64,000 nt of DNA, from the NCBI GenBank assembly GCA_902779575.1, contig CACZBW010000003.1:223039-287038 (forward strand), written 5' to 3'. Source of the DNA: an uncultured Lachnospiraceae bacterium (GTDB lineage: Bacteria; Bacillota; Clostridia; Lachnospirales; Lachnospiraceae). Below are positions 1 to 64,000 of this stretch, piece by piece. Below the pieces are notes generated by a model. The model worked only from the letters and a program-made list of their open reading frames with translations, ran no database searches and was not told the origin of the DNA. Each line of letters opens with the position of its first letter. The first letter of the stretch is position 1. Position numbers and translations under genes: made by a program.

Positions 1-1211
1 ACGATCCGCTCAAGAATCTCCGGATTCTCAAGCATCGGGCACGGCCTCAGATGATTGTCGTTAAAGGGCTGATTATCGTGATACGCCTGGAAGAGCGGAG
101 ACCTGAGGGATTCCAGCAGTGTTTTTTCATGGATGTTGGAATCCGAAAAATGAATAAACACGCAGGGATCGACGTCGCCGTTCGCGTTGATATGCAGATA
201 CCGTCTTCCGCCGGCAATGCAGCCTTTGGTGAATTCGCCGTCATTCTGGAAATCCATGCCGAAGATCGGCTTGGTCTGCCTGTATTCCCGGATCTTATGA
301 TAGATATACTCTCTCTGTTCCGGAGTGAGCATCAGTTCCGGCACCGCATCCTTTCCGACAGGCATATAGTGGAAATACCAGATAAAGTAAGCGCCCCAGG
401 CCACTGTCTGGTCGTAGAAAGCTTCGCTGGTAATACTTTCAAGATTCTGGCTGGTATAACATGCGGAAATTCCGAAAGGCAGGCGCTTTGAACGAAGAAT
501 CTCCATCGCCCCCGTAGCTTTTTCAAATGTTCCCGCTCCTCTGCGGCCGTCTGTAGCTTCCTCGAACCCTTCCACACTGATCGCGGGAATAAAGTTTCCA
601 ACCCGGAGCATGGCGTTCGCGAAGGCTTCGTCGATCAGGGTTCCGTTGGTAAAGGACAGGAAGATGCAGTCATCATGCTCCTCGCAGAGCCGGATAATAT
701 CCTTTTTCCTGACCAGCGGTTCGCCGCCGGTATAGATATAAAAATATACGCCGAGTTCTTTTCCCTGCCGGATGATGCTGTCGATATCCTCATAGCTCAG
801 ATTCAGCCTGTTGCCGTATTCAGCCGCCCAGCAGCCGGTGCAGTGCAGGTTGCAGGCGCTGGTCGGATCCAGAAGAATCGCCCATGGAATATTGCAGTTA
901 TACTTATTCCGCAGCTCCTCCTGTTTTTTCCAGCCGATCATGTTCGCGTTCAGGAAGAAATTCGCCACCAGCTTATTCAGAACGCGGGGATGCATCTCTT
1001 TCAGAACACGCATCGCCAGCTTTCTCCAGTTCGAATCCGGGTTATCGATCAGGAATTTCCTGAAATACTTTCTCTGAACCGCAAAGGATCCGTTTGAAAA
1101 AAGATCGAATCCGTCCAGAAGCTTTTCCAGATTCTTCTCGGGATCCTTCTCGATGTAACTCATAATAATATTAATTCCGGCTTTCTGAAGCCTTTCTTTT
1201 ATCTCGGGCAT
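1..1211 (-). CDS. Radical SAM/SPASM protein (3' end beyond window)
   Basis: The reading frame starts at ATG 1211 and is still open at base 1, giving at least 403 residues. It carries the radical SAM cluster motif CNLHCTGC (C-x3-C-x2-C) at about residue 122, an aromatic residue before the last cysteine ligand region, then YTGGEPL, the usual second motif. Near the cut end a cysteine stretch (CIAGG, DPCVF, LRPCPM) resembles a SPASM region that binds extra 4Fe-4S clusters. Proteins of this class use S-adenosylmethionine radicals to modify peptides or small molecules in the cytoplasm; the substrate cannot be told. The N-terminal 110 residues are not part of the core domain. A good promoter lies directly upstream, so it need not depend on the phosphatase gene before it. 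Confidence 0.88.
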   Translation of the reverse strand, partial: MPEIKERLQKAGINIIMSYIEKDPEKNLEKLLDGFDLFSNGSFAVQRKYFRKFLIDNPDSNWRKLAMRVLKEMHPRVLNKLVANFFLNANMIGWKKQEELRNKYNCNIPWAILLDPTSACNLHCTGCWAAEYGNRLNLSYEDIDSIIRQGKELGVYFYIYTGGEPLVRKKDIIRLCEEHDDCIFLSFTNGTLIDEAFANAMLRVGNFIPAISVEGFEEATDGRRGAGTFEKATGAMEILRSKRLPFGISACYTSQNLESITSEAFYDQTVAWGAYFIWYFHYMPVGKDAVPELMLTPEQREYIYHKIREYRQTKPIFGMDFQNDGEFTKGCIAGGRRYLHINANGDVDPCVFIHFSDSNIHEKTLLESLRSPLFQAYHDNQPFNDNHLRPCPMLENPEILERI

Positions 1212-1295
1212 AAAACAATCTCCTTCATCCCTCTTATCGGACCATACCGCAGATTCAGTAGTCCTTCCCTCATATTTTTTTGCTCCCGAATACCT

Positions 1296-1324
1296 ATCAT
1301 ATCTCAAACAATCTGAAAGGTAAA
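1296..1324 (-). promoter_or_regulatory. Sigma-70-type promoter of the radical SAM gene
   Basis: On the minus strand TTTACC (-35) and TATGAT (-10) are separated by exactly 17 bases, about 85 bases before the ATG at 1211. This gives the radical SAM gene its own start between it and the SpoIIE gene. Confidence 0.6.
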
Positions 1325-1347
1325 GCAAAATCAATGCAGGCGACATG

Positions 1348-1460
1348 GTTCATGTCTCCTGCACTGTCCCGCCCTGAGGCTGATTAAATTCATGGTACCC
1401 GCGCCGCCTCTCCCTGAAGCCGGCTGGGTTCACGTCTCCTGCGCTGCTTCGCCCTGAGGC
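1348..1460. repeat. Partial tandem duplication of the SpoIIE gene 3' end
   Basis: About 33 bases at 1348-1380 recur, with five or six changes, at 1428-1460, exactly 80 bases away. The second copy is the real 3' end of the phosphatase gene (ending ...EAAQET, stop). The first copy, in the intergenic region, can be read as a diverged version of the same tail (PQGGTVQET, stop). This looks like an 80-base slip duplication that left a dead second tail. Confidence 0.6.
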
Positions 1461-3058
1461 CCCTTATATTCAAACAGCAGCATCGTCGTATCATCAAACT
1501 GCGGTTCCGCTCCGGCAAAGCGGTCTACAGCCAGCCTGATATTCTGCAGTACAAGCGACACCGGACCTGACGGATTACTGTTAAGAGCGTCCACCATCCG
1601 CTCTGTTCCAAACAGTTCATATTCTTTATTGTTTGCTTCTGTTACACCATCCGTGTAGACAAATATCCTGTCTCCGGGTTCCAGGTTTATCTCATGCTCC
1701 TTGAAAGAAATCCCCGGCATTACGCCCAGAGCCGGGGAATGCTTATACTGGACCAGTTCAAACCTCCCTCCCTTTCTGCAGAGAGCAGGATGCTCATGCC
1801 CTGCGTTGGAGACCATGCCTCTGCCGGTTTTCAGATCCACGATCGCAAGCCAGACGGTAACAAAAAGATTCTCGTCGTTTCCTTCGCAGATCTGCTCATT
1901 GACGTCATGCAGAATCTGTGCCGGGCTGCCGCCCAGCAGCGCACGGTTTTTTATCAGCGTTTTGGATATTACCATGAACAGCGCTGCCGGAATCCCTTTG
2001 CCGGAGACATCTGCCATAACCAGGGCCAGATGATTCTCATCCATAAGGAAGAAGTCGTAGAAATCTCCCCCAACCTCTTTGGCCGGATCCATGGTAGCGT
2101 AAATATCGCAGTCAGCCCTGTCCGGGAATGCGGGAAAAGTGCTCGGCAGCATATCCGCCTGGATTTTTTTCGCAACGTTGAGTTCCGCGCTGATCCGCTC
2201 CCTCTCCGCTGTTCCCGCGGCAATCTCCAGCATATACTGCTCGATCCGCTCAACCATGCTGCCGAAGGACTCTGACAGATGCCTGATCTCGTCATCCTTT
2301 CTGAACAGCCGCCGGGACAGTTCCAGTTTTCCATGCTCGTAAGTATCCACGCTTTTGTTCAGCAGCCCGATGGGGACCAGCACATTATGTTCAAGATAGA
2401 TCAGCAGAGTCAGAAGAATGCCGAAAATGAGGATTACAAAAATGATTAAAATCCGCTGGACAAACTGATTCAGATCGCGTTTGAAATAAGGCAGAAGATA
2501 ATCAAGTTCCACCATGGCACGGACATTCCCGTCCTGATCCAGCACCGGCGCCCAGGTACTCAGGCCGTCCCCGTATGTCTCGGTATTCTGATAGGTAATC
2601 TGATCATGCGCCTTTTTGGCTTCGATATCCGGAACGATGTTTTCATACTCGAAATCCGTATACTCAAAGACATCTCCCCAGGATGCAATATATTGCATAT
2701 CATCCTCCGGCGTCCTCGCTTCATAAAGATAAGTGAAGCTGTCCTTCCCGGGAACAAAGAGGTAGAGGTAAAGCGGAGAATATGCGCTGATCTTCATATT
2801 GTCGTAAAAATCAAGCAGATCTTTCACATATTCATCTGTTTCCCCTGTTTCGGCGTAATCAGCTATTTTTTCCCACTTTGTCCTCTCCGCCGCGATCCGG
2901 ACCATCTGCTGGGCTTTGTCATCGTAGAATCTGAGATAGGTACTCCGGAAGGCATAATAGCTGACTCCCGATATAACTGCCGCCATGAAAAACATAAGAA
3001 TCAGCAATACCAGGGTGATACGGGGGCGCAGTCCCTGCTTCAATTTCGTTTGATCCAT
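1430..3058 (-). CDS. Membrane HAMP-SpoIIE (PP2C-type) serine phosphatase
   Basis: 542 residues from the ATG at 3058, which has GGGAAAG upstream; a longer frame to 3157 would overlap the acetyltransferase gene. A first membrane segment (about residues 17-38), an extracellular region of about 165 residues and a second segment (205-228) are followed by a HAMP linker and a SpoIIE phosphatase domain with the metal-binding signatures GGDFYDFF, ADVSGKG, NAGHEHPAL, YTDGVTEA and the final FDDTTMLLFEY. Family members dephosphorylate anti-sigma-factor antagonists (STAS proteins) in response to an outside signal. The gene is last in a minus-strand run with the acetyltransferase and the sensor-MFS fusion, 38 bases after the former, so it probably reports on the same stimulus. 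No partner STAS or anti-sigma gene is adjacent; a STAS domain occurs at 46-47.9 kb. Confidence 0.92.
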   Translation of the reverse strand: MDQTKLKQGLRPRITLVLLILMFFMAAVISGVSYYAFRSTYLRFYDDKAQQMVRIAAERTKWEKIADYAETGETDEYVKDLLDFYDNMKISAYSPLYLYLFVPGKDSFTYLYEARTPEDDMQYIASWGDVFEYTDFEYENIVPDIEAKKAHDQITYQNTETYGDGLSTWAPVLDQDGNVRAMVELDYLLPYFKRDLNQFVQRILIIFVILIFGILLTLLIYLEHNVLVPIGLLNKSVDTYEHGKLELSRRLFRKDDEIRHLSESFGSMVERIEQYMLEIAAGTAERERISAELNVAKKIQADMLPSTFPAFPDRADCDIYATMDPAKEVGGDFYDFFLMDENHLALVMADVSGKGIPAALFMVISKTLIKNRALLGGSPAQILHDVNEQICEGNDENLFVTVWLAIVDLKTGRGMVSNAGHEHPALCRKGGRFELVQYKHSPALGVMPGISFKEHEINLEPGDRIFVYTDGVTEANNKEYELFGTERMVDALNSNPSGPVSLVLQNIRLAVDRFAGAEPQFDDTTMLLFEYKGPQGEAAQET

Positions 3059-3096
3059 CTCTTTCCCTCTGCTATTCTGTAAACCCGGCCGCCGGA

Positions 3097-3651
3097 TTAT
3101 AGTCTGTGCAGCTGCACTTCCGCCCCGCACCTGCAGTCTTTTCCGCAGATCGGGCATTCCATGCCGTATTTTGGAAGATCCCTGTAAAAAAAGGGGATGA
3201 TTTTTTCGAAGATCACTTCTCCGTTAAATGTGACGATCTTTTTTGCGGGAGTCACCCCTTCCGGATGGATCCACGCCTCCGTAAGAAAATATTTTCCGCC
3301 TCTTTCCCTGGCCATGTCCGTAATCCGTCTCGCCAGCTCGCTTGCGATTCCTTTTCCGCGCCAGGCGGCCTCTACATAAAGGGTATCCCCTGTAATTGTT
3401 TTTTCTCCGCCGGTTATTTTTTCTATTTCAGATTTCAGTTCCGGGTGAGGCAGGGTAAATATAATATCATCTTCTATACAGGTATAGAAGCCGATCATCT
3501 CTCCGTTTTCCACTGCTTTCACACCGAAATAACCATTCATATCCCGGTGGTGCCGGATATCATCCTTAATCTTTTTGCCGTGTGTGAGATACTGTTCGGA
3601 GAGTACGGCAATCGTTTCGAGATCTTCCGGACCGACAGGACAAAACTCCAT
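3097..3651 (-). CDS. GNAT N-acetyltransferase with cysteine-rich tail
   Basis: 184 residues, ATG at 3651 preceded by GGAGT. The acetyl-CoA loop is visible as WRGKGIASELARRI around residue 100, in the Q/R-x-x-G-x-G/A form of GNAT enzymes. The C-terminus carries CPICGKDCRC, four cysteines in ten residues that could bind zinc, an unusual addition to a GNAT. It lies 12 bases after the MFS fusion gene and 38 before the phosphatase gene, so it is probably co-transcribed. The acceptor is unknown; a regulatory protein of the same operon is one possibility. Confidence 0.85.
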   Translation of the reverse strand: MEFCPVGPEDLETIAVLSEQYLTHGKKIKDDIRHHRDMNGYFGVKAVENGEMIGFYTCIEDDIIFTLPHPELKSEIEKITGGEKTITGDTLYVEAAWRGKGIASELARRITDMARERGGKYFLTEAWIHPEGVTPAKKIVTFNGEVIFEKIIPFFYRDLPKYGMECPICGKDCRCGAEVQLHRL

Positions 3652-3663
3652 TTTCTTAACTCC

Positions 3664-6627
3664 TTATTCCGCTTCTTCTTTGTAATTACCTGCTTCTTTC
3701 GCCATCAGGAGCATAAAGATCAACGTAAGTCCGAGCATGACAGAAGCAAAAATCCCTATTCCCTCGCGATAGCCGAAAGACAGCAGCGCGCCGTAGGTTA
3801 CAGGCCCGATCGTCTGTCCCAGGCTTTCCGCAACAGAATATACACCCATGGATTTTCCCGCCCCGTACTTCCTGGCTTCAGGAACCATGTCGAAATAACT
3901 GTACTGGCAGGTATAGGCAAAGGAAATAACCACAGACAATACCACAACTCCGATCATAACGGTCAGCAGTCCGGGATGAATGACAAACAGGAGCATACAG
4001 AGTCCCATAGCTGCGCTCGCGATGATGATGCTCCACAAAGCTCCGAAGACTCTGAGCATAAGCTCGGAAAGGGCAGGTCCGAGGTAAATGACAGCCATTC
4101 CGCAGACCAGATAGATCTGGCCGATCCTGACCTCTGTGATGCCCCGTTCCTGTGCAAACAGCGGGAAGAAATACTCCCTGTAGGAAAGGGACATCATAAA
4201 CGGAAGCAGCATCATGGCGAAAAATCCAAGAACACGGCGGTTAAGCAGGAATGCCTCGAAACCTTCGCCGCGGCTGTCCGCCGCATCCTGCGACCCGGCG
4301 GCAGGATGCACGCTGCCGGATGAGAGCGACAGCAGTACGCCCAGAAACACAATAACCGCTCCTGTACCGTAGACGGTTCTCCATCCCCCCAGGGAAAGGA
4401 GCACGGAAGCAAGACCCGCGCCGATCGTTACGCCCGAAAGAATACCGGCGGAGATTCCCGCAAAGGCAGCGGCGCCGACTTCGCTGTTTCTGCACGCTGC
4501 CGCAGCAGTATTGCATCCGACATATACAAGGCCCATACCGCATCCGATCAGCATCTTGCCCATCAGGATCGCCGGATAATTCCCTCCCGCAAAGCAGCAG
4601 ATAAAGCCGGCCATCTGTATCAGCATCCCGGTCGAGATCACCCTCTTCGAACCGAAAATCTCTGTCAGTCTTCCCGCGAAAAATGACATGATGGCCATCA
4701 TCAGCAGCTGGGCAGACATCGGGAGAGCAATCGCCACGCTGTCCGAAACCGGAAGACCGCCCCCGTAGAGCTGACTGCACAGAATCGCAATGAAAGCGTC
4801 CTGCATGGAGTCAGCCACATAGGAAATAAACATAATCGTACGTACCGGAACCGACTCCACGTCATCCAGATGATCAAGCTTCATCTTCTTCTGCAGGAAT
4901 CCGATCAGGAAGATCAGTTCCAGAAGAAGCATGGTCAGAACGACCGTACTGACGGCGGCGTTGATCAGAAGTTCCCTGCGAAGCTCCGTCTGGCTGCGTT
5001 CAATGGCATCGAGGCTCTGCCCCACTTCCAGCAGGGCAATGATATTCCCCTCCGAATCCCGGATCGGAGAAAGCATAAAGGTCCAGGCCCCGTATGAGCT
5101 GATCTCCGAAGTCACGAAGCTCTCTCCCGTATGCAGGACCTCCGCGTACACATTATCCTCAGGATCATCTTCGTACACAGGATAAGTAACCGGAAGCGTA
5201 TCCTCGAAATCCATCAGATAGGCGATCTTCCCGTCCAGGATCCGGTAGATCACATAGTAATAAAACTCGCCTTTTTCATAATAATTCCAGATATGCTTAT
5301 CCAGAGGAGCCTTAATCCGCGCATAGAGTTCCGTATCATGGTCAGCGGGCGAACCCAGCTGCGACACCTCCTCCGGTTCCAGCTCCAGCATCAACAGCTC
5401 GGAAAAAAGAGAGGTCTGCTTTTCACTGGCAGTTGTACTGGCATCCAGCAGCCGGCTGAGCAGCATATAGGAAAGGATAAAGAATACTGCCAGGCAGGTC
5501 AGGATAATCAGCATTACCCGCATGGAGTTTTCATTGGAAATAACCGAGATCACGATCCAGTACAGCATTCTTGCGGCAAGAGCCGCAAAGATCAGGCCGG
5601 ATACGATCAGGAAGGCCCAGAGTACAATTACCCACGGATAGTATACGCATCCTGCCGAATCCACATATTCAGAAGAGGCGCAGGCACCGCTTCCGTCTCC
5701 GTGAAGTCTGTAGAATCCAAGATTGTCCGTTGCCAGTACTTCATTACCGTCCGCAGATACGTCAAGCTGATAAAGAAGAGAGTCCGACTGATAAAAAACC
5801 TGCTGCTTTTCAGGATCCGCAACAGGAAAATGACGGACGGTCATATCGGTCAGTTCCGTGTAATAGACCTCGCCGCTGCGGGCAGCCATATCAAAGGGCA
5901 TCCCGCCCTCTTCCTGAACCAGTACGGAGCTGTCTCCGGAACCGTCATACATCCGGATCGTTCCGGTACGCTCGGCAGCTGCAAGCATTCCGCTTTGTAT
6001 ATCATATGCCGCGTCCGTCCTCACGGCCTCCGCGGCAAAAACTGCCACATCTGTTATCCCGCCGGACTGGTCCGCCTTTTTTACCTCGACTCTGTCCGCA
6101 TAGTTAAGGGTGAAGTAGATCTCGCCTCCGGATTCCTGCAGTTCCACAATATGGCCGTACTGCAGCGGAATGTCTTCCACTTCCATCCCGGTATAGTCAA
6201 TCTCGTACAGAACCTCTCTCCCGCCTTTTCCGATCCGGATCAGGCGTTCCCGGTCAAGCAGATTCCCTCTTCTGCCATAGGTGATATCTGAAATATAGAT
6301 GCTGCCGTCGGAGCTCTGGGCGCAGTGGGTCGCGTAAAAAAACAGATCCTGTTCTTCTCCGCCGTCATACCGCTTTTTCAGTTTTCCATCTTCGTTAAGA
6401 ACCAGCAATGTCTTTTTCCCGTTATCGATTACCAGAGTACTGCCTCCGGAACCGAAGGCCATCTCACTGGCGGACTCTATAACGTATACCGGTTTCTGTC
6501 CGAGAAGACTTCTGTTCACGGCAACGATTCCGGCTAAAACCGCTGCTGCCGCAAACATGATAATAAAAATAATGATTTCTTTTCTTCCGGGTTTACCAGA
6601 AACAACATTGTGTTCTTCTCTTCCCAT
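3664..6627 (-). CDS. Sensor-MFS fusion: extracellular propeller-like and Cache-like regions plus major facilitator domain
   Basis: 987 residues, more than twice the length of a normal MFS transporter. Order: a membrane anchor (about 17-39); an outside region of some 290 residues made of repeated short beta units (for example SSDGSIYISD, SADGNEVLATDN) that looks like a beta-propeller; two membrane segments (330-395); a second outside region (400-560) ending SPIRDSEGNIIALLEVGQS, typical of Cache-type sensor domains; another membrane segment; then an MFS domain from about residue 600 with GRLTEIFGSKRVIS as the loop 2-3 signature. It is the first gene of the run with the acetyltransferase and phosphatase. 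I infer a receptor whose transport-like domain senses or moves a ligand. The start at 6627 has only a poorly spaced AAGGA; no better start is visible. Confidence 0.85.
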   Translation of the reverse strand: MGREEHNVVSGKPGRKEIIIFIIMFAAAAVLAGIVAVNRSLLGQKPVYVIESASEMAFGSGGSTLVIDNGKKTLLVLNEDGKLKKRYDGGEEQDLFFYATHCAQSSDGSIYISDITYGRRGNLLDRERLIRIGKGGREVLYEIDYTGMEVEDIPLQYGHIVELQESGGEIYFTLNYADRVEVKKADQSGGITDVAVFAAEAVRTDAAYDIQSGMLAAAERTGTIRMYDGSGDSSVLVQEEGGMPFDMAARSGEVYYTELTDMTVRHFPVADPEKQQVFYQSDSLLYQLDVSADGNEVLATDNLGFYRLHGDGSGACASSEYVDSAGCVYYPWVIVLWAFLIVSGLIFAALAARMLYWIVISVISNENSMRVMLIILTCLAVFFILSYMLLSRLLDASTTASEKQTSLFSELLMLELEPEEVSQLGSPADHDTELYARIKAPLDKHIWNYYEKGEFYYYVIYRILDGKIAYLMDFEDTLPVTYPVYEDDPEDNVYAEVLHTGESFVTSEISSYGAWTFMLSPIRDSEGNIIALLEVGQSLDAIERSQTELRRELLINAAVSTVVLTMLLLELIFLIGFLQKKMKLDHLDDVESVPVRTIMFISYVADSMQDAFIAILCSQLYGGGLPVSDSVAIALPMSAQLLMMAIMSFFAGRLTEIFGSKRVISTGMLIQMAGFICCFAGGNYPAILMGKMLIGCGMGLVYVGCNTAAAACRNSEVGAAAFAGISAGILSGVTIGAGLASVLLSLGGWRTVYGTGAVIVFLGVLLSLSSGSVHPAAGSQDAADSRGEGFEAFLLNRRVLGFFAMMLLPFMMSLSYREYFFPLFAQERGITEVRIGQIYLVCGMAVIYLGPALSELMLRVFGALWSIIIASAAMGLCMLLFVIHPGLLTVMIGVVVLSVVISFAYTCQYSYFDMVPEARKYGAGKSMGVYSVAESLGQTIGPVTYGALLSFGYREGIGIFASVMLGLTLIFMLLMAKEAGNYKEEAE

Positions 6628-6829
6628 TTCCTTACTCCATTTGGTATGAACTCGGATTTTTCTGCCCGTAAAATCAGCTGTTTTTCTCCATCTTGTTTTT
6701 TCATCTTACCATAAAGCATGCATATTATCCACAGGAAGATTAACTTACCGGGATCGTTTCATCCGGCTTCAGAAAAATGAATTCCTTTTTTCTGATGGCA
6801 TTGATTTACGGATATGCTGCGGAAAAAGA

Positions 6830-7024
6830 GTTACTATTCACAGCCTGTTTGAAATCAGGTTCTGCTTCGTCGTGCTTGCACGTAAGAAGCAGGTTCTGAT
6901 TTCAAATTTGGCCTGCGAAGCAGGACCCGCCCCCATAACCTCAGACAGGAGCATCGAAGATGCATCATACGTGCGAAGCACGGATGGTCTGAGGTCTGAT
7001 GGAGGCGGGGCTGTGAATAGTAAC
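6830..7024. repeat. 195-nt highly folded element bounded by 16-bp inverted repeats
   Basis: The ends are perfect 16-base inverted repeats, GTTACTATTCACAGCC at 6830-6845 and its complement at 7009-7024. Inside are an imperfect long hairpin (TTTGAAATCAG 6848-6858 with CTGATTTCAAA 6896-6906), then three 13-base mini-hairpins with different 5-bp stems but the same GAA triloop (6912-6924, 6951-6963, 6970-6982). The last two sit within an outer stem made of CCTCAGAC 6939-6946 and GTCTGAGG 6987-6994 closed by CCCGCC/GGCGGG. It could be a structured RNA, a MITE-like element or both. No protein-coding sense is seen in it. Confidence 0.75.
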
Positions 7025-7031
7025 GAAAAAG

Positions 7032-7059
7032 AAAACCACGGCGCATCTGCCGTGGTTTT
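7032..7059. terminator. Bidirectional intrinsic terminator after the folded element
   Basis: Perfect 11-bp stem AAAACCACGGC / GCCGTGGTTTT with a 6-base loop, A-run before and T-run after. No protein gene ends here in either direction, so it most simply ends a transcript of the folded element just upstream on the plus strand. Confidence 0.75.
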
Positions 7060-7064
7060 CATAC

Positions 7065-7094
7065 TTGCCCATTTTCCTTATCCTGCTGTAAAAT
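7065..7094 (+). promoter_or_regulatory. Promoter of the LysR gene
   Basis: TTGCCC and TAAAAT with an 18-base spacer; the -10 box ends 26 bases before the ATG at 7121, leaving room for the AAAGGAGA ribosome binding site. Confidence 0.6.
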
Positions 7095-7120
7095 ACAGAT
7101 ATGGAAAGGAGATTTTTCTT

Positions 7121-8059
7121 ATGAATCTGGCCGAAATCGAAACCTTTCTCACTATAGTATCAACCGGAAGCATTACCAGAACAGCGGACCTTCTGTTCAT
7201 CTCTCAGCCAACGGTAAGCCATCGCCTCAGGTCGATCGAGGAAGAACTTGGCTTCCCGCTGATCGTGCGCAGGAAAGGGCTCAAGCAGGTAGACCTGACC
7301 CCGAAAGGCGCTGATTTCATTCCCATCGCCGAACGTCTGCTCGCTTTATGGAAAGAAACACAGCTGCTCAGCCTTTCGGAAGAGCAGATCCCCATCACCA
7401 TCGGATGTACGGACAGTCTGAATACAGCTCTTCTGGCCCCGCTCTACAGGAAGATCATGGTCTCAGATGAACAGATCGTACTGAACATCCGCACTCATCA
7501 GTCTTCCGAACTCTATCAGCTGCTCAACAATCACGATATTGACATCGGTTTTGTATATCATAAGCTGCATTATAAAAATATCATCACCGAGAAAATCTAC
7601 GAAGAGCCTCTTTATCTGGTCCAGTCAGAGCATCCGGCAGTTCCAAAAGCTCTGATTCACACAGATGAACTGAATCCATCCTCCAGCATTTTTCTGAGCT
7701 GGGACGACCAGTATCAGATCTGGTACGACAGATGGATGGCCGCTTCGGCCAGACCCCTCCTGACCGTAGATACCATCACCATGCTCTCACGCCTGTGGCT
7801 CGATGATTCCTGCTGGCTGATCGCTCCCGCTTCAGTCGTCCGGGAGTTGAGCCGCAAGCGCAGACTGTTTGTGAGCAAAATCAAAAATGCCCCTCCGCTG
7901 CGTGTCTGTTACAAGATCACTCACACAACGCCCAGACTTTCGTCAGTGCGTGCAGTCGAGCGTTTTGAAACACTGCTGGAGGAGCATATTCAATCTCTCA
8001 CTTTCACCTTTCCCATAGGGGAACTGATCGGGCCAGGCATTACAGAACCACAGCCGTAA
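7121..8059 (+). CDS. LysR-type transcription regulator
   Basis: 312 residues, ATG at 7121 six to eight bases after AAAGGAGAT; upstream codons in frame run through the folded element and terminator and are not coding. The N-terminal winged HTH is clear: LAEIETFLTIVSTGSITRTA, then SQPTVSHRLRSIEEELG. The rest fits a LysR effector-binding domain of two alpha/beta lobes. LysR proteins bind DNA as tetramers and respond to a small metabolite, usually from a neighbouring pathway. Here the gene converges on the DeoR gene with only four bases between stop codons. Possible targets are the oxoprolinase/ydj operon or the divergent binding-protein promoters at 21.7 kb, but nothing in the sequence decides this. 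Confidence 0.93.
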   Translation: MNLAEIETFLTIVSTGSITRTADLLFISQPTVSHRLRSIEEELGFPLIVRRKGLKQVDLTPKGADFIPIAERLLALWKETQLLSLSEEQIPITIGCTDSLNTALLAPLYRKIMVSDEQIVLNIRTHQSSELYQLLNNHDIDIGFVYHKLHYKNIITEKIYEEPLYLVQSEHPAVPKALIHTDELNPSSSIFLSWDDQYQIWYDRWMAASARPLLTVDTITMLSRLWLDDSCWLIAPASVVRELSRKRRLFVSKIKNAPPLRVCYKITHTTPRLSSVRAVERFETLLEEHIQSLTFTFPIGELIGPGITEPQP

Positions 8060-8063
8060 TACT

Positions 8064-8855
8064 TTATTCGCCGCCCCTGCTGCCTTCTTCCTGCTCAGGG
8101 CAGAGCAGTTTTACGCCATTTTTCCGAAGGCGGTCACACCACTTGTCAGACGGTCTTTTGTCGGTAATCAGCATATAGAGACGTTCCAGGTCCACCATAT
8201 GTGCAAACGCGATCCTGTCAAATTTGGAGGAATCCACCAGCAGAATCGTCTTGGACGCATGATCGATCATTCGCTTTTTCAGTTCCACTTCTTCTTCATT
8301 TGAGTCATAGACCCCGCCGTCCAGATTGATCGCCTTGCAGCTGAGCAGCGCAAACTCCGTGTTGAAGCTTTCAATAATCTTCTTGGTCACCATGCCTTCA
8401 AAGGCACAGGTATTGGAGTTAACGATTCCTCCTGTGGAAACCAGCCGTATTTTTGTATCCGCCAGATTCTCGATGGCTTTGATGGAGTAGGTCAGAACCG
8501 TGATTCCCTCATGAGCGGACAGCATTTTCAGAGCTTCAGCAACAGTGGAGCTTCCATCGGCGCAGACTGTCGTATTCCAGGGGACCACGGAAGCTGCCAG
8601 AGCAGCGATCTCGCGCTTTTCTTCCGGATTTGTCTTCTCCCGGCGCCGGTAATCGATATTCTCATATGTAATATTCTGGTTCAGAATCGCTCCGCCGTAG
8701 GTTCTGGTAACAAGGCCTTCTGTCTCAAGCTTGTAAAGATCGCGCCGGATTGTTTCTTCCGTCACATCAAACTGCCTGCTGAGTTCTGAAACGACCACCC
8801 GGGTCTCATTCTTTACAATCTTTCGAATTTCTTCGAGCCTCTGCTGTATCGTCAT
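8064..8855 (-). CDS. ydjF: DeoR-family repressor, YdjF-like
   Basis: 263 residues with GGAGG before the ATG at 8855. N-terminal DeoR helix-turn-helix (RLEEIRKIVKNETRVVVSEL ... VTEETIRRDLYKLE) followed by a DeoRC sugar-phosphate sensor domain (DGSSTVAEAL, STGGIVN, KAINLDGGVYDSNEEE, LLVDSSKFDRIAF). DeoR proteins repress sugar operons and are released by a phosphorylated sugar. It is the last gene downstream of the ydj/pxp operon, and E. coli ydj clusters encode a DeoR protein (YdjF), so the symbol is given by context and family. A separate promoter precedes it, as expected for a regulator needing basal expression. Confidence 0.9.
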   Translation of the reverse strand: MTIQQRLEEIRKIVKNETRVVVSELSRQFDVTEETIRRDLYKLETEGLVTRTYGGAILNQNITYENIDYRRREKTNPEEKREIAALAASVVPWNTTVCADGSSTVAEALKMLSAHEGITVLTYSIKAIENLADTKIRLVSTGGIVNSNTCAFEGMVTKKIIESFNTEFALLSCKAINLDGGVYDSNEEEVELKKRMIDHASKTILLVDSSKFDRIAFAHMVDLERLYMLITDKRPSDKWCDRLRKNGVKLLCPEQEEGSRGGE

Positions 8856-8889
8856 ACCCTGCCTCCAAGCTTTTCATATTTCATCTGCA

Positions 8890-8918
8890 ATTTTATCATA
8901 GGGCTTTTTTTTCTGCAA
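8890..8918 (-). promoter_or_regulatory. Promoter of the DeoR gene
   Basis: TTGCAG and TAAAAT on the minus strand with a 17-base spacer, about 35 bases before the start codon. A non-intrinsic hairpin (GCGCGGAG 9002-9009 with CTCCGCGC 9030-9037) lies between it and the end of pxpA. Confidence 0.55.
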
Positions 8919-9052
8919 GAAATCAATTCCGTGCAGGGAGGCAGGCAGTTTCTGACCCGAGAGCGCCGCTTTCAGTGTTCTCTGCGCCGGATCGTACTGC
9001 CGCGCGGAGCAAAACTTCTGTTCATGGAACTCCGCGCAGCCGGAGTTCGTGG

Positions 9053-9817
9053 TCAGCGCTTTTGGAAGCTGACAATCTCGATCCCCTCTTTCTGGAAGCG
9101 GTCTCTGATTTTCTGCACAAATGCCAGCGCCTTCGGGCCGTCGCCGTGAACGCAGAGGGTATCTCCGCTGATGCTCAGTTCTTTTCCGCTTCTTGCAATG
9201 ACCTTTCCTTCTTTTACCATACGGACACAGCGGTCAATGGCAATATTTTCATCGGTGATCATGGATCCTTCCTCTTTTCTTGGAACCAGCGAAAGATCAT
9301 CCATGTAGGCGCGGTCTGCAAAGATCTCGGCTTTTGCCTGAAGACCGATCTTCACGGCTTCTTCGCCAAGTACCGCTCCGGCGCAATAGTAGATGATCAG
9401 CTCAGGATCGATCTCGTACACAGCTTCCACGATAGCCCGGGAAGCTTCGCGGTCATACTGGCACAGATTGCCCAGCGCGCCGTGAGGCGCCACATGCTGC
9501 AGTTTAATACCCGCGCTGCTGACGAACGCATTCAGGGCGCCGATCTGATATTTCATATAGTTCTTGATCTCAGCCTGGGAAAGGCTCATCTTTCTTCTTC
9601 CGAAACCGAGAAGATCCGGGTATCCCGGATGCGCCCCTACGCTGACCCCGTTTTCCTTAGCCATCTGCACGGTTTTTGCCATGACCATCGGATCGCCGGC
9701 ATGGAAACCGCATGCAATATTCGCCGAGCTGACGGATCTGATGATCTGCTCGTCTCCGCCCAGTTTATAAGCCCCGAAGCTTTCGCCCATATCGCTGTTC
9801 AGGTCCACCTGAAACAT
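9053..9817 (-). CDS. pxpA: 5-oxoprolinase subunit A (LamB/YcsF family)
   Basis: 254 residues, the usual size. The family hallmarks VDLNSDMGESFGAYKLG at the N-terminus, NIACGFHAGDP, VSVGAHPGYPDLLGFGRR and VHGDGPKALA near the end are all present. PxpA works with PxpB and PxpC in ATP-dependent opening of 5-oxo-L-proline (pyroglutamate) to glutamate. The start at 9817 follows GGGAGG. It is the last enzyme gene of the long minus-strand operon, 35 bases after pxpC. Confidence 0.95.
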   Translation of the reverse strand: MFQVDLNSDMGESFGAYKLGGDEQIIRSVSSANIACGFHAGDPMVMAKTVQMAKENGVSVGAHPGYPDLLGFGRRKMSLSQAEIKNYMKYQIGALNAFVSSAGIKLQHVAPHGALGNLCQYDREASRAIVEAVYEIDPELIIYYCAGAVLGEEAVKIGLQAKAEIFADRAYMDDLSLVPRKEEGSMITDENIAIDRCVRMVKEGKVIARSGKELSISGDTLCVHGDGPKALAFVQKIRDRFQKEGIEIVSFQKR

Positions 9818-9852
9818 ATCTGTATCCTCCCATCCTTACTGCTTTGCAGAAA

Positions 9853-10932
9853 TCAGTATGATTCACTGTCTTTGATCTTCTGTATTCTGACGTCATATGC
9901 TTTTCCCCTGATCGTCAGGATAATATCCTTTGTATATTCATATTCGGGGACCGGCCTTTCCGCTTCAGCAGCTGCGGGAAGGTGCGAAGGATCCCTGACC
10001 TGCTTCATCAGATCTTCCAGCCGCTGTACTTCCTGTACAAGAAGTTCCTGCGCCTCTTCCACTGCCACTTTTTCAAAACGGATGCGGTCTCCGGCTCTGC
10101 ACTGGCCGATCAGGGGAAGGTCAGCCGTGATCACCGTGGCGATTTTGGTATAACCGCCTACGGTGGCATGCTCCGCCGCCATAAGAATAGGCAGACCCGT
10201 ACCGGGAACCTGGATGGACCCGGCGACCACTCCGTCGGATATGATATTGCTGTCCGTTTTATGCTCGATCTTATTTCCTTCCAGACGGTATCCCTGCCGG
10301 TCAAAATCCTGCCCGACCGTATATTCGCTGCCGAGGAAGGTCCGGATTCCCTGTTCGGTAAACCGGTCTTCCTGAGGTCCCATGATTACTCTGAGAGTGC
10401 GGACGCCGGACGGAATCTGTTCCGCATCCGCAAACCAGGTTTCCGGATGCGGCAGAGCACTTCCGCTGTCCCCTACCTTAAGCAGATCATCCTTCTGCAG
10501 TTTTCTCCCTTCGTACCCGCCGAACTGTTTTCCGACCATGGTGGAGCGGCTTCCCATAACGGGCTTCACATCGATGCCGCCGTGTACGGCCAGATAACAG
10601 CGGCAGCCCGCGGATGCAAATCCGAGTCTCAGAATATCTCCGCTGTTTACGGACAAGGCTCTGTACATGTCCGCTTTTTTTCCATTAATTACCGGTTTCA
10701 TGTCAGCACCCGTAAGGGCGATCACATGGGGAGACAGAAACTGGTACTCTCCGCCCATCAGGGTCATCTCAAGACCTGCTTCATCCGGATCGTTGCCTGC
10801 CAGGATATTGGCTGTCCGAAAAGCACGAAGATCCATGGGACCTGACGGGGACACGCCATACTGCTGGAATCCTTTTCTGCCGCCGTCCTGTACGCTGGTC
10901 AGGATTCCCGGGGCAAGTACTTTAATTGCCAT
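9853..10932 (-). CDS. pxpC: 5-oxoprolinase subunit C (biotin-dependent carboxyltransferase family)
   Basis: 359 residues. KipA/PxpC signatures: VLAPGILTSVQDGGRKGFQQ, GVSPSGPMDLRAFRTAN, ALTGADM, YLAVHGGIDV, MGSRSTMV and, late, GTGLPILMAAEHATVGGYTKIA. With PxpB it forms the partner that phosphorylates or activates oxoproline for PxpA. The ribosome binding site AGGAGG lies inside the last codons of pxpB, so the two are tightly coupled (two bases between them). The C-terminal 40 residues (about 320-359) are less conserved. Confidence 0.95.
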   Translation of the reverse strand: MAIKVLAPGILTSVQDGGRKGFQQYGVSPSGPMDLRAFRTANILAGNDPDEAGLEMTLMGGEYQFLSPHVIALTGADMKPVINGKKADMYRALSVNSGDILRLGFASAGCRCYLAVHGGIDVKPVMGSRSTMVGKQFGGYEGRKLQKDDLLKVGDSGSALPHPETWFADAEQIPSGVRTLRVIMGPQEDRFTEQGIRTFLGSEYTVGQDFDRQGYRLEGNKIEHKTDSNIISDGVVAGSIQVPGTGLPILMAAEHATVGGYTKIATVITADLPLIGQCRAGDRIRFEKVAVEEAQELLVQEVQRLEDLMKQVRDPSHLPAAAEAERPVPEYEYTKDIILTIRGKAYDVRIQKIKDSESY

Positions 10933-10934
10933 CT

Positions 10935-11663
10935 TCAGTCCTCCTTCTCCCAGCTGCGGCAGACATAGCTGCCGTCTTCAACCTGCTTTCTGATATCAAG
11001 ATATTCTTCTTTGCTTACCGGCCTGTGCCGGATCCACTGCCCCGCGTGAAGAAGGAAGGGATCCTCTTTCCGGTAATCACAGGCCAATACCGGAGTAGCT
11101 CCTATAATGTTCCAGCCGCAGGGCTGATCAAAGGGTATGATGTCGGATAATCCAAGCTGTACAACGATACTGCCGCCCGGGATTTTCAGCCTCGGATTTT
11201 CCATTCGCTTGAAGGAAAATGGATTTTCAAACCTGGCAGTATAGGGATGACCCGGCGCAAAACCAAGCATATAGACGAAATAATCGCTCTGGCTGTGGAT
11301 CCGGATGATCTCTTCCTCTGTTTTATGTTCGATCGAGGCGATATGTTCCAGGTCAACCGCATACTCTTTGTCGTAGCAGACCGGTATCTCTGTCACCATG
11401 GCCGGCGGCAGGCTGACGCGCCCCATGGTGCCCAGCCTTTCCCGGACCTTTTCACAGGCCTGTTTCCATCTGATTTTCAGAGGATCATAGAAAACCAGGA
11501 GCGAACGGTAAGTCGGAAGCATTTCCCCCATCCCTTCAAAAGGGGATTCCTCCAGAGTATGCTTCAATGCCTGTACCCTGGAATTAACTTCGAGGCTGAT
11601 TTCGTTCTCAAATTCAACTAACAGCGAACTGTCGCCTGCCGGGCGGATCACCGTCTCAGACAT
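10935..11663 (-). CDS. pxpB: 5-oxoprolinase subunit B (KipI family)
   Basis: 242 residues. KipI/PxpB landmarks are seen: RPAGDSSLLVEF at the start, PVCYD, the loop GFAPGHPY (usually GFxPGFxY) and CGWNIIGATP near the end. It pairs with PxpC. The segment IPGGSIVVQLGLSDIIPF departs from the more usual PxGSVGIAGxQTGIYP form, so the partner or substrate may be altered. It lies 15 bases after the kinase gene. Confidence 0.9.
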   Translation of the reverse strand: MSETVIRPAGDSSLLVEFENEISLEVNSRVQALKHTLEESPFEGMGEMLPTYRSLLVFYDPLKIRWKQACEKVRERLGTMGRVSLPPAMVTEIPVCYDKEYAVDLEHIASIEHKTEEEIIRIHSQSDYFVYMLGFAPGHPYTARFENPFSFKRMENPRLKIPGGSIVVQLGLSDIIPFDQPCGWNIIGATPVLACDYRKEDPFLLHAGQWIRHRPVSKEEYLDIRKQVEDGSYVCRSWEKED

Positions 11664-11678
11664 ATGCCTTACCTTCCT

Positions 11679-12653
11679 TTATTTTTTAAGTCCTGTTTCG
11701 CGGAGATAATCTGCGTATCGTTCATCTGCCTGTGCGCGGGAGCGGATCGCCGTTGTCGCGCCGATCTTTTCAATGGCAAGCGAAGCAGTGCAGTTTGCGA
11801 ATCCGGAAGCTTCCTCAAGACTTTTTCCTTCCATGATGCAGGACAGAAAACCGGATGCGAAATTGTCGCCGGCTCCTGTCGTGTCCACTACCGTCGCTTT
11901 CGGATAAGCGGGAGTGATAAAACGCTCTATGCTGTTTTTTACCAGGCATCCCCGTTTCCCGATCTTCAGGATGACATTCTTTACGCCGCATTCCAGCAGG
12001 ACGTCCGCAATCTCATCAATGTCCGATTTTCCGGTCAGAGCGGCAGCTTCGTCATAATTCGGGAAGAAATAGTCTATATAGGAAAGCGCTTCTCTGACAT
12101 CATCGATCGTCTCCCCGTTCTTGGCCGCAACGATGTCTGCGGCAATCTTCATGCCGCCGGCCTTCGCGCGTTCAAAGAGCTGTACCATGAATTTTCCGTC
12201 CAGAAGGGGATTATTGAAAATGCTGGCAAAGCACAGCATTTTCGCCCCGTCGATCGCGGACAGGTCAAGATCATCGGGCCCGAAGGTCCAGATACTCCCG
12301 CTCTTATTGTTGATGAAGGTTCTCTCGCCGTCTTCCCAGATCAGTCCGACGTTGAGCGACGTGATCTTTTCTGGATCTACCTTGATGTAGTCCGTGGAAA
12401 CACCATTTTTTTCACACTGTCCCAGAAGGAATTTCCCCGTACTGTCGTCGCCGATGCAGCTGATCAGCCGTACGTCATGCCCCAGCCTGGTGATGACAAA
12501 AGCTTCGTTAATGGCGTCTCCCCCGACCTTCATCTCCATGCTCTGTGCCGAATAGGACGCCATATTTGTGATTTCCTTGCTTACGGGATAAACCTGCAGA
12601 TCCGCGATAGCCGCACCGACGATAGCAATGTCACATTTCTTCTCTTTATTCAC
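11679..12653 (-). CDS. ydjH: PfkB-family sugar kinase, YdjH-like
   Basis: 324 residues from a GTG start at 12653, chosen because AGGAG sits seven bases before it; ATGs at 12677 and 12719 lack a site and approach the previous gene. Ribokinase/PfkB features: CDIAIVGAAIADL, GGDAINEAFVITRLGHDV, IGDDSTGKFL, and the catalytic anion-hole motif TVVDTTGAGDNFASGFL. These enzymes phosphorylate a sugar hydroxyl with ATP. In the ydj cluster the kinase should make the phosphorylated ketose cleaved by the neighbouring class II aldolase. It follows the aldo/keto reductase gene by about 80 bases. Confidence 0.92.
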   Translation of the reverse strand: MNKEKKCDIAIVGAAIADLQVYPVSKEITNMASYSAQSMEMKVGGDAINEAFVITRLGHDVRLISCIGDDSTGKFLLGQCEKNGVSTDYIKVDPEKITSLNVGLIWEDGERTFINNKSGSIWTFGPDDLDLSAIDGAKMLCFASIFNNPLLDGKFMVQLFERAKAGGMKIAADIVAAKNGETIDDVREALSYIDYFFPNYDEAAALTGKSDIDEIADVLLECGVKNVILKIGKRGCLVKNSIERFITPAYPKATVVDTTGAGDNFASGFLSCIMEGKSLEEASGFANCTASLAIEKIGATTAIRSRAQADERYADYLRETGLKK

Positions 12654-12731
12654 AGCATGTCTCCTGTCTTTGCCCATTAACGGCACAAGCCCGGAACCAT
12701 CTCTTCCGGGCAGTGCCATGCTCTTGTGCTG

Positions 12732-13721
12732 TTATCTGTCGAGTGCCTCCGCCATGTCACGCATCAATGCGACATCTTCCGGCTCAAGCTCCAGTTCTGC
12801 CGAGCGGGCATTCTCATGAATCTGGTCCACGGTCGTGCTTCCCGAGAGCAGGGTGATATATTCGCCCTGGCCGAGGATCCAGGCAAGTGCCAGATTCGCG
12901 ATGGAGCAGTTGTATTTCTCAGTAAGCGGCTTCCACTCATCCATCATGTCCATGGCCTTCTGCATGTTTTCAGGCTGGAACCATTTCTTCGGGATCTGCG
13001 CGCCGACCGGTTTGTAATCTCTGGGCATAGTACCGCTCAGAAGTCCCATTTCGAGCGGTGAGTATGCCTGCAGGGTGATTCCGTTTTCCTTGCAGCAGGG
13101 AATGATATCTTCTTCGATCGCGCGGTCCAGTACACTGTACTTGGCCTGGACAATATCAAGATCGCCCCATTTCAGGTATTCTTCAATGTGATGGATATCC
13201 ACATTGGCGGCGCCGATCGCGTGGATCTTTCCCTGAGCCTTCAGGTCGTTCAGCACTTCCATGGTCTTCTCGATCGGAACATAATATTCATCATTCACAC
13301 TCTGCCAGTGTGTCATGTACACGTCCACATAATCCGTGCCCAGACGTTCAAGGCTTTCTTCGATCTCGCGGCGGATGGATGCACTGTTCAGGTTCTTGTA
13401 AAGCTGAATCCCGTTTACAACGTTGAACAGGGAACCTTTCATCTCCTGGTCCCAGGTAACGCCGCACTTTGTGATGATCGTCACGTCTTCTCTTTTCATC
13501 TGTTTGAGCGCCATTCCGACGATCTTCTCGCTGTTTCCGAAGTTATACCCGGGAGCTGTGTCAATCAGGTTGATCCCTACCTTAGGGGCTTCACAGATTG
13601 TGTCAACAACCGTCTTAAGATCATGGTCTCCGCCCCATGCGGAACCGCCGCCGATGGACCAGGTGCCAAGTCCCATCTTGGAAATTTCTTTTCCAGTCTT
13701 GCCAAGCTTTATCATTCTCAT
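12732..13721 (-). CDS. ydjG: Aldo/keto reductase, YdjG-like
   Basis: 329 residues, AGGAGA before the ATG. It matches what I know of E. coli YdjG along its length: MGLGTWSIGGGSAW, LIDTAPGYNFGNSE, TKCGVTW, YVDVYMTHWQSV, IGAANVD, and the end MRDMAEALDR. The catalytic tetrad is visible (D in LIDTAPGY, Y of that motif, K of TKCG, H of MTHW). It is a cytoplasmic NADPH- or NADH-dependent reductase of an aldehyde or ketose. The exact substrate is unsettled even in E. coli. Confidence 0.93.
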   Translation of the reverse strand: MRMIKLGKTGKEISKMGLGTWSIGGGSAWGGDHDLKTVVDTICEAPKVGINLIDTAPGYNFGNSEKIVGMALKQMKREDVTIITKCGVTWDQEMKGSLFNVVNGIQLYKNLNSASIRREIEESLERLGTDYVDVYMTHWQSVNDEYYVPIEKTMEVLNDLKAQGKIHAIGAANVDIHHIEEYLKWGDLDIVQAKYSVLDRAIEEDIIPCCKENGITLQAYSPLEMGLLSGTMPRDYKPVGAQIPKKWFQPENMQKAMDMMDEWKPLTEKYNCSIANLALAWILGQGEYITLLSGSTTVDQIHENARSAELELEPEDVALMRDMAEALDR

Positions 13722-13784
13722 AGTATTTCTCCTGTAATGGAATACATCAGCCGCTCTGTTCTGAAGCGCGGCAGGCGTTCTGTC

Positions 13785-14624
13785 TTACTGGTCTGCTCTT
13801 CCTGCGTCTCCGAAGAGATTGATCTTGTATGCCGCGCGCTCCTTGACGGCTTTGCGCACTTCCCTCTGCATGGCCAGGAACGGCTGATCCTTGTTGGCAT
13901 TGACCGCTTCCATGGCAGCCTGGCAAAGCTCTGTATGGATGTTGATCTTCGCGATGCCAAGGGAAATCGCTGTCTTGATATCCTCATCACCGATTCCGGA
14001 AGCTCCGTGAAGGACCAGCGGAACATTTACTTCTTTGTGAACCTTTTCCAGGATGTCAAATGCAAGCTTCGGCTCGGAAGAATATACGCCGTGAACGTTT
14101 CCGATGGCGACCGCCAGGGAGTCGCATCCGGTTCTCTCGACAAATTCCTTTGCTTTATCCGGCTCGGTATAGTGATAATCGGAAAGCGCTTCCTCATAGA
14201 CGGTCTCGTTCCCGACATGACCCAGCTCTGCTTCTACCGGGATGTTCAGGGGGTGGAAATAATCCACGCAGCGCTTGATCTCTGCAACATTCTCTTCAAA
14301 AGGAAGCGCGGAAGCGTCACGCATGACAGAGTTCATGCAGTGGTTGACCGCATTTTGAAGAATCGTCATATTACGGCCGTGATCCCAGTGTTCAATGACG
14401 GGGATGGAAGCCCTTTTTGCCATGGAGTCCATCATGTAGCAATAGTCTTCGAATACGGTATTTCCGGTGAAGCCGGTACCGAAAGAGATGATGATCGGCG
14501 CGCGCAGTTCTTCCGCCGCATCAATGACGCCCATGAGCATCTCCGCGTTCCATACATTAAAATGAGGGATCGCATATTTTCCTTCGCTGGCCTTCTGTTC
14601 CCAATATCTGATATCTGATAACAT
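13785..14624 (-). CDS. ydjI: Class II (zinc) aldolase, YdjI-like
   Basis: 279 residues, AGGAGG at the proper distance. Class II fructose-bisphosphate aldolase family: AIPHFNVWNAEM, the metal-binding HWDHGRNM, EAELGHVG, VAIGNVHGVY, and LVLHGASGIGDEDI. Metal ligands are the histidines of HWDH, GNVHG and LHGASG. YdjI-type enzymes cleave longer phosphorylated ketoses rather than fructose 1,6-bisphosphate. Position between the dehydrogenases and kinase matches the E. coli ydj order. Confidence 0.93.
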   Translation of the reverse strand: MLSDIRYWEQKASEGKYAIPHFNVWNAEMLMGVIDAAEELRAPIIISFGTGFTGNTVFEDYCYMMDSMAKRASIPVIEHWDHGRNMTILQNAVNHCMNSVMRDASALPFEENVAEIKRCVDYFHPLNIPVEAELGHVGNETVYEEALSDYHYTEPDKAKEFVERTGCDSLAVAIGNVHGVYSSEPKLAFDILEKVHKEVNVPLVLHGASGIGDEDIKTAISLGIAKINIHTELCQAAMEAVNANKDQPFLAMQREVRKAVKERAAYKINLFGDAGRADQ

Positions 14625-14639
14625 TTGTTTTCCTCCTGA

Positions 14640-15683
14640 TTATTCCGGCATATGAATGACAGATTTGATAATCTCGGCTTTTTTATTGACAGAATCCTCG
14701 AATGCCTGCTGAACATCCTTATAGTCATAGGTCGCCGTGACCATGGATTTCACATCAAAGCGCCCGCTGCTGATGGCAGCGATTACGGCCGGATAGCAGT
14801 TTCTGTAACGGAAGCTGGTCTGTATGGTCACTTCGCGGTTGATCTTCAGGAAATCCACCGGAACTTCTTTGGACTGGGTTCCGACCTGCATGATTTTTCC
14901 GCCCCTGGCGACGATCTGGACTGCCTGCTTTGCGGTTATGACGGCACCGGCCGTTTCAAACACGTAATCGGCGCCCATGTCATCCGTAAGACTTCTGCAG
15001 ACTGCCACCGTATCTTCCTTTGCGCCATTAACCGTATGGGCTGCGCCGAGCTTCTCAGCAAGATCCAGTCGGTTGTCCATCACGTCAACTACTGTAATAT
15101 CGGTCACGCCGCAGGATTTAAGGCCCTGAAGGGTCATCAGTCCGATGCAGCCGCCGCCCAGGATCACCGCAGATTCTCCCGGTCTTATTCCGGAAAGGAG
15201 TGCGGCGTGCATTCCCACGGAAGCAGGCTCTACCAGAGCCCCTTCCACAAAATCCATGTTATCCGGCAGATGGAAAGTAAATTCTTCCGGATGGACCAGA
15301 TAATTGGTCAGGGCGCCGCGGTAATTGGGCTGTGTTGCCATGAAATCCACATCCGGGCAGAGGTTATAGCGGCCGGTACGGCAGTATTTGCAGTGCCCGC
15401 AGGGGACGCCGGGCTCGATGCAGACGCGGTCGCCTTCTTTGAATTTAGTTACCTTCGGTCCGACCTTCACCACGACGCCTGCGCACTCATGACCGAGTCC
15501 GATCTCCTGATTGGGGTCCTTTGGAGGAATGAAAGGTCCGAACTGAAATCCGTGCACGTCAGATCCGCAGACCCCCACTTCTTTTACCTGGATCATGACA
15601 TCCGTGTCTTTCAACACCGGCATCTCAGCTTCCCGGATCTCCATCAGACCCGGATGGACAAGAATCGCCTTGGAATTTTTCAC
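14640..15683 (-). CDS. ydjJ: Zinc-type alcohol dehydrogenase, YdjJ-like
   Basis: 347 residues, the same length as E. coli YdjJ, with near-identical stretches such as MKNSKAIL, CGSDVHGF, PPKDPNQEIGLGHECAG, EPGVPCGHCKYC and DVDFMATQPNYRGALT. Catalytic zinc ligands C, H and E are in place (CGSD, GHEC); the four cysteines of the structural zinc lobe (C-G-H-C-K-Y-C ... C) are present; the Rossmann fold begins VILGGGCIGL. The start is GTG at 15683 behind GGAGGGG. It should oxidise a polyol or sugar acid with NAD(P). Confidence 0.94.
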   Translation of the reverse strand: MKNSKAILVHPGLMEIREAEMPVLKDTDVMIQVKEVGVCGSDVHGFQFGPFIPPKDPNQEIGLGHECAGVVVKVGPKVTKFKEGDRVCIEPGVPCGHCKYCRTGRYNLCPDVDFMATQPNYRGALTNYLVHPEEFTFHLPDNMDFVEGALVEPASVGMHAALLSGIRPGESAVILGGGCIGLMTLQGLKSCGVTDITVVDVMDNRLDLAEKLGAAHTVNGAKEDTVAVCRSLTDDMGADYVFETAGAVITAKQAVQIVARGGKIMQVGTQSKEVPVDFLKINREVTIQTSFRYRNCYPAVIAAISSGRFDVKSMVTATYDYKDVQQAFEDSVNKKAEIIKSVIHMPE

Positions 15684-15698
15684 TTTATTCCCCTCCGT

Positions 15699-16799
15699 TC
15701 AATCATCATAATCGTAAGTAAAGATGACCTTGATCGCTTCCTTCTTCGCCATCGCGTCGAAGCCTTCCCTCCACTGGGAAAGACCAAGCCTGTGGGTGAT
15801 CATCGGTTGTACGTTGATCTGTCCGGATGCAAGAAGCCGGATACAGTTTCTCCAGGAAGTGGAATCATATGCCATGTGGCCGATGATGCTCTTGTTCCAG
15901 GAGGTAATATCATTGATCGAGAACTCCAGCGGACGGAAGCCCATTCCGACACGTACGACCTCGCCGTTCGGGCGGAGCATCTCGATCGCCTGCTTCAGGG
16001 CGATGTTCGCGCCGGAGCATTCCACGACAAGACCCAGATTGTCCCTGCCGCAGATCTCTGTACAGCGTGCAACTACGTCCTCCACAGAGCCGTTGACACA
16101 ATGGGTGGCGCCCAGCTGTTTTGCAATGTCAAAACGGACCTTGGTATCATCCTGAAGACCGACCATTACGATGTTGACGGCGCCCATCAGCTTTGCGATC
16201 TGAAGGGAGAACAGGCCAAGCGGACCGGTACCGAAGACGACCACATCCTGTCCGGGCATCAGGGAAGACTGCTGCGCAACTGCCTTGTAAGCGTTGCAGA
16301 TCGGGTCAAGAACAGCTGCCTCTTCGTATTTGACGTTCTCCGGGATTTCCCAGATCGCATGCTTGTGGATTCTGAGGATTTCACCGGGAATCTTGCAATA
16401 CTTGGAGAAACCTCCTCCCCAGGTGTTCCAGTCAAGACCCAGATTGATCTTGTGTTCACAGCAGAGGAAATCTCCGCGCTCGCATGCCGGGCACTTGCCG
16501 CAGACATATGCGGAATTGTCGGAAACAACTCTCTGTCCGACTTTCCAGTCTGTTACTTTCTCACCGACTTTTACGATGTCGCCTGCAAATTCATGGCCGC
16601 GGACGGACTTCTGCTGATCGGGCGGGCAGTTGGTGTCATCGTATCCTGTATCCACTCCCCAGTGCTTCATGTCGGCGCCGCAGATTGCCGCCGCGCGGAT
16701 CTTTACGATGATATCCTCCGGTCCGCATTCAGGCTCCGGATAGTTTTCCATCATCTTATAACCGCCAAAAGCTGTTCCAAATCTCATTAAGGCATGCAT
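15699..16799 (-). CDS. ydjL: Zinc-type alcohol dehydrogenase, YdjL-like
   Basis: 366 residues from the ATG at 16799, which has AAAGGAGA upstream; the frame opens earlier but without a site. It closely resembles E. coli YdjL: RFGTAFGGYKM, AAAICGADMKHW, RGHEFAGDIV, DNTWGGGF-like DWNTWGGGF, LDPICNAYKAVAQQS, GMGFRPLEFSINDIT and HMAYDSTSWRN. About eight extra residues near position 50 (GYDDTNCPPDQQ) lengthen the substrate loop. It is the first enzyme gene after the ABC transporter genes, 67 bases from livF. Confidence 0.94.
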   Translation of the reverse strand: MHALMRFGTAFGGYKMMENYPEPECGPEDIIVKIRAAAICGADMKHWGVDTGYDDTNCPPDQQKSVRGHEFAGDIVKVGEKVTDWKVGQRVVSDNSAYVCGKCPACERGDFLCCEHKINLGLDWNTWGGGFSKYCKIPGEILRIHKHAIWEIPENVKYEEAAVLDPICNAYKAVAQQSSLMPGQDVVVFGTGPLGLFSLQIAKLMGAVNIVMVGLQDDTKVRFDIAKQLGATHCVNGSVEDVVARCTEICGRDNLGLVVECSGANIALKQAIEMLRPNGEVVRVGMGFRPLEFSINDITSWNKSIIGHMAYDSTSWRNCIRLLASGQINVQPMITHRLGLSQWREGFDAMAKKEAIKVIFTYDYDD

Positions 16800-16865
16800 A
16801 ACGTCTGCTCTCCTTTCCTGTTCATGCTTTGTTATATACAGCTGAAACGAATCTTCCAAGATTCA

Positions 16866-17594
16866 TCAGCCGCCCAGGTAAGCCTTCTTTACGTCCTCAT
16901 TGGTCAGGAGCTCTGCTCCGGTTCCGCTGATCACGGTTTCCCCGTTCTGGATTACATAGGCATAATCCGCAAACTTAAGGGTCTCGGACGCATTCTGCTC
17001 GACAATCAGGATCGTGATCCCCATACGGGCAATTTCCTTGACGAATTCGAAAATCTCACCGACCAGCTTGGGCATCAGACCAAGAGAGGGTTCGTCAAGA
17101 ATCAGGACCTTGGGATTCATCATCATTCCCCTCGCGATGGCAACCATTTGCTGTTCGCCTCCTGACAGGGTTCTTGCCGTCTGCTTCGCACGTTCCTTTA
17201 CCCGCGGGAAGAGTTTGTAGACCTCATCCAGATTTTTGTGCAGCTGATTCTGGTCCTTGATCAGATAGGCTCCCATCAGCAGGTTGTCCTGTACGGAAAG
17301 ATCTCCGAACAGATGGCGGCCTTCCGGAACCATGGAAAGGCCCATCTGCGCCAGTTTGTAGGGCGTTACGCCAACTATGGACTTTCCTTCATAGAGAATC
17401 TCTCCGCCCATGGGTTTGATCTCACCGGTCAGCGCGCGAAGAGTCGAAGTTTTGCCCGCTCCGTTGGATCCGAGGATCGCAAGAATCTCGCCTTCGCCGA
17501 CAGAGAAGGAAACATCATGTACAACTTCAACATAGCCATATCCGGCGCGAAGGTTTTTCACTTCGATTATCTTTTTCTTATCACTCAGACTCAT
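16866..17594 (-). CDS. livF: Liv-type ABC transporter ATP-binding protein F
   Basis: 242 residues. Walker A GSNGAGKTST, signature LSGGEQQM, Walker B PKVLILDEPSLGL and switch histidine region are complete. The MVPEGRHLFGDLSVQDN segment is typical of LivF. With LivG it powers uptake through LivHM on the cytoplasmic face. The start overlaps the end of livG by 14 bases. Confidence 0.95.
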   Translation of the reverse strand: MSLSDKKKIIEVKNLRAGYGYVEVVHDVSFSVGEGEILAILGSNGAGKTSTLRALTGEIKPMGGEILYEGKSIVGVTPYKLAQMGLSMVPEGRHLFGDLSVQDNLLMGAYLIKDQNQLHKNLDEVYKLFPRVKERAKQTARTLSGGEQQMVAIARGMMMNPKVLILDEPSLGLMPKLVGEIFEFVKEIARMGITILIVEQNASETLKFADYAYVIQNGETVISGTGAELLTNEDVKKAYLGG

Positions 17595-18315
17595 CCTTCG
17601 AACCTCCTCCCAGATACGCGCTGATTACTTCAGGATTAGAAGTAACTTCTTCGGGGCTACCGACCATGAGCAGTCTTCCGGAAACCAGAACGACGACCCG
17701 GTTGGAAACTCTCATGACAACGTCCATATTGTGTTCAATCGTCAGGATCGCGATCCCCATCTTGTTGATCTTCCGGATCAGCTCAACGGCTTCCACACGT
17801 TCGGTGGCGGTCAGGCCTGCCATTGTCTCATCCAGGAGAAGGAGTTTTGGATCCGTCGCCATCGCGCGGGCAATCTCGAGACGTTTTTTCTGTGCCACAT
17901 TCAGTTTGCCTGCCAGCATGTCCCGGTATTTTTCCATGCCGCACAGCTTCAGGACTTCCTCCACCTTATTCGCAGCTTCGCTCATACTGTTCGTATGGCA
18001 CAAAGCGCCGACCACCACGTTATCCTCCACGGTCATGTCGTTGAGGGACTGGGGAATCTGGAAGGTTCTGCCGATGCCGATTTTCGCGCACTCATGAGCG
18101 GGAAGGCTGGTAATATCCTGTCCGTTAAAGGTAATGCTGCCGCTGGTGGGGAGAAATGCTCCGGAAATCGAATTGAACAGGGTGGTCTTTCCTGCACCGT
18201 TCGGACCTACGACGCCGACGATCTCTCCCTCTTCCACATCAAAAGAAACATTCTCGTTCGCTACCAGGCCGCCGAACTTTTTTGTAATCTGATTTAATTC
18301 GAGGATTTTGCTCAT
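17581..18315 (-). CDS. livG: Liv-type ABC transporter ATP-binding protein G
   Basis: 244 residues. Walker A GPNGAGKTTLF, the LivG-type GIGRTFQIPQSL, and Walker B PKLLLLDETMAGL are clear. The signature helix reads LNVAQKKRLEIARAM, so the usual LS(Y/G)GxQ(R/Q) is altered to LNVAQKK; LivG proteins vary here, but this loss of the serine is worth noting. It overlaps livM by four bases (ATGA). Confidence 0.93.
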   Translation of the reverse strand: MSKILELNQITKKFGGLVANENVSFDVEEGEIVGVVGPNGAGKTTLFNSISGAFLPTSGSITFNGQDITSLPAHECAKIGIGRTFQIPQSLNDMTVEDNVVVGALCHTNSMSEAANKVEEVLKLCGMEKYRDMLAGKLNVAQKKRLEIARAMATDPKLLLLDETMAGLTATERVEAVELIRKINKMGIAILTIEHNMDVVMRVSNRVVVLVSGRLLMVGSPEEVTSNPEVISAYLGGGSKDESE

Positions 18316-19310
18316 TTTGTCACCCCCGCTTTCCTTCTGTCAGCCCATTCACGGATCTTGGCCGGAAGCGTAAGAAGTCCGCCGGGCAGGAACAGTACGA
18401 TGATAATAACCAGCACGCCGTACAGCACCATGTCCAGGCCGCCGAATCTGCCGAGGAAAGATCTGGTATATTCGGACAGGCACTCGATGATGACCGCGCC
18501 GAGGATCGGTCCGAGAACCGTTCCGATACCGCCCATAACCGCAACCAGAACGATCATCATCGACACATTCAGGGTCATCATGCTCGCAGGATCAAAATAC
18601 AGCATATACTGGGCATACAGGCTTCCGCCGAGGCTTACGATCGCGGCGCTCAGCATGTAGGCGCGGATCTTATATTTGGAAACATCGATACCAACGCTGG
18701 CTGCTGCATCTTCATTCCCCTTAATCGTTCTGAGATAATAGAAGAATTTTCTCTTGCTGAGGATCTTAATGATGATCAGAACCGCCAGCATAATTGCAAG
18801 ATAAAGGTAGTAATAAATTCTGGAATCCTTGAACTGAAGGTAGAGCACTGAATTCAGTTTCTTGTTGAACATGGACACGCCCTTGGCACCGTTCGTAAAC
18901 TTCAGGTTGACGCAGATATAGCGCATGCACTCTGCCAGAGCCATTGTGCAGATCGCGAATGCGTGGCCTTTCAGTCTCAGGATCGGTTTGCCGATCACCC
19001 ATGCGAAACACGCTGCCAGACACATACCCAGCGGGATCGCGATCCACGGGGTCAGCTTGAAATACTGCAGTGTCAGGCCGACGGAATAAGCGCCGAGTCC
19101 ATAGTACATGCTGTGTCCATTGGATACCTGACCGCAGTAGCCGCCCATTACGTTCCAGCCCATGCCGAGGATGGACCAGATGACAATCAGTATCAGAAGA
19201 TTGCGTACAAACAGGCTGGAAAATATCTGCGGTGCGATCAGCGCAAATGCGAGGATAACAACTAGCAGGACGACCTGTTTTTTGTTCATATCGCCAAATA
19301 TAGCTTTCAC
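18312..19310 (-). CDS. livM: Liv-type ABC transporter permease M
   Basis: 332 residues if started at the GTG 19310, which has GGAGGG seven bases upstream; a TTG at 19325 would lie on top of that site. About ten membrane segments, with the family loop MGGIGTVLGPILGAVIIECL near the end that contacts the ATPase. The stop of livH is one base before the GTG, so translation is probably coupled. Confidence 0.93.
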   Translation of the reverse strand: MKAIFGDMNKKQVVLLVVILAFALIAPQIFSSLFVRNLLILIVIWSILGMGWNVMGGYCGQVSNGHSMYYGLGAYSVGLTLQYFKLTPWIAIPLGMCLAACFAWVIGKPILRLKGHAFAICTMALAECMRYICVNLKFTNGAKGVSMFNKKLNSVLYLQFKDSRIYYYLYLAIMLAVLIIIKILSKRKFFYYLRTIKGNEDAAASVGIDVSKYKIRAYMLSAAIVSLGGSLYAQYMLYFDPASMMTLNVSMMIVLVAVMGGIGTVLGPILGAVIIECLSEYTRSFLGRFGGLDMVLYGVLVIIIVLFLPGGLLTLPAKIREWADRRKAGVTK

Positions 19311-19311
19311 C

Positions 19312-20172
19312 TTATTTCCCTCCAAACAATCCCTTAGGCTTGAACTGCAGTATCAGCATGAAGATCACGCAGACACCCAGGTATTTGAATGCGGTGTTGA
19401 AGTATACACCGGTAAGGGAGTCTACAAGTCCCATGATCAGACCGCCGACGATGGCGCCTTCCACGGAACCGAAGCCGCCCATGACGACCGCGATAAAACC
19501 GAACAGCTGGAAGTTGCCGCCGACACTTGGGTAACAGTAATAATAGTAAGAAAGCGCGCATCCTGCCGCACCTGCGATGGCTGCGGAAAGGCCGAAAGCC
19601 AGTGCATAAGACCGTTCCGTATTGATTCCGACATGCTCGGCCGCGGTCTTGTCCATGGAAGTGGCGCGGATCGCCTTACCCTGTCTGGTCTTATTGAGGA
19701 ACCAGAGCATGAAGGCGAATACGCAGACAGCAATCAGGAAGGGAATGATCCTGTTCTTTGCAACAACGATGGGGCCGAGATTGATGGAGCCTTCCATGCC
19801 GGTCTTCTGAATGGTCTTGAAGGTTCCGCCGAAGAACATCAGCATGCCGTTTACCAGCACAAGGCTGAGTGCGAAAGTGATCAGTCTCTGTGAAAGAGTC
19901 GGGCCCTGCAGGGCTTTGTAGATTATGGTCTTGTAGATGCCCAGACCAAGGAGGAACAGGATCCCCATACATAACGGGAGCGCCAGGATCGGCGGAAGCC
20001 CTGTTGCAGTTGAGAAGAAGTATGCCACGAACATGGCGATCATAAGAAATTCGCCCTGGGAAAAGCTCAGAATTCCCATAACGCCCCAGACCAGCGCAAT
20101 GCCCATGGCTATCAATGCATAGATGGTGCCGTTAATAAGGCCCTCATACAATGCCTGAAGTAAAGTGGACAT
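19312..20172 (-). CDS. livH: Liv-type ABC transporter permease H
   Basis: 286 residues from the ATG at 20172 behind AGGAGG. Typical LivH features: YEGLINGTIYALIAMGIALV at the start, GILSFSQGEF, AIRATSMDKTAAEHVGIN and VMGGFGSVEGAIVGGLIMGL for the coupling helix. It sits 89 bases after the binding-protein gene, with a terminator-like hairpin between. Confidence 0.95.
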   Translation of the reverse strand: MSTLLQALYEGLINGTIYALIAMGIALVWGVMGILSFSQGEFLMIAMFVAYFFSTATGLPPILALPLCMGILFLLGLGIYKTIIYKALQGPTLSQRLITFALSLVLVNGMLMFFGGTFKTIQKTGMEGSINLGPIVVAKNRIIPFLIAVCVFAFMLWFLNKTRQGKAIRATSMDKTAAEHVGINTERSYALAFGLSAAIAGAAGCALSYYYYCYPSVGGNFQLFGFIAVVMGGFGSVEGAIVGGLIMGLVDSLTGVYFNTAFKYLGVCVIFMLILQFKPKGLFGGK

Positions 20173-20201
20173 AGATGTACCTCCTGTCACCTGATTACAA
20201 A

Positions 20202-20227
20202 AGGCTGCCGCCCATATGCGGCAGCCT
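20202..20227 (-). terminator. Attenuating hairpin between binding protein and permease genes
   Basis: Perfect 10-bp stem AGGCTGCCGC / GCGGCAGCCT with a 6-base loop, followed on the minus strand by TTTTG. Such a leaky terminator would give more binding protein than membrane components from one operon. Confidence 0.65.
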
Positions 20228-20260
20228 CGTCAGTTTTTCTTGATTAGGTAGGGTTTTCCG

Positions 20261-21523
20261 TTATCTTGCGGACCAGGTCGGAGCTTCAAAAACAGCGTCC
20301 ACGGTCTTTACTTCTTCCGGATAAACGGTTTTATAGGAACCACCCTGCACCTGCATGATGACGCCGGTAGCAGCAGTATTCTGGTTGTACTCGTTCATCT
20401 CGATGGCGGTCCAGGGCATGAAGATCTGCGTGCAGTCTGCATCCGGAGCCTTAAGAGCTTCGGCAAGCGCCTCAGGATCGGTGGAGCCGGCCTGGTTGAT
20501 GCAGGAGGCGATCAGAAGAACGTCCGCGCAGTCTTTGGACATACCCTCATTAAATGCGATACCCTTTGAGTATTCCGGATAGATCTCCTCAAGAGACTGG
20601 ATGCAGTCTTTCTGAATGTCCTCTGCCCAGCCGCCGGTGCTGAAGATGTACTCAGTCTTTTCGCCAAGCGCGGAGAAGAAGTCAGCTGTAACAAATCCGC
20701 CTCTCTGGCCGATGAGCATCTTGGGGAACCAGTCCTGATCGCTCATGGTGTTGATCAGAAGGATGACGTCGGTCGCATAACCGGCAACCATCAGACAGTC
20801 GGGATTTGCTTCTTTCAGCTTGATGACCTCAGAAGAAAGGGAGGTGGAGTTAGCCGCATAAGTCATGTTCTCAACGACTTCATATCCATATTCATCCGCC
20901 AGTGCTTCTTCTACAGTAACGATATTGGCACCGAACTCGGAGTCTTCGGAAAGGAAGGCAACGGTCTTGATTTCGGTGCCGGCCTCGTTGGCTTCGCCCA
21001 TCAGTTTGAAGGAGTCATCGATGTAGGTATTGTCTGTCAGGTTGTACCTGAACAGCCATTCATAGTCTTCGCTTCCATCTGTCAGGGTTACTGCGGAACC
21101 TGCTGTTACAAGCGGAACTTCATACTGTTCGGTAATAACAGAGATGGCCTTTGACATACCTGAGGTCAGCTGACCGGTCAATGCTACGCAGCCTTCTTCA
21201 GAAATCAGTCTTCTGGCCTCGGAAGTAGCAACTGTGGTATCGCCCTTGGTGTCGGCCTCGACCAGCTCGATCTTGGCACCGTCAAGGTTGGGAAGTCCTG
21301 CATCCGCCGCCAGAAGCATGTTGACATCAGCATGTTCCTCGTTGATCAGATCTACGATCATTTCCGCAGCCCAGGTAACCTGCTGTCCGTTTTCAGCAGC
21401 GGTTCCGGTAAGAGGGGCAAGCCATCCGATCTTAATCACATCTTCCGCATGGGCAACGGCAGTCAGGCCGACCACCATAAGGGATCCGATCATCGCAGCG
21501 CTAAGAGCTTTCTTCAGGTTCAT
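20261..21523 (-). CDS. Liv-type extracellular substrate-binding protein (ydj/pxp operon)
   Basis: 420 residues from ATG 21523, six bases after AAGGAGG; the longer frame to 21610 lacks a site. Signal peptide MNLKKALSAAMIGSLMVVG with probable cleavage after AHA. The mature part is a type I periplasmic-binding fold (IKIGWLAPLTG, LISEEGCVALTGQL, KTVAFLSEDSEFGANIV, MLIGQRGGF). Oddly for a Gram-positive, no lipobox cysteine is present, so membrane anchoring is not by the usual diacylglyceryl route. It is the first gene of the operon. The ligand is unknown; the operon suggests a polyol, sugar acid or oxoproline-linked compound rather than leucine. Confidence 0.92.
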   Translation of the reverse strand: MNLKKALSAAMIGSLMVVGLTAVAHAEDVIKIGWLAPLTGTAAENGQQVTWAAEMIVDLINEEHADVNMLLAADAGLPNLDGAKIELVEADTKGDTTVATSEARRLISEEGCVALTGQLTSGMSKAISVITEQYEVPLVTAGSAVTLTDGSEDYEWLFRYNLTDNTYIDDSFKLMGEANEAGTEIKTVAFLSEDSEFGANIVTVEEALADEYGYEVVENMTYAANSTSLSSEVIKLKEANPDCLMVAGYATDVILLINTMSDQDWFPKMLIGQRGGFVTADFFSALGEKTEYIFSTGGWAEDIQKDCIQSLEEIYPEYSKGIAFNEGMSKDCADVLLIASCINQAGSTDPEALAEALKAPDADCTQIFMPWTAIEMNEYNQNTAATGVIMQVQGGSYKTVYPEEVKTVDAVFEAPTWSAR

Positions 21524-21652
21524 GTGGTTTCCTCCTTGATAGTTGTTGGTTATGTTGGTTTGCAGGTTGATTGTGTTTGTTTTGTTGCTTTTCCTTGTTG
21601 GAAGTTGCATGATTTGTTGTTTTCTCGTGGCACATTTCTGTTTTGTGTCTCT

Positions 21653-21681
21653 ATCATAGCGTAGTTTATGTCTGAAATCAA
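21653..21681 (-). promoter_or_regulatory. Promoter of the liv-ydj-pxp operon
   Basis: TTGATT and TATGAT on the minus strand, spacer exactly 17. The transcript would have a leader of about 120 bases that is rich in A and C (CAACAAA-type words) and almost free of G until the ribosome binding site. Confidence 0.7.
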
Positions 21682-21766
21682 CATCTATTTGTCTGTTTTT
21701 TACATTTCGGGATAATGAACAAAATCATTTCGCCAAATTTATCTATTTTGCTACAAACCGCAGCTA

Positions 21767-21795
21767 TTGTCTTATCATTTGGAACCTGTTATAGT
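21767..21795 (+). promoter_or_regulatory. Promoter of the second binding-protein gene
   Basis: TTGTCT and TATAGT with a 17-base spacer, about 130 bases before the ATG at 21925. Another match (TTGTCT at about 21690, GATAAT near 21711) is less well placed. The 401-base gap between the two binding-protein genes thus holds divergent promoters. Confidence 0.6.
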
Positions 21796-21924
21796 TAAGG
21801 AAATAGATGTTGTTTTTCAACATTTATGTGTTTGTTTGTTGTTGTTTTCTCAATCAAAGTCAACACGTCTCTTTTTGTTCTTTTATCTTCCGAAGTCAAC
21901 GCAGAAATGAGGAGGTCTCTATTT

Positions 21925-23205
21925 ATGAAACATTTCAAGCAGTTTACATCCTTTGCCCTGGCGGTTGTGCTTGCCGCCGGCTTTACGGCAGCAGGTGCGG
22001 AATCGGAAGCAGGAGAAAGCTCCGCCGCTTCCGCTAATACGGTAAAGCTTGGTCTTATGATCGCAAAAAACGGCCAGTCTCTTTCCAGTGATGAATGGGA
22101 AGTCCTGGCAGACATCTTCGAGGATGTCATCAACAACAAACACGAAGATCTGAGTCTTCCATTTGCCTCAGACGAAGGACTGCCCGGGTTGGGAGGAGCA
22201 AAAGTCGAGTTTGTGACCGGTGAGCAGATCGATACGCAAACCGCTGTCATGGTAGCGGATCAGCTGATCCAGGAAGAAGGAGTTGTCGGACTGTTCGGGC
22301 ATTTTACTTCCACTACTACCGCAGCCGCCATGGTTTCTGCAGAGAAGAATTCCGTCCCGCTGCTTTCCGAAGGCACTTCCATGAGTCTTCTGAATGCCGG
22401 ATACGACTACTGGCTGCGCAGCTTTGGCGGCGATGATTTTTATGTACAGCGTTCCATGGAATTCATCAATTCCGTTAAAGAAGCTTACGGTGACATTTCC
22501 ACCATCGCGCTCTGCTCCGAAAACTCCGACTTCGGTACCGGTATCGCCACTTTAGAGAAGGCTGCTGCTGAGGAAAACGGTTATACGGTAGTCGAGAATG
22601 TTTTCTATGATTCCGCAGACCGCGACGTCTCTTCCAAGGTCCGTCTTCTGAAAGATGCGAACGCAGACGTGGTTATGATGAGTTCCTATGCGGCGGACGC
22701 TCTGGCTTTCATGGAAGAGTTCAAAGCGCAGGACTATTTCCCGAAGATGCTTCTCGGACAGCGCGGCGGCTTTATGTCCTCAGGCTTTGCCAGGACACTC
22801 GGGGCTGATGCCGACACCGTCCTTACTACAGCACGCTGGGCTGACACTCTGGATAATGAGGCTGCGAAACAGATCGCTGCATTATTTAAGGAAAAAACCG
22901 GCAATACCCTGATCGGTGACGTTCTTGTCGACGTATGGAACGGTGTTCTTCTGTGCGTGGCCATCAATCAGGCCGGAACCACGGATGCAGCGGCTGTCCG
23001 CGAGGTTTTCGCAAAGGGACTTGACCTTGATCCGGTCCTGGATCCCATGGCTTCGGGAGGATATGTATATGGCGAGACCGGCGACAACGAGAATAAAGAC
23101 TGCATCATTGTCCAGTATTCAGGCGGAGCCCTGAATCCGGTTTATCCGGAAGACAAAGCTGTTGCGGAGCTTTCCTATCCTTCCGTCACATGGAGTGAAA
23201 GGTAA
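21925..23205 (+). CDS. Liv-type extracellular substrate-binding protein, orphan paralogue
   Basis: 426 residues, ATG 21925 behind GAGGAGG. Signal peptide MKHFKQFTSFALAVVLAAGF with likely cleavage after AGA; again no lipobox cysteine. It is a paralogue of the binding protein encoded in the other direction: both share the DIINxxHxDLxLPxASDxGLPxLxGAKVExV type opening, QLIQEEGVVGLFGH, CSENSDFGTGIATLE, MLLGQRGGFM and the ending SYPSVTWSER against APTWSAR. It has no permease genes of its own and may feed LivHMGF with a second ligand. A strong terminator follows. Confidence 0.92.
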   Translation: MKHFKQFTSFALAVVLAAGFTAAGAESEAGESSAASANTVKLGLMIAKNGQSLSSDEWEVLADIFEDVINNKHEDLSLPFASDEGLPGLGGAKVEFVTGEQIDTQTAVMVADQLIQEEGVVGLFGHFTSTTTAAAMVSAEKNSVPLLSEGTSMSLLNAGYDYWLRSFGGDDFYVQRSMEFINSVKEAYGDISTIALCSENSDFGTGIATLEKAAAEENGYTVVENVFYDSADRDVSSKVRLLKDANADVVMMSSYAADALAFMEEFKAQDYFPKMLLGQRGGFMSSGFARTLGADADTVLTTARWADTLDNEAAKQIAALFKEKTGNTLIGDVLVDVWNGVLLCVAINQAGTTDAAAVREVFAKGLDLDPVLDPMASGGYVYGETGDNENKDCIIVQYSGGALNPVYPEDKAVAELSYPSVTWSER

Positions 23206-23232
23206 ACTGCAGACGGGCGCCCGGAAGCATCA

Positions 23233-23262
23233 GAGGAAGGTCAGATTACTCTGACCTTCCTC
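23233..23262 (+). terminator. Hairpin after the orphan binding-protein gene
   Basis: Perfect 13-bp stem GAGGAAGGTCAGA / TCTGACCTTCCTC with loop TTAC, starting 28 bases after the stop codon. The following T-run is weak. Confidence 0.65.
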
Positions 23263-23375
23263 ATCCGACTCTTTCCTTCAGAGATATGCGCGGCAGGAAC
23301 CGCGCGGCGAAGTCTTGAAATCAGCGAATAAAAAAGATATCATAATAACACGAAACCAGGAGGATATGATTGTAT

Positions 23376-24683
23376 ATGGATACACGTAAGGGTGTGTTTT
23401 TTTCAGATGAATATCAGGAATACCTGAAGAGCCAGTTCAGTTACGCGGATTCTGATCCCGAATACGGGCACAGGCTTTTTTTCGAGAATTCAGGAGGTTC
23501 TCTCCGCCTGAAACAGGCCGTGGAGATCAAACGGGAGCTCGAGGAATTTCCGGACTGTCCTGAAAGGACCAGAGGACGCGGAAAGGATCTGGGCGTGTTC
23601 GTCTCAGAAGGAACCAAAGAGATCATGAACATCATTTTCGGAACCTCCCAGGGTGCTCTGGTTACAGATCTCACTGCTTCCCAGGCCATGTTCCACGCGG
23701 TTACCACGATCCTTGACAACGTAAAATGGGGAAGCAATGCCGTCACGACGCAGCTGGAACATCCCTCCGCCCATGATGCGGTGGAATATGCCTGTATCCG
23801 TACCGGCAGGGAATTCCGGGAGATCCCTGCCGACCCCGTAACCGGAGGCATCGAGGTTGACGAGGTTCTGAAGCATGTGGATGAAAACACGGTGCTTGTC
23901 AGCGTCATGGCTGCTTCCAACATTTCCGGCAACATCATGGATATCAAAGAGATCTCCCGCCGTGTGCACGAAATTAATCCCGATATTTACGTGATCAGCG
24001 ATGCTGTACAGCACGCGCCTCACTGTGTGATCGATGTGGAAGACTGGAACGTGGACGTGTGCAACTTTGCGCCATATAAGTTTTTCGGCGTCAGAGGCTG
24101 TGGTTTTGCCTATGTCTCCCACCGGGTCGCCAACATGTTCCATGCCCGCCTTCTGTTTAAAGCACCTGATGTATGGGCTCTCGGAACGCCGGCCCCCGGA
24201 AATTTCGCGGCCATGATGGCCGTGATCGATTATGTGTGCAGCATAGGCCGCCATTTTTCACCCAGCACCTATGGTTCAAGAGAATTGTTTGTTGAAGGCA
24301 TGAACCGGATTCATCTTCAGGAACGCGCTCTTCTGCACCGTATGCTGGAAGGTACCGGAGAAGTCCCGGGGCTTCGTCATATTCCGGGTGTCCATGTCTA
24401 TACCGACATCGAAGATCTGACCAAAAAAGACCTGATCGTCGCCATGAGCATAGACGGCATCGGTCTGGCTGAACTGGCAGAGGAATACATGCACCATGGC
24501 GTTACGGTATTCGAACGCCTGCGCAGCAGTCAGTATTCTGAAAGGATCGTACGCACTCTTGACATGGAGGAAGGAGCGATTCGGGTGTCTCCGCTCCATT
24601 GCCACGGAAAAAAGGATATCGATGAATTCCTGCGGATCACCAGATCCATCGCCAGGATGGCGGCAGGAAAAAAAGAAAACTGA
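23376..24683 (+). CDS. Class V PLP-dependent aminotransferase / cysteine desulfurase-like enzyme
   Basis: About 435 residues. AGGAGG at 23358-23363 is six bases from a TTG (23370) and twelve from the ATG (23376); either may be used. The fold-type I class V pattern is seen: SEGTKEIMNIIFG, SQAMFHAVTTIL, LEHPSAHDAVEYA, VSVMAASNISGN, ISDAVQHAPH with the cofactor aspartate, and PYKFFGVRGCGF with the probable Schiff-base lysine. This subgroup contains NifS-like and Sel-lyase-like enzymes and uncharacterised beta-lyases. Its last base overlaps the first frame of the exporter genes, so it may make or break an amino acid that is then exported. Confidence 0.88.
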   Translation: MDTRKGVFFSDEYQEYLKSQFSYADSDPEYGHRLFFENSGGSLRLKQAVEIKRELEEFPDCPERTRGRGKDLGVFVSEGTKEIMNIIFGTSQGALVTDLTASQAMFHAVTTILDNVKWGSNAVTTQLEHPSAHDAVEYACIRTGREFREIPADPVTGGIEVDEVLKHVDENTVLVSVMAASNISGNIMDIKEISRRVHEINPDIYVISDAVQHAPHCVIDVEDWNVDVCNFAPYKFFGVRGCGFAYVSHRVANMFHARLLFKAPDVWALGTPAPGNFAAMMAVIDYVCSIGRHFSPSTYGSRELFVEGMNRIHLQERALLHRMLEGTGEVPGLRHIPGVHVYTDIEDLTKKDLIVAMSIDGIGLAELAEEYMHHGVTVFERLRSSQYSERIVRTLDMEEGAIRVSPLHCHGKKDIDEFLRITRSIARMAAGKKEN

Positions 24684-24706
24684 TGGATGTGATTCAGGAG
24701 CAGAGT

Positions 24707-25486
24707 ATGGTTCCGAAAAATAACATGATCAGGGAACAGGATGTAAAACAGGCTCTGTATGCTGCCGTGGCAGTGGGTGAGGCGATTCTGGAATACGGGG
24801 GCGAGGTGAGCCGTGTGGAGGACAGCATTCAGAGGATCTGTTCCTCTTACGGCTTCATTCGGGCGGATGTGTTCTGCATCACTTCCACCATTATCAGCAC
24901 AGCTTATACAAAAAATAATGAAGCGGTTACACAGAGCTGCCGCATTACGCACATCGGAAATGATTTTGACAAGCTGGGACGGGTCAACGACCTGTCCCGG
25001 ATCATATGCAGGGAACATACCGATCCGGAAAAAGTTCTTGCCAGGCTGAAAGAGATTGAAGCGCTCGGAACAGCCCCGTTTCCGGCCCGGATGCTCATCT
25101 ATGCTCTGGTGCCGGCGTCTTTTACGGTCTTTTTCGGGGGAAACCTGGCAGATCTCATCATCTCCGGCCTGATCGGCAGCATACTGTTCTGTCTGGAAAG
25201 CAGGCTGAAAGACGCAAGATTCAACAGGCTTTTCAGCGCTCTGCTCTGTTCGCTTGCCGGAGGCTTTCTGGCAAACATCCTGTCCCTGGGGATCAATGGC
25301 TGCAATCCGGCACTGATCAGTATCGGCAACGTGATGGTCTTTATTCCCGGCGTCAAATTTACGAATTCCATCCGGGACCTGATGACCGGTGACACGGTTA
25401 CCGGTCTGATCTGTCTTGCCGAGTCACTGATCATGGCTGTGGCGGTCGCTCTTGGATTTGCCGCGTTTTCGCTGCTCTTTATCTAA
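24707..25486 (+). CDS. Threonine/serine exporter family protein, large N-terminal part
   Basis: 259 residues from the ATG 24707, chosen for AGGAG six bases before; an ATG at 24683 overlapping the previous stop is possible. The ThrE/DUF1212 family signature GGEVSRVEDSIQRIC is followed by a soluble region (to residue 125) and five hydrophobic segments, with GNVMVFIPGVKFTNSIRDLM near the end. In split systems this protein pairs with a small membrane partner encoded next. It exports threonine, serine or similar amino acids with the proton gradient. Confidence 0.9.
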   Translation: MVPKNNMIREQDVKQALYAAVAVGEAILEYGGEVSRVEDSIQRICSSYGFIRADVFCITSTIISTAYTKNNEAVTQSCRITHIGNDFDKLGRVNDLSRIICREHTDPEKVLARLKEIEALGTAPFPARMLIYALVPASFTVFFGGNLADLIISGLIGSILFCLESRLKDARFNRLFSALLCSLAGGFLANILSLGINGCNPALISIGNVMVFIPGVKFTNSIRDLMTGDTVTGLICLAESLIMAVAVALGFAAFSLLFI

Positions 25487-25487
25487 A

Positions 25488-25943
25488 ATGGATAAAAATA
25501 TGAATGAATATCTTCAGCTGATCGCAGCTTTTTCAGGATCCGCCGGATTTGCGCTTGCCTATAATTTCCGCGGGAAAAAACATGTTCTGACGGCCGGCCT
25601 CGGCGGGGCCGCCGGCTGGCTCTGCTACCTGATTGTTCTGCACGCTTCCGGCAATGAATACCTGGCCGGTTTTGCGGGAACTGTTCTTTGTTCCTTTTAT
25701 TCTGAGGCAGCGGCACGATTCCTCAGAACGCCGGCCACAGGGCTGCTCATCGTGAGTTCCATTCCGATGATCCCCGGCGCTTCTCTTTACCGCTGCATGC
25801 AGCATCTGCTTCGCTCTGAAATGGAATTGTTTGAACGGGAGGGGGCATACACGGTTCTGTTTGCCAGCTGTATGGCGGCAGGATTTGTCTTTTCGGGGAC
25901 TCTGATCCATCTGTTCCGCAGCACAAACAAAAAGACTGAATGA
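25488..25943 (+). CDS. Threonine/serine exporter family protein, small C-terminal part
   Basis: 151 residues, almost wholly hydrophobic with four or five membrane segments and the family motif IPMIPGASLYRCMQ. It begins one base after the stop of the large part, so the two are a translational pair. Equivalent to the YjjB half of YjjP/YjjB-type exporters. Confidence 0.9.
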   Translation: MDKNMNEYLQLIAAFSGSAGFALAYNFRGKKHVLTAGLGGAAGWLCYLIVLHASGNEYLAGFAGTVLCSFYSEAAARFLRTPATGLLIVSSIPMIPGASLYRCMQHLLRSEMELFEREGAYTVLFASCMAAGFVFSGTLIHLFRSTNKKTE

Positions 25944-25986
25944 GGCTGTGAAAGCGCGGAATTCTTACCCGTTCTTTCACAGCCTC
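25942..25986 (+). terminator. Hairpin ending the exporter operon
   Basis: Perfect 13-bp stem GAGGCTGTGAAAG / CTTTCACAGCCTC around a 19-base loop, starting on the stop codon. A second small hairpin (GACGTCC / GGGACGTC) follows near 26024-26041. Confidence 0.6.
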
Positions 25987-26128
25987 CTCCCTGCAGCGGA
26001 TTTTGCTGCAGATGCCAACTTACCGACGTCCTGCGGGACGTCATACTTTGTCTCCTGAGCTGTTCATATATTCCTGTCTGTTACTTACCATGCGGATTCC
26101 CGTGGCTTCAGCTGCAGGAACAGCAGAC

Positions 26129-26815
26129 TCAGTCCGGTTCTTCTGAAAGATTCAGGCTCTCAACGATCTTGCAGAATCCGCTAAGATCATACGTGGTTCC
26201 CTCATGATTCTGAATCCTCTTCAGAAGAACTTCTTCTTTCTTCTCTCTTGCCAGGGTGATCTCGTAGACCTCTTCTGCCCTTTCCTTCGGAACAACCACG
26301 ACATCATCATTGTCCGCGAAGATCAGATCGCCGGGACGGATGGTTACTCCGCACATCACGACCGGATGATTGATCTTTCCCGGGAAAGCTTTGGTCGTTC
26401 CGACCACATTTATGGCTGCGGAAAATACCGGGAAGTTCAGTTCCTTCATCAGCATTGTATCGCGTACGGCACCGTCTGTGATCATTCCCACACATCCTTT
26501 TGCCTGTGCGGAGGCGCTCATCATGCCGCCCCACATGCCGCCGGTCCTGGTATCTCCGGAATAAGCGATTACAAGCACATCGCCGGGTTTCAGCATATCA
26601 ATAGCCTTGTGTACAATAACGTTGTCTCCGGGTCTTGCCTCAACTGTAAAAGCCGGTCCGCAGATTCTGGATCCCGGCCATACCGGATGCACCTTTCCGC
26701 CAAATGCATTAATTCTGCCCATGGACTCATGAATGGAAGCGCTCTCTTCAAACTGAGAAAACTTTTTTACCATTTCCGGGGATACTTTCTCATAATGCTT
26801 AATAATATCAAACAT
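26129..26815 (-). CDS. RraA-like / HMG-CHA aldolase family protein
   Basis: 228 residues behind AAGGAGG. The RraA-like fold is marked by GPAFTVEARPGDN, GDVLVIAYSGDTRTGGMWGG, AKGCVGMITDGAVRD and GVTIRPGDLIFADNDDVVVV. In this family the D in TDGAVRD region and the GG(x)20R-D metal/pyruvate site support oxaloacetate decarboxylase or 4-hydroxy-4-methyl-2-oxoglutarate-type aldolase activity; some members only bind RNase E, which is unlikely here. It stands alone on the minus strand, facing away from the aminotransferase. Confidence 0.88.
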   Translation of the reverse strand: MFDIIKHYEKVSPEMVKKFSQFEESASIHESMGRINAFGGKVHPVWPGSRICGPAFTVEARPGDNVIVHKAIDMLKPGDVLVIAYSGDTRTGGMWGGMMSASAQAKGCVGMITDGAVRDTMLMKELNFPVFSAAINVVGTTKAFPGKINHPVVMCGVTIRPGDLIFADNDDVVVVPKERAEEVYEITLAREKKEEVLLKRIQNHEGTTYDLSGFCKIVESLNLSEEPD

Positions 26816-27308
26816 TTTTCTTCCTCCTTGTTTTTGTAATCGGAAAACGCGGATCCGGTTCCTTTACAGACTGAAACAGCAATTCAACAGCATTTCCCTT
26901 ATACGGCAGGGGAGATCTCGTCCGTTCTCTCCGGCTGCATCAAATTTTCATGTCCGGAATTAATCTACCACAGTTCTATATATATTGAAAATGAATGTAT
27001 TCAATATTATAAATTCGTTTTCTCTATATTATTATCCTATCTTTTTTCATCCTGAAACAGCAGAAATCCTGCATCTGATGCTGACGTATGCCCCTGCGTG
27101 ATTTCTTCGGAGGAATGGATCAATTCACCATTTTATAACAGCCGGCGACTTTGTACAGCGACACTCTAAATATAGATTTTATGTATTTTTTATATAGATA
27201 TTATTCGTTTTACTTTTTATTTTTGCTCACCTACAATGAACACAGAAAGAAAACACAGCTGCCTGAAAGGCAGTCAGACAAGAGACTCAGACAGGAGGTA
27301 CTCTGTAT
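26816..27308. promoter_or_regulatory. 493-base AT-rich divergent intergenic region
   Basis: No gene is seen. The part 26960-27060 is very AT-rich with TATATATATTG and TTCAATATTATAAAT runs and probably contains the promoter of the RraA-like gene. A plus-strand promoter TTTACT (27209-27214) and TACAAT (27232-27237), spacer 17, lies about 70 bases before the aminotransferase start. Confidence 0.5.
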
Positions 27309-28484
27309 ATGTTCGATACTTCAAAAAGGATGGAAGCATTACCCTTCTCCGGCATCCGCGTGATGATGGAAAGGGCCACCAGAATGCAGAAAGAAGGTCA
27401 GGATGTTATTCATATGGAAATCGGCCGTCCGGATTTTGATACGCCTGAAGTGATCAAAAAAGCCGCTTATGACAGTCTGGAAAAAGGGCATGTTTTCTAT
27501 ACCTCCAATTATGGCACTCCGGAGCTTCGGGCCGCGATCGCCGAGAAGCTCACAAAAGAGAACAATGTCGCCTACGCTCCCGAAGAGATCCTGGTAACCA
27601 TCGGCGTCGGCGAAGGCACATATGCTTCGATCGCCGCATTTGTCAACCCGGGTGAAGAAGTCCTGGTTCCCAATCCTGTATGGCTTAATTACATTCACGT
27701 ACCCGAATTTTTCGGCGCGGTACCGGTCACCTACTCGCTGAAGGAAGACAGGAATTACCAGATCGATATGGATGAGCTTGAAGCGAAGACCACGGAGAAA
27801 ACCCGGATGCTGGTCATCAACACGCCCGGCAATCCAACCGGTACCGTACAGAGTCTTGAAACCCTTCAGAAGCTTGCCGACTTTGCAAAAAGACATGATC
27901 TGATCGTTGTCTCCGATGAGATTTATGAAAAACTGGTCTACGGGGGCACAAAGCATGTGAGCATCGCCTCTCTTCCGGGCATGAAGGAACGCACCATCAC
28001 CCTGAACGGTTTCTCCAAATGCTATTCGATGACCGGTTGGCGGCTCGGCTACGCTGCAGCTCCTGTTGAGTTTATCAAAGGGCTGGTCCGCGTTCATCAG
28101 TACATCAACACCTGCGCATCCAGCTTCGTACAGGATGCCGGCATTGTTGCGCTGAAAGAAGCTGAACCGGATGTCCAGGCCATGGTGAAGGAATATGAGC
28201 GCCGAAGGAACTATGCCGTAAAGGCTCTGAACGAGATGGACGGCATCAGCTGCAGGATGCCGGAAGGCGCATTCTATATCTTCGTCAATATCAAATCCCT
28301 TGGAAAAACGTCGGCTGAGGTCGCCGATTATCTGCTTGACGAAGCCAAAGTGGCAACTGTTCCCGGCACAGCTTTCGGAACGGAGGGTGAGGGATACATC
28401 CGTCTTTCCTACGCATGCAGCTATGAACGGATCGTGGAAGCCATGGCCCGCATGAAGAAAGCTTTCGCGGAGCTGAAGGCCTGA
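27309..28484 (+). CDS. Class I aminotransferase (aspartate aminotransferase type)
   Basis: 391 residues, AGGAGGT upstream. Fold-type I, class I: EIGRPDFDTPEVIK, YTSNYGTPELR, NTPGNPTGTV, VVSDEIYEKLVY and the Schiff-base motif NGFSKCYSMTGWRLGY. The C-terminal arginine region (EGYIRLSYACSYE) that binds the substrate carboxylate is present. It should transfer the amino group of aspartate or a similar amino acid to 2-oxoglutarate, feeding the glutamate dehydrogenase encoded next. Confidence 0.92.
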   Translation: MFDTSKRMEALPFSGIRVMMERATRMQKEGQDVIHMEIGRPDFDTPEVIKKAAYDSLEKGHVFYTSNYGTPELRAAIAEKLTKENNVAYAPEEILVTIGVGEGTYASIAAFVNPGEEVLVPNPVWLNYIHVPEFFGAVPVTYSLKEDRNYQIDMDELEAKTTEKTRMLVINTPGNPTGTVQSLETLQKLADFAKRHDLIVVSDEIYEKLVYGGTKHVSIASLPGMKERTITLNGFSKCYSMTGWRLGYAAAPVEFIKGLVRVHQYINTCASSFVQDAGIVALKEAEPDVQAMVKEYERRRNYAVKALNEMDGISCRMPEGAFYIFVNIKSLGKTSAEVADYLLDEAKVATVPGTAFGTEGEGYIRLSYACSYERIVEAMARMKKAFAELKA

Positions 28485-28629
28485 ACGAAGTATGAAGCAA
28501 ACCACAGTAAGGCGGATTTAAGAAGACAGTTTATGTCTGAGCGGTTTATTAAAAACCTGAAATCAGGAACAGTCTTTCACAGCTATGATATACAGCCGGC
28601 ACAGAACGGCAGAACGGAGACAGATTATC

Positions 28630-29979
28630 ATGAATACCTATATCAGCAGTGTTATAAACGGGGTCAAACAGAAATACGCCCATCAGCCTGAATTCTGCCA
28701 GACAGTAGAGGAAGTCCTCTCCTCTCTGGAACCCGTTGTGGAGCGTCATCCGGAGTACGAAAAAGTCGACCTGCTCGGGCGGATGGTAGAGCCGGAGCGT
28801 ATGTTCACATTCCGTGTCGTATGGGAAGATGACAACGGAAACTGGCACACAAACACCGGATACCGCTGCCAGTTCAACGGTGCCATCGGACCCTACAAGG
28901 GCGGTATCCGTTTCCAGAAGAACGTGAATCCCAGCATCATGAAATTCCTGGGCTTTGAACAGACCTTCAAGAACAGCCTGACCGGACTTCCCATCGGAGG
29001 GGGCAAGGGCGGTTCCGACTTTGATCCCACCGGCAGGAGTGACAGCGAAATCATGCGCTTCTGCCAGAGCTTCATGCAGGCATTGTACCGCTATATCGGG
29101 CCGGATACCGACGTTCCCGCGGGCGACATGGGCGTAGGCGGAAGGGAAATCGGATACCTGTTCGGAGAATACCGCAGGCTGAAGGGAAAATTCGAAAACG
29201 GCGTTCTGACTGGCAAGGGCTTCTCCTACGGCGGTTCCCTGATCCGTCCGGAAGCAACCGGGTACGGCGCTGTTTACTATCTCGAGAACGTTCTGAAGGA
29301 TGACGGACAGGATATCAAAGGCAAGACGATCGCCTGTGCCGGTTTTGGCAATGTTACCTGGGGAATCTGCAGGAAGGCTGTAGAGCTTGGGGCAAAGGTC
29401 GTCACGCTTTCCGGTCCCGACGGTTATGTCTACGATCCCGCCGGTGTCTGCACTCCTGAAAAGATCGACTTCCTGGTCGCAATGCGCGCCTCCGGCCGCA
29501 ACAAGGTAAAGGATTATGCCGACAAATTCGGCGTCGAATTCCATGAAGGCGAGAAGCCCTGGGGCGTCAAAGTCGACATCTGCATGCCTTCCGCGATGCA
29601 GAACGATGTACATCTGGAAGAAGCGAAGAAGATCGCAGCCAACAATGTGCGCTATTACATCGAAGTCGCCAACATGCCTACAACCAATGAAGCTCTGCGT
29701 TTTCTGATGGAGCAGCCGGATATGATCGTGGCTCCTTCCAAGGCAGTCAACGCCGGCGGCGTCGCCACATCCGCTCTGGAAATGAGCCAGAACAGTGAGC
29801 GCCTGGTCTGGACAGCGGAGGAAGTCGACAATCAGCTGCATAACATCATGAACACGATCTACAAGAATTCTGTGGACGCCGCCATGAGAAACGACCTGGG
29901 TTATAACCTGGTGGCCGGTGCCAACATCGCAGGTTTCGAGCGTGTCGCGGATGCCATGATGCAGCAGGGAGTGTTCTGA
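28630..29979 (+). CDS. gdhA: NADP-type glutamate dehydrogenase
   Basis: 449 residues from the ATG 28630 with GGAGA upstream; the frame opens at 28585 without a site. Full-length hexameric GdhA: GAIGPYKGGIRFQKNVN, LPIGGGKGGSDFDPTG with the catalytic lysine, DVPAGDMGVGGREIG, RPEATGYGAVYY and the Rossmann segment GFGNVTWG. It makes glutamate from 2-oxoglutarate and ammonia in the cytoplasm. Conserved residues appear intact throughout. The stop is 50 bases before the next gene. Confidence 0.97.
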   Translation: MNTYISSVINGVKQKYAHQPEFCQTVEEVLSSLEPVVERHPEYEKVDLLGRMVEPERMFTFRVVWEDDNGNWHTNTGYRCQFNGAIGPYKGGIRFQKNVNPSIMKFLGFEQTFKNSLTGLPIGGGKGGSDFDPTGRSDSEIMRFCQSFMQALYRYIGPDTDVPAGDMGVGGREIGYLFGEYRRLKGKFENGVLTGKGFSYGGSLIRPEATGYGAVYYLENVLKDDGQDIKGKTIACAGFGNVTWGICRKAVELGAKVVTLSGPDGYVYDPAGVCTPEKIDFLVAMRASGRNKVKDYADKFGVEFHEGEKPWGVKVDICMPSAMQNDVHLEEAKKIAANNVRYYIEVANMPTTNEALRFLMEQPDMIVAPSKAVNAGGVATSALEMSQNSERLVWTAEEVDNQLHNIMNTIYKNSVDAAMRNDLGYNLVAGANIAGFERVADAMMQQGVF

Positions 29980-30029
29980 CCGGGATTCGGGAAATCCTGC
30001 CGGCGGACATTCTGAAGAAGGATACGAAT

Positions 30030-31142
30030 ATGAAATGCTTTGCCATCTGGCCCGAAGATCCCGTGATTGAATCTGCCAGACTGAACGCCATATGGGAACA
30101 TGTCTGCAGAGCTGTCTTCTGCGGTTCCTCCGCTGATCTGACAGTTCTTCATACAATGGAGGAGCTTTCCAGCCTGCTGAAAGAACCGGCAGCCCTTACG
30201 GGCTGCCGGGTACTTTTCATTATTGCGCTCGGGCAGGGCGGAATTAATCTGACCCTCAGCGCCATGATCCGGCTGATCAGGCTGAATCCGGGCTGCATGA
30301 ACAACTCTGCCGCCGCCATGATTGTGGATGGCGAAACAGAACTGTATACCAAATCTGCCGCTTCCGAACTGGCCCTGACTCTTTCCATGGCAGGCTGCGC
30401 TCTGATCGGAAAAAGCCTGGTGGAAGGCACAGGGAGCCTCTATAATTTCACGGTCAGCGCCGGAAACCTGGGTACGGATCTGACTTCTGCATATAAAGCA
30501 GCTGCAGCGGATCTGGTTCACCGGCTGATGAACTTCCGTTTCGTGAGAGGAGCGGTCCCCAGAATTCTCTGCGTGCATTCCTGCAACCAGGCTACTTCCA
30601 ATACCCTGCAGCTCTGGAATTATGTTAAAAATGGCATCCGGGCGGATGCGCAGACCCGCGAAATCTCCCTTCGCAACAAAGATGTAAAAGACTGCGCAGG
30701 CTGCTCTTTTGAGACCTGCATGTATTACAGCAAAAATCTCAGCTGTTTTTACGGCGGTACCATCGTGGAAGAAGTTTATCCCGCACTGGAATGGTGCGAC
30801 CGACTGGTACTGCTGTGCCCGAACTACAACGATGCGCTGAGCGCCAGCCTGACTGCGATGATCAACCGCCTGACCTCTCTTTTCCGGAAAAAACCCTTTT
30901 ACAGCAAGCAGCTCTTTTCGCTGATCGTTTCCGGCTACAGCGGATCGGATCTTGTGGCGAGACAGCTGATTGATTCCCTTTCCATGAACAAGGGCTTTAC
31001 CCTCCCGGGCAGATTCGCCCTTATTGCCACAGCCAACCTTCCAGGCAGCATCGAAAGGATTCCTGATATCCGGGAAAAGGCCCGTGAATTCGGAACATAT
31101 CTCAGCCTGCAGGGAACTGCTTTCACGCAGACTGTAAATTGA
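30030..31142 (+). CDS. Iron-sulfur flavoprotein-like NAD(P)H oxidoreductase with extra N-terminal domain
   Basis: 370 residues, AAGGA six bases upstream. The C-terminal half (about 180-365) looks like a flavodoxin-fold FMN reductase: PRILCVHSCNQATSNTLQLW (phosphate loop), then a cysteine cluster DCAGCSFETCMYYSKNLSC like that of archaeal-type iron-sulfur flavoproteins, then LVLLCPNYNDALSASLTAMI as the flavin-binding middle segment. The N-terminal 170 residues are less clear and resemble a diverged repeat of the same fold (VLFIIALGQGGINLTLS). Such proteins carry electrons with low-potential FMN. It lies between gdhA and the 857-residue gene, probably in one transcript. Confidence 0.72.
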   Translation: MKCFAIWPEDPVIESARLNAIWEHVCRAVFCGSSADLTVLHTMEELSSLLKEPAALTGCRVLFIIALGQGGINLTLSAMIRLIRLNPGCMNNSAAAMIVDGETELYTKSAASELALTLSMAGCALIGKSLVEGTGSLYNFTVSAGNLGTDLTSAYKAAAADLVHRLMNFRFVRGAVPRILCVHSCNQATSNTLQLWNYVKNGIRADAQTREISLRNKDVKDCAGCSFETCMYYSKNLSCFYGGTIVEEVYPALEWCDRLVLLCPNYNDALSASLTAMINRLTSLFRKKPFYSKQLFSLIVSGYSGSDLVARQLIDSLSMNKGFTLPGRFALIATANLPGSIERIPDIREKAREFGTYLSLQGTAFTQTVN

Positions 31143-31182
31143 TGCGGCCGCATATGAATCCCTTCATATACAGGAGAAAGCC

Positions 31183-33756
31183 ATGACAGCTTCAGAACGA
31201 ATTCTGACCGGTATCCCTGAGATGGACACCGCCTTTAATTACCTGCGCTCCGGCGATAATGTAGTCTGGCAGACCACGGACCCCGAAGATCTGATCCCCT
31301 TTGCCGAACATTTCGCGCATCAGGCCATACGGGACCGGCATCCCTTTGTATATGTCCGTTTTGCCGGACATGAATCTCTTGTTTCCGAAGCGGAAGGGAT
31401 CCGGGTCCTTGCTTTTGATCTGGATCACAAGTTCGAAGATTTTACTGTACGTCTCTACAATCTGATCAAAAACAGCCCGGCAGATACCTGCTATCTCTTC
31501 GACAGCCTGTCAAGGCTGCAGACCGCATGGTCCACCGATCTGATGATGGCGAATTTCTTTTCCATCATCGGCCCTCTTGTAAACCAGACCGGATGCTGCG
31601 CCTATTATCCCATAATCAGGGGAAGGCATTCTTATTCCACCATCGCCAAGATCCGTGACAATACGCAGGTATTTGTGGATCTGTACCCGGATGGTGAAAG
31701 CTGCTTTATCCGTCCTATGAAGGTCTGGCAGCGCTATTCTCCCACCATGTTCCTCCCACATGTATATGAAAAGAACAGCAGCCGCTTCTACCTTGCGACA
31801 GAAGGCGTCAGCATCAGTCATTTCTACAGCCTGATGAACCGGACCATGGCGCAGAGCGAAGACCAGCACGAGGATTACTGGGACCGTTTCTTCCGGAAAA
31901 CTCAGCTGAAGTATCAGATGGGCGAAGATATTTCAAGGCTGTGTGAGCTGATGTGCAGCGAGATGGTCACGCGTGATGAACATCTGAAGGACATCGTGCT
32001 TAAGAATTTTGCTCCGGAGGATTATTTTGAGATCCGCAGCCATATGGTCGGGACAGGGATGATCGGCGGAAAGGCATGCGGTATGCTTCTTGCCAGGAAG
32101 ATCATCGAGAACTGCTGTCCGGATACCTTTTCCTGTCTTGAGCCCCACGACTCTTTTTATATCGGCTGTGATGTTTTTTATTCCTATATCGTTCACAATC
32201 ACTTCTGGGAGATGCGGGTTAAACAGAAGCAGGAAGAGAATTATTTTTCTCTGGCTCCCGAGATGAAAAAGCTCTTGCAGAGCGGTTCATTTCCCACCGA
32301 TCTGGAGGAACAGTTCCTCCGCCTTCTGGATTATTATGGCCAGGATCCTTTCATCGTGCGTTCCAGCAGTATTCTGGAAGACGGCTTCGGAAATGCCTTT
32401 GCCGGCAAATATGAGTCAGTATTCTGTTCCAATTCGGGAACCCGTGAAGAAAACCTGAAAGAATTTGAAGACGCGATCCGTACTGTCTACGCCAGTACCC
32501 TGAGCATGGGCGCTCTGGAATACCGCAAAAGGCGGGGACTCGAAAAGCAGGACGAGCAGATGGCTCTTCTCATACAGAGAGTCTCCGGTTCACGTCATCA
32601 TCATTATTTTCTGCCGGCTGCAGCGGGCGTCGGTTATTCCATGAGTCCCTATAAATTCGGACAGAATATGGAGGAACGTTCAGGAATGCTGCGTCTGGTC
32701 ATGGGACTCGGTACTGCAGCGGTCGACCGGATGCAGGGATCCTACCCGAGACTTGTCTCCGTCGACGACCCCGCCAGGCAGATCGTTGCAAGTTCCGCCG
32801 AGAGGCATCAGTTTTCTCAGAGAAAGGTCGACCTGATCGACACTCAGAAGCACGGTTTTGCCAGTGTGGATCTGGGCGAGATCGAACCCTGCCTGCCTTA
32901 CTATCTGAAAAGAAAACTCCTGTCCCACGATTACGAAGCCGAACGTTATTTCCGCGATATGGGCTCCAACCGGGATATCTGGTACATTTCCTGCGACGGA
33001 ATTGTCAAAGATCAGTCTCTGATGCAGGAATTCAGCCGGATCCTTTACAGCCTTCAGGAAGAATATAACTATCCGGTAGATATCGAATTTACCATCAACC
33101 TGACAAAAGACGGGAAATACATGATCAACCTCCTGCAGTGCCGCCCTCTGCAGGTTGCAAAGGACTACGAAGTCGTTACACTCCCTGATCAGTCAGACAA
33201 AGATCATATCTTTCTGGAATGCAGCAATGCCTCCATGGGTCTTTCGCGGCAGTTAAAGCTCGACTATGTCGTCATGATCGATCCCATCGGCTACTATCGC
33301 ATGGAGTATAAGGCGAAATATGAGGTCGCCCGTGCGCTTGGTGCCATCAACTGGCATCTTCGCGAGCAGGGAAAAAACCTGATTCTTTTCGCTCCCGGCC
33401 GCATCTGTACCTCCTCGCCGGAGCTTGGCGTACCCTGCTCCTTTGCCGAAATCAGTGAGTTCAATGCCATCTGCGAAATCTCGGAAACGGGTGCGGGATA
33501 TATGCCGGAACTCTCCTACGGCAGCCACATCTTCCAGGACCTGGTGGAAGCCAACATCCTTTACACAGCTGTCAACGACAACAACAGGACACAGACCTTC
33601 GCGCCCGGCAAGCTTGACAACTTTCCCAACCTGCTGGCTGAGATGGACCAGAAGAGTGCCCATCTTCAGGAAATCATCAGGGCCTGCTGTGTTTCGAAAG
33701 CGGACTGGATGCTTTATTACAGCATGCCGGAGGGAAGGATGATCATAACGACCTGA
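31183..33756 (+). CDS. KaiC-like domain plus PPDK-type ATP-grasp domain protein, no swivelling or PEP domain
   Basis: 857 residues, AGGAGA before the ATG. Residues 1-170 look like a RecA/KaiC ATPase (TGIPEMDTAFNYLRSGDNVV, Walker B-like TCYLFDSLSRLQ), but the Walker A loop is gone (QTTDPEDL in its place). Residues 285-655 match the nucleotide-binding N domain of pyruvate phosphate dikinase/PEP synthase: MIGGKACGMLLAR, FIVRSSSILEDGFGNAFAGK and NLLQCRPLQ. The phosphohistidine domain (TGG-TSHAA) and the PEP/pyruvate barrel are absent. The last 200 residues are unfamiliar. It cannot be a normal PEP synthase; it may phosphorylate or pyrophosphorylate another partner. It faces the dehydrogenase-like gene and shares a terminator with it. 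Confidence 0.82.
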   Translation: MTASERILTGIPEMDTAFNYLRSGDNVVWQTTDPEDLIPFAEHFAHQAIRDRHPFVYVRFAGHESLVSEAEGIRVLAFDLDHKFEDFTVRLYNLIKNSPADTCYLFDSLSRLQTAWSTDLMMANFFSIIGPLVNQTGCCAYYPIIRGRHSYSTIAKIRDNTQVFVDLYPDGESCFIRPMKVWQRYSPTMFLPHVYEKNSSRFYLATEGVSISHFYSLMNRTMAQSEDQHEDYWDRFFRKTQLKYQMGEDISRLCELMCSEMVTRDEHLKDIVLKNFAPEDYFEIRSHMVGTGMIGGKACGMLLARKIIENCCPDTFSCLEPHDSFYIGCDVFYSYIVHNHFWEMRVKQKQEENYFSLAPEMKKLLQSGSFPTDLEEQFLRLLDYYGQDPFIVRSSSILEDGFGNAFAGKYESVFCSNSGTREENLKEFEDAIRTVYASTLSMGALEYRKRRGLEKQDEQMALLIQRVSGSRHHHYFLPAAAGVGYSMSPYKFGQNMEERSGMLRLVMGLGTAAVDRMQGSYPRLVSVDDPARQIVASSAERHQFSQRKVDLIDTQKHGFASVDLGEIEPCLPYYLKRKLLSHDYEAERYFRDMGSNRDIWYISCDGIVKDQSLMQEFSRILYSLQEEYNYPVDIEFTINLTKDGKYMINLLQCRPLQVAKDYEVVTLPDQSDKDHIFLECSNASMGLSRQLKLDYVVMIDPIGYYRMEYKAKYEVARALGAINWHLREQGKNLILFAPGRICTSSPELGVPCSFAEISEFNAICEISETGAGYMPELSYGSHIFQDLVEANILYTAVNDNNRTQTFAPGKLDNFPNLLAEMDQKSAHLQEIIRACCVSKADWMLYYSMPEGRMIITT

Positions 33757-33762
33757 TAAAAA

Positions 33763-33832
33763 CAGATCCGGACTTAAAAAGCTTCGCCATGAGATTCAAA
33801 CTCATGGCGAAGCTTTATATAGTCCGGGTCTG
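33763..33832. terminator. Large bidirectional terminator between convergent genes
   Basis: Outer stem CAGATCCGGACT / AGTCCGGGTCTG and an inner perfect stem AAGCTTCGCCATGAG / CTCATGGCGAAGCTT around a 7-base loop. It separates the 857-residue gene from the minus-strand dehydrogenase-like gene. Confidence 0.8.
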
Positions 33833-33884
33833 CCCTGTTATCGGCGCTGCCCTGCTTGCTTTTTTTACACGAATCCGTTCTGCT

Positions 33885-34967
33885 TTATTCTGAGTAGCCG
33901 CTTTCTTCCAGATTCCTGTACGCCCTCTCCAGCCTTGCAAACAGCGGATCCGGAAGATCCCTGATCTCCCAGTCTGCCCCGTCCGGGGTCGTTCGGTTTT
34001 TTGCTCCGAAATACAGACCGTTCAGATAACAGGCACTGTAATTATATTCCCCGGAAAGGATCGCAAGAACCGTAAAGACAGCCGAGGAATAGGCCGGCGC
34101 GATAAAGGGCTTGAATCCAAGTGCGCGAACCCTGTGATTTGCCGATACCGTCAGATCTGTAAGTTCTTCAGAAAGCGACTCGTCATAATGCTCCGGAAGA
34201 ATGCTGTTTGCAATGACCAGATCCTTCCCATGGGGTCCGAAAGCCCTCCCCTCCTCAAGATATACGGAAAATCTGCTGTCCTGGCGCGCATAATAAGCAG
34301 CTCTCGCATTCATGACGCCGAGTCCGCAGCCCTGGAACTGCAGCGGGTGCAGAGGATGCACAGGCCTGCCGGCTGGCGGCTGCTTTTTCTGTGAACTAAA
34401 CTCCTTCTGCGACTGTGGCTGCTGTACCTGTCCGCACCCTGTCCGGGCGGCAGCCAGACACAGCAGATCCACGGGATCCGAAACCACGATGAACAGCCCG
34501 CGATATCCATCTTCAGCCGCCTGTCCGGCGTAGCTTTCCACGATCGGTTTATTTGCGGCGTACTGTGCCATCCTGACATCGGTAATTCCTGAATTCAGGT
34601 CAGGAACAGAACGGGTGGCACAGAACAAAAACACATCACAGTCAAAGAGTTCTTCCTTCTTCAGCAGCTTAATATGCGGAAAAACTCTCCCCGTAAAGGG
34701 ATCCGCAATCTGCGACAGCTCTGTCTGCATCCGCCGGCACTGCATTTCGTTCAGATCGTACAGGCCAAGTCCGGATATTTTTTCCCCTCCAAGGGTTGTA
34801 AGGCCAATCGCCACATTCTGGCCAACATCTCCCAGACCAGCCATATGGACCCGGACTTTTCTTCCTTCATCCCGGCACAGCCAGCTGATCTCAGGTGCCG
34901 CACCAGTAATTTTCAGCATTTTATCTTTATTCTCGTCCATCATGACGAGATCTGTCAGTTTTTTCAT
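33885..34967 (-). CDS. Lactate/malate dehydrogenase-like protein with glutamine-rich insert
   Basis: 360 residues, GGGAG upstream. Rossmann start VRVHMAGLGDVGQNVAIGL, then VFLFCATRSVPD, FIVVSDPVDLLCLAA (the family normally reads N-P-V-D; asparagine is replaced by aspartate), and GPHGKDLVIANS with the histidine of the catalytic pair. A stretch of about 30 residues (roughly 183-212, rich in Q, S and P) interrupts the fold just before LHPLQFQGCGLGVMNARAAY. Altered catalytic context and the insert suggest a changed substrate or a regulatory role. It lies 21 bases downstream of the giant gene and is probably co-transcribed. Confidence 0.75.
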   Translation of the reverse strand: MKKLTDLVMMDENKDKMLKITGAAPEISWLCRDEGRKVRVHMAGLGDVGQNVAIGLTTLGGEKISGLGLYDLNEMQCRRMQTELSQIADPFTGRVFPHIKLLKKEELFDCDVFLFCATRSVPDLNSGITDVRMAQYAANKPIVESYAGQAAEDGYRGLFIVVSDPVDLLCLAAARTGCGQVQQPQSQKEFSSQKKQPPAGRPVHPLHPLQFQGCGLGVMNARAAYYARQDSRFSVYLEEGRAFGPHGKDLVIANSILPEHYDESLSEELTDLTVSANHRVRALGFKPFIAPAYSSAVFTVLAILSGEYNYSACYLNGLYFGAKNRTTPDGADWEIRDLPDPLFARLERAYRNLEESGYSE

Positions 34968-34988
34968 CTGGTCACTCCCTCCGGTCCT

Positions 34989-37900
34989 TTATTTCCGGTT
35001 CGTCGGATATTTCAGCCTGTGCAAACGTTTCAGCTGCTGTGCGATCACTGCAGATGTCAGCTCCTGAAGCATGGTTTCGTCGAAATTAATGCTGTCGGGA
35101 TGTCTTGGCTGCGCGATGACCTCTCTCAGGCGCTCTGTAACCAGACGCCTGCCGTACAGGCGGCTGTATTCTTCTTCAAGAGCCATGAAGATATTTCGGG
35201 CGTTGGCAAGACAGACCTCAGACAGATGATAGACTGATGAAAGGTCCACATCCCTTAAAAATCCGGGTACTTCATAAGGAAGAATGGTGTTGACAGATGG
35301 AAGCGATAACGGCGGTGCCGATGATCTTTGTCCATCCTCAGAAGCCCTGCTGCCGTCAATGCCTGCGCTGTCTCCTCCAAGAAACGGATACAGATCTGAT
35401 TCGATGAACCAGGTTTTCATATTCGGAACCGAATAGACCGAACGAATCGGTATCCCACGGGAACAGGCCAGATCTTTCCCTCTTCCCGACAGCACCCCGG
35501 TGATCAGCTGCAGTTCACTTATCCCTGCTTTTTCACAGGATTCCAGAATCTTTTCGGCACGATATCCGCTGTGATACAGATCATCCACCAGGATCAGCGG
35601 CCTGTAAAACGAACGGATCGCGCGGATCTGGAGATCCAGTGAAGCATACCCTGGGAATTCAGAGATGGTAAAATGCTCCAGATCTTCATCGTATACTTTT
35701 TCGGTATCCAGTCCTTTTGTCACCGTCTCCGGAACAACATTGCCCTTCAGGATCTTTCCGAAAGGCACACACATTTTCGGAGGATATTTCAGATCTTCCT
35801 CCCCTTCAGTGCGCGGGTTCTCTTCCGTGATCAGCCTGACAAGGCGATGGTTCATGACGCCTGACTCAAAGCACAGCACCAGCTGCCCCGGAAACATACC
35901 CGTTATGGCCTCCAGAAGAGCCAGATGGGAGGACCTTACAGCCAGGCGGACTTTCAGACTGAGAGAAAGAGGCTCCTTGACAGCTGTGGCCGTGTCATAA
36001 AACAGAACCACGGGATTTCTCAGATCAACGATTCCCACATCCCGGATCCCTGCAACCGGCACGAACCCGTGCGTCTTCAATGTATCTTCATATCTGTGCA
36101 GGCAGAAACAAAGGGCATAGGAAAAGCTGTTTTCCTGGAACCATTCCAGCGCTTCGTTCACGGCCGTCAACCTTTTGTCATCTGTTTCGCTTACCTCTCC
36201 TTCGAGTCGGGTGATGACCGCGACCCTGCCTGAAACCAGACTGCGCAGGACAGATGCCGTCTCCACATCCTGGCATTCCTCATAGAGGTCTCCCTGACTG
36301 ATTTCATGATACCACACCTTTCCGCAGATTCTGCGTTCCTGTTTTACCTCAACAATAGAAATGACACCCGGTGCGATCACCGTCTCAACCGGAAGGCAGA
36401 CTGCAGCCTTCTTATATGCCGGTTCCATGGCATACAGTCCGTAGTTCCGGATATAATTTTCCGCAAGGCTGCTGACCAGGGTGGAGATCTCCCTTCCCTC
36501 GTTTATATTATCCCGGATCATGGTGGAACTGATGCTCTCCAGATGGGAAGGCAGGCGGACAAATATCGGCTTCTCCGACAATTTTCCGCAAATCTCTTTT
36601 TCATTCAGGTCGGAACTGTCTCTGGAAAAGATAATATGAGGCAGAATCTGGACAGAATCTTTTACGGCTTTTTTCCGGTATGCGGATGCATTGACTATCA
36701 CATCGCTGCCGGCCACCAGCGCGGGTTTTTTTCCGTTCATCGCGGCGACCAGCCTGCGGATATCCTCCGGAAAGGCGATATTTACAGGTATTTCCTCCGG
36801 AAACAGATATACATCCTGTATCTGGGCCGTAGACATTTCGATAATCTTCCGGCGAATTTCAAAAGGCTGAGCCCGCTTGGACCAGGAAAACTCATCGGCA
36901 GCCAGATATACCCTAAACCCCATATCCCGGATTTCCTGCACGATCCTTGTATGTCCAAGCGAGAAAGGATCAAAGGTTCCGGGGAAGAAAGCGTACGGAA
37001 GGTCCTGCTCATGCAGAGGCAGTCCGTGACAGGCCTGCTCATAGTCTGAAATAAAAGTATAAATGTAATGCAGTGCAGCAGCGGTAAAATATCGTGTCAG
37101 GCTTCCCCCTTCAAATCCGGTCAGTGACAGAATCTTTCTGGCCATAAAAGAGAAATATAATTCCTTGCGTGCAAGAGAAAATGCCTTTCCGCCGAATAGT
37201 CTCTGGCCTGTAATGTAAAGGCTTTCCCGCGAGATTTCCACCTCGTAATGGGACAGGCCGATACACAGAAGACCCAGCGCTTCTTTCTGCAGGCCTTCAT
37301 CAGCTGAAGCGGGATTTTCAGGAAACTGCTCCAGATATACGCCCACTGTCTCAAGCGCGACAACGGCGGCCTTTTTGCTGCTCCCCGTAATCAGCGTTTT
37401 CAGATGCTCCAGAAAATCATGCTGTTCCATACCCGAAAGACAGAACAGAAGCTTCCCGAGAAAAGACGGTATATATTTTGCAACCGAATACTCGTTAATC
37501 TCAAGCGCTCTTGCTAGCTCCAGAAGGATCTCGTACCGCTGGGGCGCCTTCAGATGCTTCATCACATCCAGAAGATGCTCCCCCGCCTGAAGCCTGTTGA
37601 CGATCCTGCCCCCGAACTGCAGCAGATGAAGCAGATGTGATGCATACTGGTAAACTTCATTTTCATCGCTCCGCTCTTCATAAAGCTTATGCAGGATCTC
37701 AAGATTCAGATACTTGTAGATCCAGGGGATTCCCGCCCTCTGGTTTTCCAGATACAGGCTGGACAGATCATAAACGCCGATCCCTTTCACGCTTGGGATG
37801 CCGAAAAATTCATTGATCCTGGCATCCAGATAGCGCAGGCAGTAGTTTTCCCCGGCAATGGTCTCTTTGTCCATTCCGGTAATACAGGCATAGGATTCTT

Positions 37901-39659
37901 CCGGCCGGAACCCCTGTCGGAGCCATCCCAGCAGGAACCACATGGCTGCTACCCGGATCTCGCCGGTCTTTTTCCGTGCCAGCAGGGAAGCAAAACCACT
38001 CAGGATCCGGATGTCTTCTTCCTCACAGCAGCGGTATGGAATCTGGGAAACGCAATCGATCAGGATGAAAACAATCAGGTCAGAATAAGCCAGGCTGCGG
38101 CACCTTTCGGCATATACATGGATCAGTCTGCTTTTCTGCTGGTCCGGCAGCGCTTTCAGCAGTGTGTCGATGACTGTTTTCAGTGCATAACCTGTCCAGC
38201 GGATCTGACGATCCTGCATATAGGGCTCCGGTGAAAGAATCCGGTCCAGAAAGCTTTCCCATGCATGAATCATGGAATCCCCCAGGTTCGGGCATTCATA
38301 TCCCGACGGGATCTCCTTGGTAAAGCGGATCTCATAATCCGCGATAATTCTGCCTGCGAGCGAAGCCGCCTGTCTGCGGATATCTCCTTCCTGATGTGAC
38401 ATCATACCGCCCAGGAACCTCAGCAGACGTTTTTTCTGTTCCTGCGGAAAATAAACCGAGTATTCTCCTGCTGCTGTCAGGAAAGCCCGTACATGCCTCC
38501 AGTCCTTTTCGCTACGGATACGTTCCAGCAGAGTCCTGAACCGTTCCTCGTCGTTCGAATCATGCATAACGGACAGGTTGAATCGGATCGCCAGGTGTTT
38601 GAAGCAGTCCGTTAATTCCTGTTCGTTCATCAGAACCGGATATTTCTGTCCGACGAAGCTTCCGTCCTCATGAAAGCGGGCACCTGCTTCATCTGCGGCA
38701 CTGAAAACCGGCGTTCCGTCTTCGGTATCGAGCCCTGTGCTGCAGCCCAGAGAAATCAGATAATCCTCAAAATCCTTCAGTTTTGCGTACACTCTCATGT
38801 AGCGCTGCTTTTTGACATCGTCCACATTGTCGAGTTTTGACAGGATCACATCAAAGGATTCTTTGAGGGTCCAGAAATGGATCTGCTCGCTGTGATCCGG
38901 GCCAAAGACACTCTTGACCCGGAAATCAGCGTAAATCAGCAGCAGGCTCTCACAGGAGAGATTGTCCAGTTCCAGATCCCACACAGAATGATTCGAGGCG
39001 ATGCTGCCGATCACCGGAATATTGTACAGGCGGCAGAACTGATAAGTATAGTAATAATGCAGGTACGGCACTCTCCTTGCTTCCGTGGGACGGCAGCCGA
39101 ACTTTCCCATATCATGGACCATGGCAGCTGCCGACATCAGGCCCGGATCCACACTCACTTCGGAATGGAGGAGCTGCCTTACCATATGCATCGCGACATG
39201 ATGCACGCCTGCCACATGTCCCAGCGTATTGTACGGAGTGCACACCCGGGACAGGCGGAGAAAAGCATACACAAAACCTTCATGAAAGCTTTTTTCAAAG
39301 CGGCTGTATTCCTCCCGGATCCCGCAGTATGCTTCTTCCTCCGGCTGCATAAGGCGGAAATCTCTCCTCGCGTCAAAAGGAATCTCAGCCTGTTCACGTT
39401 CAAAAAGCCTGTTCAGTACCTTCAGATAAAACTCGACAGCTTTCCGGCGCTCAGTAACCTTCTCCACTTTAAAATTTCCCGGAAAAAAGAGGGATTGCAG
39501 AAAGGAAAAACTGTATTTCAGCCAGTCTTCAGGCGGATCCGCGCACAGGCTGTTCATCGCCGGCAGACAGATCTCCAGCACTTTTTTCAGGTCTGTTCCG
39601 GTCTGCGGAATTCTGTATTCCTCTGTTATTCTCCTGATCAGTTTATTATGATCCGTCAT
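34989..39659 (-). CDS. Giant HD / helical-repeat / nucleotidyltransferase / phosphoribosyltransferase fusion
   Basis: 1,556 residues from ATG 39659 behind GGGAGGAAAAG. Order: an HD hydrolase domain (about 130-290; VHHVAMHMVRQLL, MVHDMGKFG, SNHSVWDLELDN); a long helical region (350-880) of HEAT-like repeats; a cytidylyltransferase-fold domain of the NaMN/pantetheine-phosphate adenylyltransferase type (887-1085; FFPGTFDPFSLGHTRI, with serine instead of the first H/T of the HxGH motif, and ISSTMIRDNI as the C-terminal nucleotide motif); an acyltransferase-like stretch (1100-1230); and a phosphoribosyltransferase domain with RPLILVDDLYHSGYRAEKIL at about 1356. No signal peptide or membrane segment: cytoplasmic. 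Domains suggest making and breaking nucleotides such as NAD, but no known enzyme has this order. Confidence 0.85.
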   Translation of the reverse strand: MTDHNKLIRRITEEYRIPQTGTDLKKVLEICLPAMNSLCADPPEDWLKYSFSFLQSLFFPGNFKVEKVTERRKAVEFYLKVLNRLFEREQAEIPFDARRDFRLMQPEEEAYCGIREEYSRFEKSFHEGFVYAFLRLSRVCTPYNTLGHVAGVHHVAMHMVRQLLHSEVSVDPGLMSAAAMVHDMGKFGCRPTEARRVPYLHYYYTYQFCRLYNIPVIGSIASNHSVWDLELDNLSCESLLLIYADFRVKSVFGPDHSEQIHFWTLKESFDVILSKLDNVDDVKKQRYMRVYAKLKDFEDYLISLGCSTGLDTEDGTPVFSAADEAGARFHEDGSFVGQKYPVLMNEQELTDCFKHLAIRFNLSVMHDSNDEERFRTLLERIRSEKDWRHVRAFLTAAGEYSVYFPQEQKKRLLRFLGGMMSHQEGDIRRQAASLAGRIIADYEIRFTKEIPSGYECPNLGDSMIHAWESFLDRILSPEPYMQDRQIRWTGYALKTVIDTLLKALPDQQKSRLIHVYAERCRSLAYSDLIVFILIDCVSQIPYRCCEEEDIRILSGFASLLARKKTGEIRVAAMWFLLGWLRQGFRPEESYACITGMDKETIAGENYCLRYLDARINEFFGIPSVKGIGVYDLSSLYLENQRAGIPWIYKYLNLEILHKLYEERSDENEVYQYASHLLHLLQFGGRIVNRLQAGEHLLDVMKHLKAPQRYEILLELARALEINEYSVAKYIPSFLGKLLFCLSGMEQHDFLEHLKTLITGSSKKAAVVALETVGVYLEQFPENPASADEGLQKEALGLLCIGLSHYEVEISRESLYITGQRLFGGKAFSLARKELYFSFMARKILSLTGFEGGSLTRYFTAAALHYIYTFISDYEQACHGLPLHEQDLPYAFFPGTFDPFSLGHTRIVQEIRDMGFRVYLAADEFSWSKRAQPFEIRRKIIEMSTAQIQDVYLFPEEIPVNIAFPEDIRRLVAAMNGKKPALVAGSDVIVNASAYRKKAVKDSVQILPHIIFSRDSSDLNEKEICGKLSEKPIFVRLPSHLESISSTMIRDNINEGREISTLVSSLAENYIRNYGLYAMEPAYKKAAVCLPVETVIAPGVISIVEVKQERRICGKVWYHEISQGDLYEECQDVETASVLRSLVSGRVAVITRLEGEVSETDDKRLTAVNEALEWFQENSFSYALCFCLHRYEDTLKTHGFVPVAGIRDVGIVDLRNPVVLFYDTATAVKEPLSLSLKVRLAVRSSHLALLEAITGMFPGQLVLCFESGVMNHRLVRLITEENPRTEGEEDLKYPPKMCVPFGKILKGNVVPETVTKGLDTEKVYDEDLEHFTISEFPGYASLDLQIRAIRSFYRPLILVDDLYHSGYRAEKILESCEKAGISELQLITGVLSGRGKDLACSRGIPIRSVYSVPNMKTWFIESDLYPFLGGDSAGIDGSRASEDGQRSSAPPLSLPSVNTILPYEVPGFLRDVDLSSVYHLSEVCLANARNIFMALEEEYSRLYGRRLVTERLREVIAQPRHPDSINFDETMLQELTSAVIAQQLKRLHRLKYPTNRK

Positions 39660-39681
39660 CTTTTCCTCCCAGGTATCGGAA

Positions 39682-39710
39682 AAAGACCAGGTACCCCGCA
39701 CCTGGTCTTT
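39682..39710 (-). terminator. Intrinsic terminator of the transketolase operon
   Basis: Perfect 11-bp stem AAAGACCAGGT / ACCTGGTCTTT with a 7-base loop; on the minus strand it runs into CTTTTTCC. It lies between the transketolase genes and the giant gene. Confidence 0.75.
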
Positions 39711-39768
39711 ACTCCCGCGTCAGCCGGAAGCGGTATCCTTCCCGGCTGTGCCCATCTGTCAGATAAAC

Positions 39769-40707
39769 TTACTTTCTGCTTATTGCTTTCAGGATTTTTT
39801 CTTCAATTCCCGCGGCGTTCAAACCATAATGATCCATAAGCTCCTGCGGCTGTCCGGACTGCCCGAAACTGTCATTGACCGCCACCATCTCCATCGGAAC
39901 CGGACAGTTCAATGCCAGACATTCTGCTACAGCGCTTCCCATACCTCCGTAAATCTGATGCTCTTCTGCCGTCACCACCGCGCCGGTTTCTTTTGCGGCT
40001 CTTACCACAGTCTCCACATCAAGCGGCTTAACTGTATGCAGATCATAGATCCTGACGGAGATTCCCTGCTCTGCCAGTTTTTCTGCCGCATTGCATGCCT
40101 CGTAAACCATAGCGCCATTAGCAAAGACCGTAACATCTGTTCCGTCCTTTACAATCCTTGCCTTCCCCAGTTCAAAAGGTGTGGATTCATCTGTCACGAC
40201 CGGAACCGCCTCACGACCAAAACGAAGGAAGCATGGTCCGTTTACCTTTGCAACCGCAAGTGTCGCTTTTCTCGTCTCTTCCGCATCACAGGGTACCACT
40301 ACAGTCATATTCGGAAGCACCCGGGTAATGGCGGTGTCTTCGAGAGCCTGATGTGTAGCGCCGTCAGGACCTACGGAGATCCCTGCATGAGCGCCGCCGA
40401 ACTTGACATTCAGATTATTATAGCATACCGTGGTCCTGATCTGATCCCAGGCTCTGCCTGCCAGAAATACACAATAAGTCGAGCAGAACGGAACCATACC
40501 GGACAAGGCCAGCCCAGCTGCCGTTCCTACCATATCCTGCTCCGAGATCCCCATATCCAGGAACTTATCCGGATATTTCTCTCTGATCCATACAGTCCTC
40601 GTAGATTTTGCCACATCCGCGTCCAGGACCATCACTTTGCTGTCCTCTTCAGCACACAGTTCAAGCAGGGCCTTTCCATATCCGTCTCTCATTGGGATCT
40701 TTTCCAT
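39769..40707 (-). CDS. Transketolase, C-terminal subunit
   Basis: 312 residues. Pyrimidine-binding domain of thiamine-diphosphate enzymes: RDGYGKALLELC, DADVAKSTRT, FLDMGISEQDMVGTAAGLAL with the catalytic glutamate, then AHAGISVGPDGATHQALED, and a transketolase C-terminal domain (IYDLHTVKPLD, EEHQIYGGMGSAVAE). It pairs with the N-terminal subunit encoded 14 bases upstream to interconvert pentose and other sugar phosphates. Split transketolases are common in Firmicutes and archaea. Confidence 0.94.
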   Translation of the reverse strand: MEKIPMRDGYGKALLELCAEEDSKVMVLDADVAKSTRTVWIREKYPDKFLDMGISEQDMVGTAAGLALSGMVPFCSTYCVFLAGRAWDQIRTTVCYNNLNVKFGGAHAGISVGPDGATHQALEDTAITRVLPNMTVVVPCDAEETRKATLAVAKVNGPCFLRFGREAVPVVTDESTPFELGKARIVKDGTDVTVFANGAMVYEACNAAEKLAEQGISVRIYDLHTVKPLDVETVVRAAKETGAVVTAEEHQIYGGMGSAVAECLALNCPVPMEMVAVNDSFGQSGQPQELMDHYGLNAAGIEEKILKAISRK

Positions 40708-40721
40708 TTTCCAAGTCCTCC

Positions 40722-41537
40722 TTATCTGTTTACTTCTTCCAGAGCCTGTGCCAGCTGATCCGCATTGGGGGCGGTACCGTGCCAGTTGCAGTCATTTTCC
40801 ATAAACGATACGCCCTTGCCCTTAACCGTATTCGCGATCAGAACAGTAGGCTTTCCTTTAAATGCAGCTGCCATGGCAAATGCTTTCAGCACAGCTTCCA
40901 GGTTATGACCGTCAACTTCGATCACGTTCCATCCAAAGGCATGCCATTTTTCAACCAGATCTCCCAGATCTTTAATATCTTCGGTAGTGCCATCCAGCTG
41001 AACATGGTTGTAATCCACAATCGCGCAGACATTGTCCAGCTTATGCTGGGCTGCGGTCATAACGGCTTCCCAGATCTGTCCTTCCTGAAGCTCGCCGTCT
41101 CCCAGGAGGCAGTAAACCCTGCTGTCTTTATTCTGCTTCTTCAGGCCGATCGCGATTCCGTTTGCCACAGAGAGCCCCTGGCCGAGGGATCCGGAGGAGC
41201 AGTCAAGACCCGGAGTGCTCATCTTATGCGGGTGACCCTGCAGAATACTGCCGAATTGTCTGAGCGTCTTCAGTTCTTCTGTCGGGAAAAACCCCTTTCT
41301 TGCAAGAACGCTGTAAAGAACCGGCGCGACATGACCTTTTGAAAGGATAAATCTGTCCCGGTCCTCCCAGTCGGGATTTTCGGGGTCTACATGCATCACA
41401 TCTCCAAAATACAGAGCTGTCATGATCTCTGCCGCAGAAAGAGAGCCGCCCGGATGTCCGGATCCGGCTTCGTGGACCATGGTCAGTATATCCATCCGTA
41501 CTGTTCTGCACATCGTCAGCAATTCATTCAGGGTCAT
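40722..41537 (-). CDS. Transketolase, N-terminal subunit
   Basis: 271 residues from the ATG 41537, seven bases after GGAGGAGGA. Diphosphate-binding half: SGHPGGSLSAAEIMTALYF, DRFILSKGHVAPVLY, LGQGLSVANGIA, and the ThDP motif GDGELQEGQIWEA ... NVCAIVDYN. Together with the downstream gene it makes one transketolase (pentose phosphate pathway, non-oxidative branch). Confidence 0.95.
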   Translation of the reverse strand: MTLNELLTMCRTVRMDILTMVHEAGSGHPGGSLSAAEIMTALYFGDVMHVDPENPDWEDRDRFILSKGHVAPVLYSVLARKGFFPTEELKTLRQFGSILQGHPHKMSTPGLDCSSGSLGQGLSVANGIAIGLKKQNKDSRVYCLLGDGELQEGQIWEAVMTAAQHKLDNVCAIVDYNHVQLDGTTEDIKDLGDLVEKWHAFGWNVIEVDGHNLEAVLKAFAMAAAFKGKPTVLIANTVKGKGVSFMENDCNWHGTAPNADQLAQALEEVNR

Positions 41538-41620
41538 TGTGTCCTCCTCCCATAACGAACATATCATAACGATTATCTCAACAGGCAGCCTGTATGTTCC
41601 GGCTGCCGGCTTCTGATTTG

Positions 41621-41649
41621 ATCTTAGCATCAGATAAATATAAAGTAAA
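41621..41649 (-). promoter_or_regulatory. Promoter of the transketolase operon
   Basis: TTTACT and TAAGAT on the minus strand, spacer 17, about 85 bases before the start codon. A small hairpin GGCAGCC / GGCTGCC (41584-41607) lies in the leader. The remainder of the gap up to 41960 has no gene except the insertion-sequence remnant. Confidence 0.6.
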
Positions 41650-41924
41650 ACTGATATATTTCATTAAATATATTCTAATTTTCTATATTTAAATAACCTG
41701 CCGGTATCACTGTTCACTACCCTCCGCATCAGGCCATAATTCATAAAAAAGAAGTTCCCATCATGCGGAGAACAAACTGCTCCGATGACAGAAACTTCCG
41801 TTTTACAGTCTTGTCAGACCTGATTTTTTCGTATGCCTGAACAGAAAATACACCACAATTCGCCGTGGAGATGCGGACGAAATTCTGGACCAGATGAGGT
41901 CATTAACAGGAGAAGGTTACGCAC

Positions 41925-41999
41925 ATGTATTCCTACGAAGAACGATTGAAGGCCGTCCGGATTTACAGCTCCAGAGTTTCCAGATCATCCGGGACATAA
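41925..41999 (+). pseudogene. Remnant of an IS3-type transposase orfA start
   Basis: After GGAGAAGG an ATG begins MYSYEERLKAVRIYS, which I recognise as the start of the helix-turn-helix OrfA of IS3-family elements; the frame stops ten codons later, inside the 3' end of the oppositely oriented MBL gene. The roughly 100 bases before it may be the old element end. Only the first 15 residues look genuine. Confidence 0.45.
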
Positions 42000-42763
42000 A
42001 GATTTCCGTGATAATACTGAGATCCTTCCTCGATATAGAGTTTCTTTCTGTTATTCCCGTTTTTATCCTCCGAATGATAGAGAAGAAGATTCCTTACATT
42101 CAGCTTCTCCGCAAGCTCGCAGGCATCCTTTACCGTGGAATGGTGCTTCTCATAAGGCTTAAAGATATCCCGCTCCGAATAAAGACAGAACGCCTCATGA
42201 AGCATCCATTCGCTGTTCTCCGCATACTTTTTTTCGCAGTCCGAATAAGGTTCATCACCGCAGCAGGTCAGTTTCCTTCCGCTTTCCGGATCCATACAGA
42301 ATCCATATTGTTTTGCCTTGGTCGACTGGATATCAAAGAAGCTGATGTCGTGCCCGATGATATTCATCGTTTCACCGTCATGAACCTCAACCAGATGCAG
42401 ACGGTCGTCAATGAATCTCGTCTCCTTCGGACGAAGCAGCTTTCCGGCAAAATCCCTGATCAGATCCAGAATTTCTTTATGTGAATAGATATATGCTTCG
42501 CCCTTATATGTACCTTCGTTCATGAACTGGCAGATCATCCGGACCATCCAGATGATTCCCATCAGATGATCCACATGCTTGTGGGTAACAAAGATATGGC
42601 GCATATCCATCCAGTTGTATCCGGCATACTTTAACTGACGCAGAATTGTGCTGCCGCCGCCGCCGTCCACCATAAAATACTGCCCCTTATCCTCTATGAC
42701 AAAACACGTATTATAATATTCGGTTACATGCGCATTCCCTGTCCCTAACATTGTCAGTTTCAT
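41963..42763 (-). CDS. MBL-fold metallo-hydrolase, RNase Z-like
   Basis: 266 residues from ATG 42763 with AGGAGG; an earlier start would overlap the MATE gene. Beta-lactamase fold: MLGTGNAHVTEYYNTCFVIE, MVDGGGGSTILRQL, the metal motif THKHVDHLMG (T-H-x-H-x-D-H), CGDEP for the bridging aspartate, HEAFC and HHSTVKDACELAEK, as in RNase Z-like and phosphodiesterase-like members. Substrate uncertain (RNA ends, cyclic nucleotides or arylsulfate). Its 3' end abuts the insertion-sequence remnant. Confidence 0.88.
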   Translation of the reverse strand: MKLTMLGTGNAHVTEYYNTCFVIEDKGQYFMVDGGGGSTILRQLKYAGYNWMDMRHIFVTHKHVDHLMGIIWMVRMICQFMNEGTYKGEAYIYSHKEILDLIRDFAGKLLRPKETRFIDDRLHLVEVHDGETMNIIGHDISFFDIQSTKAKQYGFCMDPESGRKLTCCGDEPYSDCEKKYAENSEWMLHEAFCLYSERDIFKPYEKHHSTVKDACELAEKLNVRNLLLYHSEDKNGNNRKKLYIEEGSQYYHGNLYVPDDLETLEL

Positions 42764-42785
42764 ATTCTGCCTCCTTCGTGAATCA

Positions 42786-44126
42786 TTAAAGTCTTGCATT
42801 CCGCTGCCAGCGCCCGCTCAGATAATAAATCCATGCAACCGTGCAGCCCATGCTGAATCCAAACAGTCCGTTCCACCAGATAATCGTATGCCCGAACAGG
42901 CTGCTGTATCGGAACAGATAGGTAACAAACACGCGCATACTGAGCGCGCACGTAGCCACAATCGTTGGGAAGCCGCTGTGGTTCGCCCCCTGAAAGACGC
43001 CGAACAGCGGTACATACAGGGATAATATGACGTTGATAAATGCGACGGTTCTGATATGTGCTGTGCAGTATTCCGCTGCCTGGCTGCCCAGTCCGAACAG
43101 GCCGATGATTTTCCCGGAAAAAATCCAGACCATAGCCGAGATGGCAAGCGTCATCCCCAGCGAAATCAGCAGTGTCTGCCGGACGCCGGTCTTTACCCGG
43201 TCCATCCTGCCAGCGCCTATGTTCTGGCCGGTATAGGTTGCCAGCGTGGTCTGAAAGGCGTTGCAGGGCAGGTTCAGGTACATCTCGATCCGCTGCCCGA
43301 CAGTAAAGGACGCTGTCATCTGCTGTCCGAAACCGTTTACAACACGCTGGATCAGTGTCAGTCCCATCGAGACAATGATCAGCTGCAGTGCAATCGGAAA
43401 GCCGACGCGGACCGTCTGCCGCACGCACCTGCCGCTCCAGGTATATTCCCGCAGGCCAAAGCGGAATATCGGATATTTCCGCGTCATATAGAGATAGGCC
43501 GCGGCAAACGAAGCAGCCTGCGCGATATCTGTCGCGGCCGCCGCTCCTGCGACGCCCCAGTGAAATCCCGCCACAAACGCAAGATCCAGTACAATATTCA
43601 GCACTGATGAAATCAGCAGAAAATAGAGCGTAGCCGCACTGTCTCCGACAGCCCTGAGGATGGACGAAAAAATATTATATCCGTACTGAAAAATCAGACC
43701 GACCGCATAGATCCGGAAATACTGCAGGGTAAGATCCAGAAAACTCTCCGGAACATTGACCAGGAGGGTATAGGCCGGCCTCGCAAGCACGATGCCGATG
43801 ACTGCCGCCGCAGCGCCCAGCATCATCAGAAACAGAATGCCGGTCGAGGCATTTACGCGGACTTCTTTCTCATTTCCGGCGCCGAACTGCTGCGCGACAA
43901 CAACGCCGTTTCCGGCGGAAAAGCCAAGCGCCAGCGCCAGAAAGAGAAAAGCAAAGCTGCCCGTCGTTCCCACCGCCGAGAGCGCCGCTTCTCCGGCGAA
44001 CTTGCCGACCACGATGGCGTCTACAGTATTGTAAAGCTGCTGCAAAAGAGAACCCGCCAGCACCGGCATCGCAAAACGCACAATATGCTTCCACGGGGTT
44101 CCCTCTGTCATTGTAATTCGATTCAT
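42786..44126 (-). CDS. MATE-family efflux transporter
   Basis: 446 residues, twelve hydrophobic segments in two similar halves. MATE signatures: MPVLAGSLLQQLYNTVDAIVVGKFAGEAALSAVG near the start and PLFGVFQGANHSGFPTIV late. These pumps expel drugs or metabolites using sodium or proton gradients. AGGAATCC precedes the ATG. It lies 22 bases upstream of the MBL gene in the same direction. Confidence 0.94.
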   Translation of the reverse strand: MNRITMTEGTPWKHIVRFAMPVLAGSLLQQLYNTVDAIVVGKFAGEAALSAVGTTGSFAFLFLALALGFSAGNGVVVAQQFGAGNEKEVRVNASTGILFLMMLGAAAAVIGIVLARPAYTLLVNVPESFLDLTLQYFRIYAVGLIFQYGYNIFSSILRAVGDSAATLYFLLISSVLNIVLDLAFVAGFHWGVAGAAAATDIAQAASFAAAYLYMTRKYPIFRFGLREYTWSGRCVRQTVRVGFPIALQLIIVSMGLTLIQRVVNGFGQQMTASFTVGQRIEMYLNLPCNAFQTTLATYTGQNIGAGRMDRVKTGVRQTLLISLGMTLAISAMVWIFSGKIIGLFGLGSQAAEYCTAHIRTVAFINVILSLYVPLFGVFQGANHSGFPTIVATCALSMRVFVTYLFRYSSLFGHTIIWWNGLFGFSMGCTVAWIYYLSGRWQRNARL

Positions 44127-44155
44127 AAAATGGATTCCTCAGTTCCTGTTCGGAA

Positions 44156-44659
44156 TCAGCTGCCTGAAGAGCAGATTCCAATTTTCCCCAGACATCCTAA
44201 GATGATACCGTTCGCGATGGCTGTAAGCCGCTGTGTGTCGCTCCGGATCCGCTGGATTCTTCTGATCTCTTCCGGTTTCATTGCGGCGAAAGCTGCTTCT
44301 GATTTTCCGGGACCGCCTGCCGCTATCCCTCTGGCCTGTAATACTTTTATCATGGAAGAAGACGGGATGTCAGCCAGGGCTGTAAGCATGCCTGCAGACA
44401 TTCCGGCAGACATGCCGCTCTGAAAATCTTCTGTCGCGCCTGCTGCCGCTAACATCTTCTCTAAGGTCACGCCGCCTCTCGGAGAGGCCGGCGGGCTTGT
44501 AAGCGCTTCATAAATTCCAGGCTTTTTCGGAAGATAAGTCCCGTTTATCATCTTTGAGAGTATCGCTGCGTCCACTCCGGAATCACGGGCATATTCCCTT
44601 AAGGACCGACCCTCTCCCTTCGCCTGTTTTACCAGTTCTCCTACGCTGATCCCGCTCAT
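44156..44659 (-). CDS. Small helix-turn-helix protein with glycine/alanine/methionine-rich middle
   Basis: 167 residues from the ATG 44659 behind GGAGGG. The N-terminus (SVGELVKQAKGEGRSLREYA ... DAAILSKMINGTYLPKKPGIYEALTSP) resembles an XRE-type DNA-binding domain. A low-complexity segment (SGMSAGMSAGMLTALAD) follows, then a helical tail. No enzymatic motif. Similar proteins in Lachnospiraceae are uncharacterised. It sits 29 bases upstream of the MATE gene and might control it. Confidence 0.65.
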   Translation of the reverse strand: MSGISVGELVKQAKGEGRSLREYARDSGVDAAILSKMINGTYLPKKPGIYEALTSPPASPRGGVTLEKMLAAAGATEDFQSGMSAGMSAGMLTALADIPSSSMIKVLQARGIAAGGPGKSEAAFAAMKPEEIRRIQRIRSDTQRLTAIANGIILGCLGKIGICSSGS

Positions 44660-44683
44660 ATCAGCCCTCCATGACATTATCCA

Positions 44684-45871
44684 TCACCGCATTGCCGCTC
44701 TCATTTTTTCTGCCGCTTCTTCCCGCTGCCTGCAAAGTTCTGCCCATGTCGGTCCGGTATGAAGCAGTTCATCGAATTCCTTCAGAACTTCCGGAATGTC
44801 TATATGCTGCGGACATACGGAAGCGCACGCGCCGCAGCCGATACATTTATCAGGCCATTTTTCAGCCGGTGTTCCGTCCATCTGCATCTTTACCGTGAAA
44901 GCTGATGCAAATTTCATGTCATTATACCCTGCAAGAAGCATCGGAATATCAAGTCCCATCGGGCAGCCGCCGCAGCAGTATCTGCATGCTGTACATGGAA
45001 CTCCCTTTTTCAGAGTCTCTGCGATCTCCAGCATCATATTCCACTCTTCTTCACTGAGAGGCGTCCCGTCCGTGAACGTCCTGATATTATCTTTCATCTG
45101 TTCAAGACTGGACATACCGCTCAATACAGTGGCCACCTCCGGAATCTCTGCAAGCCATCTGAAAGCCCATGACGCAATGGACTCTCCGGGTCTTAAGCCT
45201 TTCAGTCTGGCATTGTTTTCTTCTCCGAGGTCAGTAAGCTTTCCGCCCCTCACAGGTTCCATCACCATAACAGGAATCCCCCTGCTGCCGAGCAGTTCAA
45301 TCTTCTTTTTTGCGTCCTGAAGCGTCCAGTCAACATAGTTTAACTGAATCTGGCAAAACTCAATCCTGTCTCCAAAGAAGTCCAGTATTTCCTCCAGGTT
45401 CTCTGCCCTTGCATGGGTAGAAAACCCGAGATGCCTGATTTTTCCGAGTTGCTTTTGCTTTACAAAATAGTCAACTATGCCATACTCCCCGCTTTTGTAT
45501 GTGGCAAGACTGTTTTCATATACATTATGAAAGAGATAGAAATCAAAGTAATCCACGCCGCATTTGGCAAGCTGCTCATGAAAGATACCGTCACAGTCAT
45601 ACTTCTTCATGAACTGATGGCCCGGAAATTTAGTTACCAGCCTGAAACTTTCCCTCGGATATTTTGCAAGTGCCTTTCCGATCGCAATCTCGGACCGGCC
45701 GTCATGATAAGGATACGCTGTGTCAAAATAGTTTACGCCATGCGCCATGGCATAATCCGTCATCTCGTTTACCTGATTCTGGTCTATGCTTCCATCATCT
45801 TTCAGCGGAAGTCTCATTGTTCCGAATGCAAGCTTTGATATTTTTTCTCCGCACGCTGTTGAATACTGCAT
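44684..45871 (-). CDS. Aldo/keto reductase with C-terminal ferredoxin domain
   Basis: 395 residues, GGAGG upstream. N-terminal AKR barrel (LAFGTMRLPL, YFDTAYPYHDGRSE with the tyrosine, TKFPGH with the lysine, FYLFHNV in place of the histidine motif) followed from about residue 300 by two cysteine groups: CTACRYCCGGCPMGLDI and CIGCGACASVCPQHIDI, the second a standard 4Fe-4S site. This architecture is frequent in anaerobes and probably takes electrons from ferredoxin rather than NADPH. It ends 25 bases before the HTH gene. Confidence 0.93.
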   Translation of the reverse strand: MQYSTACGEKISKLAFGTMRLPLKDDGSIDQNQVNEMTDYAMAHGVNYFDTAYPYHDGRSEIAIGKALAKYPRESFRLVTKFPGHQFMKKYDCDGIFHEQLAKCGVDYFDFYLFHNVYENSLATYKSGEYGIVDYFVKQKQLGKIRHLGFSTHARAENLEEILDFFGDRIEFCQIQLNYVDWTLQDAKKKIELLGSRGIPVMVMEPVRGGKLTDLGEENNARLKGLRPGESIASWAFRWLAEIPEVATVLSGMSSLEQMKDNIRTFTDGTPLSEEEWNMMLEIAETLKKGVPCTACRYCCGGCPMGLDIPMLLAGYNDMKFASAFTVKMQMDGTPAEKWPDKCIGCGACASVCPQHIDIPEVLKEFDELLHTGPTWAELCRQREEAAEKMRAAMR

Positions 45872-46014
45872 TGTTTACCTCCTCTTTCCATATATTGCAC
45901 TTCCATCGCCGATATCTTTCCTGGCGATACCCGGGACAGGATATCTTCCGGCAGGGATTCTTCTTTCCTTAGCCGCCGACCGAAGCGGCAGCGCAGACGC
46001 AGGGCTGCAGGACA

Positions 46015-47859
46015 TCACTGCGCCTGCGTTTCCGTAAGCCTCTCCAGCTCGGAAGCCCATCGTGAAACAAGGCCGGGATCCGCCTCATTTTTTATAAGCT
46101 TCGCAAGGGCAAGTACCGTTCCGATCAGCTTTGCCTGGAAGACTTTTTTCCGTATGACCTCTTCCTGCTCGTCTTTGTAGTACTCAGCTGTAAACATCTC
46201 CCATATTCCCCGGCACTTTTCAACAGGCAGCCCGAGGAAAGAATTGATGTCCGAGCTCCCTTTGTCCGCATTGCACAAAAGAGTTCTGTAAAGTCCTCCC
46301 AGATCATAGACTGCCTTGCCTGTCGAGAAGGAATCAAAGTCGATGAACAGCATCTCATCTCCGCTGACCATGATATTATTCGGCTGAATATCGCCGTGCA
46401 CAAGACATTCGGGCTCATCCACCGCTTCAATGATCTCCCTTGCCCTGCCCCTGTACTCCTCCTGCAGCACACAGTCACACCGGTCCGCCTTACAGAGTAT
46501 TTCCCGGCCGAACAGGTCCCTCATGAATTTTTCCAGCTTATTCTCATCCCGGATCTCATGAAGCTGTCTGACAAACTGTGCATAGCGGATAATATAAGCG
46601 TCGCTGTTCTCTTCCGAAGCGATAATCTGCATCAGAGACCTGGCATGGATGAGTTCCATCAGCGTGACGATCTTACCGTCAAAAACGGCATATCCGAAGG
46701 AGAGCGGCGCAGGGATACCGCAGATAAGCGCATTCTTCAGAGCGATTCGCCGGCTGACAATATCGAAATAATCGGGTTTATCTTTGAACGTTTTCGCGGC
46801 CAGCTCGTCAGACACTCTGTAAATGACGCCGTTCGCGCCTTCATTAAGTTTTTCGCAGCGGCTCAGATCAATCTCCGGAAGTCTGTCATTTTCCTCCAGG
46901 TATGCTTCAAATCCTTCGACACTGAACAGAACCGTGCAGTCGGCATTCAGGTTTTTCAGCACGAATCTTCTTCCGGATGTTTTCAGATCTGCAAAAACTC
47001 TGATGCCTTCCATGTCGATCCAGGTCAGCGTGCTGCAGTCGAATATTACCCGGACATCTCCATACTTTTTAAAAAAGCATTCTATATCCTGCCGAAAAGT
47101 ATCGTTCCTTTCTCCTGTAAGCTGCCCGGCCAGATAACATACATAGGGGTCGTCCTCCGCATTCTCCATTTCGATGCTGAATCTTAAGCCTTTCCCGGAG
47201 CAGAGGCTCAGATAGTAGCGAAGGAATTTCCGGAATTCCGGATCCGCGGGGAGCAGAAAAAAGTCCCGCTTTGTCGGAATCTTTCCGCGCGATGCGGCGC
47301 TGTAATATTCATCCCTGGAACTGTATTCAGGGCATGGCATATCATAGCGCATGAACAGATAGGTGCTTATGAGCATCGAGATTTTACCGCAGCCGTCCGA
47401 AAAAAAATGTCCCACAATATTAATGACATATTCGCAGAATGCGGCGATCTCCTCTACCTCGAAGCACTGTGAGGTCAGCAGCCAGTAGAAGCCTCTTATG
47501 AACCAGTCCCACATGAACGGGAGATCCTTTATCCTCGCATAATTGAACCTGCTGCTGTCCTCTCCGCTCCTGAAAAGGCAGCCCTCTTTGACGATCCCTT
47601 TGTTTGTAATCTCCGCGGTTTCCAGCACAAATGCCTCGAGTTCCTTCACCGACCTGAAATTACGTCTCCGGTTTTCATACAGGAACCCGATTGCCTGTTC
47701 CGTGTTCCTGAAAGCAAGATTCCGGGCATCCGCGGCGCTGTCCGCGGCCATCGAATCAATTTTCGTGCTGCTTGCTGACACATCCAGCTTACCGTTCGCT
47801 GTGCGCGACATAACCATCATATTTTTTCTGAATTGCCCGCGGTAATCATTCAGTGTCAT
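46015..47859 (-). CDS. Degenerate Fic / STAS / APH-like kinase fusion
   Basis: 614 residues from ATG 47859, eight bases after AGGAGG. Residues 30-190 resemble a Fic domain: the central motif reads GHFFSDGCGKISM instead of HPFxDGNGRxxR, so histidine, phenylalanine, aspartate and glycines are kept while N becomes C and the arginines K and M. Residues 215-330 are a STAS (anti-sigma antagonist-like) domain, DVRVIFDCSTLTWIDMEGIRVF, with no serine at the usual phosphorylation site (SxG is MEG). Residues 340-600 are a phosphotransferase of the aminoglycoside kinase fold (TIGR02172-like): LVHGDIQPNNIM and LFIDFDSF. A cytoplasmic signalling or self-modifying protein is likely. The 330 bases upstream hold only a hairpin. 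Confidence 0.82.
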   Translation of the reverse strand: MTLNDYRGQFRKNMMVMSRTANGKLDVSASSTKIDSMAADSAADARNLAFRNTEQAIGFLYENRRRNFRSVKELEAFVLETAEITNKGIVKEGCLFRSGEDSSRFNYARIKDLPFMWDWFIRGFYWLLTSQCFEVEEIAAFCEYVINIVGHFFSDGCGKISMLISTYLFMRYDMPCPEYSSRDEYYSAASRGKIPTKRDFFLLPADPEFRKFLRYYLSLCSGKGLRFSIEMENAEDDPYVCYLAGQLTGERNDTFRQDIECFFKKYGDVRVIFDCSTLTWIDMEGIRVFADLKTSGRRFVLKNLNADCTVLFSVEGFEAYLEENDRLPEIDLSRCEKLNEGANGVIYRVSDELAAKTFKDKPDYFDIVSRRIALKNALICGIPAPLSFGYAVFDGKIVTLMELIHARSLMQIIASEENSDAYIIRYAQFVRQLHEIRDENKLEKFMRDLFGREILCKADRCDCVLQEEYRGRAREIIEAVDEPECLVHGDIQPNNIMVSGDEMLFIDFDSFSTGKAVYDLGGLYRTLLCNADKGSSDINSFLGLPVEKCRGIWEMFTAEYYKDEQEEVIRKKVFQAKLIGTVLALAKLIKNEADPGLVSRWASELERLTETQAQ

Positions 47860-48189
47860 TGTAAAGCCCTCCTGAACGAAATATATCAATAAACTGCGTA
47901 CGCTATAAAATATGGTCTGGAAAAAATATATAGGGGAACACTGATTTACCAGTGTTTTCTTAGTGCTGTAATCGATAAATCATTATAGTCATAAAGAAAG
48001 AAACCTGTCTATAATAACTCACTCCATCAGCTTTCCGAACCCGGATCTGCACAATAAAACGGCAGGCCCGCCTCTTGTAAACCGGCAGTCATCCGGCCTG
48101 TAAAAATACTTATATACTCTGTATCAGGCTGTGTTATCATAGGATCAGTACCCAGGTCACCAAAGACAGTGAAAGACAGGTGATATGAA
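47860..48189. other. 330-base intergenic region with an orphan hairpin
   Basis: No gene seen. AACACTG / CAGTGTT (47937-47956) followed by TTTTCTT on the plus strand resembles an intrinsic terminator, although no plus-strand gene ends here. Confidence 0.4.
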
Positions 48190-48687
48190 ATGTCCGCTGT
48201 GTATCCCGAAAAAATAAAAAAAGAACCCAATGGTTCCTACTCCTGGTTCTGTTCCATTGATCCGGACTACTACCGGAAAAGTATCCGTCCGGGTTTTATT
48301 GCATGTATTTTCATTGCTGTGTTCCTCCTGCTTTTCGGTGCGGTGTTAGCCTGGCAATATCACAATTGGGAGTATTTTCTGATCGTAGCCGGCTGTACAG
48401 GCGTATTCATGCTGATCGCGCTCTTCTTCTTCGGTCTGGCATTCTCCGCTTCAGATCCCCAGGAGACCTATGTAATGTCAGAAATTTATATAAAGTCCGG
48501 CTACGGCAAATCTTCCGTGTATCTCCATTATACGAAGCTGAAGACGGTCATCTTCTCCCGCAATTACATAGAACTGAGAGGAAAGACTTCCAAAATGCGT
48601 GTTTATATCCCGGCTGAAGACTTCTATTTTGTAAAAGATTATATACAGCGTCATCTTCCCGGAGAATGCGACATCCGATATGAGTGA
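48190..48687 (+). CDS. Small two-segment membrane protein, YcxB-like
   Basis: 165 residues. Two adjacent membrane segments (about 37-58 and 64-86) followed by a soluble beta-rich tail (YVMSEIYIKSGYGKSSVYLHYTKLKTVIFSRNYIELR), the arrangement of YcxB-type proteins. AGGTGA lies eight bases upstream. Another ATG at 48184 in a second frame opens MKCPLC and stops after ten codons, so it is not used. A stem GGAATGC / GCATTCC (48688-48711) follows the stop. Function unknown. Confidence 0.72.
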   Translation: MSAVYPEKIKKEPNGSYSWFCSIDPDYYRKSIRPGFIACIFIAVFLLLFGAVLAWQYHNWEYFLIVAGCTGVFMLIALFFFGLAFSASDPQETYVMSEIYIKSGYGKSSVYLHYTKLKTVIFSRNYIELRGKTSKMRVYIPAEDFYFVKDYIQRHLPGECDIRYE

Positions 48688-48771
48688 GGAATGCATGTAT
48701 TATAGCATTCCGCTGCAGGCGCAGTTCCTGTCCCTGACAATGTCAGTTTCAGAATACATCCTCCCGTTTAA

Positions 48772-49551
48772 TCACAGCAGCATCTTTTCCAGCCTTTTTG
48801 CCCTTTCAAAGGCCAGTTCTAAAAAAGCCCGGATACCCAGATGCGTATAATCCCAGTTCATCGGTTCAATTGTTATCGGGCCCGAATACCCTGTTTTCTT
48901 TATTTTCTCCATAACAGCAGGCCAGTCCACACTGCCGTCAAAAGGGAGCTGATGCTTATTATAGATGCCCCCGTTATCATGAAGATGCAGTACTGTAAGC
49001 CTCTTTCCGTAATACTCCAGCAGGTCTGTATCAGGAGCATAGTTTAAGTGATGGCAGCTGCCATAACAAAAACCGACATGCGGAAATGTCACGCGGTTGA
49101 GTACGGATGTCAGATTCCGGATATTCCGAAGGTTTTCAAATGCCAGTTTGACATCCAGCGTCCCTGCTTTGTCAATTATTCTGTCCAGCCTGTCATTTCC
49201 GATCTCATTGATCGGGAATTCATCAGCGGGAAGATGGATCACTGCCGCCGGAATATGATGCGTATGACAATCTTCCACGCATTTCAGGTAAAAGTGCAAA
49301 ACATGATCTCCCTGCAGATTATCCAGAGACAGGTCATTCTGGCCATAAACAGGAGTATGTATGTTTTCAATCCGAAGGCCGGCGTCCCGTGCCAGATCAG
49401 CGTCTTCCGGATATTCCTCCCCGCGTCCGAACTTGTCGCTCCACCATAACATAACGCAATCAAACCCGGCGTCCTTGATCAGTCTGTAGCGTTCACTGAA
49501 AGACACGTCATATCCCGGTCCGTATCCAAAACAGTCATATATTCCAGTCAT
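48772..49551 (-). CDS. Sugar phosphate isomerase/epimerase family protein
   Basis: 259 residues, GGAGT upstream. Xylose isomerase-like TIM barrel: DAGFDCVMLWW, GLRIENIHTPV, AAVIHLPADEF, LAFENLRN with the metal glutamate, VGFCYGSCHHLNY, VLHLHDNGG and ITIEPMNWDY. Metal ligands (E, D/H, H, E) are in place. It probably epimerises or isomerises a ketose. It begins 16 bases after the AlkD-like gene. Confidence 0.9.
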   Translation of the reverse strand: MTGIYDCFGYGPGYDVSFSERYRLIKDAGFDCVMLWWSDKFGRGEEYPEDADLARDAGLRIENIHTPVYGQNDLSLDNLQGDHVLHFYLKCVEDCHTHHIPAAVIHLPADEFPINEIGNDRLDRIIDKAGTLDVKLAFENLRNIRNLTSVLNRVTFPHVGFCYGSCHHLNYAPDTDLLEYYGKRLTVLHLHDNGGIYNKHQLPFDGSVDWPAVMEKIKKTGYSGPITIEPMNWDYTHLGIRAFLELAFERAKRLEKMLL

Positions 49552-49566
49552 TTGAGAAGTACTCCG

Positions 49567-50259
49567 TTACTTTGCCCGTACCTTTAATGTCTTCAGGTAT
49601 TCCTTCTGTTCCTCTGTAATTCTATAGCTCTCCACGCTTTTCTGGATTGTCTTGTTGTGTACCCAGCAAGACAGCCTCTTTTCCTCCAGATACGGCAGAA
49701 CCAGTTCATACTGCTTCGCCAGAGCGGTCGCGAAAAACCATGCGATCATCATGTTGATATAATATTCATCTGACTTGACCTCTGCGACCAGATCCGCATA
49801 CTTTGTATCAAACCCCTCCCCCAGAAAATGCTGCATCAGCATTCCGATCGAGAACCTGACCGCATAGGTCTGACCGGATCTGATCCATGCCCGGATGTAA
49901 GGGAGCAGTTTCCCGGGTTCCTTTTTAAATGCTTTTGGGGAAAGCTGGTCACATGTAGCCCAATTATCAATATAAGGCAGAAAAGCGTCAACTTTCGCCA
50001 TGCAGCTGTCAAAATCTTTCTCCAGCGAAATCACAAAAGCATGCAGCTGATCTTCATCGAAATACTGATGCGGCAGGCAGGAGAGAAATCCATCTGTATC
50101 TCCTTCTTTGTACAGGCGCTTTGCGAAAGTGCGCAGTGCCGGTGTTCTGACGCCTATAATTCTGCCGGCAGTTACAGTTGGAATGATTTTTGCCTGCAGA
50201 AGAGCATAGTCCTTATCCTGCATCCGGAACAGCTCCGTTACGATCTCATCTCTGTTCAT
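49567..50259 (-). CDS. DNA alkylation repair protein, AlkD-like
   Basis: 230 residues made of HEAT-like helical repeats. AlkD family features: RTPALRTFAKRLYKEG, the aspartate-tryptophan region PYIDNWATCDQL, SGQTYAVRFSIGMLMQHFL and YYINMMIAWFFATALAKQ. These glycosylases remove bulky or positively charged alkyl bases without flipping them. AGGA precedes the ATG. Confidence 0.9.
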   Translation of the reverse strand: MNRDEIVTELFRMQDKDYALLQAKIIPTVTAGRIIGVRTPALRTFAKRLYKEGDTDGFLSCLPHQYFDEDQLHAFVISLEKDFDSCMAKVDAFLPYIDNWATCDQLSPKAFKKEPGKLLPYIRAWIRSGQTYAVRFSIGMLMQHFLGEGFDTKYADLVAEVKSDEYYINMMIAWFFATALAKQYELVLPYLEEKRLSCWVHNKTIQKSVESYRITEEQKEYLKTLKVRAK

Positions 50260-50589
50260 TTCCGATTATCCTGTCCTCGTTCATCAACCATTGACCCATT
50301 CCGGCCCCTGCATCATCATTCGGGCATACCCTCAGGCCGAATTTCTCATATAAAGTTTACCACAATCGGAGCTGCCTATGTCAAAAATCCTGATCGGGGC
50401 CGCCGGCGGACTCCGCTTCCTTTCCCAATCCGTATCTGACAGCATCCCGGGCTTTCGCATCAAAAGGCTGAACCATTTGAAAAAGGCGGTGTCTGGACTT
50501 TGCATCCTGGCTCCGCCAATTCGTATTGTATCACAGGAAAAACGGCATATGATCCATGGGGAACTTCTTCCGATCCTGCATTAAATCCT
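50260..50589. other. 330-base intergenic region, contains one copy of a hairpin repeat
   Basis: No convincing gene; a 68-codon plus-strand frame at 50378 shows no family resemblance. The region contains the 33-base hairpin repeat described separately. Confidence 0.4.
50485..50517. repeat. 33-base hairpin repeat, copy 1
   Basis: An inverted repeat (GGCGGTGTCTGGA ... TCCTGGCTCCGCC) also found at 62836-62868, with 29 of 33 bases identical. Some changes lie at paired or wobble positions of the stem. Confidence 0.65.
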
Positions 50590-52374
50590 TCATCCGGGAG
50601 CTGCCGCGTTTCCGGCGTCCGCCTCCCGGAAGAGCGCTTCCAGTATCTCGGGTGTGACGGAACCGACCATATTGTAGGTGACTTCACCCTTCCTGTTCAG
50701 CACGATGGTCTGCGGCAGGGTTGTACTGCCGTTGACGATCCCGAAAATTGTGTCATCGTCATCATCGAGAGCAAACGGAATAAGCCAGTCATCCCAGCCT
50801 CTGGAGCGGACATAGTCGTCCGGTTCCTGCTCACCGGTCATTGAGGAGTGAACCGCCAGCATGGCTATGTCACCCTCGTGCTCCTCAAAGAGTTTTTCAA
50901 ACTCGGGCAGCTCCTGGACACAGGGTGTGCAGTAGGTTCCCCAGAGGTTGATAAAGACAATTCTGCCGCGCTTGTCGGCCAGATGGAATTCTCCGCCGTC
51001 AAAAGTAGGCGTCGTAAAATCCGCAAGCTGCTGGCCGGTTTCATAGCCGATGGGCGCATCGCTCTTATAGCTGGCAGACGCGTCACTTTCATTGCCGGCA
51101 GACGCATCGCTTTCATTGCCGGCAGACGCGTCGCTTTCATTGCCGGCAGACGCGTCGCTTTCATTGCCGGCAGACGCGTCGCTTTCATTGCCGGCAGGCG
51201 CATCACTTTCATTGCTGACAGGGGCCTCATCTGCAGAGATCTCTGCGGTCTCTGTAAGCGCTTCCGTTCCTTCGGTCTGATCCTCTGCGAAAGGAACCGC
51301 TTCGCCGGATGACGCTGCCGGAGTCGGTGCGGGCTTCGCGGCTGAACGCTTCTTTACGGTCGGATCAAGGAAGTTGAACCACAGCAGGGCTGCGCAGAGA
51401 AGAATCAGGGCCGCGCCCCAGGGCAGCTTGACAAGTTTCCTGCTGCTTTTCCCGGAACGCTCTCCTTCATCCTTACCTTCGCCTGCAGGCTCTTTCAGCA
51501 GACAGCTGCCGGCCCTGATCGAGATGGCCTTCTCCGGGCAGACTTCCATGCACCTGCCGCAGTTGATACATTCGTGGTCGCCCACGTGCCGCACATCCAT
51601 GCCGCAGGAGCGCACACAGCTGCCGCAGCCGCTGCACTTCACGCTGTCAACCTTCACACCGATAATGTTGAAGCGGTTAAACAGGCCGTAGACCGCACCC
51701 AAAGGGCAGATAAAACGGCAGAAACTGCGGTAGCAGAACACGCAGAACAGCCCTATGATGAGCATGATGATGAATTTGCGCGTGAAAAGAATCCCCAGCA
51801 TGGAAAACCTGGCCGTGTTCGCCGGGTTTGAGAGCAGGCCCATGGCCCCCTCAAAAGTTCCCGCCGGGCAGATATACTTGCAGAAGGCCGGCAGAGGCAG
51901 ATTGTGTTTCAGCCCGTACCACAGCGGGATGGCGGCAGCAAAGACTGCCAGAATAATGTACTTCAGCCAGCTGAGCGCACGGGTAATGAGCGACTTTCTG
52001 ATCTTCGGAGTCGGAATTTTGTGAAGCAGCTCCTGAATCAGGCCGAGCGGGCAGAGCCAGCCGCAGATGGTACGGCCGAAGATGACCCCGAAGAGCGAAA
52101 GGATGCCAAGCACATACCACCCTGCCTGATGGCCGGAAGACGCCAGCGCATTCTGGATGGAACCCAGCGGGCATGCTCCTATGGCGCCGGGGCAGGAATA
52201 ACAGTTGAAACCCGGCACACAGGCAAATTTCGTCTTGCCGACATAGATTTCCCCGTCAATGAAGCCCCTGAGATGGGCGTTATAGAGCAGCGCGCTGTAT
52301 AACTGTACCAGCCGGCGGGTACTGGGGCGATGGCGCTGCCACCAGGAGGTTTTTATATTATCCAAGACCAACAC
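50590..52374 (-). CDS. NapH-type iron-sulfur membrane protein fused to TlpA thioredoxin
   Basis: 594 residues. N-terminal 240 residues: five or six membrane segments with NapH/CcoG-like paired motifs CGWLCPLG and CRFICPLG, plus cysteine-rich CVPGFNCYSCPGAIGACPLG. Residues 245-280 carry two 4Fe-4S sites (CSGCGSCVRSC and CINCGRCMEVCP). After another membrane segment comes an eight-residue tandem repeat linker (about 385-450) and a TlpA domain with WGTYCTPC near residue 480. It should pass electrons from cluster centres to an outside thioredoxin. The start is a GTG or TTG (52374-52365) overlapping the stop of the upstream gene, with GGAG nearby. Confidence 0.88.
   Translation of the reverse strand: MLVLDNIKTSWWQRHRPSTRRLVQLYSALLYNAHLRGFIDGEIYVGKTKFACVPGFNCYSCPGAIGACPLGSIQNALASSGHQAGWYVLGILSLFGVIFGRTICGWLCPLGLIQELLHKIPTPKIRKSLITRALSWLKYIILAVFAAAIPLWYGLKHNLPLPAFCKYICPAGTFEGAMGLLSNPANTARFSMLGILFTRKFIIMLIIGLFCVFCYRSFCRFICPLGAVYGLFNRFNIIGVKVDSVKCSGCGSCVRSCGMDVRHVGDHECINCGRCMEVCPEKAISIRAGSCLLKEPAGEGKDEGERSGKSSRKLVKLPWGAALILLCAALLWFNFLDPTVKKRSAAKPAPTPAASSGEAVPFAEDQTEGTEALTETAEISADEAPVSNESDAPAGNESDASAGNESDASAGNESDASAGNESDASAGNESDASASYKSDAPIGYETGQQLADFTTPTFDGGEFHLADKRGRIVFINLWGTYCTPCVQELPEFEKLFEEHEGDIAMLAVHSSMTGEQEPDDYVRSRGWDDWLIPFALDDDDDTIFGIVNGSTTLPQTIVLNRKGEVTYNMVGSVTPEILEALFREADAGNAAAPG
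51045..51236 (-). repeat. 24-base tandem repeat coding for an eight-residue linker repeat
   Basis: About eight copies of a 24-base unit coding for SDASAGNE or near variants (SDAPAGNE, SDASASYK, SDAPIGYE). The middle five are almost identical in DNA, so recent expansion or gene conversion is likely. They form the flexible acidic arm between the membrane iron-sulfur part and the thioredoxin domain. Confidence 0.9.
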
Positions 52375-53131
52375 ACTCCGTACAGATATTTGCAGCTTTG
52401 GTGTAGACTGCTTTTGCGCTGCCGTTACAGACGCCCAGAATCAGGAAAACCACCGCCGCGGCGACCACAACCAGCTGCAAAACGCTCTTTGCTTTCAAAT
52501 CTTTCCTGTCCCCGTCCGCTCTCGCTTCCGGCTTGATGCCGGATGCATTTTCTTCCTTGATTCGAAGGCGGGCCGCCTCGGTCTCACGCAGGATGCTCTT
52601 CTCCTGCAGGACGGCCGACACCATGAGGCATCCGAGCCCCAGAATAATCCACGGGAAAATATGCAGGGCGAGCGAGGCAATCATCTTTTCCAGATTGCCG
52701 TCGGGAAAATGCCCGCCGTTGGAAAGATAGATTCCGACCGGAACCATGCACAGCAGAAAACAGAACCATCCTGCCCGGAAGATTCTTTTCTGCTTCCGCT
52801 GCTCTTCCTTCATCTGCCCGTCAGGAACCGCCACACGTGAAACAGTGAGATCGCGGGCCAGTCCGGCATCCTTGACGGGCTTGTCGGCGTTTTCATCTCT
52901 CACTGCCAGAATCCAGCCTGCAGCCGTAAAGCCGATCGCACCGAAAAACAGCGGGGCGATCGATTTAAACTTATCTCCAACCGCTTCCCGGGTATAGATC
53001 CATTCCATCGGGTTTTCCGCCTTGCGTGCCCTGCCCTCGCGATAGATGGAGGCGGCCGCGGCCGCCATCAGGATTACCAGCAGGATGCAGAGCACGGACT
53101 GCAGAGCCAGATACAGTTTCTTTTCTGTCAT
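52358..53131 (-). CDS. Membrane protein with CD1871A-type CXXC tail
   Basis: 257 residues from ATG 53131 behind AAAGGG. Four membrane segments, a basic cytoplasmic loop, and a last segment followed by AVYTKAANICTECVGLG, which is the whole hallmark of the short CD1871A family of CXXC proteins. Here that family is the C-terminus of a much longer protein. The CxxC may exchange disulfides with the TlpA partners or hold a cluster with them. Its stop overlaps the start of the NapH-TlpA gene. Confidence 0.75.
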   Translation of the reverse strand: MTEKKLYLALQSVLCILLVILMAAAAASIYREGRARKAENPMEWIYTREAVGDKFKSIAPLFFGAIGFTAAGWILAVRDENADKPVKDAGLARDLTVSRVAVPDGQMKEEQRKQKRIFRAGWFCFLLCMVPVGIYLSNGGHFPDGNLEKMIASLALHIFPWIILGLGCLMVSAVLQEKSILRETEAARLRIKEENASGIKPEARADGDRKDLKAKSVLQLVVVAAAVVFLILGVCNGSAKAVYTKAANICTECVGLG

Positions 53132-53188
53132 AACAGTTACCCTTTCTTCAGGAATCACGTCCTGGCTTTTTGACAGATCAGGGTATCA

Positions 53189-54508
53189 TTATTCAACCTT
53201 ATCCAGGGGGATACAGATGTCGCAGTAAGTTTCACCGGTCAGATACTCTTCGGTACTCTTCACATAGCCTTCGGGGACCTTAAGAATGTGTACGTTATAG
53301 ATCGGACCTTCTTCCGCCGCAAAGACAACAACGCCATTCTCATCCGTCTTGCCGAACATGCAGGCGGTATCCGAGCAGAACTGCACTGTTGCGCCCTTGA
53401 CCAGATTGCCGTCAGAGTCGCTGACGATCACGCGATAGACGCCTTCGCTGTTGGCGGCAATATAAGGTGTGGCAGGTCTTTCCATCCCGACCGTCTTACC
53501 TTCAAGTAGGCCGCTGATAATTTCTTCATAAGGCTCCATGGTCTGCGGAGCTCCGCGGAAGGGAGGGCTCAGCAGGGAGCCGTCGCTGCCGAAGAAATAA
53601 GAAGTGGGAAGAGCACCGTTCCAGTCAAGAGTCTCATCCAGATTCTTAACAGGCATCAGGTTGAGATAATTCACATTGTGCTCTTTCAGGATCTCTTTAC
53701 ATGCATCAAGCTCATCATCTGCGTCCATACAGATGCCGACCACCGCAACGTTCTTCTCCGCAAGACGTTCAGCCATCTCGCCAAGCGCGGTCATCTCATT
53801 GACGCAGTTGTGGCACCAGGTGGCCCAGAGGTTGACCATGATAACATCGTAATTCTTGAAGATATCTTCACTCTTTATGGGATTGCCGTCAAGATCCGTG
53901 CCTTCAAAGCTGAATACTTTGCCGACCATGTCTTCGCCCGGGATAACCGGAACATAATATTCACCGTTTTTCAAAACATCCTGTATAGCGGCCTTCAGAA
54001 CCTTGAATTCTTCCTGGTATGCCGGTGCAATGCCGGCCAGATATTCCTCCGTATTATCTGACTCTGCATCGTAATAACTATAGAATACCAGATTGCCGAC
54101 TGAAGCAAGTTCAGTCATATTGCCCATTGCCTCTTCCAGAAGGGCAGCCATCCGATCGGAAAGCTGTGTGCGGTCAACGCCGTAAACTGTCGCCAGGCTG
54201 CCCATTTTGCTCCTTAGCAGGGCCAGGTCGGCTTCGGTGATCTCATCCATTTCCTTCTGCACGATGGCATCGAATTCTTCTCTTGACATTGCATAGTAGA
54301 CGAAGGACACGGGGTAGACGCCGTGCTCGACCTTCCCATAGGAGTCAGATTCAAATATACCTTTGAGCTTATTTTCATCAAATTCATCCGTGTATGTAAG
54401 AGTCATTCCACTCTCTTCCATGACTTCTTTCTTTTCGTCTGCGAACACGACGGTGCTGAGGGAAAGCAGCAGCAGAACGGTTAGCAGCATGCAATAGATT
54501 TTTTTCAT
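53189..54508 (-). CDS. Secreted TlpA-family thiol oxidoreductase with C-terminal beta domain
   Basis: 439 residues. Signal peptide MKKIYCMLLTVLLLLSLSTV, cleavage after VFA. A helical N-terminal half without known fold leads to a TlpA/AhpC-like thioredoxin domain (from about 195) with VNLWATWCHNCVNEM and DGSLLSPPFRGAP. Residues 360-439 form a Cna-B-like or carboxypeptidase-regulatory-like sandwich (KGATVQFCSDTACMFGKTDENG) that itself has a CxxxxC pair. Acts outside the membrane as a disulfide reductase or sensor. Second gene of the operon. Confidence 0.88.
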   Translation of the reverse strand: MKKIYCMLLTVLLLLSLSTVVFADEKKEVMEESGMTLTYTDEFDENKLKGIFESDSYGKVEHGVYPVSFVYYAMSREEFDAIVQKEMDEITEADLALLRSKMGSLATVYGVDRTQLSDRMAALLEEAMGNMTELASVGNLVFYSYYDAESDNTEEYLAGIAPAYQEEFKVLKAAIQDVLKNGEYYVPVIPGEDMVGKVFSFEGTDLDGNPIKSEDIFKNYDVIMVNLWATWCHNCVNEMTALGEMAERLAEKNVAVVGICMDADDELDACKEILKEHNVNYLNLMPVKNLDETLDWNGALPTSYFFGSDGSLLSPPFRGAPQTMEPYEEIISGLLEGKTVGMERPATPYIAANSEGVYRVIVSDSDGNLVKGATVQFCSDTACMFGKTDENGVVVFAAEEGPIYNVHILKVPEGYVKSTEEYLTGETYCDICIPLDKVE

Positions 54509-54634
54509 TGATAATACCTCTCTTAAAAATATCTGATTCTTTACTTTAACAAATCGCGACCCTGTCTTCGGGCGCCAGATACATGTTATCGCCTTCGGTA
54601 ATTCCGTAGAAATTCAGGGGCCTTTATATCCGCG

Positions 54635-55735
54635 TTATTCCGCACCGAGCTTCGCCAGGGCGTCGTTCAGCGCCGGCAGGTACTCTTCCACATGCGCGCC
54701 GCGAACCGGCTCTGCAATCATCCGGCCTTCGCTGTCAATGAAGAAAGATGTCGGAAGAGAGATGAGGGTGGGGAGCACCTCTTCCATATCTTCGGGCGGT
54801 GCGAGGTTCAGATAGTCTACGCCGTATTCTGCCAGAATTTCTCTGGCAGCTTCGTCCATACCCTCCTCATCCGCATCTATACACATGCCGACAATCTGAC
54901 AGCCGTTCTTCTCGAATTCTTTCGAAAGTTCTTCGAGCTGCCGCATCTCCTTCTTGCAGGCAGCGCACCAGGTCGCCCAGAAATTGAGCATTGTAACCTT
55001 GCTGCCGGCAAAGAGCTCTTGGCTGGTCACCGGGTTGCCTTCCAGGTCGGTCGTTTCGAAGGAAAGCACTTCGCCGGCATCCGTATTTATCTGCTCAAAT
55101 TCGGGAGCTCTGAGCGTCAAAGCATTCACGAAGGTTTCGTGATCGGCGGCAATATCCTGGAATTCATTAAAATATTCCTCGCCCATGGCTTCGCGGTATT
55201 CTTCTTTGCCTTCATCAAGCTCCGCGTACTGGCCGATGAAAAAAGAAAACTCCCCGTCGCTGCCGAGCTTCTCGAACCAGGAAAAATCGTCTTCACGGAT
55301 ACCGTTATGCGCTTTCAGTTCTTCACGCAGTTCCTCCTCGCCGCGATCAGCATTGATAATGAAAATATCATAGAGATAGGCACACTCCCTCTGGGTAGCC
55401 CACTTGGGATCAGCGGGTACAGGCGGATCTTCTTCTTTCACCATCGCGTCCATCCAGGCGTTAATGTAGTCATTGTACTCGTCAAAGTCTTCCTCCGGGA
55501 AGGCATAGTAAGACGACCTGATCTGAAGGATGCCGTCATCAAGAAAACCTGAATTCCAGTCCAGGGAGCCCTTGAGATTCCGGTATTTCTCAGGTATTTC
55601 AAAGTGAAAACCGAGTTCCGGTTTGTCAATCACGTACGGATCAGCTGCTTCCGGGTCACTTCCCTCCGCCGGGACGGTTATGCCGGCTGAAGACGCAAGC
55701 AGAACCGCCAGCAGAATACACATCAATTTTTTCAT
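54635..55735 (-). CDS. Secreted TlpA-family thiol oxidoreductase
   Basis: 366 residues. Signal peptide MKKLMCILLAVLLASSAG, cleavage probably after VPA. The N-terminal half resembles that of the next protein (GxHFEIPExY, helical), the C-terminal half is a TlpA domain with MLNFWATWCAACKKEM and the cis-proline segment ISLPTSFFIDSEGRM. First gene of the operon; 126 bases separate it from the second TlpA gene. Confidence 0.9.
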   Translation of the reverse strand: MKKLMCILLAVLLASSAGITVPAEGSDPEAADPYVIDKPELGFHFEIPEKYRNLKGSLDWNSGFLDDGILQIRSSYYAFPEEDFDEYNDYINAWMDAMVKEEDPPVPADPKWATQRECAYLYDIFIINADRGEEELREELKAHNGIREDDFSWFEKLGSDGEFSFFIGQYAELDEGKEEYREAMGEEYFNEFQDIAADHETFVNALTLRAPEFEQINTDAGEVLSFETTDLEGNPVTSQELFAGSKVTMLNFWATWCAACKKEMRQLEELSKEFEKNGCQIVGMCIDADEEGMDEAAREILAEYGVDYLNLAPPEDMEEVLPTLISLPTSFFIDSEGRMIAEPVRGAHVEEYLPALNDALAKLGAE

Positions 55736-55785
55736 TACTTCCCTCCTCTACTGAGCATATTCACGTCTGTTTCAAAATTTAAAAA

Positions 55786-55814
55786 AATATAACATAGCGA
55801 ATTTTGAAAGTCTA
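55786..55814 (-). promoter_or_regulatory. Promoter of the TlpA/iron-sulfur operon
   Basis: TAGACT and TATATT on the minus strand with a 17-base spacer, about 50 bases before the first TlpA start codon. Confidence 0.55.
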
Positions 55815-55911
55815 CATTCCGGAACAGAGTTTTTGTTCACGGATGTATTGCACTTCCCTGCATGTAATTGGTAACCATTAACCATGTTTTTTCAGTCTGT
55901 TATGGATGCCG

Positions 55912-56442
55912 TTATAATGACAGATCTGTTGTCTGGTCATTCACTGTATGCTCAGATATGACGATCTTCGCCTCTGACATTCTCTTATAGTTTCTTTTCA
56001 GCTTGTTAAGATCATGCCTTCCCATAATCATGATACTTGTCGCTTCCCAGACAGCAACCCACCCGATAATTGAAAGCACTTCCAGATTTACACTTTCCGA
56101 ATCCAATGACAGATAATACCAGATTACAAGAACGACAATGCCGAAGACGGCAAGGCAGGCTGCTTTCAGAGAGAGCAGCCTCAGATCCTTTTTAACCATA
56201 TCCCTTTCATAGCCAAAGTATTCCCTGATCCTCTGTTTAACGCTTTCCTGGTTCACAGGCGTATCACTTTCAATATGAATCATATAATCATCCCTGTTAT
56301 TTTTATCCACCTTCGCAAAACTGCGGGAAATAAAAGACAGCAGGTCTTCAGACATCATCTTATGATCAGGGTCATATTCAGAAAACAAATCCTGTTCATC
56401 ATGGATTTTCAGTTTGATTATCCGCGTAGCAATAATGAACAC
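55912..56442 (-). CDS. Hypothetical membrane protein
   Basis: 176 residues from a GTG at 56442 with AAAGGAA close by. A charged N-terminal region of 90 residues precedes two membrane segments (about 93-113 and 121-140) and a basic tail (RHDLNKLKRNYKRMSEAKIVI). I recognise no family. A terminator lies just upstream, so it has its own transcript. Confidence 0.6.
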   Translation of the reverse strand: MFIIATRIIKLKIHDEQDLFSEYDPDHKMMSEDLLSFISRSFAKVDKNNRDDYMIHIESDTPVNQESVKQRIREYFGYERDMVKKDLRLLSLKAACLAVFGIVVLVIWYYLSLDSESVNLEVLSIIGWVAVWEATSIMIMGRHDLNKLKRNYKRMSEAKIVISEHTVNDQTTDLSL

Positions 56443-56464
56443 TTCCTTTCTGTTCCAACAAATT

Positions 56465-56488
56465 AACGACGTGTCTGTACACGTCGTT
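56465..56488 (-). terminator. Intrinsic terminator after the DUF362 gene
   Basis: Perfect 10-bp stem AACGACGTGT / ACACGTCGTT with a 4-base loop, 24 bases after the DUF362 stop codon on the minus strand. Confidence 0.7.
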
Positions 56489-56511
56489 TATTTGCTGCAT
56501 CCTGTCCGCTT

Positions 56512-57633
56512 TCAGATTTTCACCAGCTCATAATCTCTGCTGCCGAGGCCGATTTCTTCAGCGTGAATCAGGCCGGCCTCCCATTCAGCATCCGGATGGT
56601 TCATGTGGAAATATTCATGGTTGGGATCTTCCTTCCATAAAGACTTGATATGCCGGTCAAGACGGCTTCCCTCGCACACGGGCATCTTGTTGCACAGATC
56701 GACACAGGCCTGATCAAGGGCAACCGGGTCGAAGGACGCAAGCATCCCTACGTCAGGGATGATGGGAATGTCGTTCTCACTGTGACAGTCGCAGAAAGGC
56801 GAAACGTCACAGATCAGCGAGATGTGGAAAGCCGGCCGGCCTTTCACCACCGCATAAGTGTATTCCGCAATTTTCTGAGAAAGAAGGGCTGCGGAATTTG
56901 CAACACTGGGCTCGATGGCATCTTTCGGACAGATTGCGAGACATCGGCCGCAGCCGACGCATTTATCGTGGTCGATACGCGCTTTCCCGCCTTCGATCAC
57001 GGGTCCTCCGTGAGCGCAGATTCTTGCGCAGGAACCGCAGCCGATGCAGAGTTCCGTCTCCACAACGGGCTTGCCCTCCCAATGCTGCTCCATCTTGCCC
57101 GAACGGGAGCCGCTGCCCATGCCGAGGTTTTTCAGTGCGCCGCCGAAGCCGGCTTCCTCATGCCCTTTGAAATGGGTCAGAGAGATAACGATGTCGGCAT
57201 CCATAATAGCCTGGCCGATCTTGGCTTCCTTGACAAGAGGGAGATTGACGGGCACCAGCGCCTCGTCGGTTCCCTTGAGGCCGTCCGCGATGATCACATG
57301 GCAGCCGGTCTGCAGCGGGGAAAAACCGTTGAGATAGGCCGTGTCCATATGGTCGAGGGCATTCTTCCGGCTGCCGACATAGAGCGTGTTGCAGTCGGTC
57401 AGGAAGACCTTCCCGCCGCGCTCGCGCACGTAATCTGCAACCACTTTTGCGTACTGCGGACGCAGATGAGCGAGATTCCCAAGCTCACCGAAGTGGATTT
57501 TGATTGCGGTATACCGGTCTTCAAACTGGATCTCCTCAAATCCGGCGCGCTTCATCAGGCGGTGCAGCTTCTGTGGAAGCGTCTCGGAAGGAGTTGCATG
57601 GAAATCGGTAAAGAAAACTTTCGACTGACTCAT
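56512..57633 (-). CDS. DUF362 protein with two 4Fe-4S clusters
   Basis: 373 residues, GGAGAATT upstream. DUF362 features: DRYTAIKIHFGELGNLAHLRP, FLTDCNTLYVG, ISLTHFKGHEEAGFGGALKNLGMG, then ferredoxin motifs CIGCGSCARICAHG and CVGCGRCLAICPKD around 195-235. These soluble proteins are widespread in anaerobes and have no settled function. The intergenic hairpin ACAGGCCGG / CCGGCCTGT (57677-57699) lies upstream. Confidence 0.92.
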   Translation of the reverse strand: MSQSKVFFTDFHATPSETLPQKLHRLMKRAGFEEIQFEDRYTAIKIHFGELGNLAHLRPQYAKVVADYVRERGGKVFLTDCNTLYVGSRKNALDHMDTAYLNGFSPLQTGCHVIIADGLKGTDEALVPVNLPLVKEAKIGQAIMDADIVISLTHFKGHEEAGFGGALKNLGMGSGSRSGKMEQHWEGKPVVETELCIGCGSCARICAHGGPVIEGGKARIDHDKCVGCGRCLAICPKDAIEPSVANSAALLSQKIAEYTYAVVKGRPAFHISLICDVSPFCDCHSENDIPIIPDVGMLASFDPVALDQACVDLCNKMPVCEGSRLDRHIKSLWKEDPNHEYFHMNHPDAEWEAGLIHAEEIGLGSRDYELVKI

Positions 57634-57934
57634 AATAATTCTCCTCTGTCCTGTGAAATCATAATAAGTTCAAATGACAGGCCGGTCTGCCCGGCCTGTA
57701 TTCCTGACGGAACATTAAGCAGGAAATTATCTGTTGAACCCGGATCCTGAAGATAAGAATCATAATAGCAAATTTATTCAGCGTCCACAAGATAATTGTC
57801 TGTAAAAAGGACAGATGGCGGGACTCCCTTCTGCCCGTTCAACCGCCTGTTTTTCAGACGTTTCCGCTGCCTTCCGATAAAAAATAAAACCATGCAGGAA
57901 GACCGTATACAAGGAGTTTAATTAAACATTTTAG

Positions 57935-58333
57935 TATAAATATTCTGCCCGTAATCCAAACGCTGTTACCGGTGATCCGGCGGTACGCATCCTTGCTCTC
58001 AGCTGGCTGATCTCCATTCCCAGCCTGGTCATCTCGGCTTCCATGCAGGGCCTGTCCCTTGCGCGTCCCAGCATGCTGTTGACCATGCTTCGCCAGGCTG
58101 TTCAGCCTGTTTTGCTGGCATTTATTCTTCAGATGACAGGTAACCTGAACATGGTCTGGCTTTCCTTTGCGATTGCGGAAGCACTCAGCGTTCCGGCGGC
58201 CATCCGGTTATGGATAAATAAATCCGCCATGCTTCCAAAACCGGAGCCTGAGGAGCCGATCAGTTCTGATTCCCTCTGTCCTCTTCCAGAGACTCACGCA
58301 CAGGCTGTATCTTCAGGCCATCCACTATCGTAG
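57935..58333 (+). pseudogene. MATE transporter C-terminal fragment
   Basis: An open frame without a start codon at its beginning (stop codon TAG at 57932) reads AVRILALSWLISIPSLVISA, QGLSLARPSMLLTMLRQAVQ and AIAEALSVPAAIRLWI, which fits the last two or three helices of a MATE pump. The rest of the gene is missing, and its end overlaps the 3' end of the next minus-strand gene. Not the partner of the intact MATE gene at 43 kb. Confidence 0.6.
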
Positions 58334-59111
58334 CAGACATCTTTGCCTTTTTCCCTTTGTCTTCAGCCCGAAGGTAAATAAACCCGAACACGCAGAAGAC
58401 CACCGCGCCGATGAAGTTGACCAGCAGGTCCTTCATGGTGTCCAGGATACCGATGTCCAGATAACCGTCCGAGATCTCCAAAACCTCACCTGAGGCAGTA
58501 TATATCTGGGTTTTTACAATATCAGCTGCCCGGAATGCCTGCTGGGTGCCGGCAGGATCAAGTTTCGTTGACTGAAAACTCTGTACGATGAAGTCCTTCT
58601 GCATGTCCGTTTTAAGGAACAGATCCGCGCCGCACTCGATAAACTCCCACATCACGCCGATGGTCATGGAGAAACAGAACGCCACCATGACCAGATACAG
58701 CGGTGAAAGTTTGACATTCTTACTGTTGCGGTTGAGCAGATCGATCGTGACAAAGCCTACGGCAGCGAACAGGAAACCGTTAAGGGTGTGAAGCAGGGTA
58801 TCCCATATTGGAATCGTGGTATAATAATGGTCCAGTTCTCCCAATATCTCCGCGGCAAATATGAAGCAGTAAAGGATGCCCTCAAGGAGCGGTGCAATCT
58901 CTATCTTCAACGCTCCTTCCAGAAAACTGGGAATCAGGAACAGCGCCAGGGTCAGTGCGCACAGCACCGCGCTCTCATAGTGATGAATGACGATGCCCCG
59001 GATAAGAGCGGCAAGCACCATGAGCCTCAGAAGAGTGTACAATATGAACACAACGCGGTTTTCCTTTATTCTGGCGTGAAGTCTTTTCAGATATCTGTTC
59101 AGAGCTTTCAT
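58260..59111 (-). CDS. Integral membrane protein, DUF2238/YjdF-like
   Basis: 283 residues from ATG 59111 with TGGAGAT. Seven or so membrane segments. DHYYTTIPIWDTLLHTLNGFLFAAVGF and TIGVMWEFIECGADLF are the pattern of YjdF/DUF2238-type proteins; a loop of about 55 residues (IVQSFQSTKLDPAGTQQAFR ...) is inserted before the last segments. Function unknown. Confidence 0.75.
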   Translation of the reverse strand: MKALNRYLKRLHARIKENRVVFILYTLLRLMVLAALIRGIVIHHYESAVLCALTLALFLIPSFLEGALKIEIAPLLEGILYCFIFAAEILGELDHYYTTIPIWDTLLHTLNGFLFAAVGFVTIDLLNRNSKNVKLSPLYLVMVAFCFSMTIGVMWEFIECGADLFLKTDMQKDFIVQSFQSTKLDPAGTQQAFRAADIVKTQIYTASGEVLEISDGYLDIGILDTMKDLLVNFIGAVVFCVFGFIYLRAEDKGKKAKMSATIVDGLKIQPVRESLEEDRGNQN

Positions 59112-59137
59112 GATAATCTCCATTCTGATGTTTTTTC

Positions 59138-60097
59138 TTAAAATCCCGACTGTTCAGAATCTGTTTTTTCGAAACGCTTTAATATCCATGGAAAGATGAA
59201 TGCTACGTAAAGCATCTGCAGATAACAGGAAACAAAGGTGCCGGGCGCGCCGGAAATCCAGTTTTTAACTGCGGGCACGAAGATCAGGCTGACAGCATAA
59301 TAACTCAGCAGACCGACTGCAAGCCGAGTGAACCTTTTCACCATGGAAATGTCAGTGGAAAACTGAACAAACCGTCTTTCCAGAATCCAGCCGGTCAGAA
59401 ATGCGGCGCACCAGCCAACGCCCTTAAAGGTGTCATTGGCCATTTTCGCCCCTTCCACCAGCACTTTTCCAGCCGCGTCTTTGTCTACGGGATAGGGCTT
59501 GACTGCAGCATATATTGCTACAGCGATTGCGAGCCCGACACCGATACAGACCACAAGAAGATCCTTTTCAGGATGGATCTTTACCCATTCCATCAGCTTC
59601 ACAGTCAGCCACATGACCAGGATTCCGGCTGCGGCACCGACCAGAACGTCCTGCGGTGTATGCACGCCCAGATAATTACGGCTGAATGCCACAAGCAGGA
59701 CAAGGAGGCCCAGCACGATGCGCAGCACCCGGGGAAGGTCCTTTCGAACAGCACCGCCGCCATATACGGTCGCCGCGTTCATCGTATGTCCGCTGGGAAA
59801 CGAATAACCCGTTGCCGTGGTGATGGAATCGCCGTAGGGCACAACACGGGCGTCCCTGATCCACGGCCGATAGGCGCAGACCGTCACCTTCAGCATACCG
59901 TTGACCAGCCTGTTTCCGCTCCAGCCCATCAGAAGATAGGCGCCAAAGTCTTTACTGACACACCAATAGAGTAACGCCATGATGATGAGCGCCGTGTTCA
60001 ATTCACCCAGCCAGGTCATCTTTGAAAAAAAACCGGCCAAAAACGCGCCTGCACCGTTTCGAAAATCCTGTAAAGCCAAGAGAATGTTGATGTCCAT
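59138..60097 (-). CDS. PAP2-family phosphatase
   Basis: 319 residues from ATG 60097 behind GAGGAGG. PAP2 signature in three parts: KVTVCAYRPWIRD (K-x6-RP), YSFPSGHTMNAATV, and AFSRNYLGVHTPQDVL (SR-x5-H-x3-D). Eight membrane segments. It dephosphorylates lipid phosphates such as undecaprenyl or phosphatidylglycerol phosphate on the outer face. It precedes the DUF2238-like gene by 26 bases. Confidence 0.94.
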   Translation of the reverse strand: MDINILLALQDFRNGAGAFLAGFFSKMTWLGELNTALIIMALLYWCVSKDFGAYLLMGWSGNRLVNGMLKVTVCAYRPWIRDARVVPYGDSITTATGYSFPSGHTMNAATVYGGGAVRKDLPRVLRIVLGLLVLLVAFSRNYLGVHTPQDVLVGAAAGILVMWLTVKLMEWVKIHPEKDLLVVCIGVGLAIAVAIYAAVKPYPVDKDAAGKVLVEGAKMANDTFKGVGWCAAFLTGWILERRFVQFSTDISMVKRFTRLAVGLLSYYAVSLIFVPAVKNWISGAPGTFVSCYLQMLYVAFIFPWILKRFEKTDSEQSGF

Positions 60098-60216
60098 TTT
60101 TTCCTCCTCTGCAAAGCCCGGGTGCCACAGGCTGCTGTAATCCAAAAATCCTGTGCCGCCGCATTTATATGTTACGTTCAAAACGATCTTTTCTCATCCT
60201 GCTGCTGAAATGTATA

Positions 60217-60330
60217 TTAAGATTTGCAGTATTCCAGGCACAGCATGGCCAGATCGTCAAAATGCTCCGCATCGACGGCGAAAGTTTTCACAGCGCTGCG
60301 TACTTGCCGGACAGATGAGATGATACGCAC
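60217..60330 (-). pseudogene. SpoIIE-type phosphatase C-terminal fragment
   Basis: The minus strand reads SSVRQVRSAVKTFAVDAEHF then DDLAMLCLEYCKS and a stop, the conserved last helix and strand of SpoIIE-type phosphatases (compare FDDTTMLLFEY in the gene at 1.4-3.1 kb). No upstream domain remains. Confidence 0.6.
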
Positions 60331-60482
60331 TCCGGAACATGTTTATGATAATTATTTTACAACGAATACTGCTATCATACCATGGGTTTCTCTGGCAAAA
60401 AATTTCAGGCAGCATCTCTGCCGCCTGGTGATCAAAATTTCTATATTACCAGCCGCCCGTAGCTCCGCCATCCTTCGGTTCA

Positions 60483-61277
60483 TCATCCAAGTGCCACGTC
60501 CAGCGCCATCATCAGGCTGAAGCCGACGGCAAAGAACACGACGCCGATATTGGAATGTTTCCCGGCAGACATCTCCGGGATCAGCTCCTCCACGACCACA
60601 TACAGCATGGCGCCGGCAGCGAAGGATAAAAGATAGGGCATCGCCGGGACCACAAGACTGGCGATCAGGACCGTAAGCCCGCCGAACAGCGGCTCAACGG
60701 CGCCGGGCAGGACGCCCAGCCGGAAGGATTTCGGCTTGCTTTTTCCCTCCGCGAAGAGCGGCATGGAGATAATCGCGCCTTCCGGGAAATTCTGGATCGC
60801 GATGCCGAGCGCCAGAGCCAGCGCGCCGCCTGCCGTGATATTGGCCGAGCCGGACAGTAATCCTGCGTAGACCACGCCGACTGCCATGCCCTCCGGGATG
60901 TTGTGCAGCGTCACCGCCAGCACCATCATGATCGTTCTGTTCAGACTGGATTTCGGGCCTTCCGTCTGATCCGCCCGGTCGATGCCCCTGTGCAGATGCG
61001 GGATGATATGGTCCAGGAGGAGAAGGAACAGAATTCCCAGCCAAAAGCCGATAAAAGCCGGAAGGAATGCCCATCTGCCTTTCTCTGCCGACTGTTCAAT
61101 AGCGGGGACGATCAGACTCCAGATGGACGCCGCCACCATGACGCCCGCTGCGAACCCTGTCAAAGCCCGCTGTATACCGGCTCTTAAATCCTTCTTCAGA
61201 AAGAACACACAGGCGGCTCCGCCTGCGGTGCCGATAAAGGGGATCAGGAGTCCCCAGATAACCGCTCTCATCTCCAT
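60483..61277 (-). CDS. ZIP-family metal transporter
   Basis: 264 residues, eight membrane segments. Metal-site helices IV and V are intact: MVLAVTLHNIPEGMAVGV (HNIPEG) and ALGIAIQNFPEGAIISMPL (HNF/Y-type changed to QNFPEG, as in some iron- or zinc-importing ZIPs of the ZupT/GufA group). LFGGLTVLI and EELIPEMSAGKHSN follow. The start overlaps the stop of the heavy-metal domain gene (ATGGAGATGA), so they are translated together. Confidence 0.93.
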   Translation of the reverse strand: MEMRAVIWGLLIPFIGTAGGAACVFFLKKDLRAGIQRALTGFAAGVMVAASIWSLIVPAIEQSAEKGRWAFLPAFIGFWLGILFLLLLDHIIPHLHRGIDRADQTEGPKSSLNRTIMMVLAVTLHNIPEGMAVGVVYAGLLSGSANITAGGALALALGIAIQNFPEGAIISMPLFAEGKSKPKSFRLGVLPGAVEPLFGGLTVLIASLVVPAMPYLLSFAAGAMLYVVVEELIPEMSAGKHSNIGVVFFAVGFSLMMALDVALG

Positions 61278-61567
61278 CCAAACAAACCCTTCTTTTCATA
61301 GGAAGCCGATTCGACGCTCAGGCAGCTGTACCCTGTAGCATCTATGGCCGCCTTCAGGCGAGCGGCATCCACTGCTTCCTCCGTCAGAAAAGAGGCTTCT
61401 TTTTTGCTTCTGGAAGCAGCGACCTTCCTGGCGGCCGGAACCGCTTTGCTGATCGCATCGCATACATGTGCCTCGCACATCCCGCACATCATACCGTCGA
61501 CTTTCATTTTTCCGAGAAAGCCCTCGGGTTTTCGTGTCTGGCTCACAAAAGCCTTAAACAATCCCAT
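61268..61567 (-). CDS. Heavy-metal-associated domain protein
   Basis: 99 residues, GAGGGGGAT upstream. The HMA motif is MCGMCEAHVCDAI near residue 28, giving MxCxxC in the form GMMCGMCE. The rest fits a ferredoxin-like HMA fold with a basic tail (KKGLFGWR). Likely delivers or senses a transition metal for the coupled ZIP transporter. Confidence 0.85.
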   Translation of the reverse strand: MGLFKAFVSQTRKPEGFLGKMKVDGMMCGMCEAHVCDAISKAVPAARKVAASRSKKEASFLTEEAVDAARLKAAIDATGYSCLSVESASYEKKGLFGWR

Positions 61568-61589
61568 TTTTTATCCCCCTCAATGCTCT

Positions 61590-61683
61590 TGCATTGATAC
61601 AAATCCTCACCGGATACCGGCATCAGGTCCGGAAGCAGGACGAAAGGAGCGCCCTTGCTTCCGAATTCATTGATAAACATAAA
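61590..61683 (-). pseudogene. Alpha/beta hydrolase N-terminal fragment
   Basis: ATG 61683 behind GAGGGAAC begins MFINEFGSKGAPFVLLPDLM, like the first strand of many alpha/beta hydrolases (MxINEFG ... PVILLLHG), but the sequence loses likeness after 30 residues and the rest of the enzyme is absent. It lies directly upstream of the HMA gene. Confidence 0.4.
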
Positions 61684-61692
61684 GTTCCCTCT

Positions 61693-61708
61693 GTTAGAAG
61701 TTGCTAAC
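61693..61708. promoter_or_regulatory. Candidate DtxR/MntR-type operator 1
   Basis: GTTAGAAGTTGCTAAC: perfect GTTAG-N6-CTAAC dyad ten bases upstream of the hydrolase-fragment ATG and about 130 bases before the HMA-ZIP genes. The dyad type resembles sites of iron- or manganese-dependent DtxR-family repressors. Confidence 0.5.
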
Positions 61709-61791
61709 CGATGGAGTTTAAAAAAGGTCATGCTCTTCCATCGTTATAAGAAGAAGACCGAATGTATAAAAGGCCAAGGAAGCTATCAGTA

Positions 61792-61807
61792 GTTAGGTTT
61801 TGCTAAC
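61792..61807. promoter_or_regulatory. Candidate DtxR/MntR-type operator 2
   Basis: GTTAGGTTTTGCTAAC: the same GTTAG-N6-CTAAC dyad, 99 bases from the first copy. Two matching sites in a 115-base region before metal-transport genes make a common repressor plausible. Confidence 0.5.
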
Positions 61808-61922
61808 TTTCAATTATTATATTCCATGCCAGGAAGATTATCAAGATGAAAGAAAAGAAAAACCTTCGGGTGACGGCCCCGGCCTTTTATCCGACCGGGG
61901 CAGCGAATCAGCTCGTGATCTC

Positions 61923-62393
61923 TTATTTCTTCTTCACCGGATAGCAGATCTCCGTCACAAACTCATCCGGATTCTGTGTCTCATGCGGGCTGACGTGGTA
62001 AATGTTCAACATCGGCTCAGCAGCCTCGTAGCCATTCGCTTCCATCCATGCGATCACAGCTGTATAGACATCCGTGATCTGGGTATAGCTGCCCTGGTAA
62101 GTGCAGCTGGCCACCGTAACCTCCGGAAGTGTACGGAACTTCACATGCTCTGTATCCGGATAACTTCCCTTTACAGTCTTCCACGCCATCATCTCCACGT
62201 TTTCTTCCTTGTACTCACCATCGAGATAGGTCACTGCGCACAGGCAGGGATCATCCTCCACGAGATTCATCCGGCAGGTTTCCTCTGCCAGTTTGCCCCA
62301 GATCATGCCCTCGTCTTCATAGCGGGGAATGTTCATCCGGATGGTCGCGGCATAGCGCTCAGGAATAGTCTTCAGGGTAACGTTATAACTCAT
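61923..62393 (-). CDS. GyrI-like effector-binding domain (3' part of a frameshifted MerR gene)
   Basis: 156 residues. GyrI-like/AraC effector-binding fold with two similar halves (YNVTLKTIPERYAATIRMNI; TVASCTYQGSYTQITDVYTA; MLNIYHVSPHETQNPDEFVTEICYPVK). A weak site GGAAGAAG precedes ATG 62393, but codons upstream in the same frame (RQEELEALSKDTAYKLTLLD) continue as the coiled-coil linker of a MerR protein, so this is most likely the second half of one gene whose first half is encoded in the frame at 62438-62737. Confidence 0.85.
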   Translation of the reverse strand: MSYNVTLKTIPERYAATIRMNIPRYEDEGMIWGKLAEETCRMNLVEDDPCLCAVTYLDGEYKEENVEMMAWKTVKGSYPDTEHVKFRTLPEVTVASCTYQGSYTQITDVYTAVIAWMEANGYEAAEPMLNIYHVSPHETQNPDEFVTEICYPVKKK

Positions 62394-62437
62394 ATCTTCT
62401 TCCTTTCTCAGCCTTTTTCTTGCTGCGTCCAGAAGCG

Positions 62438-62737
62438 TCAGTTTATATGCTGTATCCTTTGATAAGGCCTCCAGTTCTTCCTGTCTGGCAGAAAAAACTG
62501 TTCCAGCTTCTCACGGTCATCATAGACTTCAAGGATCCTGACGATATCCGCAAGGGAAAAGCCCATATCCTTCAGAGCGGCAATGCGGCCCGCTACAGGG
62601 AGCTGATCCTCTCTGTAATACCGGTAATCCGTAAAGCGGTCGGTCTCAGCCGGTTTCAGAAGGCCAATCTCATCATAATGGCGGAGCATTCTGACGCTGA
62701 CTCTGGACAGTTTTGAAAATTCTCCGATTTTCAGCAT
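62438..62737 (-). CDS. MerR-family DNA-binding domain (5' part of a frameshifted gene)
   Basis: 99 residues. Complete winged HTH (LKIGEFSKLSRVSVRMLRHYDEIGLL, YRYYREDQLPVAGRIAALKDMGFSLADI). After EQFF the sequence loses likeness and soon stops. One extra T in the T6 run (62492-62497 on the plus strand as A6) would join it to the GyrI-like part and give a 271-residue protein, the normal length of this MerR group. Confidence 0.85.
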   Translation of the reverse strand: MLKIGEFSKLSRVSVRMLRHYDEIGLLKPAETDRFTDYRYYREDQLPVAGRIAALKDMGFSLADIVRILEVYDDREKLEQFFLPDRKNWRPYQRIQHIN

Positions 62738-62835
62738 GGCGGTACCTCCTGTTGCTGATTTTTTGAGCTCACGTACATCTTAATGCCTGCCATAATGTGA
62801 GAGTCAAGGGCTTTCTTTCACAATAAAGTTAATAG

Positions 62836-62868
62836 GGCGGTGTCAGGACTCTACATCCTGGCACCGCC
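62836..62868. repeat. 33-base hairpin repeat, copy 2
   Basis: Second copy of the inverted repeat at 50485-50517, here 19 bases after the stop of the interrupted membrane-protein gene on the minus strand, so possibly its terminator. Confidence 0.65.
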
Positions 62869-62886
62869 GAATTTGCCTATAGACGA

Positions 62887-63333
62887 TCAATATTTTTTTC
62901 TTAACTGCCGATACGCCACATTTCCAATCACGATCTGAATTAAAAGCAGTCCAAACAGATACAGCACAATGACCTTGTGGTCTGATATGACTCCTGCTTT
63001 TCCCAGGATAGAAAAAACAACCTCGGAAATGCAGATGATAAGCAATCCGATCAAATAGGCGATTCTGCCCGACTTATCACGCAGCTTTTCGTTCAGCTCA
63101 TCATGGTGGTTGATATCCGCCTGCTCCTGCATTTCCTGATATCGCACCTGATTTTTCGGATCAGACCAGTAAAAATGCTGGATAATCCTTGCGATTCCAG
63201 GGCCTAAAGTGCCTCAAGCAAAACCCCAGAGTAAACCGTCGACTGCAGTCTCGCTGAAAGCTGCAGCCAGAACAAGACAGATCCCTACAAGCAATAATTT
63301 CATGCCCTCATTCAGATAGTTCTTTTTCATCAT
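62887..63333 (-). pseudogene. Membrane protein gene interrupted by an in-frame TGA
   Basis: From ATG 63333 (GGAAGG upstream) the frame reads MMKKNYLNEGMKLLLVG and ETAVDGLLWGFA, then TGA (63214-63216), then continues in frame GTLGPGIARIIQHFYWSDPK to the tail VLYLFGLLLIQIVIGNVAYR. Without the TGA it is 148 residues with three or four membrane segments. A GGA to TGA change at a glycine is the simplest explanation. The downstream 86 residues could be re-started at 63147. Family not recognised. Confidence 0.65.
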
Positions 63334-63373
63334 TAGCGCCTTCCTTGTAAATAAAGATCTGGTTTCTTGTTTT

Positions 63374-63640
63374 TCAAGGATGACTCTTCCATCTGTATAA
63401 CCCTCGCTCTAAATGATCAATTCTGGTCAGGGGAGTAGCACGGTCGTTAGTCGATTCATAAAAAGTACAGGCCTCTGCGTAATTTCCGGCCTCTGTTTTC
63501 ACCATAACACGGGAACGGTTCGCGCCAGTGAACCGCGAACACGATGCAGCCGCGGCAACTAATCCGGCCTTCCGCACAACATCGCCGGTAAAGAAGATCT
63601 CGTCATATTCCCCGCACTTGCAGCAGGGTATATTGAAAAT
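63374..63640 (-). other. Stretch with an open minus-strand frame of unknown nature
   Basis: An open frame reads ILLVIFNIPCCKCGEYDEIF and on to LERGLYRWKSHP, but its only ATG lies inside the tRNA-like sequence and no family is recognised. It may be the damaged tail of an older gene or non-coding. Confidence 0.25.
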
Positions 63641-63712
63641 GACCAACAGGATTCGAACCTGTACTCCCATCGATGTGAACGATGTGCCTGCTCTGCCCGG
63701 GTGTCCCTTCCG
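63639..63712 (-). tRNA. tRNA-Val(CAC)-like remnant
   Basis: On the minus strand a perfect anticodon arm CATCG-TTCACAT-CGATG (anticodon CAC, U33, A37), a 5-base variable loop and a perfect T-arm ACAGG-TTCGAAT-CCTGT follow in the correct order. The D-arm does not fold well and no 5' strand pairs with the 3' acceptor sequence TGGTCAT, so it is probably a broken tRNA gene. Confidence 0.4.
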
Positions 63713-63855
63713 AAACGCGACATGCTCTTTACAAGCACATAATTAACCTTGCGATTCTTGCGTTAGACTAATCATCAATCGCAATAATGCTGCCCTTTTG
63801 TTTATTATTCTATCACGGCTTGCCACTTATGAATAGATGTGTTATCCCAGCCCTC

Positions 63856-63909
63856 TTATTTGTTTTCACGTGACAGCAGTACTACGGTCTCAACATGGCA
63901 CGAGGAAAT
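63856..63909 (-). pseudogene. Possible RlmD/TrmA-type RNA methyltransferase tail
   Basis: The minus strand reads HVETVVLLSRENK and a stop, resembling the last motif of RNA uracil-C5 methyltransferases. The expected preceding residues lie in another frame or are absent. The remaining bases to 64000 show no clear gene. Confidence 0.3.
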
Positions 63910-64000
63910 GAAACTACTAATTCATACCTGCGCCGGTAAGCGGGAACTTGTCCACTGACTGCTGCCTGTTCGCAAAATCGTGTCCAGGAACATATCAACG

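Follow-up and report, generated by a model that had tools for sequence, protein, structure and literature searches.

The window analysed here, a 64,000-nucleotide stretch of DNA from an uncultured Lachnospiraceae bacterium, encodes a 1,556-residue protein (F0; positions 34989-39659, minus strand) that belongs to a real, widespread and apparently unstudied family of multi-domain proteins. From its open reading frame, Pfam matches and a family alignment (A1), F0 is predicted to be a fusion of an HD domain, a HEAT-like part, a NadD-like nucleotidyltransferase (NT), a GNAT-like stretch and a phosphoribosyltransferase (PRT)-like domain. No description of this architecture was found in the open-licence papers searched. 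Translation confirmed the size and position given in the original prediction: the frame is intact, begins with ATG and has no internal stops, and an in-frame GTG at 39701, upstream of the ATG, would add 14 residues if used. A search of the window's own genome with F0 gave one match. Copies identical to F0 (100%) are present in L001 over the full length and in L003 over residues 1-1133, and L002 holds a copy with 84% identity; these three loci lie in metagenome-assembled genomes labelled uncultured Blautia sp. or uncultured Clostridiales bacterium. The frame is far beyond chance, because alignment A1 (n = 30) contains 29 other full-length homologues with 31-46% identity to F0 of the window. An assembly artefact was ruled out by the homologues in many genomes and by a named carrier, Acetoanaerobium noterae.

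F0 was detected in 13 of the 19 genomes of the window's genus, in none of 18 other genomes of its family, and in none of the nine same-family genomes listed for the class-level sample. In the class-level sample, it was present in 25 of 291 genomes from 18 genera, the window's own included. These 25 matched at 5.3e-73 or better, the copies of G128, G236 and G298 being truncated at contig ends; in all, 46 genomes gave a match, and the 21 whose matches were weak (1.6e-5 or worse) and lay around the NT region were dropped. The phylum-level sample contained F0 in 8 of 398 genomes at 1e-30, six of them in further genera. The family thus occurs in at least 24 genera, which contradicts a restriction of the fusion to one assembly, an outcome that the original prediction had allowed for. 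A plasmid collection yielded one F0 record, from A. noterae; a 2.63 Mb record of this species labelled as a plasmid (L133, NZ_CP154629.1) is probably the chromosome. No match to F0 was found at 1e-5 among 50,697 phage records, and a scan of viral contigs gave one short NT-like match.

The HD domain (residues 110-320; positions 38700-39332, minus strand) is well supported by sequence comparison. F0 of the window matches Pfam HD weakly (0.079, below the cut-off), and 23 of the 30 members of A1 match it, the best at 2e-6. The six putative metal ligands His148, His182, Asp183, His201, His224 and Asp245 (alignment A8) are invariant in all 38 homologues of the motif table, which comprises the 30 sequences of A1 and eight further ones from a total of 23 genera and A. 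noterae, the truncated L083 and L084 being excluded. Their arrangement (H...HD...H...H...D) is the pattern predicted for the dinuclear type. Dinuclear YqeK is reported to have six HD ligands in the same order (PMC8177086). A profile of the domain matched the PDB entries 1xx7 (0.01) and 4mcw (0.036). None of the 18 NCBIfam families that the 30 members of A1 matched at 0.01 was YqeK; the HD-type models among them were NF045665 (16/30), TIGR00295 (8/30) and HDIG (8/30). The following helical scaffold (residues 330-880; positions 37020-38672, minus strand) is moderately supported as HEAT-like, with Pfam HEAT matches in 13 of the 30 members of A1 (best 1.3e-5) and none in the window protein itself.

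The NadD-like NT (residues 884-1084; positions 36408-37010, minus strand) is likewise well supported by Pfam, NCBIfam, PDB profiles and motifs. Pfam CTP_transf_like matched the window protein at 7.1e-9 and 29 of the 30 members of A1. Among the NCBIfam models NadD is the nearest: TIGR00482 matched the window protein at 8.7e-11 (42.2 bits) and again 29 of the 30 members (best 3e-14), and the scores of the window protein and of the listed F0 copies (31-59 bits) lie below the curated cut-off of 112.45 bits. The NT profile found NadD-like structures in the PDB, with 3h05 as the best match (4.1e-8). NadD proteins carry the motifs GxFDPxHxGH and SSTxIR, and the corresponding stretches of the window protein are GTFDPFSLGH and SSTMIR. 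The serine in the first HxGH position, pointed out in the original prediction as a departure from His or Thr, is present in the window protein; it turned out to be a trait of the family (Ser in 31 and Thr in 7 of the 38 homologues) that also occurs in 3h05. The motif regions are intact in 36 of the 38 homologues, the exceptions being L073 and L074. A family-specific DEFSW motif (DEFSWSK in the window protein) is invariant at a place where NadD has a different pattern. A separate NadD over the cut-off is encoded in 29 of 30 F0 carriers (the exception is G116), so F0 likely has another role or acts on another molecule, and it was ruled out as the housekeeping NadD. The same count makes plain NAD salvage less likely among the roles first envisaged for F0, which were nucleotide salvage, sensing and the production of a signalling nucleotide.

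The type I PRT-like domain (residues 1225-1445; positions 35325-35987, minus strand; loop ILVDDLYHSGYR) is moderately supported. Pfam Pribosyltran matched 12 of the 30 members of A1 weakly (best 0.0071) and left the window protein itself unmatched. The assignment rests mainly on a ranking test, in which a profile of the segment placed 30 PRT references from nine genomes above 496 background ORFs with an AUC of 0.979; the references are interrelated and the background consists of uncurated longest-ORF picks. Three other F0 segments ranked against the PRT references gave AUC values of 0.43-0.72. In hhalign, the segment scored 4, 33 and 42% against three motif-sorted groups made from 27 of the 30 reference loci, and seven other segments scored about 1% or less. 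A PDB profile search with the segment gave no significant match. The usual PRPP loop reads DDxxx[TS]Gx[TS]. Its core is kept in F0, with Asp1359 and Gly1365 each present in 37 of the 38 homologues, and the last position, usually Thr or Ser, is Arg in 37 of 38, so that the loop departs from the usual pattern and PRPP use by this domain is uncertain. Of the PRPP-using domain in the original prediction, the PRT-like profile and the Asp...Gly core therefore stand. The predicted order of HD, HEAT-like, NMNAT-like and PRT-like parts was borne out at the respective strengths given above, with more than two of the folds supported.

The stretch between the NT and the PRT-like domain (residues 1090-1224; positions 35988-36392, minus strand), which had no place in the original prediction, is tentatively GNAT-like. 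hhalign gave 53% over 97 columns against 15 references, which were picked from 30 loci by length and readability, and 13-60% depending on the choice of ends; the seven other F0 segments reached at most 0.3%. The call is tentative because neither the HMM ranking (AUC 0.71 for GNAT versus 0.72 for PRT references) nor the PDB profile search (no GNAT, only AlfA at 0.9) confirms hhalign. No acetyl-CoA loop motif was seen by eye in this stretch. AlphaFold models of window residues 1085-1556 and 1225-1445, each run with one identical and one 81-84% identical extra sequence, had mean pLDDT values of 36.2 and 39.0, respectively. The C-terminal stretch (residues 1446-1556; positions 34992-35324, minus strand) is conserved, with invariant columns in A1, and no family match was seen for it.

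Directly downstream of F0 lies the gene of F1 (360 residues; positions 33885-34967, minus strand), a lactate/malate-dehydrogenase-like protein (Pfam Ldh_1_N, 2.2e-6). Ldh_1_N matched 24 of the 25 members of alignment A3 at 0.01. Arg132, Arg222 and His246, which we take to be the substrate arginines and catalytic histidine of lactate dehydrogenase (LDH), are invariant in all 25. The catalytic His of LDH pairs with an Asp, and the Asp expected at this place is not conserved in F1. In the window and its relatives within the genus, F1 is about 100 N-terminal residues shorter than most A3 rows, and the window's F1 has an extra Gln/Pro-rich insert. A second partner, F2 (370 residues; positions 30030-31142, plus strand), is an FMN-reductase-type protein (Pfam FMN_red, 9.4e-18) with the invariant cysteines Cys222, Cys225, Cys230 and Cys239 in alignment A4 (n = 22).

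In the class sample (n = 291), F1 was found in 24 and F2 in 23 genomes at thresholds of 1e-15 and 1e-20, respectively, and none of these genomes lacked F0. Partners were missing in two F0 genomes with F0 on a short contig: G236 had neither F1 nor F2, and G298 had no F2. In the phylum sample (n = 398), F1 occurred in exactly the eight F0 genomes. For F1, these statements rest on the class and phylum samples and, in the window's genus, on F0-positive genomes; for F2, they rest on the class sample, the window's genus and single genomes of the phylum sample. F0, F1 and F2 are closely lined up in many loci and stand in a row in A. noterae; in G663, F1 and F2 are on a contig other than that of F0. 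Within the window's genus, F2 was found in one of the 19 genomes, the window's own (G000), while 13 carry F0, which means that F2 is not indispensable. F1 is the most faithful partner of F0.

An 857-residue protein (F4; positions 31183-33756, plus strand), with which a phylogenetic profile had been suggested at the outset, contains a Pfam PPDK_N domain at residues 293-672 and has no match to the PEP-utilising domain. F4 was present in 5/5 F0-positive and 0/5 F0-negative genomes tested in the window's genus, and weaker relatives were found in 2 of 23 genomes outside it. It thus tracks F0 only inside the genus and was ruled out as a universal partner; wide co-occurrence with F0 is seen for F1 and, beyond the window's genus, for F2. 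F4 may have replaced F2 in the window's genus, where G000 has both. By eye, the N-terminal part of F4 resembles a RecA/KaiC domain without Walker A. A second F4 copy is located at G000:C2:122937-125480.

Trees of the 19 members common to F0, F1 and F2 (from 25 aligned F1 and 22 aligned F2 sequences) were compared. Eight of the 14 well-supported splits of the F0 tree recur in the F1 tree and also in the F2 tree, and the supported conflicts with the F0 tree number zero for F1 and one for F2. The additional F0 copies of G214 and G257, L073 (7827-12722) and L074 (7197-12113), have lost the NT motifs and retain the HD ligands and the PRT loop. They form one clade in the F0 tree, neither has F1 or F2 beside it, and both appear to be pseudoenzyme-like duplicates. 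In L126, the NT motifs are intact although F1 and F2 sit on another contig.

Upstream of F2, 50 bases away and in the same orientation, lies a gene (positions 28585-29979, plus strand) for an NADP-specific glutamate dehydrogenase (GDH; NF006929, 645.9 bits with a cut-off of 536). The order in the window is GDH(+), F2(+), F4(+), F1(-) and F0(-), and the gap between F2 and F4 is 40 bases. Of 40 loci examined, 17, from four families, have glutamate-linked genes near F0; loci of one family are not independent, and the category was chosen after the genes had been seen. By our rough estimate, a glutamate-type gene is expected in a 20 kb stretch in a few per cent of cases per lineage. The 40 loci are the window, L053-L084, L126-L131 and L133; the glutamate-gene queries had no match in the other 23 stretches, several of the loci being cut by contig ends. 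GDH is near F0 in 8/8 loci of the window's genus and, arranged differently, in 6/11 loci of family f45. Five of the six GDH proteins scanned were NADP-specific over the cut-off, and that of L066 was below the cut-offs. The GDH proteins of L066 and L067 have 33-34% identity to that of the window, the L067 gene is about 4.4 kb from F2, and the GDH match in L081 is a partial one at a contig end. In f47, glutamate synthase parts and an AmtB ammonium transporter lie between F0 and F1-F2 in 2/4 loci. In the single locus of f26, F0 starts some 120 bases after the end of a same-strand gene for an NADPH-dependent glutamate synthase (TIGR01316, over the cut-off), and ahead of this synthase come a DHODB_Fe-S_bind protein and a pyruvate:ferredoxin oxidoreductase.

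Other genes were noted in these surroundings. Upstream of F0 on the same strand are split genes that look transketolase-like by eye (39769-41630), with relatives near F0 also in L053, L054, L070 and L082. A 535-residue frame antisense to the GDH gene (28549-30156) is likely spurious. A kinase-PPPase gene and a three-domain PPDK-type gene stand beside F0 in L131 (12357-17579, G714).

As our best explanation, which we consider possible and hold tentatively, F0 makes and removes an NAD-like or other nucleotidylated metabolite that serves NADP-linked glutamate metabolism. The NadD-like domain would transfer a nucleotidyl group, for which AMP with ATP as its source is the likeliest candidate, to a phosphorylated metabolite and so give an NAD-like dinucleotide or a similar product, and the HD domain with its six YqeK-like ligands would hydrolyse this product, or miscopied forms of it, on the same chain. 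The PRT-like domain would make or bind a ribosyl-phosphate acceptor, and the HEAT-like part would hold the domains and partner proteins. F1, with a 2-hydroxyacid-dehydrogenase fold, and in most families F2, a flavin protein with a Cys motif, would act as redox partners, using or reading this product on behalf of NADPH-linked glutamate and ammonium metabolism. We infer the substrates, the product, the direction and the glutamate link from several observations taken together: the HD ligands kept in 38/38 and the NT motifs in 36/38 homologues, the co-occurrence with F1 and F2, the separate NadD, the glutamate-gene neighbours, and the loss of NT motifs but not HD ligands in L073 and L074, which lack F1 and F2 beside them. 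In addition, a single chain carrying both NadD and HD has already been described as a maker paired with its corrector (PMC9426524). Counted against this explanation are the atypical PRPP loop, the presence of F2 in 1/19 genomes of the genus, the NT scores below the NadD cut-off, the unmatched YqeK model, the one well-supported F0-F2 tree conflict, the intact NT of L126 with F1 and F2 elsewhere, the 23/40 stretches without a glutamate-gene match, the distance in L067 and the low GDH identity of L066 and L067. A more far-reaching version, which we regard as doubtful, sees in F0-F1(-F2) a system of Clostridia-type bacteria, so far undescribed, for a nucleotide cofactor or signal. The PRT and NT would build, and the HD domain destroy, a new NAD-like dinucleotide that serves the LDH-like enzyme and tunes NADPH-dependent glutamate formation.

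Known systems resemble F0 in part. Mycoplasmas have a NadD-YqeK fusion, in which the HD part is proposed to correct errors of NadD (PMC9426524); like F0, it combines a NadD-type adenylyltransferase and a metal-dependent HD hydrolase on one chain. F0 differs from this fusion in that the HD domain comes first, in its length of 1,556 residues with HEAT-, GNAT- and PRT-like parts, in the NT score below the NadD cut-off, in the partner genes F1 and F2, and in the separate NadD of its carriers. NadM, with a Nudix domain that cleaves NAD, is another dinucleotide maker and breaker on one chain (PMC9503650); in it, Nudix takes the place of HD and the scaffold and PRT are absent. The uncharacterised NadD-like protein of 3h05 (VPA0413) shares SLGHK, with Ser in the HxGH position as in F0, and a W-x-K stretch, but is a chain of 177 residues. 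PRT-like proteins reportedly adjoin ATP-grasp genes in operons linked to tellurium resistance; those operons differ from the F0 loci in their partner genes, and their PRT families are absent among the 25 families listed for the members of A1.

The most interesting rival, although in our view an unlikely one, is a protein-modifying regulator of nitrogen status similar to GlnD or GlnE. The NT would add and the HD domain remove a nucleotidyl group on a protein (GDH, PII or F1), with the PRT- and GNAT-like parts as ligand sensors and the HEAT-like part for docking. GlnD and GlnE also combine opposed transfer and removal on one chain in a nitrogen context, and the pairing of NT and HD with a large scaffold in F0, as well as the GDH, glutamate synthase with AmtB, and NADPH-dependent glutamate synthase genes near F0 in four families, would suit such a role. 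The atypical PRPP loop and the unseen acetyl-CoA motif would fit sensor domains. However, the nucleotidyltransferase of GlnD and GlnE is of the Pol-beta type, a different fold, while that of F0 is NadD-like; a search at 0.5 did not find the Pol-beta type in the window protein, and it is missing from the 25 families listed for the 30 members of A1. Moreover, NadD-like enzymes act, to our knowledge, on small molecules.

It is also rather improbable that F0 serves F1 as a scaffold for regulation or sensing, with PRT- and GNAT-like parts that bind nucleotides without catalysis and with activity in only one of the NT and HD domains. The PRPP loop changed across the family, the duplicates that lose NT motifs and keep HD ligands, and the faithfulness of F1 all point this way, but the intact NT motifs in 36/38 and HD ligands in 38/38 homologues count against it. 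Less likely still is that F0 backs up or repairs NAD metabolism, through a spare NMN/NaMN adenylyltransferase, a correcting HD domain and a salvage PRT. NadD is the nearest NCBIfam model of the NT, which is also close to NadD-like PDB proteins, and NadD-HD fusions with proofreading are reported (PMC9426524). Against this reading stand the separate NadD over the cut-off in 29/30 carriers and the invariant DEFSW where the pattern of NadD differs, and it leaves the tie to F1 unexplained. A phage-defence or mobile system, suggested by the HD and HEAT parts known from defence proteins and by the patchy distribution (13/19 genomes of the genus), is very improbable and was rejected, since PADLOC gave no match at 0.01 for F0, F1, F2 or F4, the phage records had no F0, and the neighbours are metabolic.

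If the product is indeed a new dinucleotide or nucleotide signal, as our best explanation would have it, anaerobic bacteria would gain a further cofactor or messenger, one tied to their handling of ammonia and glutamate. Even otherwise, F0 is a multi-domain protein that occurs in at least 24 genera and conserves its HD and NT motifs, and the partner genes together with the named carrier open it to direct testing. Together with its glutamate-gene neighbourhood, F0 hints at a cofactor or signal for nitrogen metabolism.
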